Shown here in pieces: positions 1 through 40,998 of a stretch of 40,998 bases of DNA. Position 1 is the stretch's first letter. The number at the start of each line of letters is the position of its first letter. The notes beneath the pieces are model-generated. The model made no database searches, was not told the origin of the DNA, and was given only the letters and a program-made list of their open reading frames with translations. Both the position numbers and the translations under genes were made by a program. The stretch comes from a virus. Where the stretch lies: positions 1-40,998 of IMG/VR virus record IMGVR_UViG_3300032220_001177. The stretch is one strand, 5' to 3'.

Positions 1-504
1 ATTACTTTCAGTTGTACGATAAGCATCTTTATACATTTCAAGTACTTCAGCAATTGAATCGATTGCAATTACATCATAACCTTCATCAAAAACATACTCT
101 AATGTTTCAGCAACATTTTCAGAGTAATTTTTTAAAAATAAAGTTTTAACACAACTAAATTCAGGTAATCGTTTACAATATTTGTAATGAGCAATTTCAT
201 CCATTTCTCCACTTACAAATAAAACTCTTAAACCTTGTTTAGTTAATCTAGATAATACATCTAATACAATAGTTGATTTACCTGAACCGGGGCCTCCTGC
301 TAACATCATATTAGTACCAGGCATTAAACCTCCTTCAGTTGAAAATATAACATCAAGCTCTGTACCGGTAGCCATTGGTTTAAATAATTCATCACTAAAT
401 GATAATTCACTACCTCTAAAAAGTTTAATTTTAGTAGAATCAAACTCTACTACTAATTTTTGTTTTGAGGGACGACCTCTTTTTACAACATTTAAATTTT
501 TCAT
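1..504 (-). CDS. RecA/RadA/DnaB-type ATPase, 3' end cut by window edge
   Basis: The visible 168 residues are the N-terminal part of a P-loop ATPase of the RecA/RadA/DnaB superfamily; the gene continues past position 1. Walker A is GGPGSGKST (residues 70-78), followed by a VSGEMDE segment (about 98-103) like the VSGEES motif of RadA/Sms, and a Walker B-like strand DVIAIDS (144-150). The first 20 residues are basic and include KRGRPSKQK, an AT-hook-like RGRP patch. The ATG at 504 follows AGAGGTT and lies 37 nt downstream of a promoter of the recurrent family. In a phage this could be a recombinase (UvsX-like role) or a replicative helicase; the missing C-terminus would decide. The superfamily is clear, the exact role is inferred. 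Confidence 0.8.
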   Translation of the reverse strand, partial: MKNLNVVKRGRPSKQKLVVEFDSTKIKLFRGSELSFSDELFKPMATGTELDVIFSTEGGLMPGTNMMLAGGPGSGKSTIVLDVLSRLTKQGLRVLFVSGEMDEIAHYKYCKRLPEFSCVKTLFLKNYSENVAETLEYVFDEGYDVIAIDSIAEVLEMYKDAYRTTESN

Positions 505-540
505 AACCTCTATTTATTTATTTATTAATAATCTTACCTT

Positions 541-573
541 GTAAATATACGAACCCCATCTCAGGAATCCAAA
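541..573 (-). promoter_or_regulatory. Promoter, recurrent Bacteroidota-like family (copy 1)
   Basis: On the minus strand this reads TTTG, a 20-nt spacer, then TATATTTAC, matching the Bacteroidota -33/-7 pattern. It lies just upstream of the RecA-like ATPase start. The downstream flank has the imperfect palindrome TTAC-AAGG-TAAG at the expected start of transcription. Confidence 0.8.
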
Positions 574-689
574 TTTTATTGCATAAGCTTTTAATAGACT
601 TTTAAGAATATATAGTGCAAACCTTTCTTAACCATTCTCCATACATCTATCCGTATATACGATCCGCAGTTAAAATAATGATAAAACGA

Positions 690-757
690 GGGAACAAATG
701 ATGTGCCTCCATATAGAAAGCACATCAAATAATTTGTTAAGCTAAATGTTATTCCCT
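690..757. other. Long bulged inverted repeat downstream of the DUF932 gene
   Basis: Arms 693-706 (AACAAATGATGTGC on plus) and 720-738 pair over GCACATCA and TTTGTT with a 5-nt bulge and a 13-nt loop. Short GGGAA/TTCCC arms at the outer ends (690-694 and 752-756) could extend it. It starts right after the stop codon of the DUF932 gene. No strong U-tract follows, so it could be a terminator, an mRNA 3'-end stabiliser or a structured RNA. Confidence 0.5.
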
Positions 758-1561
758 TTATACAGTAACGTATTCAAGGGCTAAATCATATAATCTTTCG
801 TTGATAACTAAGTCTTGTTTAAAGTTCTTGATCTTACGGGCTTTACGAGACTTAACACCGTACTTATAATTGAACATACCGTGGATCAGTTTTTCCTGAA
901 CTACGTTATATACACTCCATAAATCATTTCCACGGTCTTGAGAACGTGTTGGAGTAAGTAATTCTTGGAAATCAATCTGGATATTATCTAAATCTCCGAG
1001 GCGAACTTCTAAGGCTTTCTTTGCAAAATCAATTGCTTGTTCTTGGCTCAGCTCTACTGTACGGAACTTATTAAGTGACTCGATTGTTAATGGTAATTTT
1101 TCAACCATTGATTTAATAGTTTCTTGTAATTCCTCAAATGAATAACCATAATGACGAATTTTCATATTTTCAAATTCTTTACTTGAAACAACTAATCCAT
1201 TTTCACAAACCATTCGGAATAAACCTGCGGTGAAAGTAAATGCATTCTTACCATCGTGGGAATTTGTTAATAAAATTTGAGGAAAAACATTATCTCCATC
1301 CTCGGCGGTAATCTGGATATCATTGTTGCGGAAAACAACTAAGTGTTTTTGATAACCAATTGTGTCGCTTTTACGAGCACGTACTTGTTTTGCATCAACT
1401 ACTCCCCAACCTAATAATTCCATATCATCTATGATTTTTTCGGTTGAAATGTGTGAATACTTATCACTAGTGGTTGGTGAACCTTGTTTAGTGAAAATTG
1501 AACTTGCTAATTGACGAACTTCGCCTTTTGTTTTGAACTCTTGATTGTTTAAATCTAACAT
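758..1561 (-). CDS. DUF932 phage/plasmid-like protein
   Basis: The 267-residue product matches the DUF932 family (phage/plasmid-like protein, TIGR03299 type) widespread in phages and plasmids. Hallmarks are NSHDGKNAFTFTAGLFRMVCENGLVV in the middle (residues about 99-124) and DLWSVYNVVQEKLIHG near the C-terminus. Length is typical for the family. No biochemical function is established. The gene has its own promoter at 1608-1640 and start context AAGGTTATG, and is followed by a long inverted repeat, so it appears to be a monocistronic early-type unit. Confidence 0.85.
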   Translation of the reverse strand: MLDLNNQEFKTKGEVRQLASSIFTKQGSPTTSDKYSHISTEKIIDDMELLGWGVVDAKQVRARKSDTIGYQKHLVVFRNNDIQITAEDGDNVFPQILLTNSHDGKNAFTFTAGLFRMVCENGLVVSSKEFENMKIRHYGYSFEELQETIKSMVEKLPLTIESLNKFRTVELSQEQAIDFAKKALEVRLGDLDNIQIDFQELLTPTRSQDRGNDLWSVYNVVQEKLIHGMFNYKYGVKSRKARKIKNFKQDLVINERLYDLALEYVTV

Positions 1562-1607
1562 AACCTTAATTTTTAGTGTTTAATTAATTATTTATTTATC
1601 TTATGTC

Positions 1608-1640
1608 GTTAATATACGAACCCCATTCCGGGGAACCTAA
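1608..1640 (-). promoter_or_regulatory. Promoter, recurrent family (copy 2)
   Basis: TTAG-N20-TATATTAAC on the minus strand, driving the DUF932 gene. The spacer contains CCCCGGAATGGGG, a 4-bp inverted repeat around a 5-nt centre. The -7 element has TTAAC where other copies have TTTAC. Confidence 0.75.
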
Positions 1641-1814
1641 TTATTTTGCACTCACTTTCAACTTACTTTCAACTAAACTTAAAGAAGCAACTTTAACAAT
1701 ATATCGTCGGGTTTGATTTTGAATAGCACAAGTTTGATCGCCTTCTTTATACCAAACTAATGTCCATTCTCCCGAATATAGAATACAATTTACTTTATCT
1801 CCTTCTTTAAACAT
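1641..1814 (-). CDS. Small hypothetical protein (57 aa)
   Basis: An intact frame from ATG at 1814 to TAA at 1641 encodes MFKEGDKVNCILYSGEW and onward, a compact beta-rich-looking sequence with two Trp and a basic C-terminus. The opening is reminiscent of small SH3-like or KOW-like barrels, but this is only an impression. The start lies 3 nt after the stop of the upstream gene (1818), so the two are probably translated together. The stop abuts the promoter of the next gene. Confidence 0.6.
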   Translation of the reverse strand: MFKEGDKVNCILYSGEWTLVWYKEGDQTCAIQNQTRRYIVKVASLSLVESKLKVSAK

Positions 1815-1817
1815 ATT

Positions 1818-2237
1818 TTATTTATTAGTTTCTGTTACTAAATTAGCTAACTTATAACTTGGTCCACCATCCGAAACTAACCAAATATTATCTTTAGTAA
1901 AGCAATATATAAATTCTTCGGATGATTGATATACACAATTAAATAAATTAGGAACATCTTGATTTGTTTGTTGATCAAACGATTCACCTCTATCACGGTG
2001 GTATGCAACTACAACATCCTCTTGAGGTAGATTAAAACTATGTTCACCTGTTGGATTTACATTTTTTTCTAGATATGAAATACTTCCTAATGCTATTAGT
2101 TGTTCTACTTTTGAGCGATTAGTGTAGTGTTTCTGTAATATCTCTCCTACACCATCTATTTCACCATCAAAATGACAATAAATTGAGGTAGTTGTTCCGT
2201 CTTGGTTTTCAATTCCTATTCTTGATTGTGTGCTCAT
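1818..2237 (-). CDS. Conserved phage protein, SRIGIENxDG...YCHFDG domain
   Basis: The 139-residue product belongs to a conserved phage protein family of unknown function seen in many marine and enteric phages. It begins SRIGIENQDGTTTSIYCHFDG and later has VVVAYHRDRGE. Its first 60 residues share a pattern with the protein encoded at 20458-21183 (x-R-x-x-G, T-x-x-Y-x-H-x-D-G, then G-x-x-L-x-x-x-Y), which suggests two distant paralogues in this genome. It is the last but one of a four-gene run of small genes behind the promoter at 2931. Confidence 0.7.
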   Translation of the reverse strand: MSTQSRIGIENQDGTTTSIYCHFDGEIDGVGEILQKHYTNRSKVEQLIALGSISYLEKNVNPTGEHSFNLPQEDVVVAYHRDRGESFDQQTNQDVPNLFNCVYQSSEEFIYCFTKDNIWLVSDGGPSYKLANLVTETNK

Positions 2238-2258
2238 AACTTTTATTTTTTATATTAA

Positions 2259-2480
2259 TTAATAATTAAAAACAAATTTTACTACTTCCTCGGGATTGGT
2301 AGAGCTAAAAATTCCGTCTTCACTCTCATCATCTTCACCATAAACAAAATAATAAGGAGTTTTTTCATTATCTTCCTGAGTTGAACAGGTTATTAATAAA
2401 GAGTTAAATTCAACACTTTCTCCTGTAAACCCAAAATCCCCTAAATTTTTAACTTTTTCTATTAATTCTTCTTTTTCCAT
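2259..2480 (-). CDS. Small acidic hypothetical protein (73 aa)
   Basis: Not recognised. The sequence is acidic, with a GEDDESEDG patch near residues 47-55 and predicted alternating helix and strand segments. The start context is AAAAGTTATG, like its neighbours. It sits between 1818-2237 and 2486-2890 with gaps of 21 and 5 nt, so it is probably cotranscribed. Confidence 0.6.
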   Translation of the reverse strand: MEKEELIEKVKNLGDFGFTGESVEFNSLLITCSTQEDNEKTPYYFVYGEDDESEDGIFSSTNPEEVVKFVFNY

Positions 2481-2485
2481 AACTT

Positions 2486-2890
2486 TTATTTTTTACTTAT
2501 TATACCAATGTTTAATTTATCAATACATTCTAAACCGAATTCATTTCTAACATTATAATATCTAGGCCAAGTTGACATAATTCTATCAAGTGTTTCTTTG
2601 TCTTGAATAGTTTCAATTCTCGGTGATGTGTATTGTTTATATTCGTTTGTTGATTTTAGAAAACGTGCACTTCTATGCACTATTTTCCAATATTCTTCTG
2701 TTAATTCTTTATTAGCTGCTGCTTGCCATACACTATACACAACATTATCAATTATCACATTAAAATCTAGGTGATATCTATAATGAGTTGGATTGTTTTT
2801 AAAGCAATGTCTTTCTGTTAATATAGGAATTTCATCTGCTGTGTTAGCTACATATATGTCTTCTAACGGATTTGGATTTGGAATGCTCAT
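2486..2890 (-). CDS. Hypothetical protein (134 aa)
   Basis: Not recognised. It is a soluble, aromatic-rich protein without obvious motifs or membrane segments. The ATG at 2890 follows CTAAAGGTT and is 40 nt downstream of the promoter at 2931-2963, making it the first gene of a small operon running down to 1641. Confidence 0.65.
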   Translation of the reverse strand: MSIPNPNPLEDIYVANTADEIPILTERHCFKNNPTHYRYHLDFNVIIDNVVYSVWQAAANKELTEEYWKIVHRSARFLKSTNEYKQYTSPRIETIQDKETLDRIMSTWPRYYNVRNEFGLECIDKLNIGIISKK

Positions 2891-2930
2891 AACCTTTAGT
2901 TTTAATATTAATTATTAATTATCTTACCTG

Positions 2931-2963
2931 GTAAATATACAAACAGGGTATGGCACCTCCAAA
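2931..2963 (-). promoter_or_regulatory. Promoter, recurrent family (copy 3)
   Basis: TTTG-N20-TATATTTAC on the minus strand. The spacer differs from the consensus (GAGGTGCCATACCCTGTTTG) but keeps a GGT/ACC inverted repeat. A TTACCnGGTAA palindrome overlaps the likely start site at 2923-2933. Confidence 0.75.
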
Positions 2964-3400
2964 TTTTTCATATGACGTTTTCATTTAATTTATATATGTA
3001 TATCCCTTATCGATGGGCAAAATTTTTAAGTACTTTAGAGGTGCGGATTTATGGATTTTTAAAAAAATTGCATATATGGAAGCTATAGTGGAATTATTTG
3101 GATCTTTATGACATTATGTTTAGGATATAAGGATATACTATCGACGGGGTTATAGGTGTTTACGATCTAGTTATTAATCTAATTTCCATTTTACACGTAC
3201 CCAACGCTATATGGACAACGGCGCGCGTGGTATCTTATGCATTATATATGCGGTATATATGCGGGCCGCCACACTATAGTACGCCGGTAATAGGTGGGCC
3301 GTATACCCATCCGGTACCGGCCCACTTATAATACGGGGTAATATCATGGTGTAAGATAAATCGCACCCACGGGATCCGTAGATCAGTAAGTGCTATAAGG
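2964..3400. other. Non-coding block of about 440 nt with GC-rich palindromes
   Basis: No convincing gene on either strand. The block mixes AT-rich runs with GC-rich patches unlike the surrounding genes, including GGCGCGC near 3221, GCGGGCCGCC near 3261, and the palindromes GTATAC and CCGGTACCGG at 3301-3320. It contains the stem-loop listed separately. Candidate roles are a replication origin, a packaging or regulatory site, or a non-coding RNA. Confidence 0.5.
3290..3329. repeat. 11-bp stem-loop inverted repeat
   Basis: ATAGGTGGGCC (3290-3300) pairs with GGCCCACTTAT (3319-3329), 10 Watson-Crick pairs plus one mismatch (a G-U wobble in one orientation), around an 18-nt loop that itself holds two palindromes. 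It is the most stable-looking structure in the non-coding block. Confidence 0.6.
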
Positions 3401-3646
3401 TTATGATATATTCACCCCGCGTTTTATTGCTTGTTTTTTCACCGCATCAATCTCAGTCTCATCCGTTGCTATCTCCATGTATGTTGATGCTAACGACATA
3501 AATGCTATATTATCTATTCCTGGATTATCATATTTCACCAGCGCGCCAATGGTTCCTAGTAATGTTCCGATTTGCAATGCATACTTTACAGCGATGCGGT
3601 GCATTGATGTATCCTCTGTTGTTGTGTTATTTGATATCTCGTTCAT
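3401..3646 (-). CDS. Hypothetical protein (81 aa)
   Basis: Not recognised. An N-terminal polar, Thr-rich stretch is followed by a moderately hydrophobic helix (about residues 20-40, ALQIGTLLGTIGALV) and a C-terminal charged tail. Its ATG at 3646 overlaps the stop of the 48-residue membrane peptide upstream (ATGA overlap), supporting translational coupling. A reading frame on the opposite strand at 3477-3662 is judged a shadow because no plus-strand gene is otherwise supported. Confidence 0.55.
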   Translation of the reverse strand: MNEISNNTTTEDTSMHRIAVKYALQIGTLLGTIGALVKYDNPGIDNIAFMSLASTYMEIATDETEIDAVKKQAIKRGVNIS

Positions 3647-3789
3647 GTTAATATATTTTTAATTGTGTCCCATAAAATACTTATTACTGTTAAGGCCATA
3701 ACGCCTAATATAATTCCTATTGTTCTTATTATATAAAATAATCCCAGTAAAAACATTATTAAACAAATACCAACTCCTATACTTATCAT
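3643..3789 (-). CDS. Membrane micro-protein (48 aa)
   Basis: The frame from ATG 3789 to TGA 3643 encodes a very hydrophobic peptide (starts MISIGVGICLIMFLLGLF) with one or two membrane helices and a short polar C-terminus (WDTIKNILT). It overlaps the gene before it (stop at 3786) and the gene after it (start at 3646) by ATGA, which argues that it is translated. Size and character would fit a membrane accessory or holin-like peptide, but nothing identifies it. Confidence 0.6.
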   Translation of the reverse strand: MISIGVGICLIMFLLGLFYIIRTIGIILGVMALTVISILWDTIKNILT

Positions 3790-3857
3790 TTGCTTATTAA
3801 TTTTAATATTAATACTAGATTGAGTAATAAACTTAAATATACTATATCACTTGCCAT
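3786..3857 (-). CDS. Leucine-rich micro-ORF (23 aa)
   Basis: A 23-codon frame (MASDIVYLSLLLNLVLILKL and onward) starts at 3857 in the common context AAAGGTTATGGC, 12 nt after the TAA of the upstream gene (3870), and ends in an ATGA overlap with the next micro-protein. It could be a genuine membrane peptide or a leader that couples translation of the next gene. Confidence 0.45.
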   Translation of the reverse strand: MASDIVYLSLLLNLVLILKLISK

Positions 3858-3869
3858 AACCTTTATTTA

Positions 3870-4154
3870 TTAATTATTGTTATATAATCGATCCGACATA
3901 CTAAGCACTGAATTGTCCCATTCAAATTCCTTCTCACGAGCATCATCGTATTTCATTCCTTCATAAAACACAAAATAACCTCTTGTTCCTTGATAAGTCC
4001 ATTTACCACCAAACATAATATTGAGCATCTTTTGGAATGTGTGCATTACGCCTTTCCAATAATCTTCATTACCATTTGAGGAATGAGCATCGTAATACTT
4101 ATCTCGTGCATATGCATACTCCTCAATCAATTCATTCATGCTTAAATTTGTCAT
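3870..4154 (-). CDS. Hypothetical protein (94 aa)
   Basis: Not recognised. N-terminal half is helical and acidic (NELIEEYAYARDKYYDAH), the middle has GGKWTYQGTRGYFVFYEG. First gene behind the promoter at 4188-4220, start context TAAAGGTTATG. It probably heads the chain of micro-ORFs down to 3401. Confidence 0.6.
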   Translation of the reverse strand: MTNLSMNELIEEYAYARDKYYDAHSSNGNEDYWKGVMHTFQKMLNIMFGGKWTYQGTRGYFVFYEGMKYDDAREKEFEWDNSVLSMSDRLYNNN

Positions 4155-4187
4155 AACCTTTATTTATTTAATTAATTATCTTACCCG

Positions 4188-4220
4188 GTAAATATACGAA
4201 CCCCATTCCGGGGAACCTAA
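4188..4220 (-). promoter_or_regulatory. Promoter, recurrent family (copy 4)
   Basis: TTAG-N20-TATATTTAC on the minus strand. Spacer carries CCCCGGAATGGGG. The perfect palindrome TTACCCGGTAA (4180-4190 region) overlaps the end of the -7 element and the expected transcription start. Confidence 0.8.
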
Positions 4221-4223
4221 TAT

Positions 4224-4802
4224 TTACGCAATTGTTTTTTCTCTCATTTCAAAACCATACCATACTGAACGATATAATCCGTGATACTGCTCAGTAGCAT
4301 TACCAAATAATACTCCATTCACTACAGCAACAGCATGTCCTTGTACAATCAAAACAAATCTACCAATTGGGTTACATTCAATAAATGATTTTAATGTAAA
4401 TCCGGTTGGTTTATAATATTTGTTATTTGTTAACATTTTCTTTTTGGCATTACCACAAACCATGTTATTAATATATGCTTTACTTGGATGCGTTCCGATG
4501 AAATGGATCCTTTTATTATTCTTAACTGTGTTAACAACGTTCTTAGCATATGCAGATGTATATGTACCTTTACGATCAACACGTTTCATTTCCTTCTTAA
4601 TATAAGCATGGGCTTGATCGTATGTAATATCTAAGGCACACATGAAAGCACGAACAACACAATCGTTGCTTTCCTTATCAGCTAATTTACTTTGTTGACT
4701 TGCTATAACATTACTATCACGGAAATATTCTTTTTTGAATCGCTCCATTGTGGTAATGTTTAAATTATTATCAACTTGATTTACTTTCTCTGTGACCATC
4801 AT
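4224..4802 (-). CDS. Papain-like cysteine peptidase-fold protein
   Basis: The 192-residue product has the signature of a phage protein family with a papain-like peptidase fold: NDCVVRAF with Cys48 at the start of a helix, and VQGHAVAVVNG with His156 on a strand, the usual Cys and His positions of such folds. Family members in phages are mostly uncharacterised and may be peptidases, amidases or deubiquitinase-like enzymes. Two adjacent ATGs (4802 and 4799) are possible starts. The gene has its own promoter (4833-4865). The fold assignment is by motif; activity is not shown. Confidence 0.6.
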   Translation of the reverse strand: MMVTEKVNQVDNNLNITTMERFKKEYFRDSNVIASQQSKLADKESNDCVVRAFMCALDITYDQAHAYIKKEMKRVDRKGTYTSAYAKNVVNTVKNNKRIHFIGTHPSKAYINNMVCGNAKKKMLTNNKYYKPTGFTLKSFIECNPIGRFVLIVQGHAVAVVNGVLFGNATEQYHGLYRSVWYGFEMREKTIA

Positions 4803-4832
4803 AACCTTTATTTTTATTAACTTATCTTACCC

Positions 4833-4865
4833 GCAAATATACGAACCCCATATCGGGGAGCCTAA
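4833..4865 (-). promoter_or_regulatory. Promoter, recurrent family (copy 5)
   Basis: TTAG-N20-TATATTTGC on the minus strand, the copy whose -7 element is closest to TAnnTTTG. Spacer has CCCCGATATGGGG. The start-site palindrome is broken here (TTACCCGCAA on plus). Confidence 0.8.
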
Positions 4866-4882
4866 TCTTTTCGCAATTATTT

Positions 4883-5287
4883 TTAATTAATCACATAAGC
4901 TTTATCAGCCCATGTTTTAGCATTAACGGCATTATATTGATACTGATTGTACAATGCTGTTTTATACAAGTCCTGATTAATGTCTCCAACTGTAAATTCA
5001 GCTAACATATCTTTCTCAACCCATATTTTCTTACCACTACGAGCATAAACAGTAAAGTCATGTTCCTTACCGGCAACCTCCTTAACACGAGCAATGGTGT
5101 GAACCGCTTTAATTTTATAACGACGGAGAGCATTAATAGCACTATCGGCTTCAACTACACTTGTAATTAAAAATCCAGCCTGGCATTTGGTAATAACACG
5201 GTATTTACCTTCTCCACACATATCATCACCGTGGAATTCCATTACTGTTAAATCTCTGTTTCTTTGAGCAATCACTAAATTTTTCAT
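4883..5287 (-). CDS. Hypothetical protein (134 aa)
   Basis: Not recognised. A soluble alpha/beta-looking protein with GKYRVITKCQAGFLITSVVEA in the first half and a helical, Asn/Gln/Tyr-rich C-terminus. Monocistronic unit behind the promoter at 5323-5355 with start context AAAGGTTATG. Confidence 0.65.
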   Translation of the reverse strand: MKNLVIAQRNRDLTVMEFHGDDMCGEGKYRVITKCQAGFLITSVVEADSAINALRRYKIKAVHTIARVKEVAGKEHDFTVYARSGKKIWVEKDMLAEFTVGDINQDLYKTALYNQYQYNAVNAKTWADKAYVIN

Positions 5288-5322
5288 AACCTTTATTTTT
5301 AATTAATACCTTATCTTACCCG

Positions 5323-5355
5323 GTAAATATACAAACCCCATATCGGGGAACCAAA
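5323..5355 (-). promoter_or_regulatory. Promoter, recurrent family (copy 6)
   Basis: TTTG-N20-TATATTTAC on the minus strand with spacer inverted repeat CCCCGATATGGGG and the start-site palindrome TTACCCGGTAA. One of the best matches to the whole consensus. Confidence 0.85.
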
Positions 5356-5800
5356 TATCTCCATGAAGAGACGTGAACAATTCGCGGTTCATATATACTT
5401 TATACCTATAGGTAAAAACTAGGGTGAGCGCGGGAAAGGGGTTACACCACTCATTACCTCATATTACCCATTACACCCCGGGTTTATCACATACCATCTT
5501 ACCTTACACTATTATCAATATATTTTGATATCCATATAGGGGTTGTTGGTCACACCTTACACCGTTTTATATAAACATAAAGTTAGGGTCGTAGCATTCC
5601 ACGACCCTATTTCTCAATGCGTTAATAACGCTTAATTTACGTTAATAAACATATTATTTCCACGCGTACAACATCATCTTATCTAACATCGTTATTAATA
5701 TTGTTTTATTTTATTCAATTGTTTTTATTCTATTCAGATGATTCACCGTTATAATATTGTTCTCATCCATTCGTTTTACCCATTTTACCCACATTCAATA
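5356..5800. other. Non-coding block with repeated TTACAC(C/T)
   Basis: About 445 nt without a credible gene. Four copies of TTACACC/TTACACT occur at 5442-5448, 5471-5477, 5504-5510 and 5557-5563, two of them within the longer word CCTTACAC. GC-rich runs (GAGCGCGGGAAAGGGG near 5426) alternate with AT-rich stretches. A strong hairpin lies at 5584-5609. The layout suits a binding-site cluster such as an origin or regulatory region; I cannot show which. Confidence 0.45.
5584..5609 (-). terminator. Perfect 9-bp hairpin, possible terminator
   Basis: TAGGGTCGT (5584-5592) and ACGACCCTA (5601-5609) form a perfect stem with an 8-nt loop. On the minus strand it lies about 190 nt after the stop of the zinc-ribbon gene and is followed by AACTTTATGTTT, only a weak U-tract. 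It may terminate that transcript or be part of the non-coding block. Confidence 0.45.
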
Positions 5801-6211
5801 TCATCCTGGATTCACCACATCATCTCTTTGCTTCACCATATCCACTATTGTTTCGGTTACGAGTTTACCTTTAGTAAATCTAGATATCGAACAGAATTCA
5901 ACATCAACATCATCCTTAATTGTTTTAATTAATTGGTTATACTCTTTTTTATTAGATAATGAACCACATTGAGTAGCTATACTTTGATATGTTTTTATTC
6001 GATATGCTCCATATGGTTTCTTTAACTCCTTTATCTCCCAATCACTTTCATCTAATAGATCTAATCGTTTTTCCCGATTTATAATTGTTGCTGAAAAATG
6101 ATAACCACAACTCCCACAATTCACATATTCCTCTCCTGTTTTATAATAGAAATCATCCGTTGCCTCACCCTCGCAATTAGGGCAATCAATATAATTTAAT
6201 ACACTTCCCAT
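5801..6211 (-). CDS. Zinc-ribbon protein (136 aa)
   Basis: The N-terminus holds two CxxC knuckles, CPNC (Cys10, Cys13) and CGSC (Cys32, Cys35), the layout of a zinc ribbon that likely binds one zinc and may contact nucleic acid. The remaining 100 residues are charged and not recognised. The ATG at 6211 lies 3 nt after the stop of the 51-residue gene upstream. No promoter of the recurrent family is visible immediately upstream, so it is probably read with the chain of small genes from 7124 downward. Confidence 0.7.
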   Translation of the reverse strand: MGSVLNYIDCPNCEGEATDDFYYKTGEEYVNCGSCGYHFSATIINREKRLDLLDESDWEIKELKKPYGAYRIKTYQSIATQCGSLSNKKEYNQLIKTIKDDVDVEFCSISRFTKGKLVTETIVDMVKQRDDVVNPG

Positions 6212-6214
6212 AAC

Positions 6215-6370
6215 TTATTGTTGTTCATTAATTTTTTCCTTTGTTAATTTTCCAATCCACGATCCTATCTGCCAACACCCAAAATAACATATTATTAATC
6301 TTGGTATCACTGTTACACATAATATTGCGGCAATTGCAGCCATTGATATTGCTATTGTTCTTTGTTTCAT
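6215..6370 (-). CDS. Small membrane or secreted protein (51 aa)
   Basis: The frame starts MKQRTIAISMAAIAAILCVT, which looks like a signal peptide or single membrane helix (residues 5-28), followed by aromatic ICYFGCWQIGSW and a charged tail. The ATG at 6370 follows directly on the TAA of the preceding gene. Function unknown. Confidence 0.6.
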   Translation of the reverse strand: MKQRTIAISMAAIAAILCVTVIPRLIICYFGCWQIGSWIGKLTKEKINEQQ

Positions 6371-6538
6371 TTATTTAATTCCTCTTAATAATCCTTTTTT
6401 ATATGCAACATAATCTTTTTCGATCCTATAGGGCCAAGCTAGTAAATAAGTGTTTCTTTCACTTTTTGGATAGGTGTACCATATATTTTTTAATTTCTTT
6501 TTAGTCTTCCTAGGCAATCTAAATTTTTTGTTCTTCAC
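6371..6538 (-). CDS. Small basic protein with GTG start (55 aa)
   Basis: A strongly basic N-terminus (VKNKKFRLPRKTKKKLKN, Val read as Met) is followed by an aromatic segment (IWYTYPKSERNTYLLAWPYR). The GTG at 6538 overlaps the upstream stop as AAGTGAAG, and the stop is immediately followed by the next ATG, so coupled translation supports this unusual start. Function unknown; the charge suggests nucleic-acid or membrane contact. Confidence 0.55.
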   Translation of the reverse strand: MKNKKFRLPRKTKKKLKNIWYTYPKSERNTYLLAWPYRIEKDYVAYKKGLLRGIK

Positions 6539-6681
6539 TTATTTAAGTCCTCATACTCTAACATGATACCTTTTCGCAACATCATATTACTTTTATATTC
6601 TGGCTCACAAGAAAATAAAATATATCCTAAGGTAATTCCCGCAAACAAATGTAGTATTGAGTAATATATTGTTTTATTCAT
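6535..6681 (-). CDS. Putative small lipoprotein (48 aa)
   Basis: MNKTIYYSILHLFAGITLGY and then ILFSCEPE: a short hydrophobic segment ends in LFSC, which resembles a lipobox with Cys25 as the lipidated residue. Small phage lipoproteins can act in superinfection exclusion or as outer spanins, but no partner is evident. The start overlaps the end of the 6674-6880 gene, and the stop overlaps the GTG of the next gene. Confidence 0.5.
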   Translation of the reverse strand: MNKTIYYSILHLFAGITLGYILFSCEPEYKSNMMLRKGIMLEYEDLNK

Positions 6682-6880
6682 TTATAATATTTTTTAATCG
6701 TTTAATTTCCTCAATCACATCATCACCCAATTCAATTTTGGACATCATTGTTAGATCCATTACTTGATTAGTTAGTAATTCAATTAATTCATCTTTTGCT
6801 TGTTCTTTGTTCATATTTTTCATTAGTTCTTTACGTTTTTCTGAATGTCTCCACTTACCATAGTTAGACCATTTATTCAT
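6674..6880 (-). CDS. Small helical hypothetical protein (68 aa)
   Basis: Not recognised. Basic N-terminus (NKWSNYGKWRHSEKRKELMK), then a long amphipathic helix (residues 20-66). It overlaps its neighbours on both sides (start 6880 within the end of 6873-7124; stop after the start of the gene at 6681). Confidence 0.55.
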   Translation of the reverse strand: MNKWSNYGKWRHSEKRKELMKNMNKEQAKDELIELLTNQVMDLTMMSKIELGDDVIEEIKRLKNIINE

Positions 6881-7124
6881 GTTTTTTCTTTATTTTCCAA
6901 CTAAAAATGTTATTAAGATATTTTTTTCTTTTAGTACAATTACATTCTTTTAAATCAAACCATTCTTTAAATCGTTCTTGTGTAACTCCAAATTTTTCTA
7001 ATGTTGATTCTATAACATCTCCAAGTCCACGTGTTTCAAGTTCCTCTAATGAAGTTCTAGAACCTATTCCTTTTGCCTCTAATTCATTTATTACCTGATT
7101 AATTTCGTCTTTAATTTCTTTCAT
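6873..7124 (-). CDS. Small phage protein with CxCTKRKKYLN motif (83 aa)
   Basis: N-terminal 50 residues are helical and charged; then FKEWFDLKECNCTKRKKYLN. A Cys-rich word followed by KRKxxLN recurs near the ends of many small phage proteins of unknown role, sometimes in virion-associated contexts. The basic C-terminus (KIKKKHE) overlaps the next start. It appears to be the first gene of an overlapping chain running down to 5801. Confidence 0.6.
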   Translation of the reverse strand: MKEIKDEINQVINELEAKGIGSRTSLEELETRGLGDVIESTLEKFGVTQERFKEWFDLKECNCTKRKKYLNNIFSWKIKKKHE

Positions 7125-7216
7125 AATGAATAATTTTATATAATATTAAGTTTGTATATACGTATTTAAGTATGTGGAGTGGTCGCACAAGCTTTGATAA
7201 TTTATTTTGTTGCACA

Positions 7217-7459
7217 TTATTCTTCTTCATCACTTCCAAGCATATCACCCCACATTTCATCTGTCAATCCTGTTAGCATTAATTCTCGTTGCTCATTATT
7301 TAAATAAGGGAATGCATCTTGAATTAAAGCTCCATCTTCATAAGCTGATAAGTCAATACTTTTAACATCCATATAATGTGGATCATTTAAAATATCATTT
7401 ACTTGAATTGTTACCCATTCTGAACCTGGGATAAAATTATGGATTATAAAATTATTCAT
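7217..7459 (-). CDS. Conserved small phage protein (80 aa)
   Basis: An acidic protein with the segment DGALIQDAFPYLNNEQRELMLTGLT, a pattern I associate with conserved small proteins of many phages, without known function. Lies 10 nt after the stop of the 256-residue gene upstream, so likely cotranscribed with it from the promoter at 8283-8315. Confidence 0.65.
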   Translation of the reverse strand: MNNFIIHNFIPGSEWVTIQVNDILNDPHYMDVKSIDLSAYEDGALIQDAFPYLNNEQRELMLTGLTDEMWGDMLGSDEEE

Positions 7460-7469
7460 GTTTGTTTTA

Positions 7470-8240
7470 TTAAGAAATAACTGATTGGTTTGAAAATCTT
7501 TCTAGCAGTTCATCTGAGCTTAATGTTGCAAATGAAGCATCGTGTTTTTTATATAGATATTCTTTATTGTTGTAAGTATCTAATCTAAACTGAACATAAC
7601 TACCTGATTCAAATTTAATTTCAATAACTTCAAATGATTTACTGTATTTTGTCCAATCACTTGTAACTGTTATTACAGCATTTGGGTATAATTTTGTATA
7701 TTTTTCAATTACGCTTCGCTTTAAATTGGTTTCCCTTTGGAAATCTTTAAATAAAGTTTTCTGGTATTCATTATGTTGATTAAGTTTTTCAAGTAATGTT
7801 TTAGGTTTAATATAACGATATTGGTTTTGAACTGCTGAACATTGAACTTTATCTCCATCAAAACTAACACTAAATTTATCATTAATTAATTCGTTTGGTT
7901 TTTGATATGAATTAAATTTCTTTCCTTTTAAGAAAAGATCACCTTCAAATATTTCATAGGTTTGTTCTGTTGAAAATTGATTTTTACTCCAACTATAACC
8001 TAACGTTAATTCTCGTGTAACAATTTTTGTTTGAAATGTATTAATAAAATCCACTTCTTTAACAAAACCATTATCAGTAAGTACGGCTTCGTTTAAATTG
8101 TTTTTTCTAGATTCAAATAAAATTTGATTTTTTTGATTTTGAATAAAATCCTCAATTAATTTTTCCTGTTCAGGTGTATATAATATACCTGCAAATAAAT
8201 CTAATTGATTTGGATCTTTAAAATTTTCTGTGTTTTTCAT
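7470..8240 (-). CDS. Hypothetical protein (256 aa)
   Basis: Not recognised. The N-terminus PNQLDLFAGILYTPEQEKLIEDFI has a QLDLF-like word reminiscent of sliding-clamp-binding peptides (QxxLF), which is suggestive only. The rest is soluble and alpha/beta-like. First gene after the promoter at 8283-8315 with start context AAAGGTTATG. Confidence 0.65.
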   Translation of the reverse strand: MKNTENFKDPNQLDLFAGILYTPEQEKLIEDFIQNQKNQILFESRKNNLNEAVLTDNGFVKEVDFINTFQTKIVTRELTLGYSWSKNQFSTEQTYEIFEGDLFLKGKKFNSYQKPNELINDKFSVSFDGDKVQCSAVQNQYRYIKPKTLLEKLNQHNEYQKTLFKDFQRETNLKRSVIEKYTKLYPNAVITVTSDWTKYSKSFEVIEIKFESGSYVQFRLDTYNNKEYLYKKHDASFATLSSDELLERFSNQSVIS

Positions 8241-8282
8241 AACCTTTATTTTTTTGTTTTTATTAATTAATTATCTTACCTG

Positions 8283-8315
8283 ATAAATATACGAACCCTA
8301 TATCGGGGAGCCTAA
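8283..8315 (-). promoter_or_regulatory. Promoter, recurrent family (copy 7)
   Basis: TTAG-N20-TATATTTAT on the minus strand, spacer CCCCGATATAGGG. Part of a roughly 95-nt block (8261-8356) that is almost repeated at 12370-12467 and partly at 8626-8708. Confidence 0.8.
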
Positions 8316-8332
8316 TCTTTTTGTGGAGAAAT

Positions 8333-8620
8333 TTAATTATTTTTTGGAAGCATACTTAATGCAAACATCATTTCAGCAACTTCCGTAGGTGTGCATCTTG
8401 GCATAACATCGTGATCTTGCTCTATTATGATCCATGCTCCATCTTGAAATAACATCCATTCCTCATTATTATTCCAAGCTGCTACCTCCGCTGTTGTTTC
8501 TCCTTGATCGGAATATGTTCCTTTTCCAAATACAACAGAAATAGTATTTCCATTTCCAAATTTTATTGAAAATCTTTCTATTTCAAATTCTTTATCATTT
8601 TCTGCGTTAAATGCTTTCAT
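8333..8620 (-). CDS. Conserved phage hypothetical protein (95 aa)
   Basis: The product has NGNTISVVFGKGTYSDQGETTAEVAAW and MPRCTPTEVAEMMFALSML, a pattern I recognise from small phage proteins of unknown function. A decayed copy of its last codons (SMLxKNN-stop) sits at 12442-12465 beside another promoter. It is expressed from the promoter at 8645-8677. Confidence 0.7.
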   Translation of the reverse strand: MKAFNAENDKEFEIERFSIKFGNGNTISVVFGKGTYSDQGETTAEVAAWNNNEEWMLFQDGAWIIIEQDHDVMPRCTPTEVAEMMFALSMLPKNN

Positions 8621-8644
8621 ATTTTTTATTAATTATCTTACCTG

Positions 8645-8677
8645 GTGAATATACAAACCCTTATTCGGGAAGCCTAA
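8645..8677 (-). promoter_or_regulatory. Promoter, recurrent family (copy 8)
   Basis: TTAG-N20-TATATTCAC on the minus strand, spacer CTTCCCGAATAAGGGTTTG with a CCC/GGG inverted repeat. The flank AATCTTTTTGTGGAGAAATT on plus is shared with copies 7 and 10. Confidence 0.75.
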
Positions 8678-8698
8678 TCTTTTTGTGGAGAAATTTAA

Positions 8699-8995
8699 TT
8701 ATTTTTTTATTGATATGAATATTTCGGCTTCAATTATGTTTTGTCCAAAATCTTGGGTTTGGATAAATTCAATTAGATTTTGATTTACTATTTGTTCTAA
8801 TAATTCTAAGGCTAATTGATTTTTATTTTGGGTTAAGACATAGTTAGGATCAATGTTAAAATGTTGATTTGAAGGTTTACTTATACGTGCTCTTAGAATC
8901 CTTGTTTCAAATGGAGAATCAATAATTTCCTTTACAGGTTCAGGTTGAGGTTGAGACTTAGGGGTTAATTTAAATATTTTTTTTATCCATTTCAT
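8699..8995 (-). CDS. Hypothetical protein (98 aa)
   Basis: Not recognised. A basic N-terminus (MKWIKKIFKLTPKSQPQPEP) is followed by an alpha/beta sequence. I place the start at 8995 because that ATG overlaps the stop of the upstream membrane gene as ATGA; an ATG two codons earlier (9001) is possible. The lysine-rich amphipathic start could be a membrane-peripheral helix. Confidence 0.6.
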   Translation of the reverse strand: MKWIKKIFKLTPKSQPQPEPVKEIIDSPFETRILRARISKPSNQHFNIDPNYVLTQNKNQLALELLEQIVNQNLIEFIQTQDFGQNIIEAEIFISIKK

Positions 8996-9345
8996 TTCCA
9001 TAAGATTTGAATTCCCAATATCCCTACAGCCAATAATAAGCTAACTATAGTTTTTACACTTAATGGTTCTTTAAATAACCACCAACTTAACCAAGTAAAC
9101 ACAATTGCCCCTATACTAAACCCAAGCAAACGTGAAGGCCATAGTTGTCCATTATACGCAGAAACCATATACTTAACAGACCCCATAAATAATATCGAAA
9201 TGGGAATACCCATAAGTACTACTAACCAGTAGTGGTTTTTAAACCATTCATATCTAAGAGAGCCTTGTAATTGGAAAAAAGTAAATATTTGAGCTAAAAA
9301 CCCTAATAATAATCCTAAAAGCAAGGTCATATAATTAATACTCAT
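8992..9345 (-). CDS. Four-helix DMT/EamA-like membrane protein (117 aa)
   Basis: Four hydrophobic helices (about residues 5-25, 39-58, 70-92, 97-115) and the sequence LFKEPLSVKT between helices 3 and 4, typical of drug/metabolite transporter (EamA/SMR-like) halves. Length fits small multidrug-resistance-type proteins, which work as dimers. Related small membrane proteins occur in other phages without known role. Inner membrane location is inferred. Confidence 0.65.
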   Translation of the reverse strand: MSINYMTLLLGLLLGFLAQIFTFFQLQGSLRYEWFKNHYWLVVLMGIPISILFMGSVKYMVSAYNGQLWPSRLLGFSIGAIVFTWLSWWLFKEPLSVKTIVSLLLAVGILGIQILWK

Positions 9346-9346
9346 T

Positions 9347-9451
9347 TTATTTATTATTATTTTTTGTTGATTGCTTTTCCTCTTTATTCCAAAAATAAAT
9401 TAACCATATCATAAAAAGTATCCAAGACCCAAGTATAACGTTTGATAACAT
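9347..9451 (-). CDS. Single-pass membrane micro-protein (34 aa)
   Basis: MLSNVILGSWILFMIWLIYF is one membrane helix, followed by a charged, Asn/Lys-rich tail. The stop is 1 nt before the ATG of the four-helix membrane gene, and the start is 1 nt after the stop of the gene at 9453, so it fits the operon exactly. Confidence 0.6.
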   Translation of the reverse strand: MLSNVILGSWILFMIWLIYFWNKEEKQSTKNNNK

Positions 9452-9452
9452 A

Positions 9453-9692
9453 TTAATCTTCTAAGTCTAAGTTGTGTTCATTTAATATATCTCTTATAGC
9501 ATCTCTTACTTTATCAGCCATGTCTTGTTCAGCTCCTGTAGCTTCTCTATTCTCAAAAGAACCATATTTTGTTGCAGTTCTAAGTAATTGATCTAATTCC
9601 CACATGGCCATTTTCCATTTGTATCCATCTAATGCTGTTCTTGCATCGTCTTGGTCTTCGTGAGAATCAAACTCTAGTATTATTTTTCCCAT
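9453..9692 (-). CDS. Conserved small phage protein (79 aa)
   Basis: MGKIILEFDSHEDQDDARTA followed by LDGYKWKMAMWELDQLLR is a pattern found in many phages (often annotated hypothetical). Acidic and helical. No function known. It probably heads the 9692-8699 membrane-gene group; no recurrent promoter is seen directly upstream. Confidence 0.7.
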   Translation of the reverse strand: MGKIILEFDSHEDQDDARTALDGYKWKMAMWELDQLLRTATKYGSFENREATGAEQDMADKVRDAIRDILNEHNLDLED

Positions 9693-9737
9693 TTTTAGTG
9701 TTTTTTAAATTATTGTATCCAAAGACTGCTGTTTGTT

Positions 9738-10115
9738 TTATAATCCATTTTGTATCATTGTTAATACTTCTAATTTTTCCTTATCTGTTAGTCTAACAGG
9801 TAACTCATACTCTTTCGTATTCTCCAACCTACATTGCTCTACCTCTTCCCATAACGACTTGTCATCATAACAAATAGGTTTTCCGTCATTAGTAGTTGCT
9901 TGGTCAATTGTTCCAAGAGGGTCTCTCTCCCATAGATACCAACTAATCCAATCTGCTCCATCTTTACCATAGTACACCTCTAATAAAATGTTTATTACTG
10001 CGTTATGGTCATCTGAATAGTTTATAAGGTCTACATCTAGTACATACAATGCATGTTCCTTGTCTGATTGCTTCTTAAGTTTATTAAGGATTTCTGTGAA
10101 TACTTCTAGTTTCAT
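9738..10115 (-). CDS. Hypothetical protein (125 aa), paralogue of the 25435-25812 product
   Basis: Helical N-terminus, then ILLEVYYGKDGADWISWYLWERDPLG and, near residue 88, SLWEEVE. The same order of words (L-x-x-L/V-x-YG, W-x-L-x-ER, LWxxI/VE) occurs in the product of 25435-25812, so I consider them distant paralogues. Function unknown. Confidence 0.65.
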   Translation of the reverse strand: MKLEVFTEILNKLKKQSDKEHALYVLDVDLINYSDDHNAVINILLEVYYGKDGADWISWYLWERDPLGTIDQATTNDGKPICYDDKSLWEEVEQCRLENTKEYELPVRLTDKEKLEVLTMIQNGL

Positions 10116-10116
10116 A

Positions 10117-10443
10117 TTATTTTTTTATTTTCCATAACTCGTAATCACTATTTTGTGTCTTAAATTTAATATAATCATCTTGCTCCTTAACAATTTCTGT
10201 TATTGGAGTTGTTTGCCAGGTAAAGAATTGATTAAATGGAGACATAATTAATGAAAGACCAACAGCTGATTCATCGTGTTTTGCTTTAAAGCGTCTTGTA
10301 GATTTACTAAATTCAATCCACATAACTTCGGCTGAATGTTTAGTTAAACCATCTCGTTCACGAACTAATTTCCAATTAAATTCATTTTCAATTACTCCTT
10401 GCTCAACTGCAACCTTTAATACATTATCTTCTGTTAATGTCAT
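10117..10443 (-). CDS. Hypothetical protein (108 aa), start corrected
   Basis: Not recognised. I place the start at ATG 10443 (MTLTEDNVLKVAVEQGVIEN). The frame is open further upstream to 10497, but those 18 codons are a translation of the promoter at 10466-10498. The product is soluble with a Trp/Tyr-rich C-terminus. Confidence 0.65.
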   Translation of the reverse strand: MTLTEDNVLKVAVEQGVIENEFNWKLVRERDGLTKHSAEVMWIEFSKSTRRFKAKHDESAVGLSLIMSPFNQFFTWQTTPITEIVKEQDDYIKFKTQNSDYELWKIKK

Positions 10444-10465
10444 TGGTATTTTATTTTTATATGGG

Positions 10466-10498
10466 GTAAATATACGAACATTATTCAGGTATTCCAAA
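10466..10498 (-). promoter_or_regulatory. Promoter, recurrent family (copy 9), overlapping upstream gene end
   Basis: TTTG-N20-TATATTTAC on the minus strand. Its -33 end lies within the last codons of the metallophosphoesterase gene. The spacer lacks the CCCC/GGGG repeat, and the flank lacks the TTACCnGGTAA palindrome. Confidence 0.75.
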
Positions 10499-11200
10499 TT
10501 CTGTATATGATGTTTTTATTTCATTAGTTGATTGATCCCATTCAAATGTGAATGGTTTATTTGTATACTTGTATCTCTCGTTTAATATTGAGGCATTAAA
10601 AAAATGAGTATGGCCATTAAAGTAGTAGCCATATCCTCCGTGAACGTGACCAAACACATGAATCTTTGGTTTTAATTCATCTACTCGATAACGTAACATT
10701 TCACATCCAACTCGTATACTTTGTCCTCCCGGAATGTCTAAATATCCAAATGGTGGTCCGTGTGTTATAAGGATATCTGTATCTTTAGGTATTGCATCCC
10801 ATTTTTCTTTTAATTCTTTACCATTACGTGGTAAATTAAAAGCCCAATTAAAAAAGGCAGGTTGCCAAGGTAAACCATATAATTTAACTGATGAATCATC
10901 ATCTATGTCATAAATAGAATAACCTTCATCTTGAAGATAAATAAGATTTGGATAATTTTTTATAGTTAATAAACTCCAAGTAGGGTCATTTTCTAAAATA
11001 CGATCGTGATTTCCGGCAATAAAAATTTTCTTATCATATCCTTTTATTGAACTGAACCAATCAAAAAAATCAGTTGCATCCGATTTATCATAACCTGAAT
11101 TCATAAAGTCACCAGAATGGATCAATATGTCACCTCCAGGTAAATCTGAATTTAGATTTTGATGTTTTGTATGAGTATCTGAAATTAAGGTTATTTTCAT
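10481..11200 (-). CDS. Metallophosphoesterase (calcineurin-like)
   Basis: All motifs of the calcineurin-like metallophosphoesterase superfamily are present: SDTH (Asp8, His10), HSGDF (Asp31), GNHD (63-66), THGPP (His147) and GHVHGG (His185, His187), which together bind two metals. Length (239 aa) and the order of motifs resemble the MPPED/class III cyclic-nucleotide phosphodiesterase type. Possible substrates in a phage infection include cyclic nucleotides or other phosphodiesters; the sequence does not decide this. Cytoplasmic. Confidence 0.9.
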   Translation of the reverse strand: MKITLISDTHTKHQNLNSDLPGGDILIHSGDFMNSGYDKSDATDFFDWFSSIKGYDKKIFIAGNHDRILENDPTWSLLTIKNYPNLIYLQDEGYSIYDIDDDSSVKLYGLPWQPAFFNWAFNLPRNGKELKEKWDAIPKDTDILITHGPPFGYLDIPGGQSIRVGCEMLRYRVDELKPKIHVFGHVHGGYGYYFNGHTHFFNASILNERYKYTNKPFTFEWDQSTNEIKTSYTEFGIPE

Positions 11201-11220
11201 AAGGGTTTATGTAATAAAAT

Positions 11221-11478
11221 TTAGAATCTTGCAAAAGGATCTACTTTTAAAACTCCAGTATCTTGTTCACCACGAGATGTTAACATTTTATCTGTGGGTT
11301 TAACTTCTACTAAAATACCATTAATTTTAAATGAACCCCCTTGTTTAAGTAGTTTTTTAAATAAAATTTCATGGTTTTCTTTCCATTCTTTACTTGAGTT
11401 AATAATAGTAGCTTTATCTACTTCTACATTATCAAATTTAATTGTAATTCCTTTTCGGATTGATTGTGGTGATATCAT
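11221..11478 (-). CDS. Hypothetical protein (85 aa)
   Basis: Not recognised. Contains GITIKFDNVEVDKATIIN, then a helical segment and a beta-rich C-terminal part ending DPFARF. Soluble. It lies 20 nt upstream of the metallophosphoesterase and is probably read with it. Confidence 0.6.
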   Translation of the reverse strand: MISPQSIRKGITIKFDNVEVDKATIINSSKEWKENHEILFKKLLKQGGSFKINGILVEVKPTDKMLTSRGEQDTGVLKVDPFARF

Positions 11479-11482
11479 ATTT

Positions 11483-11575
11483 TTATATAAATAATTTAAT
11501 AAAAGTAAACCAAACTAGTCCAGATAAAAATGCAACTAAACCCCAAGATAGAATTAATAACCAATTTAATCTCAT
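11483..11575 (-). CDS. Single-pass membrane micro-protein (30 aa)
   Basis: MRLNWLLILSWGLVAFLSGL and a short remainder make one membrane helix with almost no tail. The start overlaps the stop of the next upstream membrane gene as ATGA, which supports expression. Confidence 0.55.
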   Translation of the reverse strand: MRLNWLLILSWGLVAFLSGLVWFTFIKLFI

Positions 11576-11805
11576 TTTTGTTTGTTGTTTATATTATCCG
11601 GAAATAATATGTTTATTAATCTTGTATAATGTCTTATAGCAGGTTGGATAATTAATATACCAAGTATGCCGGCAATTATAGATACAATATCCAACTCAGC
11701 CGTTAGATAAACTGTTAATAACCTAACCCCAATAGCAACTATTATTACTGCTGCTATAGTTTTAGCTATTGACTTTATTTCAACTTCAAATTTTTCTTTA
11801 TTCAT
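11572..11805 (-). CDS. Two-helix membrane protein (77 aa)
   Basis: Two hydrophobic helices (about residues 15-33 and 38-57) between charged ends. Size and topology would fit a holin-like protein, but the neighbours give no support. It ends in an ATGA overlap with the 30-residue micro-protein. Confidence 0.6.
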   Translation of the reverse strand: MNKEKFEVEIKSIAKTIAAVIIVAIGVRLLTVYLTAELDIVSIIAGILGILIIQPAIRHYTRLINILFPDNINNKQK

Positions 11806-11832
11806 ATTTTATTATTTTTATTATTTATATTG

Positions 11833-11906
11833 CACGCCTGAGTGGATTCGAACCACTAACACTCGGATTTGGAATCCGATGCTCTACCAGTTGGAGCTAC
11901 AGACGC
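11833..11906 (-). tRNA. tRNA-Trp (CCA anticodon)
   Basis: The minus strand folds as a full cloverleaf: acceptor GCGTCTG/CAGGCGT, D stem GCTC/GAGC, anticodon arm TCGGA-TTCCAAA-TCCGA with anticodon CCA, and T arm AGTGG-TTCGAAT-CCACT. The CCA tail is not encoded (GCA follows the acceptor). Last gene of the tRNA cluster behind the promoter at 12392-12424. Confidence 0.9.
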
Positions 11907-11965
11907 GTATTTGAACTTGTAAAACCCACCTTGCGGCAAGGAAACTCAGTTCAATGTTTTTTGCG

Positions 11966-12028
11966 TAGTCAGGACAGGACTCGAACCTGTTGCTGCAAAT
12001 AGTGCGTTTACCCTTACGCCACCTGACT
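11966..12028 (-). pseudogene. tRNA-like element lacking an anticodon arm (tRNA-Cys-like relic)
   Basis: The ends are intact: acceptor AGTCAGG/CCTGACT, D stem GCGT/ACGC, T arm ACAGG-TTCGAGT-CCTGT, discriminator A. Between D and T arms only 13 nt remain (ACTATTTGCAGCA) where about 23 are expected, so a normal anticodon arm cannot form. ATTTGCA recalls the 5' half of a Cys (GCA) anticodon loop. Most likely an internal deletion; alternatively a tRNA-like RNA with another role. Confidence 0.65.
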
Positions 12029-12032
12029 ATTT

Positions 12033-12049
12033 GAGGATGAGAAGTCCTC
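12033..12049 (-). other. Orphan anticodon-arm-like hairpin
   Basis: GAGGA-CTTCTCA-TCCTC on the minus strand has the geometry of an anticodon arm (5-bp stem, 7-nt loop, U at position 33, anticodon UCU). No acceptor or T arm matches around it. It ends 4 nt upstream of the tRNA-like element that lacks such an arm. Confidence 0.35.
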
Positions 12050-12198
12050 TGTGTTGTCTGTACTGTTTTCTAAATTTCATACTTAGCGTCTGTTCAGTCT
12101 TCCTTTCTCAAGGGAACAACACAATGTTTGCAGGGCACGCTTAACCTGCTGGAGCTGATATCATTATGCTCTTTAGTGTTTCCACCAACGTTTTTTTG

Positions 12199-12279
12199 TA
12201 GTCAGGGCCGGACTCGAACCGGATAAGCAACCTATGTTTCAAGGACTCGGGACCAATCCCTCATTACGCCCACCTGACT
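12199..12279 (-). pseudogene. tRNA-like element with intact ends and aberrant middle
   Basis: It has the same acceptor stem AGTCAGG/CCTGACT as the element at 11966, discriminator A, and a T arm (CCGG-TTCGAGT-CCGG, fifth pair mismatched). The 81-nt length would fit a long-variable-arm tRNA (Leu/Ser/Tyr), but I cannot fold a canonical D or anticodon arm; a GGGA-TTGG-TCCC hairpin occupies the expected D-arm region. Isotype not assignable. Confidence 0.55.
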
Positions 12280-12391
12280 ATATTGCTTCTTATTCTCCTA
12301 CCCCTTTATTTCGAAGCCAACCTGCTTATCTTTAAATACGAGTTTCTCAAGGGTACAGGCTGTTGTTTTTATTAATTAATTATCTTACCTG

Positions 12392-12424
12392 GTAAATATA
12401 CGAACCCTATATCGGGAAGCCTAA
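12392..12424 (-). promoter_or_regulatory. Promoter, recurrent family (copy 10), upstream of the tRNA cluster
   Basis: TTAG-N20-TATATTTAC on the minus strand with spacer CTTCCCGATATAGGGTTCG and a TTACCnGGTAA palindrome. No protein start follows; the next genes downstream are the tRNA-like elements and tRNA-Trp, so it probably drives them. The whole block is a near copy of 8261-8356. Confidence 0.75.
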
Positions 12425-12441
12425 TCTTTTTGCAGAGAAAT

Positions 12442-12465
12442 TTAATTATTTTTTGAAAGCATGCT
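12442..12465 (-). pseudogene. Duplicated 3' end of the 8333-8620 gene
   Basis: Reads S-M-L-S-K-N-N-stop, matching the last codons of the 95-residue gene at 8333-8620 (SMLPKNN-stop). Together with the identical flank and promoter it marks a duplicated segment of about 98 nt (12370-12467). Similarity ends just upstream, so only the gene tail was carried with the promoter. Confidence 0.6.
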
Positions 12466-12529
12466 TCCTGCTTAGCAACCGCTTATACCTTAGGCAATCC
12501 GTTTATGAACTTTCTATCTTACCACCTTA

Positions 12530-12554
12530 ACGTCTACCATCCCGCCACCTGACT
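12530..12554 (-). pseudogene. 5' fragment of a tRNA (Leu-like)
   Basis: AGTCAGG, then TGGCGGGATGGTAGACG on the minus strand: the same acceptor 5' strand as the two defective elements, followed by a D arm resembling tRNA-Leu (GCGG..TGGTAGACG). No anticodon arm, T arm or acceptor 3' strand follows. The last six codons and stop of the HNH gene lie inside this fragment. Confidence 0.55.
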
Positions 12555-12992
12555 ATTTAAATATTTTTCTATATTATATTGTTCTGTTCTTTCTAAATAA
12601 TGAAATTTTTTATGGCAGTTTGAACATAAAATAATACATTTTTCTATTTCTTTTAATATTTCTTCTTTTTCAATACCTATTTGGTTTATAGCTCTACCAA
12701 TCTCAAATTTTTTTTCAATTGGGTTTATATGATGGAACTCTAAACATGCTATGTGATTTTCTTCACATTTAATACATTTAAGTTGCTGTTTGATTTCATT
12801 TATCCAATTTCTTCTGTCTTGAGATCTTTTACTACTTTTTTTATTAGCTTTTTCCTTATTTCCTTCATACCATTGTTTACTTCTTTCTCTAACACATAAT
12901 TTGCACCATGAATTGGAACCATCTTTAGTTCTTAAAGATATACCAAATTCTATATTTTCTTTATCAATTTTACATTTACTACACTCTTTCAT
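12534..12992 (-). CDS. HNH endonuclease embedded in the tRNA cluster
   Basis: Two CxxC pairs at the N-terminus (CSKC, CKLC) form a zinc module; then CIKC, LEFHHINP (HH of the HNH motif) and CIILCSNCHKKFH. This is the HNH/beta-beta-alpha-metal nuclease fold of phage homing endonucleases, which cut DNA to spread themselves. I place the start at 12992 because the earlier ATG (13004) lies in a leader shared with the HNH gene at 24511. Its last codons S-Q-V-A-G-W-stop are the 5' end of a tRNA-like fragment, so the gene probably invaded a tRNA gene. Confidence 0.85.
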   Translation of the reverse strand: MKECSKCKIDKENIEFGISLRTKDGSNSWCKLCVRERSKQWYEGNKEKANKKSSKRSQDRRNWINEIKQQLKCIKCEENHIACLEFHHINPIEKKFEIGRAINQIGIEKEEILKEIEKCIILCSNCHKKFHYLERTEQYNIEKYLNSQVAGW

Positions 12993-13048
12993 TTTATTAT
13001 ACATATTGAAAGAGGGTTCGAAAGTCGATAAAATTCGAATTATTCTTG

Positions 13049-13120
13049 CATTCCGTGACGGGTTCGAACCGACGCCTCTGCCGTGAAAGGGCAGCGTGTT
13101 AACCTCTTCACTAACGGAAC
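13049..13120 (-). tRNA. tRNA-Glu (UUC anticodon)
   Basis: Acceptor GTTCCGT/ACGGAAT (with G-U first pair), a 3-bp D stem GTG/CAC, anticodon arm CTGCC-CTTTCAC-GGCAG with anticodon TTC, and T arm GTCGG-TTCGAAC-CCGTC with one T-T mismatch. Discriminator G. The deviations suggest a slightly worn but plausibly functional phage tRNA. Confidence 0.8.
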
Positions 13121-13126
13121 AAAATG

Positions 13127-13182
13127 TAAACCCCGCTTTCCAGGATGAAAACCTGACGACCTAACCGATAGTCGATAGGACC
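13127..13182 (-). pseudogene. 3'-truncated second tRNA-Glu
   Basis: Acceptor 5' strand GGTCCTA, D arm GACT-ATCGGTTA-GGTC, anticodon arm TCAGG-TTTTCAT-CCTGG with anticodon TTC, then GCGGGG and an abrupt end: no T loop and no TAGGACC strand. Only 6 nt separate it from the complete tRNA-Glu, which suggests a deletion that fused two tRNA genes. Confidence 0.6.
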
Positions 13183-13189
13183 AAATCTT

Positions 13190-13351
13190 TTAAATTCCGG
13201 ACATTAGCAAATGGTTTCGATACATTTCATCTTCATTTTCATATGTGGCTAAACAAATAAAACAATCATCATACGACCCTTCAAACATGATTTGACCTGT
13301 TGATGATTCAATTACTTGGCATTTGTCATTAACTAGATTTACTATTTCCAT
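13190..13351 (-). CDS. Small hypothetical protein (53 aa)
   Basis: MEIVNLVNDKCQVIESSTGQ followed by IMFEGSYDDCFICLATYENE. A compact beta-alpha sequence; the layout (strand, turn, GSYDDCxxC) resembles small phage proteins of unknown function. The stop is 7 nt before the truncated tRNA-Glu, so this gene and the tRNAs may share a transcript. Confidence 0.6.
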   Translation of the reverse strand: MEIVNLVNDKCQVIESSTGQIMFEGSYDDCFICLATYENEDEMYRNHLLMSGI

Positions 13352-13430
13352 TCTGTTTTGTTTTGTTTTTAAATATATTAATAAAAAATTAAGAATTCAA
13401 ATAAAAGTACAAGAGTTTTAACGGGTTAGT

Positions 13431-13814
13431 TTATCCTTTAATTATTTCTTTTCTTCCTATGATGGAACCTTGTAATACTACCTTATCGATTCTCGAATCA
13501 ATATAGGATTTTGTTTGATCAATTTCTCGATGAATTTCATCTTCTATTTTGTGATGTTCTTGATCAATTTGTTGAACTTGATTCATTAATGTTTGTTCAA
13601 CCATATTAATATCACGATGGGTATCTTCAAATAATCGTTGAAAATACTCGTGTTCGTGGGATGAAAATTGATGTATTCCATCTATTTGTTTTTGTTGTTC
13701 ACTTATTTTTTTCTCTAATTTGCTTATCTTAACCATACCTAGAACTAAAGCAATTAATAATAATATTGCTGCAATCGTAAGCATACCTAAAACATATGAT
13801 GTAATTTCTACCAT
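13431..13814 (-). CDS. Membrane-anchored coiled-coil protein (127 aa)
   Basis: One membrane helix (about residues 8-28) is followed by a long, heptad-like coiled coil rich in Glu, Gln, Lys and His (30-110). The topology resembles spanin-like or membrane-tethered scaffold proteins, but no cognate partner is adjacent, so this remains a suggestion. Confidence 0.65.
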   Translation of the reverse strand: MVEITSYVLGMLTIAAILLLIALVLGMVKISKLEKKISEQQKQIDGIHQFSSHEHEYFQRLFEDTHRDINMVEQTLMNQVQQIDQEHHKIEDEIHREIDQTKSYIDSRIDKVVLQGSIIGRKEIIKG

Positions 13815-13893
13815 GTTTTTTTAAATTTTTATATGTCAAAGAACTCTTGTACTGTAGTTAGTGTTGGGGTTCTAACCAACTTAAAACTATTAA

Positions 13894-13992
13894 TTATTTA
13901 AATAAAAATGCTAAAACCATAGATAAAAATAATAATATAGGAATGCCTACAATTAGTAAACCTTTCCACCATAATTGTTTAAATCTTTTCAT
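13894..13992 (-). CDS. Single-pass membrane micro-protein (32 aa)
   Basis: A basic start MKRFKQLWWKG precedes one membrane helix (LLIVGIPILLFLSMVLAFLF). It overlaps the end of the 13979-14392 gene by 14 nt. Positive-inside pattern suggests an N-in orientation. Confidence 0.5.
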   Translation of the reverse strand: MKRFKQLWWKGLLIVGIPILLFLSMVLAFLFK

Positions 13993-14392
13993 TAATTAAA
14001 TTTTTGTAAATATTTGATAAGGAATGTTTAACATTAGCTTTAATTTCTGTTTCCATTTGCTCACGTCTTTTTTCTACTTCAGCATCAAATATTTGAGCAA
14101 TACGTTCATATGATCTACCAGCAATATCAATATTATAACTATAATGATGATTTACAATAGTTATTTGATGATTTTCAATAATAATAAATAATTGATTTTG
14201 GTCACTTCGGATGTATCGTTTTCCAGAAATAGGGGAAATTAGCAGGATTGTTTCTTGATTTGAAATTAAGCATTTACAAATAGAAAATACCTCAATATTA
14301 AAATTTTCTTTATTCCCTGCTCCAATATCAGGGTTCATAAGACGAGTAGCTTTGATAGCAATTCTTTGAAAAAAACGATTTATTTTATGCAT
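13979..14392 (-). CDS. Hypothetical protein (137 aa)
   Basis: Not recognised. Basic helical start (INRFFQRIAIKATRLM), a beta-rich middle and a charged helical end (residues 95-125). First gene after the promoter at 14414-14446. Confidence 0.6.
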   Translation of the reverse strand: MHKINRFFQRIAIKATRLMNPDIGAGNKENFNIEVFSICKCLISNQETILLISPISGKRYIRSDQNQLFIIIENHQITIVNHHYSYNIDIAGRSYERIAQIFDAEVEKRREQMETEIKANVKHSLSNIYKNLINEKI

Positions 14393-14413
14393 TAACCTTT
14401 ATTTATTTTATAC

Positions 14414-14446
14414 GTGAATATACGAACCCCATTTCAGGGAGCCAAA
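14414..14446 (-). promoter_or_regulatory. Promoter, recurrent family (copy 11)
   Basis: TTTG-N20-TATATTCAC on the minus strand, spacer CTCCCTGAAATGGGGTTCG with a CCC/GGG inverted repeat. The usual start-site palindrome is absent. Confidence 0.75.
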
Positions 14447-14447
14447 C

Positions 14448-14711
14448 TTAATCTAAAGTTTGTGGAGAAGTCCATTCAGGTTCTAAAAGTATTTGAACGA
14501 TTTCATCATAAGTATACTCTATAGATTTTGTAGTTAAAGCAGCAACGGATGAAGGTTGAGGCATGTCGTATTTTACGAATGTTTGAGTTTCATCAACTGA
14601 TTTACGAACTGTATCAATTGAGATTTCATAGACTTGGTTAAAGTCAATAAGTGGGAGTTCTGTAACTTCGAAAATTACAAATCGTCTGTTTTCGTATTCT
14701 TGATCTAACAT
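14448..14711 (-). CDS. Hypothetical protein (87 aa) next to the tail gene
   Basis: Acidic, with NRRFVIFEVTELPLIDFNQV, then a Ser/Pro-rich linker and a helical end. Such small proteins often follow tail-fibre genes, and this one lies 29 nt after the LamG gene stop, so a virion-related role is possible but not shown. A motif AATATTTATAATAAAA lies in the short gap upstream. Confidence 0.6.
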   Translation of the reverse strand: MLDQEYENRRFVIFEVTELPLIDFNQVYEISIDTVRKSVDETQTFVKYDMPQPSSVAALTTKSIEYTYDEIVQILLEPEWTSPQTLD

Positions 14712-14740
14712 AATTGTATTGTTTTTATTATAAATATTGG

Positions 14741-15721
14741 TTATAAACCGAATCTCGATTTTTGTGCATTGTAGTTTTGGGTTATTTCAGTTGGTGAAAG
14801 TACTCTATTATATACTTGAATAACTCCTATTAATCCAGCCATTTGTCCTATATACCAAGTCCCACCTTGTCCTGATGGTGTTGACGTATTATTTGGACCA
14901 ACCGAACTACCAGCTAATACACCATCTTTATAAATTTGTCTTAATCCTGTAGAATTTTGAAATAAATAAACTAAATGACGCCATCCGGTACCTGCAATAC
15001 TTGCGTAAGTACTTGTATAGGTATAATAATCATTAACCCCTCCGTTTAAATATAATAACGGTCCATTTCCATACCAATCAGAAGCAACACCATTATTTAA
15101 CCCACTTATTATATATTGAGGTCCACTAGTACCTGAGTTTAGATTAACCCATGCTCCTACAGACCAAACTTGAGATAAATTTAATTGATTTAATGGATTT
15201 GGGATTGAAACATAATCATTTGTTCCATCAAATACAATAGAACCACTATTAGCAGAATTAAATGTAGGACCATTTGTTAAAGTTCCATTAAATCCATTTC
15301 CACTTAAATCATACCAAGTAGAGGCAGTTGTAGGATATGAACCAACAAATCCAGCATCTAAATTTAATACTAACCCATTAGTAACTATATTTTCATATTC
15401 AAAATTAGCAGCCATTAAATTAGTTTGAGTTCCAATCCAAGCTAAACTAGAGGATAATGAAGCTGTATTAGCCCCTGTTGCTCCTTTTGATCTAACAAAT
15501 CGAATTAATTCAGCATCAGTTTGAGGAGCATATATTCTAGGATTAAAACCACTATCAGTTTCAAATACTATATATTTTCCTGATTGGGGGGTTATTCCAT
15601 TGTACCAACCTGTAGTTGATGTAGGTCCAACAATGCTAGCTGTAGTTGCCCCTAAAGCGACATTACTTTTTTGGAGACTACCTGTAAGATTACCGGTTTT
15701 GTATTTTATTGCGTTAGGCAT
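14741..15721 (-). CDS. LamG/concanavalin-like tail or fibre protein
   Basis: Residues 1-110 are Gly/Thr/Ala-rich, virion-like sequence. From about 115 to 320 lies a LamG-type jelly roll: NGLVLNLDAG, WYDLSGNGFNGTL, IVFDGTNDYVSI, WSVGAWVNL, WRHLVYLF, YKDGVLAGS, WYIGQMAG and a final VYNRVLSPTEITQNYNA. These domains bind glycans and are common in phage tail and capsid-decoration proteins. It is therefore likely a host-surface-binding or decoration protein, exposed on the virion. The N-terminal part probably attaches to the particle. Confidence 0.85.
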   Translation of the reverse strand: MPNAIKYKTGNLTGSLQKSNVALGATTASIVGPTSTTGWYNGITPQSGKYIVFETDSGFNPRIYAPQTDAELIRFVRSKGATGANTASLSSSLAWIGTQTNLMAANFEYENIVTNGLVLNLDAGFVGSYPTTASTWYDLSGNGFNGTLTNGPTFNSANSGSIVFDGTNDYVSIPNPLNQLNLSQVWSVGAWVNLNSGTSGPQYIISGLNNGVASDWYGNGPLLYLNGGVNDYYTYTSTYASIAGTGWRHLVYLFQNSTGLRQIYKDGVLAGSSVGPNNTSTPSGQGGTWYIGQMAGLIGVIQVYNRVLSPTEITQNYNAQKSRFGL

Positions 15722-15800
15722 TTATTATTTTATTATAAATATATTATTTGCCTTATTTACTTTATAAATATAAGGGGGTAATAGAGATATGTTATTATAA

Positions 15801-15814
15801 GCGCTATAATGCGC
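15801..15814. terminator. Small GCGC hairpin, possible terminator
   Basis: GCGC-TATAAT-GCGC with flanking TAA/TTA, located 13 nt after the stop of the 70-residue gene in minus direction and followed by TTATAATAAC. Short stem and no clear U-run, so the terminator role is tentative. Confidence 0.3.
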
Positions 15815-15826
15815 GTTAAAAACGAT

Positions 15827-16039
15827 TTATTCAGTGATGTCTTCAACTATTTCAGCCTCTTGAATTGTTTCACATAACCAATATTCATCATTTTTCTGTA
15901 ATACATGATCAGCTCCAACATGATCTCTCCATTCTTTAAGTAAATCCATATTTACTATATCTTTAAAAGATACACTATGTGTTTTAATTCTTTTTAAAAC
16001 CTTATAAGGAACTCCATTATGAAAATATATATTATACAT
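15827..16039 (-). CDS. Hypothetical protein (70 aa)
   Basis: MYNIYFHNGVPYKVLKRIKT, then KEWRDHVGADHVLQKNDEYWLCE and an acidic tail. Resembles small host-takeover-type phage proteins but I do not recognise it. The ATG overlaps the stop of the membrane gene upstream (TAATG). Confidence 0.6.
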   Translation of the reverse strand: MYNIYFHNGVPYKVLKRIKTHSVSFKDIVNMDLLKEWRDHVGADHVLQKNDEYWLCETIQEAEIVEDITE

Positions 16040-16314
16040 TACTTATTATCTTCATTAAATATAAGTAAATATGTTATTTTGTACCCCATATTAAGGATAC
16101 ATGCTAATCCAATCCCCATTATAAATGAATTTATGTTAGTAACTTCCGCTCTTAATCCATATCCCCAACCTAACGCAATAATTAAATTACCAAATAGCAT
16201 AAAGAATAGAATTGCTTGACTTGCTAATGGTGATATTTTTGGTACCATTTTTAATGCAAATCTATTAAAAGGAATTAATAAAATTAATAGAGCTAATCCG
16301 AGTAAAAAGTTCAT
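16039..16314 (-). CDS. Three-helix membrane protein (91 aa)
   Basis: Hydrophobic segments at about residues 2-20, 29-50 and 60-85, with little soluble sequence. Located just beyond the decayed oxygenase fragment. Could be a holin-like or accessory membrane protein; no specific evidence. Confidence 0.6.
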   Translation of the reverse strand: MNFLLGLALLILLIPFNRFALKMVPKISPLASQAILFFMLFGNLIIALGWGYGLRAEVTNINSFIMGIGLACILNMGYKITYLLIFNEDNK

Positions 16315-16344
16315 AACTAATTGTTTATTTTGTTTGTTTATAAA

Positions 16345-16428
16345 TTAAAGTAAAAAATCCTCTTCAAATTCTTCATATATTTTGCCTTCTTATTTTTCAA
16401 TCCAACCTGTAATGATATATTTTTTATT
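16345..16428 (-). pseudogene. Decayed 3' end of a 2OG-Fe(II) oxygenase gene
   Basis: Reads NKKYIITGWIEK-stop, then EGKIYEEFEEDFLL-stop, aligning codon for codon with the C-terminus of the intact oxygenase at 17549-18229 (NKKYIITGWIESKSSNISEE and onward). One in-frame TAA interrupts it. No upstream part of the gene remains; the next gene begins at 16455. Confidence 0.75.
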
Positions 16429-16454
16429 TAACGGAATGTACGAAATGGATTTTA

Positions 16455-17489
16455 TTACTCCAAGTTTCTTGTTTCAAAAAATGACCAATAGTTCCAAAAA
16501 ATCTCTTCTGTTGTTCTTTCTACTTGAGATACTAATTTATCACTTTTATAAATCTCCATTTTCCAAACATTAGTATTGTCTTTAGAAAAACCCCACCAAT
16601 AAATTGGTCCGGTTGTTAAATCTGTTGATTTTACTAATTGATTATCTTTATAAATTTTTAAATGTACTAATTCTACTTTTAGACTTGTATTTACTACACA
16701 TATTAAACTATTATTATCATTAATACTTCTAACAATATCTATTTCAACCGTAAAATCACTATCTAACTCGGGGAAATTAATATCACCATAATTTGATATT
16801 CCTAACCACTTGCTTGAAAATATATCTCTTGGTCTAATAGGATGATAATATTGGGGATTTGGAAATTTAGCAGCAACAAATGCCTCTAATGAATAACCAC
16901 GCTTTGGAGCAGCTGTTTGAATATAATCTTCGGGGGTGTTTATATCTTCTAATGTATTTGAAAAGAAATTAATATTACCTCCAAACATTGATGTTACGGG
17001 TACTAATGATGTATCGGAATAAGATTCAACCATAAACCACCCATCACTCTCTATAAAATTAGATTCTTCTAACTTACTTTCCAATAATTTTTGATCATTA
17101 CTATTTAAAAATGTATCACATTCTACGTAAATAAAATGAGTATATTTTTTATTTTTTAATAACCATAAAGCATTTTTTAGATTCATTAAAATAGCAAATG
17201 AATGAGCTCCCAGTCTATTACCTTTGTTGGTTTGGAATCTTATTGATCCGTTATCAATGAATGTTGCTATTGAAGATGGTTCTGGAAATTTAAGTGAATG
17301 ATTTTCATCGGAATAGATGGTATATTTGCTTGCTTTTTGTAAATCGTTATTGATTGGGGAATGAGATACTAAACAAATATCATATCCATAGCGTTTGAAA
17401 CTCTCTATTGTTAAACTAAGTAAAGCAGTGTCTTGATGGTTTTGAGGATAACCTCCTACTATAACACATATTTCACTTTTGTTCAGCAT
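16455..17489 (-). CDS. Glycosyltransferase-like protein with C-terminal accessory domain
   Basis: Residues 1-230 look like a GT-A glycosyltransferase: a beta-alpha start (EICVIVGGYPQNHQDTALLS), a helix-rich middle and HFIYVECDTFL with ECD at 123-125 in the place of the DxD metal/nucleotide motif. Residues about 235-344 form a beta-sandwich-like module (HLKIYKDNQLVKSTDL, WWGFSKD, WKMEIYKSDKLV), which is echoed in the product of 18231-18686. Substrates unknown; it may act on surface glycans or virion proteins. It is the gene between the intact oxygenase and its decayed copy. Confidence 0.65.
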   Translation of the reverse strand: MLNKSEICVIVGGYPQNHQDTALLSLTIESFKRYGYDICLVSHSPINNDLQKASKYTIYSDENHSLKFPEPSSIATFIDNGSIRFQTNKGNRLGAHSFAILMNLKNALWLLKNKKYTHFIYVECDTFLNSNDQKLLESKLEESNFIESDGWFMVESYSDTSLVPVTSMFGGNINFFSNTLEDINTPEDYIQTAAPKRGYSLEAFVAAKFPNPQYYHPIRPRDIFSSKWLGISNYGDINFPELDSDFTVEIDIVRSINDNNSLICVVNTSLKVELVHLKIYKDNQLVKSTDLTTGPIYWWGFSKDNTNVWKMEIYKSDKLVSQVERTTEEIFWNYWSFFETRNLE

Positions 17490-17548
17490 ATTCTTGAGTT
17501 TGTAACCACATATGATTTAATATAAGAATAATCTAATTGGTATTCAAT

Positions 17549-18229
17549 TTAAAGTAAAAAATCCTCTTCAAATTCTTCACTTATATTACTAGACTTACTT
17601 TCAATCCAACCTGTAATAATATATTTTTTATTTCCTTTTCCAGGGGGGTTACCTCTATGTTTATGAGTCCAATAAGCAGGAGCTATAATTAATTTTCCAG
17701 TTTCAGGAAGTATCATTTGTTTATTATATTTAAATTCAGTTCCTCCACTATTTAAAGTATTTAAATAATATATAAAGAACAATTCTCGTTTAGATGAATT
17801 TCCTCCTTCATTTTCATGATGCCAAGCAAAATATCCTTCATCACCTATATATCTTTGGATTTGAATATGAGGATTATTATTATTTGATATAGAAAATGCA
17901 CTTTGAGCTGTTCTAAATTTAGAAATATTACTATTAAAACCTTCACCAGATACTATAAAAGGATTAGAATCTAAATAATTAACTAAACTACTTAATAAAT
18001 TTTCCATTAAATAATCATATACATATTTCCAATCATTATCCTCTAATTCATTATGAATCATTAAGTCAGTTGATGATTTAATATGTTTTGCTACACCACC
18101 TGCAGTCATTCCCTCAATTTTATTTTGAGATTCTTCAAATTTATCAATAATAAAAGTACATAAATCCTGAGGTAGGGTATTACGATATTCTTTAACTAGA
18201 TTATCTTGAAATAGATTAGGTTCATTCAT
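17549..18229 (-). CDS. 2OG-Fe(II) dioxygenase (prolyl-4-hydroxylase-like)
   Basis: The double-stranded beta-helix signature is present: IQIQRYIGDEGYFAWHHE with the HxE metal ligands (His137, Glu139), then STGGTEF-like SGGTEF, and APAYWTHKHRG with the distal His191 and a basic residue (about Lys202) to bind 2-oxoglutarate, ending YIITGWIE. Many phages carry such enzymes; substrates may be proteins, nucleobases or small molecules. Length of 226 aa is normal for the P4H-like family. A fragment of a second copy lies at 16345-16428. Confidence 0.85.
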   Translation of the reverse strand: MNEPNLFQDNLVKEYRNTLPQDLCTFIIDKFEESQNKIEGMTAGGVAKHIKSSTDLMIHNELEDNDWKYVYDYLMENLLSSLVNYLDSNPFIVSGEGFNSNISKFRTAQSAFSISNNNNPHIQIQRYIGDEGYFAWHHENEGGNSSKRELFFIYYLNTLNSGGTEFKYNKQMILPETGKLIIAPAYWTHKHRGNPPGKGNKKYIITGWIESKSSNISEEFEEDFLL

Positions 18230-18230
18230 A

Positions 18231-18686
18231 TTAAAATTGTTGTTCTATAATAATACTAAAATCTAAATTATCATTCATTTTCATAGTTTTTAAACCTGTA
18301 TTAAATCGTTCACTATGTTTAAAGCAAATATAAGCATTACATTTATATTTTTCCTCAATATATTCAATATATTTTTGTAAGGGATTTAGATCTATATTTT
18401 TTCCAACTTTATTTGTATTAAAAGTAGGTAATATTAAAATGTTTTTATGGGATAAATTAAAATTTATAGATTTTATTAGATTATTAGTTTGATAAAATTC
18501 AATAAGCCAATTTCCTATTTCATTAGGAAATGCTCCCCAATTTCCACTACCTATTTCCATTTCACCAATATACTCTTCATCTCTATACCACTTTACAAGG
18601 TAACTCTGTTCACCTCTAATAGTAACTTTAGCGTTAGTATTAAAAGTAATATTAGCGTGAGAATTTTTAAGGAGTTGGACTTTCAT
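18231..18686 (-). CDS. Protein with accessory beta-domain shared with the 16455 glycosyltransferase
   Basis: I choose ATG 18686 (MKVQLLKNSHANITF); earlier in-frame ATGs at 18707 and 18731 lie deeper inside the upstream gene. The segment YLVKWYRDEEYIGEMEIGSG, WGAFPNEIGNWLIEFYQTNN matches the pattern of the glycosyltransferase C-terminal module (YKDNxLV, WWGF, WKMEIYKSD). The last 70 residues are not recognised. Stop lies 1 nt before the oxygenase ATG, suggesting coupled function. Confidence 0.55.
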   Translation of the reverse strand: MKVQLLKNSHANITFNTNAKVTIRGEQSYLVKWYRDEEYIGEMEIGSGNWGAFPNEIGNWLIEFYQTNNLIKSINFNLSHKNILILPTFNTNKVGKNIDLNPLQKYIEYIEEKYKCNAYICFKHSERFNTGLKTMKMNDNLDFSIIIEQQF

Positions 18687-18849
18687 AATTTTCTGATTTT
18701 GCTTCATAATAAGCTTTATCCCAACATTCATAAAGATCTATTCTAGGTTCTAATAGTTTTATTTCTTTATATTTTTGTAAAACTTGTTCGTAATATCCAC
18801 GTTCACGAGCATGATACAGCATTTCTTCAACTCTTTCTTCTCTTGTCAT
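18667..18849 (-). CDS. Small helical protein (60 aa)
   Basis: MTREERVEEMLYHARERGYY followed by EQVLQKYKEIKLLEP: a charged helical hairpin, a pattern seen in small phage proteins. Function unknown. It overlaps the chosen start of the next gene by 20 nt. Confidence 0.6.
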   Translation of the reverse strand: MTREERVEEMLYHARERGYYEQVLQKYKEIKLLEPRIDLYECWDKAYYEAKSENYESPTP

Positions 18850-18867
18850 TTTATATAAAATATTTAA

Positions 18868-19002
18868 TTATAGCCTATTATGTGTAAGTTTATTAATCAA
18901 ATTTTCAAGATGCATTATTGCTTCGTTATTGTTTCTATCTTCTACCATTAGAAGTATAGTCATTAATTCTCTATATAAACGCTCTTTTATTTCCGGGTTC
19001 AT
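18868..19002 (-). CDS. Small helical protein (44 aa)
   Basis: MNPEIKERLYRELMTILLMV followed by a second amphipathic helix (EAIMHLENLINKL). Intact frame placed 3 nt after the stop of the gene at 19006. Function unknown. Confidence 0.5.
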   Translation of the reverse strand: MNPEIKERLYRELMTILLMVEDRNNNEAIMHLENLINKLTHNRL

Positions 19003-19005
19003 AGT

Positions 19006-19401
19006 TTAAATTTTATTAAGACCAAATACTTCATAACTTTGTGCTTCTAAATCAGCATCATAATCATCATCATCTCCTGAATACCAGTTGTCTTTAATTT
19101 CTGTTTCTTCCTCTTCTAGATCAACTTTCCAGGCAATGTCTTGGAGAAGACCAGCATTCTCAATAAGGGACCAAATACGTTCTTTCCATAAATTCATAGG
19201 AACATCATCAATAATACATTCAAAGCCTAAATTATAGGTTATTTCCCCAATTTTGTCTATAAACTTTAGTGTAAGTTGATCTAATTCACCATTAATTGGA
19301 AAGTTAGTACCATACTTGTTTGATCCATTAGTGTTGGATTCATACATTGATTTGATTGTTAACCACTCTGCGGTTAAAATTGATTTTGGTGTTTTTTTCA
19401 T
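19006..19401 (-). CDS. Acidic hypothetical protein (131 aa), start corrected
   Basis: I place the start at ATG 19401 (MKKTPKSILTAEWLTIKSM) because the frame upstream of it runs through the promoter at 19426-19458. The C-terminus is strongly acidic (EEEETEIKDNWYSGDDDDYD). Not recognised; the acidic tail could mimic DNA or bind a basic partner. Confidence 0.65.
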   Translation of the reverse strand: MKKTPKSILTAEWLTIKSMYESNTNGSNKYGTNFPINGELDQLTLKFIDKIGEITYNLGFECIIDDVPMNLWKERIWSLIENAGLLQDIAWKVDLEEEETEIKDNWYSGDDDDYDADLEAQSYEVFGLNKI

Positions 19402-19425
19402 AACTCTTATTTTGTTTTTATATGG

Positions 19426-19458
19426 GTAAATATACGAACCCCATCCCAGGATTCCAAA
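19426..19458 (-). promoter_or_regulatory. Promoter, recurrent family (copy 12)
   Basis: TTTG-N20-TATATTTAC on the minus strand, spacer AATCCTGGGATGGGGTTCG. Upstream flank AAACGTCATATGAAAAA is shared with copy 3 and resembles that of copy 9. No start-site palindrome. Confidence 0.8.
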
Positions 19459-19483
19459 TTTTTCATATGACGTTTTTATTTTT

Positions 19484-19807
19484 TTATTCGATACTAAAAG
19501 CAAATGATTCCGGGTAATAACGATCATTACCTGATTCTATTTCAAATTCTAGGTGTTCTATTAATTTAATAATATGATTGTTAATAGTGATAGGGAATAA
19601 GTCTGCTAGTTCAGATTCACTAATTCCAAAATATTTGTGATTTGCACGAAAACAAAATCCATTACCATTAGGACCTATATAATCCCTTACCTCAGGGATA
19701 TTTGAATAAGTAATTATTCCATCTTGGAATAACCTCTCCATACTAATATTAGCACCTTTAGTATTTAATATACTAGATAATTCAATAAATAATTTTTGAT
19801 TTTCCAT
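19484..19807 (-). CDS. Hypothetical protein (107 aa)
   Basis: Not recognised. Soluble, acidic, with VRDYIGPNGNGFCFRANHKYFGI in the middle. Start context AAAGGTTATG at 19807. Its last codons run into the upstream flank of the next promoter. Confidence 0.6.
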   Translation of the reverse strand: MENQKLFIELSSILNTKGANISMERLFQDGIITYSNIPEVRDYIGPNGNGFCFRANHKYFGISESELADLFPITINNHIIKLIEHLEFEIESGNDRYYPESFAFSIE

Positions 19808-19823
19808 AACCTTTATTTTTTTC

Positions 19824-20219
19824 TTAAATTCCCTCTCCAGACTTTACATAAAAAACTCCTGAAATTCCACCACCATCTAATATTGCTGCTTTAATCACCT
19901 TTCCATCAGGAGATAGTTTAGCATATCCTTGGTAGCTATCCGAGCGATATAAAATCTCCCATTTATCTGTCATTTCTCTAGGAAACTTGGCATCAAGCTG
20001 CTTATATCTAGGACTAAAGCTGTCATCTTTAAACATCATCACAGTCTCAAAGTTTGGACCTAGAGCAGGCTCAACTACTTTAGTTTTCATTGCTGCATCT
20101 GAAAGGGGGCTTGATCCACCTAACATAGCATAATAGCTTTCATGAACATTATTATTCTTTGCTTTAAGAGCTGCTCTTATTTCTTCCTTAATAATTGCTT
20201 GTAATTTTGATTTTTGCAT
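19824..20219 (-). CDS. Hypothetical phage protein (131 aa)
   Basis: Starts MQKSKLQAIIKEEIRAALKA, an amphipathic N-terminal helix common in small phage proteins, then a flexible Gly/Ser segment and a beta-rich C-terminus with YRSDSYQGYAKLSPDGKVIK. Function unknown. ATG overlaps the end of the next upstream gene. Confidence 0.6.
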   Translation of the reverse strand: MQKSKLQAIIKEEIRAALKAKNNNVHESYYAMLGGSSPLSDAAMKTKVVEPALGPNFETVMMFKDDSFSPRYKQLDAKFPREMTDKWEILYRSDSYQGYAKLSPDGKVIKAAILDGGGISGVFYVKSGEGI

Positions 20220-20452
20220 TATTCGTGTTTTTTTAATTCTGTGTATAAACCATCATATAGCTTTTTTACTCGCATAAAATCAGCATCCTCTAAAGTATCC
20301 GATAACTTGTCCATGTATTTTTTTATTTCGGGGGATGCTAATAAAGATAAAAGCTCTGAAGCCTCAGTGTTGTTTTCGTTTAACTTAGATTGTGTAGTGA
20401 TTTTGTTTTCTGTTAACCACTGCATAGCGTTAAAGTTGTCTGATTTTTTCAT
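20219..20452 (-). CDS. Hypothetical phage protein (77 aa)
   Basis: Opens with NFNAMQWLTENKITTQSKL, the WLxENKxTTQSxL word that I associate with small proteins of marine and freshwater tailed phages. Rest is helical. It forms a tight group with 19824-20219 and 20458-21183. Confidence 0.65.
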   Translation of the reverse strand: MKKSDNFNAMQWLTENKITTQSKLNENNTEASELLSLLASPEIKKYMDKLSDTLEDADFMRVKKLYDGLYTELKKHE

Positions 20453-20457
20453 TTTAT

Positions 20458-21183
20458 TTATTTTATAATACCTGCTTTATATTTCATTTGGCGAATATGA
20501 GTTTCATTCATTTCCATTTTATCCGAAATATAATTTTGGAAATCTTCAATAAAATCCTTTACATTATAATTAATATATGTTTCAATTCCATTTAAACGAA
20601 TATCATTATCCAAAGATTTTTTATATGCTTCAATAGCATCTTTAGGTTGATCTTTAAGTTGAGACATTGCTTGGTTTAATACTATATTTAAAACACCTCT
20701 TTTAAGCTCTGGAGTACTTTCTTTAGTAACTACTTCTTTATCATCACCAACGTGATAAGCTTCCTCCATTTCTTCTTTATCATATGTGTTATCAAAATCA
20801 CCAAATAAAATATCCTGTAAAGGATCTATCATAGAACGAATACCATTATTTGTAACATTTTCCCAACCCATTGTACCATAAAAATAAGCATAATCCGCTC
20901 CATATGAATCAATTAATCCTGCTACTTCTTCGGCGGCTTGTTCTGGGTCTGATTGGTTAAGGTTTATTTTATCAGCTCTTCCTTTGTTATTAGCTTCAAT
21001 TTCACCTGTTTTATCATCTATAAAACTAATATAACCTTTATTTGCAATTTGTTCAGCTTCTGAATCTGATTTATAAAAAGTGTTTAATGCTTTTCCTAAA
21101 TGTTCAGGATAACCATCATAATGATTATAAGTTGTTGTTAATATTCCATTTTTGAGGTATCCAATAAGAGCTCTAGTTGCCAT
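20458..21183 (-). CDS. Conserved protein sharing its N-terminal domain with the 1818-2237 product
   Basis: Residues 1-60 (TRALIGYLKNGILTTTYNHYDG, LGKALNTFY) match the domain pattern of the 139-residue protein at 1818-2237. A longer, acidic C-terminal part (residues 60-241) is specific to this protein. Function unknown. The gap upstream (21184-21213) has the AT-rich word AATATTTATAACATA. Confidence 0.65.
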   Translation of the reverse strand: MATRALIGYLKNGILTTTYNHYDGYPEHLGKALNTFYKSDSEAEQIANKGYISFIDDKTGEIEANNKGRADKINLNQSDPEQAAEEVAGLIDSYGADYAYFYGTMGWENVTNNGIRSMIDPLQDILFGDFDNTYDKEEMEEAYHVGDDKEVVTKESTPELKRGVLNIVLNQAMSQLKDQPKDAIEAYKKSLDNDIRLNGIETYINYNVKDFIEDFQNYISDKMEMNETHIRQMKYKAGIIK

Positions 21184-21213
21184 GTTTTATAAATTAAATA
21201 TATGTTATAAATA

Positions 21214-21642
21214 TTAAAGAGAATACTTAGATTGCCAAGTTTGAATAAAATTTTCACCTACTGCTAATTCTAAAATTATTGCAGTTTCAGGTACACCTAC
21301 TAATTTATCAGCTGATATAATGTAATCAATATTTTCGTTAGCAAATATTTTCATTTTAGTTTGAGCATTTGAACGATTTGATGTTTTAAATACTAAAACT
21401 ACAGGTTGCTTGTTATATGATTTATGTTTTTCAGCTTTTAAATTATTATGTTTATATCCTTTAGGATAAGTAATTTCTGATTTATATGGGTTTAGAGGAT
21501 TTTTAGTAGTATCGTAGTAAAGTACAGTTTTAGTACCTAACTCAGGTTTAGTTGGTACTTCATAATACTCACGAGTAAATTTTTCGGGTTGAACCAATAC
21601 TTGTTCTACAGGTCTACCTCTACGTTCTGTTTTTTCTATCAT
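21214..21642 (-). CDS. Hypothetical protein with AT-hook-like start (142 aa)
   Basis: The N-terminus IEKTERRGRPVEQVLVQPEK has an RRGRP patch like that of the RecA-like ATPase at the window start, suggesting minor-groove DNA contact. The rest is alpha/beta with an NxRSNAQTKMKIFA segment and is not recognised. Own promoter at 21683-21715. Confidence 0.6.
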   Translation of the reverse strand: MIEKTERRGRPVEQVLVQPEKFTREYYEVPTKPELGTKTVLYYDTTKNPLNPYKSEITYPKGYKHNNLKAEKHKSYNKQPVVLVFKTSNRSNAQTKMKIFANENIDYIISADKLVGVPETAIILELAVGENFIQTWQSKYSL

Positions 21643-21682
21643 AACCTTTATTTTTTATTATTATTAATTAATTATCTTATCC

Positions 21683-21715
21683 GTAAATATACGAACCTTA
21701 TTTCAGGGAGCCTAA
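21683..21715 (-). promoter_or_regulatory. Promoter, recurrent family (copy 13), overlapping upstream gene end
   Basis: TTAG-N20-TATATTTAC on the minus strand. The -33 part overlaps the last codons of the SWIM-finger gene. Spacer CTCCCTGAAATAAGGTTCG. Confidence 0.75.
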
Positions 21716-22144
21716 TTCTTTTTCTACTTCTTTAATATGTTTGCATTTTTTATCTTTAGCTCTCCAGGATCCCGGACAACTACATTTTAATTTACCCATA
21801 TTTTCTCTTACTTGATAAAAACCATCTCCACTTGAGGATTCAAACATCCATTTATTTTCTTGTTTAGGTTTTTCAACTATTTTAGGTAAATTATCTATCA
21901 CTCTAATATCACTTAATTCAGTTTCAGGAATACATGAAATACCTTCAGGCATTATTTTATATCTATCTCCTGTTTTTACAATAGAGATACATAAATAAGG
22001 ATGTTTTGATACCTCGTATTTAAAGGATCTATGAGTACAATGTTTAATGTTATCTCTTTGGGGATAAATAGCTGATTCGCTTTTTGGAACTATTTTTACA
22101 ACTTTAGTACCATTCTCATATTCTAACGTTAATTCACTTAGCAT
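21698..22144 (-). CDS. SWIM zinc-finger protein (148 aa)
   Basis: The C-terminal half has KWMFESSSGDGFYQVRENMG and then KCSCPGSWRAKDKKCKHI, a SWIM zinc finger CxC-x10-CxH (Cys121, Cys123, Cys134, His136) known to bind DNA or protein. The N-terminal 90 residues are beta-rich with extra Cys/His (CTH at 36-38) and not recognised. Expressed from the promoter at 22162-22194. Confidence 0.75.
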   Translation of the reverse strand: MLSELTLEYENGTKVVKIVPKSESAIYPQRDNIKHCTHRSFKYEVSKHPYLCISIVKTGDRYKIMPEGISCIPETELSDIRVIDNLPKIVEKPKQENKWMFESSSGDGFYQVRENMGKLKCSCPGSWRAKDKKCKHIKEVEKELGSLK

Positions 22145-22161
22145 AACCTTTATTTTATGGG

Positions 22162-22194
22162 GTAAATATACGAAACAGATTTAGGTAAGCCAAA
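22162..22194 (-). promoter_or_regulatory. Promoter, recurrent family (copy 14)
   Basis: TTTG-N20-TATATTTAC on the minus strand; spacer CTTACCTAAATCTGTTTCG lacks the inverted repeat, and the start-site palindrome is absent. Only 18 nt separate it from the start of the SWIM gene. Confidence 0.7.
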
Positions 22195-22211
22195 TTTCTT
22201 TATAGATGTTT

Positions 22212-22376
22212 TTAACTTACTTTTAAGGGATTTGATTTCTTTTTTATGAAATACAATTCTAAAGTAAGAGATATACATAATTCTTCTAAAGCTTCCGGAT
22301 CTTTTAAGGCAATTTGGATTAATAATTCATCGGGAAGAGAATTAAATATATCTACAGCATCTGCTTTGAGTTTCAT
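22212..22376 (-). CDS. Small helical protein (54 aa)
   Basis: MKLKADAVDIFNSLPDELLI, then QIALKDPEALEELC and a basic tail. FNSLPDELL recalls an F-box-like helix, but the length is too short to claim that. ATG overlaps the stop of the 38-residue gene upstream (ATGA). Confidence 0.55.
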   Translation of the reverse strand: MKLKADAVDIFNSLPDELLIQIALKDPEALEELCISLTLELYFIKKKSNPLKVS

Positions 22377-22489
22377 CTTTGTTTTTTAGAATAGGAAGTT
22401 GGTTTATCCTTTTTACCCATTCTGTATTTAAGATTATCGATCCAAATTTTTAGGCATTCTATTTTAGCGGAATTACTTGTTTTACTCAT
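22373..22489 (-). CDS. Small basic protein (38 aa)
   Basis: MSKTSNSAKIECLKIWIDNL and a Lys-rich tail. Short but in an ATGA-overlap chain with the 54-residue gene. Function unknown. Confidence 0.5.
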   Translation of the reverse strand: MSKTSNSAKIECLKIWIDNLKYRMGKKDKPTSYSKKQR

Positions 22490-22510
22490 AACTTAATTTA
22501 TTTTATTTAT

Positions 22511-22654
22511 TTATTTACCTTGACTTTTATATAACTTTCTATAATTTTTACTAGATTTTAACTTACTAGTTTTTGTTTTTGCGTGAACTCCAGTGCGTGA
22601 TACTTTAGGTTTATCTGCTTTTAAAACTGTTACTTGAGACTTTGACTTTGCCAT
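22511..22654 (-). CDS. Highly basic small protein (47 aa)
   Basis: MAKSKSQVTVLKADKPKVSR, then GVHAKTKTSKLKSSKNYRKL: about one third Lys/Arg, no acidic cluster, largely disordered. This type of short KTSKxKSSKNYxK protein recurs, to my knowledge, in phages of Bacteroidota. It may bind nucleic acid. Confidence 0.6.
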   Translation of the reverse strand: MAKSKSQVTVLKADKPKVSRTGVHAKTKTSKLKSSKNYRKLYKSQGK

Positions 22655-22689
22655 TGTTGATTAGGGTTAAAACGTTACCCTAATACATA

Positions 22690-23256
22690 TCAGAATAATT
22701 CTTTAAGTTTTTCTTTATTAATGACATTTTTTAAAGAATTAATATAATTACTATCTTCAGCATAGTTTTGACCTAAATATAAATAATATTCTTCTTCATT
22801 ATCAATATTATTTAAATATCTACAACTATAAAAAGCATAATCATAAACGGATTGATACCAATCATCATAATAGGCATGATTTAAATTAGTACCTTTAGCT
22901 GTATTGATACGAATAGTTGCTTGTTTCATTCCAAATAGATTATTATTTTCTTTAAATACTTGGCTTTTCCAATGACCTGTTTCAAGAATAGATTGGGCTA
23001 TAACAATATAAGGGAATTTTATTTTTAATCTTTTTAGTTCTTCAACTAATTTTTCTTGAGTAAACTTATTTTTTTCTTGTTGTAAATCTAAAATAAGTAA
23101 TTCTCTTTCAAAATTTTCTAATGTTTTTCCTTTAACAAAACATCCTCCAATAAATGAACCTATAATTAGGGTAATAATTATTCCCCAAAAAATTCTAGTT
23201 TTGCGTTTGTTTTTCTCCCACTTGAAAGTGTTAACGTTGTATTTCCAATAGATCAT
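22690..23256 (-). CDS. Membrane-anchored GH73-like glucosaminidase (lysin)
   Basis: The C-terminal domain has PYIVIAQSILETGHWKS with catalytic Glu92, then NNLFGMK and Y-Y-DDWYQSVYDYAFY, typical of FlgJ/GH73 N-acetylglucosaminidases that cut peptidoglycan. A basic N-terminus followed by a hydrophobic helix (residues 22-40) suggests a signal anchor, as in export-competent endolysins. Length 188 aa. The early-type promoter just upstream is unusual for a lysis gene, so a role in host-wall remodelling is also possible. Confidence 0.8.
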   Translation of the reverse strand: MIYWKYNVNTFKWEKNKRKTRIFWGIIITLIIGSFIGGCFVKGKTLENFERELLILDLQQEKNKFTQEKLVEELKRLKIKFPYIVIAQSILETGHWKSQVFKENNNLFGMKQATIRINTAKGTNLNHAYYDDWYQSVYDYAFYSCRYLNNIDNEEEYYLYLGQNYAEDSNYINSLKNVINKEKLKELF

Positions 23257-23279
23257 AACTTTTATTTTTATGGTTATGA

Positions 23280-23312
23280 TTAAATATACGAACCCTATTT
23301 GGGTATACCAAA
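23280..23312 (-). promoter_or_regulatory. Promoter, recurrent family (copy 15)
   Basis: TTTG-N20-TATATTTAA on the minus strand, spacer TATACCCAAATAGGGTTCG with CCC/GGG repeat. Drives the glucosaminidase-like gene. The last copy seen; none lies in 23.3-41.0 kb. Confidence 0.75.
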
Positions 23313-23313
23313 T

Positions 23314-23655
23314 TTACTTTTTGGATTTTGAAATATCTTCAATTAGATTTCCTACTTCTTGATTTTTTAATTTATTTATTGTGTCGGCAATAATTTGGCA
23401 TTCTTCATATTTTTCTTCTTTAATATAATATGGAAGATTTTCCTCAAGTGTTTCAAGAAAATGTTTACGTTCAATTGTAATATCATAAATAGCATCATCT
23501 TCAATACAAATTATAGAAATTACGTGAATATGTCTTTTTTTTGTAGATAAATTACTTAAAATTCCATTAACTACAGCCTCAGAAATACGAAAGTCTTTAC
23601 CTTCAACCATTTCTTGAAATTCATCTGAGTTTTGGATTGTGATTTCGAGTGCCAT
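23314..23655 (-). CDS. Hypothetical protein (113 aa)
   Basis: Not recognised. Alpha/beta N-terminal half (HIHVISIICIEDDAIYDITI) and a helical, acidic C-terminus. ATG is 1 nt after the stop of the 62-residue gene upstream. Confidence 0.6.
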   Translation of the reverse strand: MALEITIQNSDEFQEMVEGKDFRISEAVVNGILSNLSTKKRHIHVISIICIEDDAIYDITIERKHFLETLEENLPYYIKEEKYEECQIIADTINKLKNQEVGNLIEDISKSKK

Positions 23656-23656
23656 G

Positions 23657-23845
23657 TTAGAATAGATTTAAAAAGTTTGGATTTATATTTTTAGATTTAA
23701 GCTTCTCTATTTTATCTTGTTCATTAATCATTTTAGTTGCTAACTTCTCTAGATGTTTACTTTTTTGGATATCAAAGTCATTCACAATAGTATCATGTTT
23801 TTTATGTTTACCTTTTTTTAATAATGGAATTATTTTCCTACCCAT
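23657..23845 (-). CDS. Small basic protein (62 aa)
   Basis: MGRKIIPLLKKGKHKKHDTI and a Lys-rich helical remainder. Not recognised. Lies between the tandem HNH genes and the 113-residue gene. Confidence 0.55.
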   Translation of the reverse strand: MGRKIIPLLKKGKHKKHDTIVNDFDIQKSKHLEKLATKMINEQDKIEKLKSKNINPNFLNLF

Positions 23846-23864
23846 GATTCTAAATATTATAAAT

Positions 23865-24509
23865 TTATAAATGACTTATATATTCACTTCCATCATCTAT
23901 AGGAGTTGAATCATATAAGCCTAATTCTTTTAAGCGTTCTTGAGTATATGAATCTATTTCCCAGTCTACTTTAGATTCATTTTTAGTTAAATGATCCTCT
24001 ATACCCTCTAATTGTTTTCCTGTAAATAAATCTCCCTGGTATAGGAAATAACAATTGTAACAAAGCATTTCTAGATTTTCAAGTCGATAATGTTGTTTGT
24101 TTCCATCTTTAAAATGCATTAAAAGCGGCATTTTATAGTCTAGTACGCGATGTTCATGAAAGCCACACGAATAGCATTCCTCTTTCATATAACCCTCTTG
24201 TAACAACTTATATTTAATTTTATTTGGATTAAAAGAAGATGGGTCAATTCTTCCTTCAATTAAATCTAATAAAGCAAAATCTTTTCTTGGGTTTCCATTA
24301 CTTAAAAATTTTGGAATACCTTTTCCACATTGGTTTTTATGTTGTTCAAATAGATTTTCATATCCTGGTTCTGTAGCTTCATACTGTTTAGCCCATTTTT
24401 TATAATGTATATAAGAAACATTCAAATACCTAGCACTCGCTTTATTAGATTTAGTTTTAGCCATTGCGGCTCTTATCATCTCGTGATTTAAAGGTTTAGC
24501 TTTAGGCAT
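23865..24509 (-). CDS. HNH-like protein with N-terminal helix-turn-helix
   Basis: Residues 10-42 (MIRAAMAKTKSNKASARYLN, then VSYIHYKKWAKQYE) resemble a resolvase-type helix-turn-helix. Residues 110-155 are HNH-like: CYSCG, PLLMHFKDGNKQHYRLENLE, LCYNC. Compared with active HNH enzymes (HHxDG...N...NCH) the second histidine of the pair is Phe and the final His is Tyr, so cutting activity is uncertain; it may be a DNA-binding regulator. The gene follows the next HNH gene after 1 nt. Confidence 0.75.
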   Translation of the reverse strand: MPKAKPLNHEMIRAAMAKTKSNKASARYLNVSYIHYKKWAKQYEATEPGYENLFEQHKNQCGKGIPKFLSNGNPRKDFALLDLIEGRIDPSSFNPNKIKYKLLQEGYMKEECYSCGFHEHRVLDYKMPLLMHFKDGNKQHYRLENLEMLCYNCYFLYQGDLFTGKQLEGIEDHLTKNESKVDWEIDSYTQERLKELGLYDSTPIDDGSEYISHL

Positions 24510-24510
24510 G

Positions 24511-25068
24511 TTATTTCTTTTTTCTTGTTCTGTTACTATTCTTTTCTAAAGGACGAGTATTAGTATAATGAAAACTCCCACCTTGGCTTAAAAGAATTAT
24601 GTGGTCTATTTCCCAATAAGTTCCATGATTATCCCAGTTCATATTTTTATCAAATTGTTGTTCTAAATATAATTTATATTCCTCAGGAGAACAACCTAAT
24701 ATTTCAAGCGTAGATTTTTCTTTATTTTTATATTGTGCTTTTAAAGCATGCCATATTCTAGTTCTAACTAATTGGAGTGCTTTTGATGATGGATTCTTTT
24801 TATAAAAGTTTCTAGTATATTCAAGCTTCTTTTCCATATTATCAGCATCATATTTTTTTTGATATAATGCTTTTTTTTCTTTGTATTTTTCTTGTTTAAT
24901 TAAATGTTTTTGTTTAAACTGATTATCTTGGTATTTTTCACCCCAATATATTTTATCTTGTTCTTTTTTACATGATCTACAAATACCCTTAGTACCACAT
25001 TTATTAATACTAGGTTTACGATACTCAGTTGAATCTTTTATTTCATTGCATCTGTTACATTTTACCAT
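24511..25068 (-). CDS. HNH endonuclease
   Basis: N-terminal CNRC and CRSC form a zinc module like that in the tRNA-cluster HNH protein. A long Lys-rich linker leads to LGCSPEEYKLYLEQQF and WEIDHIILLSQGG, HYTNTRPLEKNSNRTRKK, the H-N-N/H fold of phage homing-type endonucleases. The leader CAATATGTATAATAAAA upstream is nearly identical to that of the HNH gene at 12534, as expected for a mobile unit. Confidence 0.85.
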   Translation of the reverse strand: MVKCNRCNEIKDSTEYRKPSINKCGTKGICRSCKKEQDKIYWGEKYQDNQFKQKHLIKQEKYKEKKALYQKKYDADNMEKKLEYTRNFYKKNPSSKALQLVRTRIWHALKAQYKNKEKSTLEILGCSPEEYKLYLEQQFDKNMNWDNHGTYWEIDHIILLSQGGSFHYTNTRPLEKNSNRTRKKK

Positions 25069-25118
25069 ATGTTTTTATTATACATATTGGAAGGCAGCTG
25101 CAAGATATGCTTTAGGCA

Positions 25119-25430
25119 TTATTCTTCGATTTTAATATCACTTGGAGCTGGGATATTATCATGTGAATCTTCATCTCCATTGTATTCTGTTTTAGGGGTA
25201 CTTAGGGCAATTTTTCTCATTTTATTTTCAGCGGCCATATATTGTTGGTACTCATCATGTTCCATAAATATTGTTTCAACCCATGTATGGTCTCCTTCAC
25301 CTTTCATTACTGTAACTGCTCCTCTTTTTTGTGTTGTTGAGCAGGGAACACAAGTTGTTGCTGTTGGAAGAATTTCTAATCTTTTTGGATTAATTTGTTC
25401 TTTACATCCTTTACAATATCTAATAATCAT
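25119..25430 (-). CDS. DksA/TraR-type zinc-finger protein (103 aa)
   Basis: The N-terminus CKGCKEQINPKRLEILPTAT, then TCVPC, is the DksA/TraR C4 zinc finger (Cys6, Cys9, Cys27, Cys30), normally used by proteins that enter the RNA polymerase secondary channel and adjust transcription. The typical N-terminal coiled coil of DksA is absent, and a 70-residue acidic C-terminus follows instead. Thus it is a zinc-finger-only relative; effect on host polymerase is possible but inferred. Confidence 0.75.
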   Translation of the reverse strand: MIIRYCKGCKEQINPKRLEILPTATTCVPCSTTQKRGAVTVMKGEGDHTWVETIFMEHDEYQQYMAAENKMRKIALSTPKTEYNGDEDSHDNIPAPSDIKIEE

Positions 25431-25434
25431 ATTT

Positions 25435-25812
25435 TTATTTTTCGTTTAATTCAACTTTTTTAATTAAATCCCAAAGTTGTTCAGGAGTTTCTATTAACAA
25501 TTCTTTTTGAGTACTTTCATCAAGATTATTTAATTCTATAGCTAATAATTCCCCCTCATCATTAAAACGTTCAAATAACCACCATAAAATGATACTTCCT
25601 TTCCATTCCCCATAGTGAAGAAGGATTAAATTTTCAATTATAATATAAAAAGATTCTTCATAATTAGCAATTCCCATTCCCACTTCCTCTTCCATATGGT
25701 TAGTTCTTTTCCAACACTCATCTATTTCTAAAACAATATCTAAAAAATAATCCTTTTCATTAGGCTCTGAGTTGCGGAGTTTAATGTTAAGGTTTTTGCC
25801 AAATGGATTCAT
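25435..25812 (-). CDS. Hypothetical protein (125 aa), paralogue of the 9738-10115 product
   Basis: Acidic helical protein with ENLILLHYGEWKGSIILWWLFER and EQLWDLIKKVE. The word order matches the 125-residue product at 9738-10115. Function unknown. Stop is 4 nt before the DksA-like gene start. Confidence 0.65.
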   Translation of the reverse strand: MNPFGKNLNIKLRNSEPNEKDYFLDIVLEIDECWKRTNHMEEEVGMGIANYEESFYIIIENLILLHYGEWKGSIILWWLFERFNDEGELLAIELNNLDESTQKELLIETPEQLWDLIKKVELNEK

Positions 25813-25828
25813 ATAATTACTATTTTAA

Positions 25829-26008
25829 TTATTTTTTTGTAGAATTTTTAAAGACTTGTTCAACTTTAAATACTGTTAGGAAATCTTGTATATTCATATC
25901 TTTAATATGAGAAGCTACTAAAATAGCATCCTCTAAATTAATAGCCTCAAATTTACCGTGAGGTTCCTTAGTTTTATCGTGTTTATTATAGTATATAAAT
26001 AGGCTCAT
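25829..26008 (-). CDS. Small hypothetical protein (59 aa)
   Basis: MSLFIYYNKHDKTKEPHGKF, then EAINLEDAILVASHIKDM: a small alpha/beta sequence of the type found in many phages. Lies between the glycan cluster and the small-gene region; function unknown. Confidence 0.55.
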   Translation of the reverse strand: MSLFIYYNKHDKTKEPHGKFEAINLEDAILVASHIKDMNIQDFLTVFKVEQVFKNSTKK

Positions 26009-26021
26009 ATATTATTTATAA

Positions 26022-26876
26022 TTAATAAATTTCATACTCAATTTCTGTATCTGAAAATCCCCAAGTATCTGGGTTAGTTGTTTGTTCAAACCATTCAACC
26101 CATTGCCAAGCATCATTATATGTTTGTTTTGAAGGTGAACTACCATCATTACCCATTCCCTTATGAGACATATGGTACAAAGGTAAATCATAAATATCTT
26201 TTAAATTATAACCTTTTAAAATTGCTTTTTTCTGTACATTAGTATCTTGAAAACAAGCATATAACATTTTTTCCTCAAATCCTTTAATATCTGTCCATAA
26301 ATCTTTATGTGCTAATTGAAAGTCACCACAACAATTTATTAAACTGTAATGATCATTTGGTGTAACCATAGCTGGTATTCTGCGTTCTTGAGAAATAGAA
26401 TCTAAAATATCTCTATATGATTTCCAATTTTCAAATCCATGTTTTTCAAGATCTTGAATTTCAAAATCTCTTCTAGATACTGTATAAAAAGTATTTTTAT
26501 CTGCTTTTGATAAAAATTCATGGAATTTATCCTTATTAGGAGCTATAATATCAATAGTTGTAACAACAATCCAATCAGCATCACATCGTCTCAACATTAA
26601 ATTAGACGAAATTACTTGAGTACATACTTGAGCTTTAGAATCATAGTTAGTTAACATCTTAGCAACATTTGAAGGAATAACCATATGTTTAAGTTTACCT
26701 GTTTTTGGAAATTTATCCTCAATATCCCACAATAATGGGTTTTTCCCCTCAGGTGAATTCCAATCTAAAAGAAAGACTTCATCAAAAGTATCAAGCATTG
26801 ATTTTAAACATACTAAGACACGTTCATCTTCTTTATATCCATCATTTCTTACATACAATAAAGCTGCTGTTTTCAT
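26022..26876 (-). CDS. Glycosyltransferase, GT-A type (284 aa)
   Basis: Start chosen at 26876 because that ATG overlaps the stop of the kinase gene (ATGA). MKTAALLYVRNDGYKEDERV and VLVCLKSMLDTFDEVFLLDW are the nucleotide-sugar-binding start of a GT2-like fold; DADWIVVTTIDI takes the place of the DxD region. C-terminal HMSHKG and a Trp-rich end suggest the acceptor side. Last gene of the glycan cluster. Donor and acceptor unknown. Confidence 0.7.
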   Translation of the reverse strand: MKTAALLYVRNDGYKEDERVLVCLKSMLDTFDEVFLLDWNSPEGKNPLLWDIEDKFPKTGKLKHMVIPSNVAKMLTNYDSKAQVCTQVISSNLMLRRCDADWIVVTTIDIIAPNKDKFHEFLSKADKNTFYTVSRRDFEIQDLEKHGFENWKSYRDILDSISQERRIPAMVTPNDHYSLINCCGDFQLAHKDLWTDIKGFEEKMLYACFQDTNVQKKAILKGYNLKDIYDLPLYHMSHKGMGNDGSSPSKQTYNDAWQWVEWFEQTTNPDTWGFSDTEIEYEIY

Positions 26877-27613
26877 ATTGTTGATACTCCAGATTTTTGA
26901 ATTACTATTGTTGTACATTCTTGAGCAAATTGAATTGCTTTATCTATATTTTTAGAACGAGCATATTCTATTACTAAACCTGAAAGGAAGGTATCGCCTG
27001 CTCCAGAAACATCTTTTACAGGAACATCAACTGTAGGATAATTTTTACCCTGGTAGTCACAGCCGTATTTGCCTCTAGTTACAATTGTTTTATTATTAAG
27101 AATAGGATCATTTTTTAATATTTCTTTATTTCGTTCGTACTCATGATAATTAATTTTAATAAAATCAATATTATGAACCCAATCACCTAATATTTTCTTA
27201 GTATCTAAAAATGTAGGACAATCGAATTTTTTAGAAATAATTTCTATATCTTCTTCATCTAAAAATCCTTTACAATAATCACTTATTATTATAGCATCGT
27301 ATTTTTTCCAATTTATTTTATCTAATACCTCTTGAGTAATTCTATCACACTTATCATTTTCATCTACTCGTAACAATAAATGATTATATTTAGAACAAAC
27401 ATATCTTATTTTATGGATTTCTTGTTTGTTAGTAATAAAATCAACTGTGTGTCCTAAAGCTTCTATGTTTTTAACTACATTTCCAGCCATTCCTGGGTTG
27501 GATGTTTCTCTTTCAGGAATAATGATAGGAACAGGTGCTTCTGGAGCTAATCTGTCTACTTTACCATATCTAAAAATATCTATACAACTATCTCCTATAA
27601 CTAATATTTTCAT
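26873..27613 (-). CDS. PfkB-family kinase, heptose-7-phosphate kinase-like
   Basis: The protein follows the N-terminal kinase domain of HldE/RfaE: VIGDSCIDIFRYGKVDRLAP and EAPVPI, NPGMAGNVVKNIEALG, and the catalytic DVSGAGDTF (GAGD at 204-207, Asp207 as base). At 246 aa it is shorter than the usual 310-330-aa kinase domain and lacks the cytidylyltransferase half. It would phosphorylate a sugar phosphate (heptose 7-phosphate in the known pathway). No heptose isomerase or nucleotidyltransferase is in this window. Overlaps both neighbours by 4 nt. Confidence 0.8.
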   Translation of the reverse strand: MKILVIGDSCIDIFRYGKVDRLAPEAPVPIIIPERETSNPGMAGNVVKNIEALGHTVDFITNKQEIHKIRYVCSKYNHLLLRVDENDKCDRITQEVLDKINWKKYDAIIISDYCKGFLDEEDIEIISKKFDCPTFLDTKKILGDWVHNIDFIKINYHEYERNKEILKNDPILNNKTIVTRGKYGCDYQGKNYPTVDVPVKDVSGAGDTFLSGLVIEYARSKNIDKAIQFAQECTTIVIQKSGVSTI

Positions 27614-28620
27614 CGTCTTAAAAATTTACGTCCTGAATTGACTTTATTTCTCCAATATTCTAACAAATCATTCATTGTTTGTTCAAATGTATATTCTGGG
27701 GCCCATCCTGTGTGGTTTATAAATTTAGATGTGTTTGGGATTTGTAAATCAGCATCGATTGGTCTTAAACGCTCAGGATCAGTTATAATCTCAATATTAG
27801 AAACTGTAGATTGACTAATTAAATAATTAAGCATATCTTCAATTTTACAAGTGTAAGTACCACCAATATTGTAATATTCTCCTCCTTGTGGATTAACAGT
27901 TACTAAAGCATGATAAGCACGAACGGCATCTCTTACATCAGCATATGTTCTTAATGAATCTAAATTACCAACATAGATTTTAGGTTCTTGTAAACCAGAT
28001 TCAATCATTGCTATTTGTTTAGCAAATGTTGATTCTGAAAATACATCACCACGTCTTGGTCCTGTATGGGTAAACATACGTGTAGTCATAATATTCATTC
28101 CATACGCTTCAGCATAATATCTACCTACTAAATCTGTTCCTACTTTTGAAATGGCATAAGGAGAAGCTGGGTGGAAGGTACATTCTTCATCAATTGGTAG
28201 TTTTTCTTTAGGGACTCTACCAAATACCTCACTCGATGCACATACATGCGTTATAGCGTTTTTATATAGTGATTTACGCAATGCTTCTAATAAGTTAGCG
28301 GTTCCCAATATATTTGTTTGAAGCGTTTCTATAGGCGCGTCAAAACTTGTTTGTGGATATGATTGAGCTGCTAAATGAAACACATAATCAGGTTTAGCTT
28401 TATCAATAGCTGTCATCAATGATGCTAAATCATTTAAATCTCCATAAATAAGTTCAATACGATCCTTTTTATTAATTTCTTCTGATAAATGTTCAATGTT
28501 TTCTAGGGAATCATTCCATCTAGCTAAACCATAAATTTTCCAATCTGTATTTTCTAATAAAAAGTCGGCTAAATGTGATCCAACCATTCCTGTTATACCT
28601 GTTATAAAAGCGTTAATCAT
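27610..28620 (-). CDS. gmd: GDP-mannose 4,6-dehydratase-like SDR
   Basis: Extended short-chain dehydrogenase: NAD(P) motif TGITGMVGSH (GxxGxxG, 8-14), SSEVFGR with Ser129/130, catalytic Tyr155 and Lys159 (YAISK), and THTGPRRGDVFSESTFAKQI, a substrate-binding segment typical of the GDP-mannose 4,6-dehydratase (GMD) family. The reaction makes GDP-4-keto-6-deoxy-mannose, the common precursor of GDP-fucose, perosamine and colitose. Related GDP-6-deoxyhexose reductases (Rmd) remain an alternative. Overlaps both flanking genes by 4 nt. Confidence 0.75.
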   Translation of the reverse strand: MINAFITGITGMVGSHLADFLLENTDWKIYGLARWNDSLENIEHLSEEINKKDRIELIYGDLNDLASLMTAIDKAKPDYVFHLAAQSYPQTSFDAPIETLQTNILGTANLLEALRKSLYKNAITHVCASSEVFGRVPKEKLPIDEECTFHPASPYAISKVGTDLVGRYYAEAYGMNIMTTRMFTHTGPRRGDVFSESTFAKQIAMIESGLQEPKIYVGNLDSLRTYADVRDAVRAYHALVTVNPQGGEYYNIGGTYTCKIEDMLNYLISQSTVSNIEIITDPERLRPIDADLQIPNTSKFINHTGWAPEYTFEQTMNDLLEYWRNKVNSGRKFLRR

Positions 28621-29564
28621 AAGTTTTCTTTATACCAATTTAAAGTTTTAATAATACCTGTATCTAAATCTGTTTCTGATTCCCATCCTAATTTTTCTTT
28701 GGCTTTGGTACAATCTAAAAACAAAGAAGTAGGGATTGTTGGTTTTGATAAGTCATGAACTACTTCTAAATTTTTACCTGAATGGGTAATAATTTTGTTA
28801 ACTACATCTTTGACTTTAACTGCTTTACCTACACCTACATTGAATAATTCATATGAATTTTCTTGTTTTTTAATAGCACAATCAACAAATTTAACTAAAT
28901 CTTCTACATAAAGTAAATCACGTGCTTCTTCTCCAGTTCCCCAAACATTAATTTTTCCATCAGTAGATGTCATAACTTTTGTAATAGTAGCTCCGAACAT
29001 GTGTGAACGTTCTAAATCATACTTATCATAAGGTCCATACATATTTGAATGTCTCATAACAGTATGTTTAGTTTTTTTTAAACGTGAGAAAAATTCACAC
29101 ATTTTTTCAACATAAATTTTAGTATTACCAACTCCAAAATATGTAGGAAATAATTCATCATTTCCATTAAAATCACCTTCTGCTAATGCATTTGAAGATG
29201 GTTGATACATTACTGTACAACTTGGGAATACAAAGTGTTCGATGCTTTGTTCATAACACTCTCTTAATAGTAAACTATTCATAACAGCATTATCTGTAAC
29301 ATGAATGTAAGGGCGGGTCATAATATCTTTAGCACCTGAGGTTGTTGCGGCAAATTGTAAAACAATATCTACATCTTGCAATACTTGTTTTACGGTTTCG
29401 GGATTGCGTAAATCCGCTTTAACCCATTCAACTCCATCATATCCTTCAAGTGCAGGACGATTAAAATGTACTGCTCTAATATTATAATTACCTTTTTGGT
29501 GGTAAAAGTCCAACAAGTTTCTACCAATAAAACCGGTTGCTCCACAAATTAATATACGTTTCAT
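28617..29564 (-). CDS. GDP-fucose synthase-like SDR lacking a canonical YxxxK
   Basis: NAD(P)-binding start CGATGFIGRN, then AATTSGAKDIMTRPYIHVTD (typical of GDP-fucose synthase relatives), PSCTVMY and RHSNMYGPYDKYDLE. At the position of the catalytic YxxxK the sequence is YFGVGNTKIYVEKM: the Lys (149) aligns, but the residue four before it is Val. The family likely performs epimerase or reductase chemistry on a GDP-4-keto sugar, but the changed residue makes the mechanism uncertain. Confidence 0.7.
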   Translation of the reverse strand: MKRILICGATGFIGRNLLDFYHQKGNYNIRAVHFNRPALEGYDGVEWVKADLRNPETVKQVLQDVDIVLQFAATTSGAKDIMTRPYIHVTDNAVMNSLLLRECYEQSIEHFVFPSCTVMYQPSSNALAEGDFNGNDELFPTYFGVGNTKIYVEKMCEFFSRLKKTKHTVMRHSNMYGPYDKYDLERSHMFGATITKVMTSTDGKINVWGTGEEARDLLYVEDLVKFVDCAIKKQENSYELFNVGVGKAVKVKDVVNKIITHSGKNLEVVHDLSKPTIPTSLFLDCTKAKEKLGWESETDLDTGIIKTLNWYKENL

Positions 29565-30247
29565 TTAAAATATTGTTTTAGTTTGTCAAATGATGATTTA
29601 TTATACTTTTCATCTAATTTAAATAAAGGATTTGGATATTCCACATTATTTTGGTAAGTATATTCACCTAATTTTGTTGTTGAGTTAAAATGTTTTTTAA
29701 CTTCTTTTAATTTTACTAAACCATTAGATACAAAATCTATAACTCCATTATATTTTTTATAATCTTTATGAATAAAAAATTCAACTAAATCATTCATTAA
29801 AATATAATTAAATTTAGATTCCCCCGAAAGACCTAATGAATCAATATTGGATAATAATTTTGTAGCATGGTTAGGTTTCATAGTATTTCCTAACATCATA
29901 GGACATCTTAGGATTAAATCACTTCCATCTAATAGTGTTTCAGAAAATCTTTTAAAATGAGCATACATTGAAGGATTTTCTTGATAAACATCTACTGTTG
30001 AAATATAAACAAAATTTTTATAATTTAATTTTTTAAGACGTTGAGTAAGAAATATATTATCATCTAAATATTTTTTATAATCAGTGATATCATTTTCTTT
30101 ATTAAAAGCACAATGGATTATAGTATCGTAATCCTTATCTTTAATAAGATTAAAATTATCTCTATCTAATCCTAATGAGTTAGGTAAATTTTCAAACAAA
30201 TATTTACCCAACCCACTATTAATTCCAGTTATTAAAAATCTTGACAT
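29561..30247 (-). CDS. Short SDR-family reductase or epimerase (228 aa)
   Basis: Starts FLITGINSGLGKYLFENLPN with a GxxxGxG-like nucleotide-binding loop, then IIHCAF, FVYISTVDVY and YAHFK (Tyr-x3-Lys). It resembles RmlD-type dTDP-4-dehydrorhamnose reductases and small NDP-sugar SDRs. At 228 residues it is shorter than the usual 280-330, mainly at the C-terminal substrate domain. A sugar 4-reductase role is possible. Confidence 0.6.
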   Translation of the reverse strand: MSRFLITGINSGLGKYLFENLPNSLGLDRDNFNLIKDKDYDTIIHCAFNKENDITDYKKYLDDNIFLTQRLKKLNYKNFVYISTVDVYQENPSMYAHFKRFSETLLDGSDLILRCPMMLGNTMKPNHATKLLSNIDSLGLSGESKFNYILMNDLVEFFIHKDYKKYNGVIDFVSNGLVKLKEVKKHFNSTTKLGEYTYQNNVEYPNPLFKLDEKYNKSSFDKLKQYFK

Positions 30248-31218
30248 TAGTGGTGTACAAAAGCGTTATAACGTTTATCTAAAATTTCTTTATTATTTAA
30301 AAACCATTCTGTGGTATTTTTAATTCCTTTATCTAAAGAAACTGAAATGTCAAATCCATAAGATTTAGCTCGTGTCATATCAAATAAACGAATAGCATCT
30401 CCACCTGGTTTATCTGTTAACCATTTTATTTCAAGATCTTTACCTGAGTGTTTAACAACCATATCTACTACTTCTTTAATTGAATATCCTTTACCTGAAC
30501 CTAGGTTAATTGGTTGAATAATTGAATTTTCAACAGCAAATAGCATACCTAAAGCAACATCATCAGCATGGATAAAATCACGAATTGTAGAACCATCCCC
30601 CCAAACTTCAAGTATATCATTTTCTTGTGCTTTACGAATAAGTGAAGGTACTACCATTGCGTTAGCAGGATTAAAATTATCATAATCACCATATACATTA
30701 GCTGGTCTTACAATTGATACTTTGTCCCAATCATATTGAATTGAATATGCTTCGGCCTGTAGTTCTCCCATACGCTTAGCCCAACCAGCAAAACGATCAT
30801 TTGGTGATGGAACTGTTGACCACACACTATCTTCTACAAACACTTCAGCAGGAGCATAAACACCTACTGAACTTGTATAAAGATACCATTTTACATTAGC
30901 TCGACGAGCTGCTTCCATCATGTTTGTATTAAACTGGAGCATAGGTACCATAAAGTCAGCAGGCTGTTCGGCGCACATTTTAGGAGATCCTTTAACGCCA
31001 ACAAGATTAAATACATAATCCATTCCATTACAGATATTTTCACATTGATCAAAGTAACGTAAATCTACTTTAATAAATTCAACACCTTTAGGAAGATCTG
31101 TAGGAACTGTTAAATCAGCTATTGTGATTTGGGCTTCCTTTTCTAATAGAAATTTTACTAAGGAACGTCCAATCATTCCTCCTCCACCTGTGACTAAAAC
31201 TTTTTGATTTTTAAACAT
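30247..31218 (-). CDS. NDP-sugar epimerase-like SDR with FAGWAK in place of YxxxK
   Basis: Clear extended SDR: VTGGGGMIGRSLVKFLL, TSSVGVYAP, VRPANVYGDYDNFNP and GDGSTIRDFIHADD. The usual YGWAK reads FAGWAK, so alanine occupies the catalytic Tyr position with Phe one residue before. GDP-fucose-synthase/GalE-like overall, 323 aa. Probably acts on the same GDP-linked intermediate as its neighbours; exact reaction unknown. Confidence 0.7.
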   Translation of the reverse strand: MFKNQKVLVTGGGGMIGRSLVKFLLEKEAQITIADLTVPTDLPKGVEFIKVDLRYFDQCENICNGMDYVFNLVGVKGSPKMCAEQPADFMVPMLQFNTNMMEAARRANVKWYLYTSSVGVYAPAEVFVEDSVWSTVPSPNDRFAGWAKRMGELQAEAYSIQYDWDKVSIVRPANVYGDYDNFNPANAMVVPSLIRKAQENDILEVWGDGSTIRDFIHADDVALGMLFAVENSIIQPINLGSGKGYSIKEVVDMVVKHSGKDLEIKWLTDKPGGDAIRLFDMTRAKSYGFDISVSLDKGIKNTTEWFLNNKEILDKRYNAFVHH

Positions 31219-32383
31219 TATTTAATTTTTTACAAAGATTAACAATTTGTTCTTCAGTTAAATCAGTATGATTACCAACATAAAGAGCATTATCGTGAAT
31301 ATAATCAGCTTGAGCTAATACTCCACTTATTTTGTAAGTGAATTTTTTAAGATAAGGTTGACGTGCTTGGTTACCACCACCAGCAGTACCTAAACGATAT
31401 TCAACACCTTCATTTTCTAAAACATTACAAACATCTTTAAGTTTATCACGAGTACTTCCTTGCATTACAAGAGGTAAAGCAAAATTACTACTTCCGGATG
31501 TTTTAAAACCTGTAATGAATTTGGCAGAATCAAGATTATTTAACCAAATATGTAAATTTTCGGTTCTACGTTTTATATTGTTATCAATGCGTTTCATCTG
31601 CTCAATACCGAGGACGGCGTTTAATTCACTGCTTCGCATATTAAACCCAGCTACAGCGAATGTAAACAATGGATTTAAATCAGGACACATTAGTTGATAA
31701 TCACGTTGTAATTCTTGTGATGCCTCTCTAGTCATACCGTGTGAACGAAACAATTTAGCTAAATCATATAGTTTATCATCATTTACACAAATAGTACCAC
31801 CTTCAATAGTAGTAATGTGGTGTCCAAAATAAAATGAAAATAATGAAATATCACCAAATGAACCTACTTTTTTATCTTTATAAGTAGCTCCATGAGCTTC
31901 ACAACAATCTTCAATCAATATAATATTACGTTCTTTAGCAAACTGAATTAATTCATCACTAATACCATTAAAACCTAATGTATGAACTAATACAATGGCT
32001 TTTGTATTTGGGGTAACTGCATTTTTTATATTTTCAAAAGTGATATTAAAATCATTCATTGAAACATCTACAAATACAGGAGTCATACCTAACTGAGCTA
32101 CTGAAGATATGTCTGAAACCCAACCAATTGGGGGAACGATTACTTCTCCAATACCAACTAACTCTTTAACCATTGCTATAGAAATAAAATTAGCAGATGC
32201 TCCTGAATTAACCATTACTGAGTGTTTAACTCCTAGCCATTCTGACCAAATTTTTTCAAATTCTTTTACTTTAGGTCCATTCGTAAAACGTTCACCATTT
32301 AAACAAAAATCTGCTAAAATTTCTCTATCACTTTGAGTGATATTGTCATTGATAAGAGGCCAAGTATAATTATTTGCTGCCAT
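31211..32383 (-). CDS. DegT-family PLP enzyme with Lys-to-His change (ColD-like 3-dehydratase)
   Basis: DegT/DnrJ/EryC1 fold: VNSGASANFIS, EDCCEAHGAT, GSFGDISLFSF. The expected PLP-binding Lys before (I/L)TxxEGG is His188 (FYFGHHITTIEGG). The same replacement characterises ColD (GDP-4-keto-6-deoxy-mannose 3-dehydratase) and the RfbH/E1 group; RfbH is longer and carries an iron-sulfur site, while this 390-aa protein matches ColD in size. Start chosen at ATG 32383, not the GTG nine bases upstream. Expected product: a GDP-4-keto-3,6-dideoxyhexose. Neighbours supply the GDP-sugar precursor. Confidence 0.8.
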   Translation of the reverse strand: MAANNYTWPLINDNITQSDREILADFCLNGERFTNGPKVKEFEKIWSEWLGVKHSVMVNSGASANFISIAMVKELVGIGEVIVPPIGWVSDISSVAQLGMTPVFVDVSMNDFNITFENIKNAVTPNTKAIVLVHTLGFNGISDELIQFAKERNIILIEDCCEAHGATYKDKKVGSFGDISLFSFYFGHHITTIEGGTICVNDDKLYDLAKLFRSHGMTREASQELQRDYQLMCPDLNPLFTFAVAGFNMRSSELNAVLGIEQMKRIDNNIKRRTENLHIWLNNLDSAKFITGFKTSGSSNFALPLVMQGSTRDKLKDVCNVLENEGVEYRLGTAGGGNQARQPYLKKFTYKISGVLAQADYIHDNALYVGNHTDLTEEQIVNLCKKLNNV

Positions 32384-32900
32384 AAAATTCACTATGTTCG
32401 ATAATTAAAAATGATTTGTCACTATTATAAGCTTTTTCAAATGCTGGAAAGATTTCTTCTGGTTCCATTAACTCGATTACTTCTACTTCGGTAAGCATTT
32501 TACGCATTGCTTCAGTATGGTTTTGAGTATGTTGAGGACCTGCACTAAAAGGTACTTTAGAACCTACAGCTACACGAATAATAACTTTAGGATTCATTTC
32601 ACCTTTAGACATATCTTTTATTTTATCAAGATGGTTAACCAACTGATTAAAAGATAAAATGAAAAAATCAAATCTTGGGTAACAAGTAATTGGAACCCAA
32701 CCTGTCATAGCCATACCTGTGGCCATTCCTAATTGTGTTTCTTCAAATACAGGTAATTCGATTCTTTTATCCTGAGGTACATTAGCCATTGTGTTTGAGA
32801 TGGCATGTCCACTCATTCCAATAGCCTGGCCTGTAAATACGGTATCTGGTTTAGTTGCCAGATATTCCATTGCTCTAACTAATTCGTCTTTATATTTCAT
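32370..32900 (-). CDS. Thiamine-diphosphate enzyme, E1-beta/transketolase Pyr-domain subunit
   Basis: 176 residues covering only the Pyr domain: DTVFTGQAIGMSG, ELPVFEETQLGMATGMAMTG with the conserved Glu (53/54) that activates the cofactor, and CYPRFDFFILSFNQLVNH, then ISAGPQH-like SAGPQHTQNH. The C-terminal transketolase domain found in normal E1-beta or transketolase C-subunits is missing. It pairs with the next gene upstream to form the active site at a subunit interface. In this context a carbon-carbon ligation onto a keto sugar is plausible (inference). Confidence 0.75.
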   Translation of the reverse strand: MKYKDELVRAMEYLATKPDTVFTGQAIGMSGHAISNTMANVPQDKRIELPVFEETQLGMATGMAMTGWVPITCYPRFDFFILSFNQLVNHLDKIKDMSKGEMNPKVIIRVAVGSKVPFSAGPQHTQNHTEAMRKMLTEVEVIELMEPEEIFPAFEKAYNSDKSFLIIEHSEFYGSK

Positions 32901-32904
32901 ATTA

Positions 32905-33531
32905 TTAAAAATTAACCCATTTGCCTGTTCCGTGGTGTGGATAAGACATTTTATATTGATAGTAAATTACATTTTCTGGAGCATCCATTCGTTTACCCCA
33001 AGCTACGTCTGTTGGTGTGTGAACACTTAAATTATTATCTTCAACTACAAACTGAAGTGGAAGATTAAAGTTTTGAGAGTATTTATATGCTTCATGGAAT
33101 ACTCCTGTTTCCATTGTCATATCTCCAATAAAACACCAAACACGACGAGGTGAATTAGAACGTTTCAAACCCATAGCAGCACCTAAAGATAAAGGTACAA
33201 TACCTCCTACAATAGATGAAGCATAAAAATTAGGTTTTAAATTATTTGTCCCCATACTTCTACCTTCACTAATCCATTCAAACAACTTTTCAGAATCAAC
33301 TCCATGTAGTAAAGCATGATAGTGATTTCTCCAAGCTGAAAAGACCCAATCATCTGGGTGGATGTATTGGAAAAGTTCAATTAATTGGTTTTCATTATTT
33401 TTAGACAAATGGACAGGTCCTTTAATTTGTCCATCTTCATAAGCATCTTTTACTCTATCTTCAAAGGCTATAAGTTCTTCAGGTGTAATTTTTACATCTT
33501 GAACTTTGGTGTAGTGTTTTGGTATATTCAT
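32905..33531 (-). CDS. Thiamine-diphosphate enzyme, E1-alpha-like PP-domain subunit
   Basis: The diphosphate- and Mg-binding motif is intact: GDMTMETGVFHEAYKYSQNF and later VVEDNN, i.e. GD (136-137) to NN (166-167) with normal spacing. SSIVGGIVPLSLGAAMGLK is the E1-alpha-type helix before it. At 208 residues it is much shorter than normal E1-alpha (320-370). Stop is 4 nt before the Pyr-domain gene. Together they make a minimal two-subunit enzyme similar in plan to those that add two-carbon branches to sugars. Confidence 0.75.
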   Translation of the reverse strand: MNIPKHYTKVQDVKITPEELIAFEDRVKDAYEDGQIKGPVHLSKNNENQLIELFQYIHPDDWVFSAWRNHYHALLHGVDSEKLFEWISEGRSMGTNNLKPNFYASSIVGGIVPLSLGAAMGLKRSNSPRRVWCFIGDMTMETGVFHEAYKYSQNFNLPLQFVVEDNNLSVHTPTDVAWGKRMDAPENVIYYQYKMSYPHHGTGKWVNF

Positions 33532-33567
33532 ATTACTAATTTAATTAAAATTGTTTGCGTTTCCAAG

Positions 33568-34059
33568 TTATTTATCACGTCCTTGTAAAATAGGATTATC
33601 AATAGGCCATTCAATTCCTAATTCAGGATCATTCCATTTTAAAGTAAATTGATCTTTAACATCTGGATAATCACCTGGATAAGACCATTTATAATGGAAT
33701 ACAGAATGATCACTCATTACACAAAATCCATTACCAAATCCTGGGGGGAGTAAAACTGATTGTCTTTTTTTATCAGTAAGCATCATACTCATCCAATTTT
33801 TGTAATTAGGAGATTCAGGTCTATTATCAACTACTACAAAGTATAATTCACCATATAAACACTCAATTAATTTCCAGGATTTGCTATCACCATGAATACC
33901 TCTCAAAACATGTTTACGAGAAGTTGATGCTTTATCGTGATTAAAATTTAATTGGGGTAAAAATTCTTCTTGTTTCCATAATGTCCATAATTCTCCTCTA
34001 AAATCATAATAAACATCATGTGTATAAACTTTTACGTCTGGGTGGGTTGTAATTTTCAT
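33568..34059 (-). CDS. rmlC: RmlC-type NDP-4-keto-sugar 3,5-epimerase
   Basis: Cupin-fold RmlC family: RKHVLRGIHGD with catalytic His56, KLIECLYGELYFVVVDNRPE, SVLLPPGFGNGFCVMSD, and HYKWSYPGDYPDV. Length (163 aa) fits the compact members of the family. It would epimerise C5 and/or C3 of a 4-keto-6-deoxy sugar. In this cluster the substrate is probably a GDP sugar rather than the dTDP sugar of the rhamnose pathway, an inference from the GMD- and ColD-like neighbours. Overlaps the GT10-like gene by 4 nt. Confidence 0.85.
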   Translation of the reverse strand: MKITTHPDVKVYTHDVYYDFRGELWTLWKQEEFLPQLNFNHDKASTSRKHVLRGIHGDSKSWKLIECLYGELYFVVVDNRPESPNYKNWMSMMLTDKKRQSVLLPPGFGNGFCVMSDHSVFHYKWSYPGDYPDVKDQFTLKWNDPELGIEWPIDNPILQGRDK

Positions 34060-34940
34060 AAATTATTTAATTCTATAAAACTATCAAAAAATTGACTTAT
34101 GTTGTTTTCAAAAGTATCCTGCTTAGCTAATTCGTAATTATACTCTATATAAGGAAGCATTTGATTGTATATTTCAGGAGTTAAATTATTAATTATATCT
34201 AATAATTCTTCAATTGTTTTAAATCTAATAATACCTTTTTCATCATAACCAAACTCACCTATATTTGAGCATCCCCAATAAATTGGAATAGTTTTAGATA
34301 AAAATGCATCTCCTATTTTATTATACCAATTGTTGTAATTTACGTTTTCAATTACAATATTAAACATAGAATTATCAAATAATACTCTTTTTCCATAACT
34401 AATAGGATCAACACCTTGAGGAATATGAGATAAATCTTTAGAATACTCAGTATAACCTGGTCTTGTGTTTGTTTCTAAGTCATAATCTTCTAGAACATAA
34501 TACCATTTTTTAGGTATATTAATTTGATTTTCTAGTTTATAAACTTGTTGTCTTAATTTATGTCCTTCAACTAAATCCTTAGTTCCACATAAGAAAGAAA
34601 TATTAAACTCTTTAGAATTAATATTATTAATATAATCATTGTCTAATGATTGGCCACTGTATGTAAAACATACAGTGTTATCACACATATTTGATAACGC
34701 GTCATTCCAAGTTAATATAGCAGTAAAATGATTACTTAAATTTGATGCATGATTATGTAATCCAAAAAACTCATTAGGTTCATGCAAAAATAAAAAATTA
34801 TATGGATTTAATTTTAGTTGTTCCTCATTTTCAGGTAATTTATCATACCAAAAAGTGAAAGGTTTATCCCCATATTTTTCTTTAATGAATAATAAATAAG
34901 GATCTGATTCTAAATTTCTAAAATTAGATAATATTTTCAT
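34056..34940 (-). CDS. GT10-like (fucosyltransferase-type) glycosyltransferase
   Basis: The C-terminal part has FNIVIENVNYNNWYNKIGDA and then FLSKTIPIYWGCSNIGEFG, matching the donor-binding region of GT10 alpha-1,3-fucosyltransferases (YKFxxxxEN...KxxxAxxxxxxPVxxG). The N-terminal half is a variable acceptor domain. GT10 enzymes use GDP-L-fucose; a GDP-3,6-dideoxyhexose (fucose lacking one hydroxyl) would be a natural donor for this cluster. A perfect 10-bp hairpin lies within the gene at 34655-34677. Confidence 0.7.
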   Translation of the reverse strand: MKILSNFRNLESDPYLLFIKEKYGDKPFTFWYDKLPENEEQLKLNPYNFLFLHEPNEFFGLHNHASNLSNHFTAILTWNDALSNMCDNTVCFTYSGQSLDNDYINNINSKEFNISFLCGTKDLVEGHKLRQQVYKLENQINIPKKWYYVLEDYDLETNTRPGYTEYSKDLSHIPQGVDPISYGKRVLFDNSMFNIVIENVNYNNWYNKIGDAFLSKTIPIYWGCSNIGEFGYDEKGIIRFKTIEELLDIINNLTPEIYNQMLPYIEYNYELAKQDTFENNISQFFDSFIELNNL

Positions 34941-35841
34941 TAATTAATTTGTTAACTTGTCTATTTAAATAATATGGTAGATTTTCTTCAAATATTTTTC
35001 TTTGTTCTATAGCGTTTGTTTTTATACTAAAATAATCTTTATGATATTTTGTAAACCCTCCGTTTTTAAAATCCCCTATAGTATATTCAAATGCTGTTTG
35101 ACCTTTTAAAATATATTGTTGAAAATCTGCTCCTTTAGATTTAATCGCCTCACTAATAAGCATAGAATAATAATCCCACCCTCCATATCCTATCCATTCA
35201 TCAGGAATGGGAGCAATAGTTTCATAAAATTCTTTACTATAAAAATCACACCACCAAGCCCATTTACTTTTATTAGTTTTACTTAAATAAACATCTTCGG
35301 TATCATTTTTTAAGTCATATCTAATTTTAAAAATATCTCCTTCATTCCATTTTTCATAAGGAATATTTAAATATTTTTCATTAGTAATTTCATCCCAGGT
35401 ACTATCCCACATTTTATAAATTTCAGTAGTAATTACAAAATATTTATTTGGAATTTGCTTAACAGATTCAAGGAATAAAGGAATAACATACTCACTAAAA
35501 TATACATCAGGACATAACCCCATGTAATAGTCTACATCTTTTTCATATGCTAATTTCTGCACATCAAAAAATCCATAGTTATCATCACCCTCATAAATTA
35601 TAGGATTAACAGTATAGTCTTTAAGTAAAACTAATAAACTATTAAATTTATCTATAAAAAATTGTTTTGGTAATTTTGTATTATCCCAATCAATTAAATG
35701 ATTAGAACAATTTAAAGCAGCATCTATTCTAATTTCAACATCATCTGGGGTGTGAAAAGAGGTTTTTTTAAGTTGAGTAAAAGACATAAATGCATAATCT
35801 ATTTCCCAAGGCATTATATGATATGAAATTTTTATAACCAT
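34924..35841 (-). CDS. Probable glycosyltransferase (305 aa)
   Basis: Alpha/beta start MVIKISYHIMPWEIDYAFMS and a middle region VDYYMGLCPDVYFSEYVIPL resembling GT-A folds, followed by WIGYGGWDYYSMLISEAIKS, which looks like a GT2/GT-A acceptor-loop region (GGWDxE-like). No strict DxD; CPDV is at the right place. Role within the glycan cluster is inferred from context. Confidence 0.55.
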   Translation of the reverse strand: MVIKISYHIMPWEIDYAFMSFTQLKKTSFHTPDDVEIRIDAALNCSNHLIDWDNTKLPKQFFIDKFNSLLVLLKDYTVNPIIYEGDDNYGFFDVQKLAYEKDVDYYMGLCPDVYFSEYVIPLFLESVKQIPNKYFVITTEIYKMWDSTWDEITNEKYLNIPYEKWNEGDIFKIRYDLKNDTEDVYLSKTNKSKWAWWCDFYSKEFYETIAPIPDEWIGYGGWDYYSMLISEAIKSKGADFQQYILKGQTAFEYTIGDFKNGGFTKYHKDYFSIKTNAIEQRKIFEENLPYYLNRQVNKLINENII

Positions 35842-35903
35842 GTTTTTATTTTAATAAGATTCAATAGTTTTAAATATTTATGATTGTTTCTTTAAATAAT
35901 ACT

Positions 35904-36470
35904 TCAACTGGTTTTTTCTAACATCAATAATTTATCTCCAGGAGACCATAACGTAGTATAACAATATGATTTATATTCATAATTATTTTGGTTTAACCAA
36001 CCTTCAATGTATCTGGAATCATTAGCGTGTATATCCTCAATCACATATATTCCCCCCTTTTTTAAGTGTGGATATAATACCTCAAAACTAACTTTAATGG
36101 CATCAAAAGTATGGATACCATCATCTATAATAATATCATAATTAGAACCATATTGAGTTATACAATTATTTAAATCATCTACTTTATATTGGTCGCCTGT
36201 ATATATTCTAACATTAGGTTGTTCTAATTGTTTTGCCTCAGGTTGAATTTCAAAACCAATAAAATCCAAATCAGTAAAATAACTTGTCCATAGTTTAACA
36301 GACGCACCTGGGAATCTATGATCCCAAATACCAATCTCTAACATTTTAATTGGTTTGTCTCTTAATGTATCAAAATACATTTCGTATACAGAGGTATAAT
36401 TATGGGCCTCTTGATGTGTTGTACCTTTATCAGTACCTAAGTGATTTGCTAATTCGGTTAATGTGTCCAT
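35904..36470 (-). CDS. SAM-dependent methyltransferase (macrocin-O-methyltransferase-like)
   Basis: Class I Rossmann methyltransferase: KMLEIGIWDHRFPGASVKLW (motif I, 42-60), FIGFEI (acidic end of strand 2), YDIIIDDGIHTFDAIKVSFE and HLKKGGIYVIEDIHAND. The IDDGIH...EDIH pattern matches the MycE/macrocin-O-methyltransferase and cephalosporin hydroxylase group, metal-dependent sugar O-methyltransferases. It probably methylates a sugar hydroxyl in the glycan made here. Confidence 0.8.
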   Translation of the reverse strand: MDTLTELANHLGTDKGTTHQEAHNYTSVYEMYFDTLRDKPIKMLEIGIWDHRFPGASVKLWTSYFTDLDFIGFEIQPEAKQLEQPNVRIYTGDQYKVDDLNNCITQYGSNYDIIIDDGIHTFDAIKVSFEVLYPHLKKGGIYVIEDIHANDSRYIEGWLNQNNYEYKSYCYTTLWSPGDKLLMLEKTS

Positions 36471-36485
36471 TTAGGGTTGTGTTAT

Positions 36486-37493
36486 TTAATTATTTTTCCA
36501 AAATGTATAAATTCCTTTTTCAATCTCATAATTATCCCAAACAAATCTTTCTCTTTTTGGTTGTTTTTGAGCCCATTCCCACATTTTTTCTAATCCTTCT
36601 TTTAAATTAGTTTTATGTTCAAAACCCAAAATATCAATTGATTTTTGAAAAGTTGGAACTGCTGTATGTACTTCATGTCTACCTTCTAAATAAACTTTTT
36701 CAGCACCTCCTAAAACTTCAGCAAGTATGTCTGATGCTTCATTTATAGAATACTCATAAATACCTCCTAAATTAATAATTTGTTTAGAGGCCTCAGGTCT
36801 AATAGCTGCATTCCAAAGAGGTTCTAATGAATCATCAATATAACTAAAAGCACGTTTTTGAGTACCATCTCCAAAAATAGTGATTGGTTGACCTTCCATA
36901 TGGTAATACATCCAAATTCCTAATACATTACGATATTTGTCCCAAATATTTTGATTAAGACCGTATACATTATGAGGTCTAATAATACAATAATCTAATC
37001 CATGTTGTTCATTTGCAATTTCAATATCAAGTTCACAGGCTGCCTTAGCAACACCATAAGGATCAATTGGATTACGACGCATATCTTCATGGAAAATACC
37101 TCCTTCACCATGACCATATACAGCCATTGTAGAAGTGAATACTAGACGTTTAACTTCGTGATTAATACAATTATTAACTACGTTAGCTATGGGTAATAAG
37201 TTATTAGTGTAATTATAATTTCTAATAAATGGAGATAAACCCTCAGCAGCATATGCAGCAAAATGATAAACATAATCAGGTTTAAAACTATTAAATATTA
37301 TATCTAAATGCTTAGAATCAGTAGCTAAATTAAGATTATGGAATTGGACTTTGGTATTAACATTTTCTTTATAACCACCTGATAAATCATCAATACCAAT
37401 TACTTTGTAATTTGGTTGGTTTTCAATAATCCAGTCTGCTAAACGACTTCCTAATAGTCCTGCTACTCCTGTTATTAATACTGTTTTTACCAT
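36486..37493 (-). CDS. UDP-glucose 4-epimerase-like SDR
   Basis: Extended SDR with VLITGVAGLLGSRLADWIIE, VYHFAAYAAEG, TSTMAVYG, DPYGVAKAACE (Tyr-x3-Lys intact), RPHNVYG and FGDGTQKRAFSYIDD. GalE-like, 335 aa. The ATG at 37493 overlaps the upstream stop and is preceded by GGGAG, an unusually good Shine-Dalgarno for this genome. Likely interconverts or dehydrates an NDP sugar used by the cluster. Confidence 0.8.
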   Translation of the reverse strand: MVKTVLITGVAGLLGSRLADWIIENQPNYKVIGIDDLSGGYKENVNTKVQFHNLNLATDSKHLDIIFNSFKPDYVYHFAAYAAEGLSPFIRNYNYTNNLLPIANVVNNCINHEVKRLVFTSTMAVYGHGEGGIFHEDMRRNPIDPYGVAKAACELDIEIANEQHGLDYCIIRPHNVYGLNQNIWDKYRNVLGIWMYYHMEGQPITIFGDGTQKRAFSYIDDSLEPLWNAAIRPEASKQIINLGGIYEYSINEASDILAEVLGGAEKVYLEGRHEVHTAVPTFQKSIDILGFEHKTNLKEGLEKMWEWAQKQPKRERFVWDNYEIEKGIYTFWKNN

Positions 37494-37891
37494 GATATCT
37501 CCCAATCTTTAAAATCTGCTGCTAAACAATCAATTTTATAATCTTTACGACCACCCATTATTTCTTGGATTTGGTTTTTAGCAGTATTACGAATACCATT
37601 TAACCCATGGGTTAATGCTAAAGCATTTGGTCCTGATTTTCCACTTCTAACATTTGATTCATTATGCCAAATATGTAAATTCATTTGAGATAATATTACA
37701 ATTGCTCTAATTGTTTCTGCTGTAATTGGTTCTTTACTCTCGTTAAGATGTAACTGGATATCATGTACGATGTCAGATATTTCGGCGGCATATTCTGCTT
37801 TGTGTTCAGTTATAAACACTTCTTTTAACTGTGTGATACTTAATCTATCAATTAATTCACTTAATGTTGGTAGGTATTTTCTATTGCTCAT
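37487..37891 (-). CDS. Conserved phage/glycan-cluster protein (134 aa)
   Basis: YLPTLSELIDRLSITQLKEV, HIWHNESNVRSGKSG and LTHGLNGIRNTAKNQI, then GRKDYKIDCLAA. I recognise this word order from conserved proteins in phage genomes and bacterial surface-glycan loci, without a known reaction. All-helical, soluble. Flanked by a GT2 gene and an epimerase with 4-7 nt overlaps. Confidence 0.65.
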   Translation of the reverse strand: MSNRKYLPTLSELIDRLSITQLKEVFITEHKAEYAAEISDIVHDIQLHLNESKEPITAETIRAIVILSQMNLHIWHNESNVRSGKSGPNALALTHGLNGIRNTAKNQIQEIMGGRKDYKIDCLAADFKDWEISW

Positions 37892-38505
37892 AATGTATTA
37901 TAATAATTGTTTTGTTTTTCTTGTCTTTCTATTGTTTTTGGATGTAATAAACAAAATTCGTCTTGTGCTGGTAAGGTACTATAAATTTTAAACCCATCCA
38001 ACTTTTCGTGGACTTTATTTATCCATTTTATAGAAGGAGAATTTCTATATATTCTCCATTGGTAATCTGGAAAATTAATTCTATCATTTTCAACTCTCCA
38101 CCCCCATTTTTTAATATGTTCTTCACTTATCCCACTTACTGTATTAATTCTTGGAACTACATAAACATCAACTTCTGGGTTTGTTTCTAACAGTGATGGT
38201 AGATTTTGAATTAAATCAATGTGGGGAATTTCATCAGCATCTATCTGGAATATGAAATCGCCGGTGCAGTTTGCTGTTAATAAATTTTTCCAATCTGCAA
38301 AATGTCCTTCAAAGCGGTCGCTTACCAATCGTCCTTCAACTCCTCTAATTGTATCTAAGTAAGTTAATACTTCTTGAGTACCTTTGCTTTGATCGATTAA
38401 TACTACTATTTCATCCTGTAGTCTCTTATTTTTTAATAATAATGTAATGAGTCGTTGTATTTCAACAAACTCATCACATACTGTTACTGCATAACTAATT
38501 TTCAT
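37888..38505 (-). CDS. GT2-family glycosyltransferase (205 aa)
   Basis: MKISYAVTVCDEFVEIQRLI, DEIVVLIDQSKG and FIFQIDADE (DxD at 89-91) form the GT2 nucleotide-sugar-binding half. The C-terminal part (WRVENDRINFPDYQWRIYRN, HPK at the end) matches short WcaA-like transferases. Cytoplasmic. Donor unknown. Confidence 0.8.
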   Translation of the reverse strand: MKISYAVTVCDEFVEIQRLITLLLKNKRLQDEIVVLIDQSKGTQEVLTYLDTIRGVEGRLVSDRFEGHFADWKNLLTANCTGDFIFQIDADEIPHIDLIQNLPSLLETNPEVDVYVVPRINTVSGISEEHIKKWGWRVENDRINFPDYQWRIYRNSPSIKWINKVHEKLDGFKIYSTLPAQDEFCLLHPKTIERQEKQNNYYNTL

Positions 38506-38511
38506 AAAATT

Positions 38512-38967
38512 CTATTTAGGTAATACTCCAATATACGAAAGCGCTTCTATAAAATCACGCTCAGGGAACATTTGGAGTGTAGTCATATCCATTCTCCATT
38601 CATAATATTCATCTTGTTTTCCTAAGATTGGATATTTTGTTTTTTCTTCTTCTAAAACAGGAACAGCTTTTACCGAAGCCCATCCCCAATCTTCTTTAGA
38701 AGGTCCATTAGCAAATATCATCCCTTGTTGGGGTAAATTAACTGTAGAAGGCATCCACATAATTTCATTTTCATCTTTGCTAACTAAATCTTTATAAAGT
38801 TCAGGAAGTATATTGATTTGTTCTTTATAAAAAGTTTCACCTTCTTTCATTAAAGAATTAGTTTGAAACCCACATCCATAACAAAAATATGTTTTAATAT
38901 CTTGGTTCACTTCTTCTACGTAACACGCATCTGAACCACAACGAGAGCAATTAATTAAATTATCCAT
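38512..38967 (-). CDS. Zinc-ribbon phage protein (151 aa)
   Basis: N-terminal CSRC (Cys7, Cys10) and CYGC (Cys29, Cys32) make a zinc ribbon. The remainder has IMWMPSTVNLPQQGMIFANG and WGWASVKAVPVLEEEK, a pattern I know from conserved hypothetical phage proteins. It is embedded in the glycan cluster but need not be part of the pathway. It starts inside the end of the GT4 gene (8 nt overlap). Confidence 0.65.
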   Translation of the reverse strand: MDNLINCSRCGSDACYVEEVNQDIKTYFCYGCGFQTNSLMKEGETFYKEQINILPELYKDLVSKDENEIMWMPSTVNLPQQGMIFANGPSKEDWGWASVKAVPVLEEEKTKYPILGKQDEYYEWRMDMTTLQMFPERDFIEALSYIGVLPK

Positions 38968-40264
38968 TTTTTATTTCAACTTTTTTAGGTAGATTAACTT
39001 TTTTAATAGTAGGGAGTTTTAAAGCAATTTCTTCTGGGAAATTAGGAAGAGATTGGGTTAAAAGAGTATTGAGTTTTTCATTCATTTTGCCCCAACTAAA
39101 TTCTGTTTTACTCTTAAATGATTGACGTTTAGCTTTATCTGTATAATTTTTGTAATTTTCAAATACATCTTTTAAAAAATGTCCTACTTGACCATGATCA
39201 GCAGAAAACCATTGAGACTCAGGTAACAACCATTGATTAGCAGCACTTTGATGAACATTAGTTAATTGACCACCAATTAAATTAGTAAATTCGGGGTTAA
39301 GGAAATCTATATGTCCTGACCAAGCTGTAGTAATTAATGGTTTTTTAGTTAAAGTAAATTCAAGTAATGGTCTACCAAATCCTTCACCTTTAGTTAAGCT
39401 AATCATAGCTTTTACTTTAGAATTATTATATAATTCATTAATTTCTTCATCTGTAAATTCTCCATGGAGTAAATAAACATTTGGTAAGTTTGTAGAATTA
39501 ACTGTTTTTTTAATCACTTTAATTTTCTTTAAAATTTCTTCTCTATCTACATAAGATGAACCTACTTGAGAAGTTTTAAGAATTAATGCTGGTTTTTTAG
39601 ATTTATTTTTAAAAGTTTCATAAAATGCTTTAATTAATAAACCTACATTTTTTCTATCTTCTCCTATGTCTCCGTTAATCCAATGTCCTAAAAATAAATA
39701 AGCAAAATCTTCTTTAATATAACTTAAATCAATATTTTTATTAATATTTTTTTCTAATACTTTATATACATCTGTATTGGCTCCTTCAAATAGTACCTCT
39801 ATTGGTTTTTCTAGTTTAATAGTTCCTTCTAGAGCATTAGTTTGTTTATTTCTTTTTTCAAATTGAGATTGTTGAAAAACATTTTTAGAATGTTCTGAGG
39901 ATACAATATTAAGATTCATCCTGTTACATCCTTCAAGCCAATCTGCTGGGGCTATAGTTGTTTCTACACCTGCGGTAAAACCAATATTATATTTTCCAAC
40001 AGGTTGAAATTCACTAGGAATAGTTACTTGAGCCCAAATTTCAGGCTGTTTAGGTATTTGATTATTTGGAAGAACTAAATCTAATAAAGATGTCCACTCT
40101 GGGTTATCTTGGCAAAATCCGAATGGAGTAGAACCCCATCGTTGGGATAATAATCTTACATTATATTTATCTGTTTTAATAATGGCTTTGATTAAATCTC
40201 TTGAACGAGCACCGTAGCCACTGAAGGTGTCAAAAGGGGAACTTATAATAAATAGTGGTTTCAT
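38960..40264 (-). CDS. GT4-like glycosyltransferase (434 aa)
   Basis: GT-B fold transferase: N-terminal Gly-rich SPFDTFSGYGARSRDLIKAI for acceptor binding; C-terminal FLGHWI, ALILKTS, VYLLHGEFTDEEINELY and TKGEGFGRPLLEF with the ExxxxxxxE pair (Glu294/Glu302), then AWSGHIDFL. These are hallmarks of GT4 retaining enzymes. It directly follows another GT4-like gene (1-nt gap), so two transferases act in series or as a pair. Confidence 0.8.
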   Translation of the reverse strand: MKPLFIISSPFDTFSGYGARSRDLIKAIIKTDKYNVRLLSQRWGSTPFGFCQDNPEWTSLLDLVLPNNQIPKQPEIWAQVTIPSEFQPVGKYNIGFTAGVETTIAPADWLEGCNRMNLNIVSSEHSKNVFQQSQFEKRNKQTNALEGTIKLEKPIEVLFEGANTDVYKVLEKNINKNIDLSYIKEDFAYLFLGHWINGDIGEDRKNVGLLIKAFYETFKNKSKKPALILKTSQVGSSYVDREEILKKIKVIKKTVNSTNLPNVYLLHGEFTDEEINELYNNSKVKAMISLTKGEGFGRPLLEFTLTKKPLITTAWSGHIDFLNPEFTNLIGGQLTNVHQSAANQWLLPESQWFSADHGQVGHFLKDVFENYKNYTDKAKRQSFKSKTEFSWGKMNEKLNTLLTQSLPNFPEEIALKLPTIKKVNLPKKVEIKNG

Positions 40265-40265
40265 A

Positions 40266-40998
40266 TTAATATAACAAATTATGGTTTATAACTTTATCTT
40301 TTACTTCATTAACATTGATTAATTCATATTTTTCTCTTGGTTTCCAAGTTTTAAATAATGTATCAAAGGCTTCAATAACTCTTTGACCTTGAAGAGGTGA
40401 TGTAAATCCTGCTTCATTTAAGGCCCATTCTCTACCTTTTAAACCTTTAGCTTTTCTTTCTTTTTTATCTAAAGAATAAACAGCTAATATTTGTTCAGCA
40501 GCATCTTCGGGACGACATCTATCATCCCATATATAAGGGGTTTGAGGAGAACCTTGAATAGATCGATTATTTGGGAAAACTGGAAAGGCCCATTCTCCAC
40601 ATTTTTTATATTTTCCAGTATTATTAGAAGGAATTTCGGGTGATGGAGTAAACCAATTACCTTCTTCATCTTCAAATTTCATTTGATCTTGCATTCCTCC
40701 TGTTACATTAGCAATAATTGGATTTCCTACTAATATTGCTTCAGTTAATGATAATCCCCACCCTTCATTAGATGTTAATAGAATTTGAGCATCAGATGAA
40801 TTATATAAAAAATTCATTTCATTTGAGTTCATTATTTTATTAGTAAAAATAACATTATATTGATCTCCATTTAGAAATAATTCTTTAATAACTGGGAGGT
40901 CAGTTCCGTGATCTGTTACTAATTCAGTATGGAGTACAAGAGCACATTTTTTAGCTTTTTCTATTGGAAGTTTATCAATAAAATATTTATAAGCTAAC
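40266..40998 (-). CDS. GT4-like glycosyltransferase, 5' end cut by window edge
   Basis: The frame is open from the window edge (first full codon at 40997) to TAA at 40266, so the ATG at 40832 is internal. Visible sequence is the C-terminal donor-binding half: ALVLHTELVTDHGTDLPVIK, YNSSDAQILLTSNEGWGLSL, TEAILVGNPIIANVTGGMQD. The EGWGLSLTEA word is the GT4 Glu pair. A long insertion (PSPEIPSNNTGKYKKCGEWA and onward) follows. Donor unknown. Confidence 0.8.
   Translation of the reverse strand, partial: LAYKYFIDKLPIEKAKKCALVLHTELVTDHGTDLPVIKELFLNGDQYNVIFTNKIMNSNEMNFLYNSSDAQILLTSNEGWGLSLTEAILVGNPIIANVTGGMQDQMKFEDEEGNWFTPSPEIPSNNTGKYKKCGEWAFPVFPNNRSIQGSPQTPYIWDDRCRPEDAAEQILAVYSLDKKERKAKGLKGREWALNEAGFTSPLQGQRVIEAFDTLFKTWKPREKYELINVNEVKDKVINHNLLY

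Follow-up and report, generated by a model that had tools for sequence, protein, structure and literature searches.

Thiamine diphosphate (ThDP) enzymes of the E1 type, the alpha-KADH2 enzymes, use pyruvate to attach C2 branches to keto sugars; YerE likewise adds a C2 branch to CDP-3,6-dideoxy-4-keto-glucose (PMC12247030). For AviB1/B2 and Pau11/12, the role put forward is to introduce an acetyl branch at C4 (PMC4753412). In Campylobacter jejuni HS:5, a 4,6-dehydratase, a PLP 3-dehydratase and an RmlC-like epimerase make GDP-3,6-dideoxy-4-keto-heptose, which has an m/z of 600.08 (PMC10440746), and GDP-heptose C4-dehydrogenase activity of the Cj1427 type has been described (PMC10680097). A C4-reductase completes the C. 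jejuni HS:5 pathway, for which no ThDP enzyme has been reported, whereas in the locus described here homologues of the same three enzymes stand beside a predicted two-gene ThDP enzyme. No phage ThDP enzyme or phage branched-sugar enzyme turned up in a literature search.

The window, that is, the whole stretch of DNA analysed, is a 40,998-bp linear virus record of IMG/VR whose first part carries phage-type genes and which has a sugar cluster on the minus strand at about 26-41 kb; the locus is viral and not a bacterial O-antigen cluster. In the part of the cluster considered here, the order of transcription runs from an RmlC-like cupin (33568..34059) through the PP gene (32905..33531), the Pyr gene (32370..32900), a ColD-like gene (31211..32392), an SDR (30247..31218), an SDR-like gene (29561..30247), a second SDR (28617..29564) and a DmhA-like gene (27610..28620) to a kinase (26873..27613), all on the minus strand. 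The PP and Pyr ORFs are separated by 4 bp. The original prediction had placed the pair directly after the ColD-like enzyme, but this order puts it before.

As predicted, the two adjacent genes encode a PP domain only (208 aa) and a Pyr domain only (176 aa). The PP protein matches E1_dh (PF00676, 1.7e-14) and the Pyr protein Transket_pyr (PF02779, 1.7e-10), both beyond the curated cut-offs. These are the only Pfam matches of the pair over cut-off: the transketolase architecture (Transketolase_N + Pyr + TKC) is absent, and TPP_enzyme_N, TPP_enzyme_M and TPP_enzyme_C match neither protein. The best sequence relatives in the PDB are the E1-alpha subunits of PDH and of the branched-chain enzymes for PP, and E1-beta subunits for Pyr, so that an E1-alpha-type PP and an E1-beta-type Pyr lie on separate chains, as in E1-type carboligases. 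The sequence hallmarks of the ThDP superfamily, the GDx...N(N) Mg motif and the catalytic Glu, are both present. The predicted Mg/ThDP diphosphate-binding motif of PP, G136-D137 ... N165-N166 (GDM...NN; 33034..33126, minus strand), aligns with GDG...NN of PDH E1-alpha, and Glu53 of Pyr (codon 32742..32744, minus strand) aligns with the catalytic Glu of E1-beta. Among 66 PP homologues, the residues D137, E164, N166, S169, P198 and H199 show no variation, nor do E53 and H124 among 9 Pyr homologues; the earlier view that motif and catalytic Glu are intact is thus upheld.

The AF2 model of PP (pLDDT 91.7) superposes 198 residues on residues 19-271 of human PDH E1-alpha with a Z score of 20.6 and an r.m.s.d. 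of 2.7 Å. Its C-terminus corresponds to about residue 271 of the human protein, at the phosphorylation loop, and the rest of E1-alpha is missing, a loss beyond that of the third domain noted earlier. Because the 198 aligned residues extend over 253 positions of the E1-alpha chain, PP is also shortened internally. The TKC domain expected on the E1-beta chain of E1-type carboligases is missing too, as Pyr stops at 176 aa. Transketolase_C (PF02780) was found nowhere in the 40,998-bp record, itself a fragment, which this search covers, and the same search was positive in 14/14 control genomes; this confirms the missing third domain and argues against its being encoded elsewhere in the record. A natural PP-Pyr fusion of 400 aa from the relative L034, which shares 71% identity with its fused counterpart in L033, gave a confident model (pLDDT 93.7, pTM 0.94), of which about 350 residues match single transketolase chains, to about residue 523.

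Each window protein matches one half of the phage protein family phrog_34187. This family includes the 'transketolase central region-containing protein' of the cyanophages S-SM2 and P-TIM68, which has the same two domains (PP 42-45% identical) but is a fused chain of 402 aa, accompanied by an alcohol dehydrogenase and a heptose-type kinase and not by genes of the ColD, DmhA or RmlC type. A viral fold search gave no match below E 0.001, and the Campylobacter phage 'transketolases' that it returned have no detectable sequence relation to the pair within the phage collection. The split-gene transketolase of Carboxydothermus (6YAK) is also a two-gene ThDP enzyme, but it belongs to the TK family, its C-chain retains the TKC domain and its match to PP is weaker (Z 15.3). 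Sulfopyruvate decarboxylase ComD/ComE consists of PP and Pyr domains only, on two short chains, and belongs to the decarboxylase superfamily; unlike it, the window pair matches E1_dh and Transket_pyr. The alpha-KADH2 enzymes (KbDH-alpha/beta, AviB1/AviB2, Pau11/Pau12) resemble the pair in organization: they, too, combine separate E1-alpha-like PP and E1-beta-like Pyr subunits within a deoxysugar pathway, and acyl transfer to a keto sugar has been proposed for them as well. The window differs in that its chains are cut to single domains, with the third domain and the E1-alpha C-terminal region gone, in being viral, and in its predicted GDP-heptose acceptor.

Close relatives of the pair occur in at least 20 viral contigs with mostly unchanged gene order, and its position inside the sugar operon is fixed across diverse phages. 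A profile scan recovered at least 487 related stretches in viral contigs and at least 10 in genome contigs, a ratio that serves as a rough guide; 80 of the viral stretches were retained. In most cases PP is accompanied by a Pyr gene of the same strand, either adjacent or some kb away. In comparable pairs, dN was 0.08-0.36 and dS 0.76-1.56. An origin of the pair by chance or by a frame error is excluded by the hundreds of homologues with the same ends and by dN being low relative to dS. The pair is best read as a largely viral, minimal variant of the E1-type sugar carboligases.

The family tree has two subfamilies, A and B, and the window belongs to B. In subfamily A the chains are either fused or encoded next to SPASM radical-SAM genes, the latter in archaea, bacteria and a phage genome of 735 kb. 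Of the 77 subfamily B loci, 73 carry one or more of the genes for DmhA, C4-dehydrogenase, RmlC-type epimerase and ColD, and 4-keto-heptose genes were present in 0/9 loci of subfamily A (fused cyanophage-type and radical-SAM-linked), where the loci are fragments and absence from a locus does not equal absence from the phage. The lack of 4-keto-heptose genes in subfamily A indicates that the family is not tied to a single acceptor.

Which sugar, then, is made in the window? The DmhA-like protein has the GDP-heptose 4,6-dehydratase of Campylobacter as its best match (7us5, 6.4e-109) and scores 367 bits against it, compared to 148 bits for GMD. Similarly, the cupin, of the GDP-4-keto-heptose 3,5-epimerase type, reaches 146-155 bits with the C. 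jejuni GDP-4-keto-heptose epimerases and 91 with RmlC. A colitose-like GDP-hexose pathway was rejected on account of these far better fits. Judged from the same matches, the sugar of the window is a GDP-heptose rather than a hexose. The cluster also encodes an HldE/RfaE domain-I-like heptose-phosphate kinase with a short N-terminus (TIGR02198, 1.2e-39). The DegT protein at 31211..32392 is closest to ColD (2gms, 1.5e-57; 199 bits, compared to 159 for the CDP-type dehydrase), and the PLP lysine is replaced by histidine in it, within SFYFGHHITTIEGG, and in 39/39 of the homologues examined, which excludes an aminotransferase of the lysine type. It is probably a PLP 3-dehydratase whose substrate would be GDP-4-keto-6-deoxyheptose. 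Together, the three proteins match the C. jejuni HS:5 set by homology.

The SDRs fit this correspondence less clearly. The Fcl-like SDR at 30247..31218, which carries a GVKGSP motif, scores 70 bits and the Fcl-like SDR at 28617..29564 (epimerase/dehydratase family, PF01370, 1.5e-38) 50-54 bits against the C. jejuni heptose C4-reductases MlghC/DdahC (7anh/7anc); both score higher with other SDRs. Neither of the two is a close relative of the C. jejuni C4-reductases, and no close solved relative was found for the SDR at 28617..29564. The SDR-like protein between them is degenerate (PF01370 at 1.2e-4 only) and conserved in close relatives. In clade-2 phages, the place of this C. jejuni-like set is taken by a close relative of 6vo6 (373 bits), which we take to be a GDP-heptose C4-dehydrogenase of the Cj1427 type. 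On sequence grounds, the DmhA-type and the C4-dehydrogenase-type route both result in GDP-4-keto-heptose.

Reciprocal scans with ColD, DmhA and C4-dehydrogenase profiles show how closely these genes keep company with a ThDP enzyme. After dereplication, 53 viral ColD loci were 12 kb or longer, and 52 of them contain one: the minimal pair in 38, full E1-alpha/beta in 12, an acetolactate-synthase-like enzyme in one and a split transketolase in one. The minimal pair and full E1-alpha/beta never occur together in these 53 loci, and the full-size genes stand where the minimal pair otherwise would, between RmlC and ColD. In one such locus (L117) the full-size E1 subunits have 277 and 303 aa, and the C-terminal ~130 residues of its E1-beta gave no Transketolase_C match. 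Loci with full E1 also carry DJ-1/PfpI, a cupin and usually a putative HAD-like protein of 128 aa without Pfam match. The acetolactate-synthase-like enzyme (L187) directly adjoins ColD, and PanB adjoins the ThDP gene in loci of this AHAS type; the split transketolase/DXS-like enzyme lies at L176. The lone ColD locus in which no ThDP enzyme was found, L189, has a true GMD (498 bits), ColD and an SDR and is a colitose-like hexose cluster. PP/Pyr or E1 accompanies DmhA in 43/48 loci; of those counted as negative, L232 has a PP gene immediately beyond the stretch retrieved, and L242 a split transketolase. For the C4-dehydrogenase, PP/Pyr or E1 was present in 50/61 loci and absent in 11/61. Four ThDP architectures are thus exchanged among these clusters. 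With YerE and the other branching enzymes of the decarboxylase superfamily, the pair would share a 3,6-dideoxy-4-keto nucleotide sugar as acceptor and a ColD/RfbH-type dehydratase as neighbour; unlike the pair, YerE is one three-domain AHAS-like chain acting on a CDP-hexose, a type related to the enzyme of L187.

The exchange of ThDP enzymes is mirrored by one other gene. In 60 ColD loci (48 minimal, 12 E1), the number of changes in ThDP type was 8 on the ColD tree, 9 on the DmhA tree, 8 on the RmlC tree and 8 on the kinase tree, with means of 11.2, 10.2, 11.0 and 9.7 after shuffling. On the tree of the SDR at 30247..31218 there was a single change, compared to a shuffled minimum of 9, and again a single change, compared to a minimum of 12, over all contexts (131 PP, 15 E1); the 12 E1-type loci may represent few lineages and the shuffles ignore relatedness, and a better control is how the genes within one set of loci differ from each other. 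ColD sits between the ThDP genes and this SDR, and simple linkage would therefore have retained ColD too. The type of the SDR at 28617..29564 gave 2 changes in 21 rows (shuffled minimum 3). In the examples read, the motif of the co-varying SDR is GIK[CA]SP in E1-type loci, with GIKCSP in L117, and G[VIL]KGSP in minimal-type loci, and in one case (L232/G001) a PP gene was predicted from this motif and then found outside the fetched locus (4.3e-100). The ThDP enzyme and this SDR form a matched pair, and the upstream enzymes are common to both ThDP types. On the simplest reading, ColD provides the same 4-keto acceptor in either case, the ThDP enzyme puts a carbon branch on it and the SDR deals with the product specific to each type.

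We therefore propose, with a probability of roughly 0.7, that the pair is a minimal E1-type carboligase which adds an acyl branch, probably C2, to GDP-4-keto-(3,6-dideoxy)heptose, and that the SDR at 30247..31218 acts on the product. This retains one part of the original prediction, the branching of a 3,6-dideoxy keto sugar by an E1-like pair, which is favoured by the ColD loci, the exchange of four architectures and the SDR co-variation, and changes another, as the DmhA and epimerase matches indicate a GDP-heptose and not a hexose. We infer the activity, the donor, C4 as the branch point, the branch length and the final glycan. The acceptor in the window would be GDP-3,6-dideoxy-4-keto-heptose, reached through the heptose kinase, a host isomerase, phosphatase and GDP-transferase, the DmhA-type 4,6-dehydratase and the ColD-type 3-dehydratase, with C5 set by the RmlC-like epimerase. 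The PP and Pyr chains would assemble as in E1 and transketolase, presumably into a PP2Pyr2 tetramer with ThDP-Mg held at the PP/Pyr interface. A 2-oxo acid, most likely pyruvate, would be decarboxylated and the acyl carbanion equivalent added to the 4-keto group of the GDP-heptose. The SDR would then reduce or otherwise process the branched product, and glycosyltransferases of the cluster may place the sugar in a glycan of the host surface or the virion.

Could the pair instead feed the heptose pathway as a transketolase-like enzyme, by making sedoheptulose-7-phosphate or a related ketose phosphate? This is the main rival, although we consider it unlikely. The majority of contexts are heptose-related, a kinase is present in 23/77 loci of subfamily B and 5/9 of subfamily A, the enzyme of the fused-type loci adjoins kinase, nucleotidyltransferase and phosphoheptose-isomerase-annotated genes, and the fused L034 model resembles transketolase. 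PP itself, however, is closest to E1-alpha and not to TK by sequence and fold. If the pair supplied sedoheptulose-7-phosphate, it should be linked to the kinase and not to an SDR, whereas the E1 type was unlinked to the kinase tree and linked to one SDR. Moreover, the pair is exchanged with E1-alpha/beta and AHAS-like enzymes, neither of them a ketose-phosphate type, and no ThDP enzyme was found in the colitose-like ColD cluster.

It is slightly less probable still that a carboligase of the same pathway joins carbon elsewhere, for example by extending the side chain at C6-C7, or that its 2-oxo acid donor is longer or hydroxylated. The gene context is alike for a C4 adduct and for an adduct elsewhere, the YerE-like ErwE takes longer hydroxylated donors (PMC12247030), and PanB adjoins the ThDP gene in AHAS-type loci. 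PanB is, however, tied to those loci, no donor-making enzyme adjoins the minimal pair in the window, and the E1-type enzymes known so far yield C2 branches.

E1-type chemistry usually feeds E2 components, and a metabolic E1 for host takeover, such as a pyruvate decarboxylase or an acetoin-type enzyme with no role in the sugar pathway, is very improbable: no E2 or E3 genes were seen in the cluster, and the fixed position in the sugar operon and the co-variation with a sugar SDR argue against it. The least probable is that the ThDP fold has decayed or is not catalytic and serves as a scaffold, as the missing domain III and the shortened PP domain might suggest; against this stand the invariant cofactor and catalytic residues, the low dN relative to dS and the joint retention of both genes.

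The reading of the pair as a carboligase may extend beyond the window. Hundreds of related viruses keep it within a heptose gene set, which suggests that this sugar is carbon-branched before assembly of the surface coat. We put at slightly better than even the chance that a phage-centred family of small E1-type enzymes makes 4-C-branched heptoses, including nine-carbon 4-C-branched 3,6-dideoxyheptoses, in a swappable ThDP step paired with its own reductase. If so, viruses would make branched nucleotide sugars of a class for which we found no description in the literature consulted, using a naturally occurring ThDP carboligase that retains just the two essential domains. Such an enzyme would be a small, possibly ketone-accepting biocatalyst and a natural test of the purpose of the third domain, and, with a defined enzyme set, formation of the sugar could be tested in vitro starting from GDP-heptose. 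A large group of phage genes that are now called 'transketolase' or unknown (phrog_34187) would also gain a function.

Upstream of the fused PP-Pyr gene in four of the loci compared with the window (L022:7969-11731, L023, L033 and L034) lies a zinc alcohol dehydrogenase gene, and a heptose-type kinase is encoded inside or close to the cluster. This fused arrangement with the dehydrogenase comes from cyanophages, one Prochlorococcus contig and one Parcubacteria contig. The heptose kinase of the window itself (26873-27613) has a short N-terminus relative to the HldE domain-I model (246 aa vs. 315 positions), a shortness also seen in relatives. Near the sugar cluster, two Cys/His-rich ORFs (window 23865-25068) read like HNH endonucleases.

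Radical-SAM-type proteins of approximately 500-520 aa recur in heptose clusters (L176:4185-5717, L242:5647-7197, L187:3541-5061, L027 and L028), often close to non-minimal ThDP enzymes, and the one in L176 matches B12-binding radical-SAM families. A single phage locus, L343, holds three kinds of ThDP enzyme: the minimal pair, an acetolactate-synthase-like enzyme and a TK C-half. In the phage sugar clusters L187 (5086-7984) and L072 (8184-10768), a PanB-like ketopantoate hydroxymethyltransferase adjoins an acetolactate-synthase-like ThDP enzyme. By analogy with ErwE, a YerE-like sugar-branching enzyme using longer hydroxylated donors (PMC12247030), this PanB-like protein might provide a hydroxylated 2-oxo acid donor. 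The phage cassette of L117 (4676-8005) encodes DJ-1/PfpI, cupin, a 128-aa HAD-like protein, E1-alpha and E1-beta, and is placed between RmlC and ColD there and in about 30 similar loci.

SPASM radical-SAM genes adjoin the subfamily A pairs of L024, L029, L030, L032 and L035, which originate from archaea, Deltaproteobacteria and one 735-kb phage genome. The 4-keto-heptose genes are absent from these five loci, and it is possible that their pairs serve a function other than that of the window pair.
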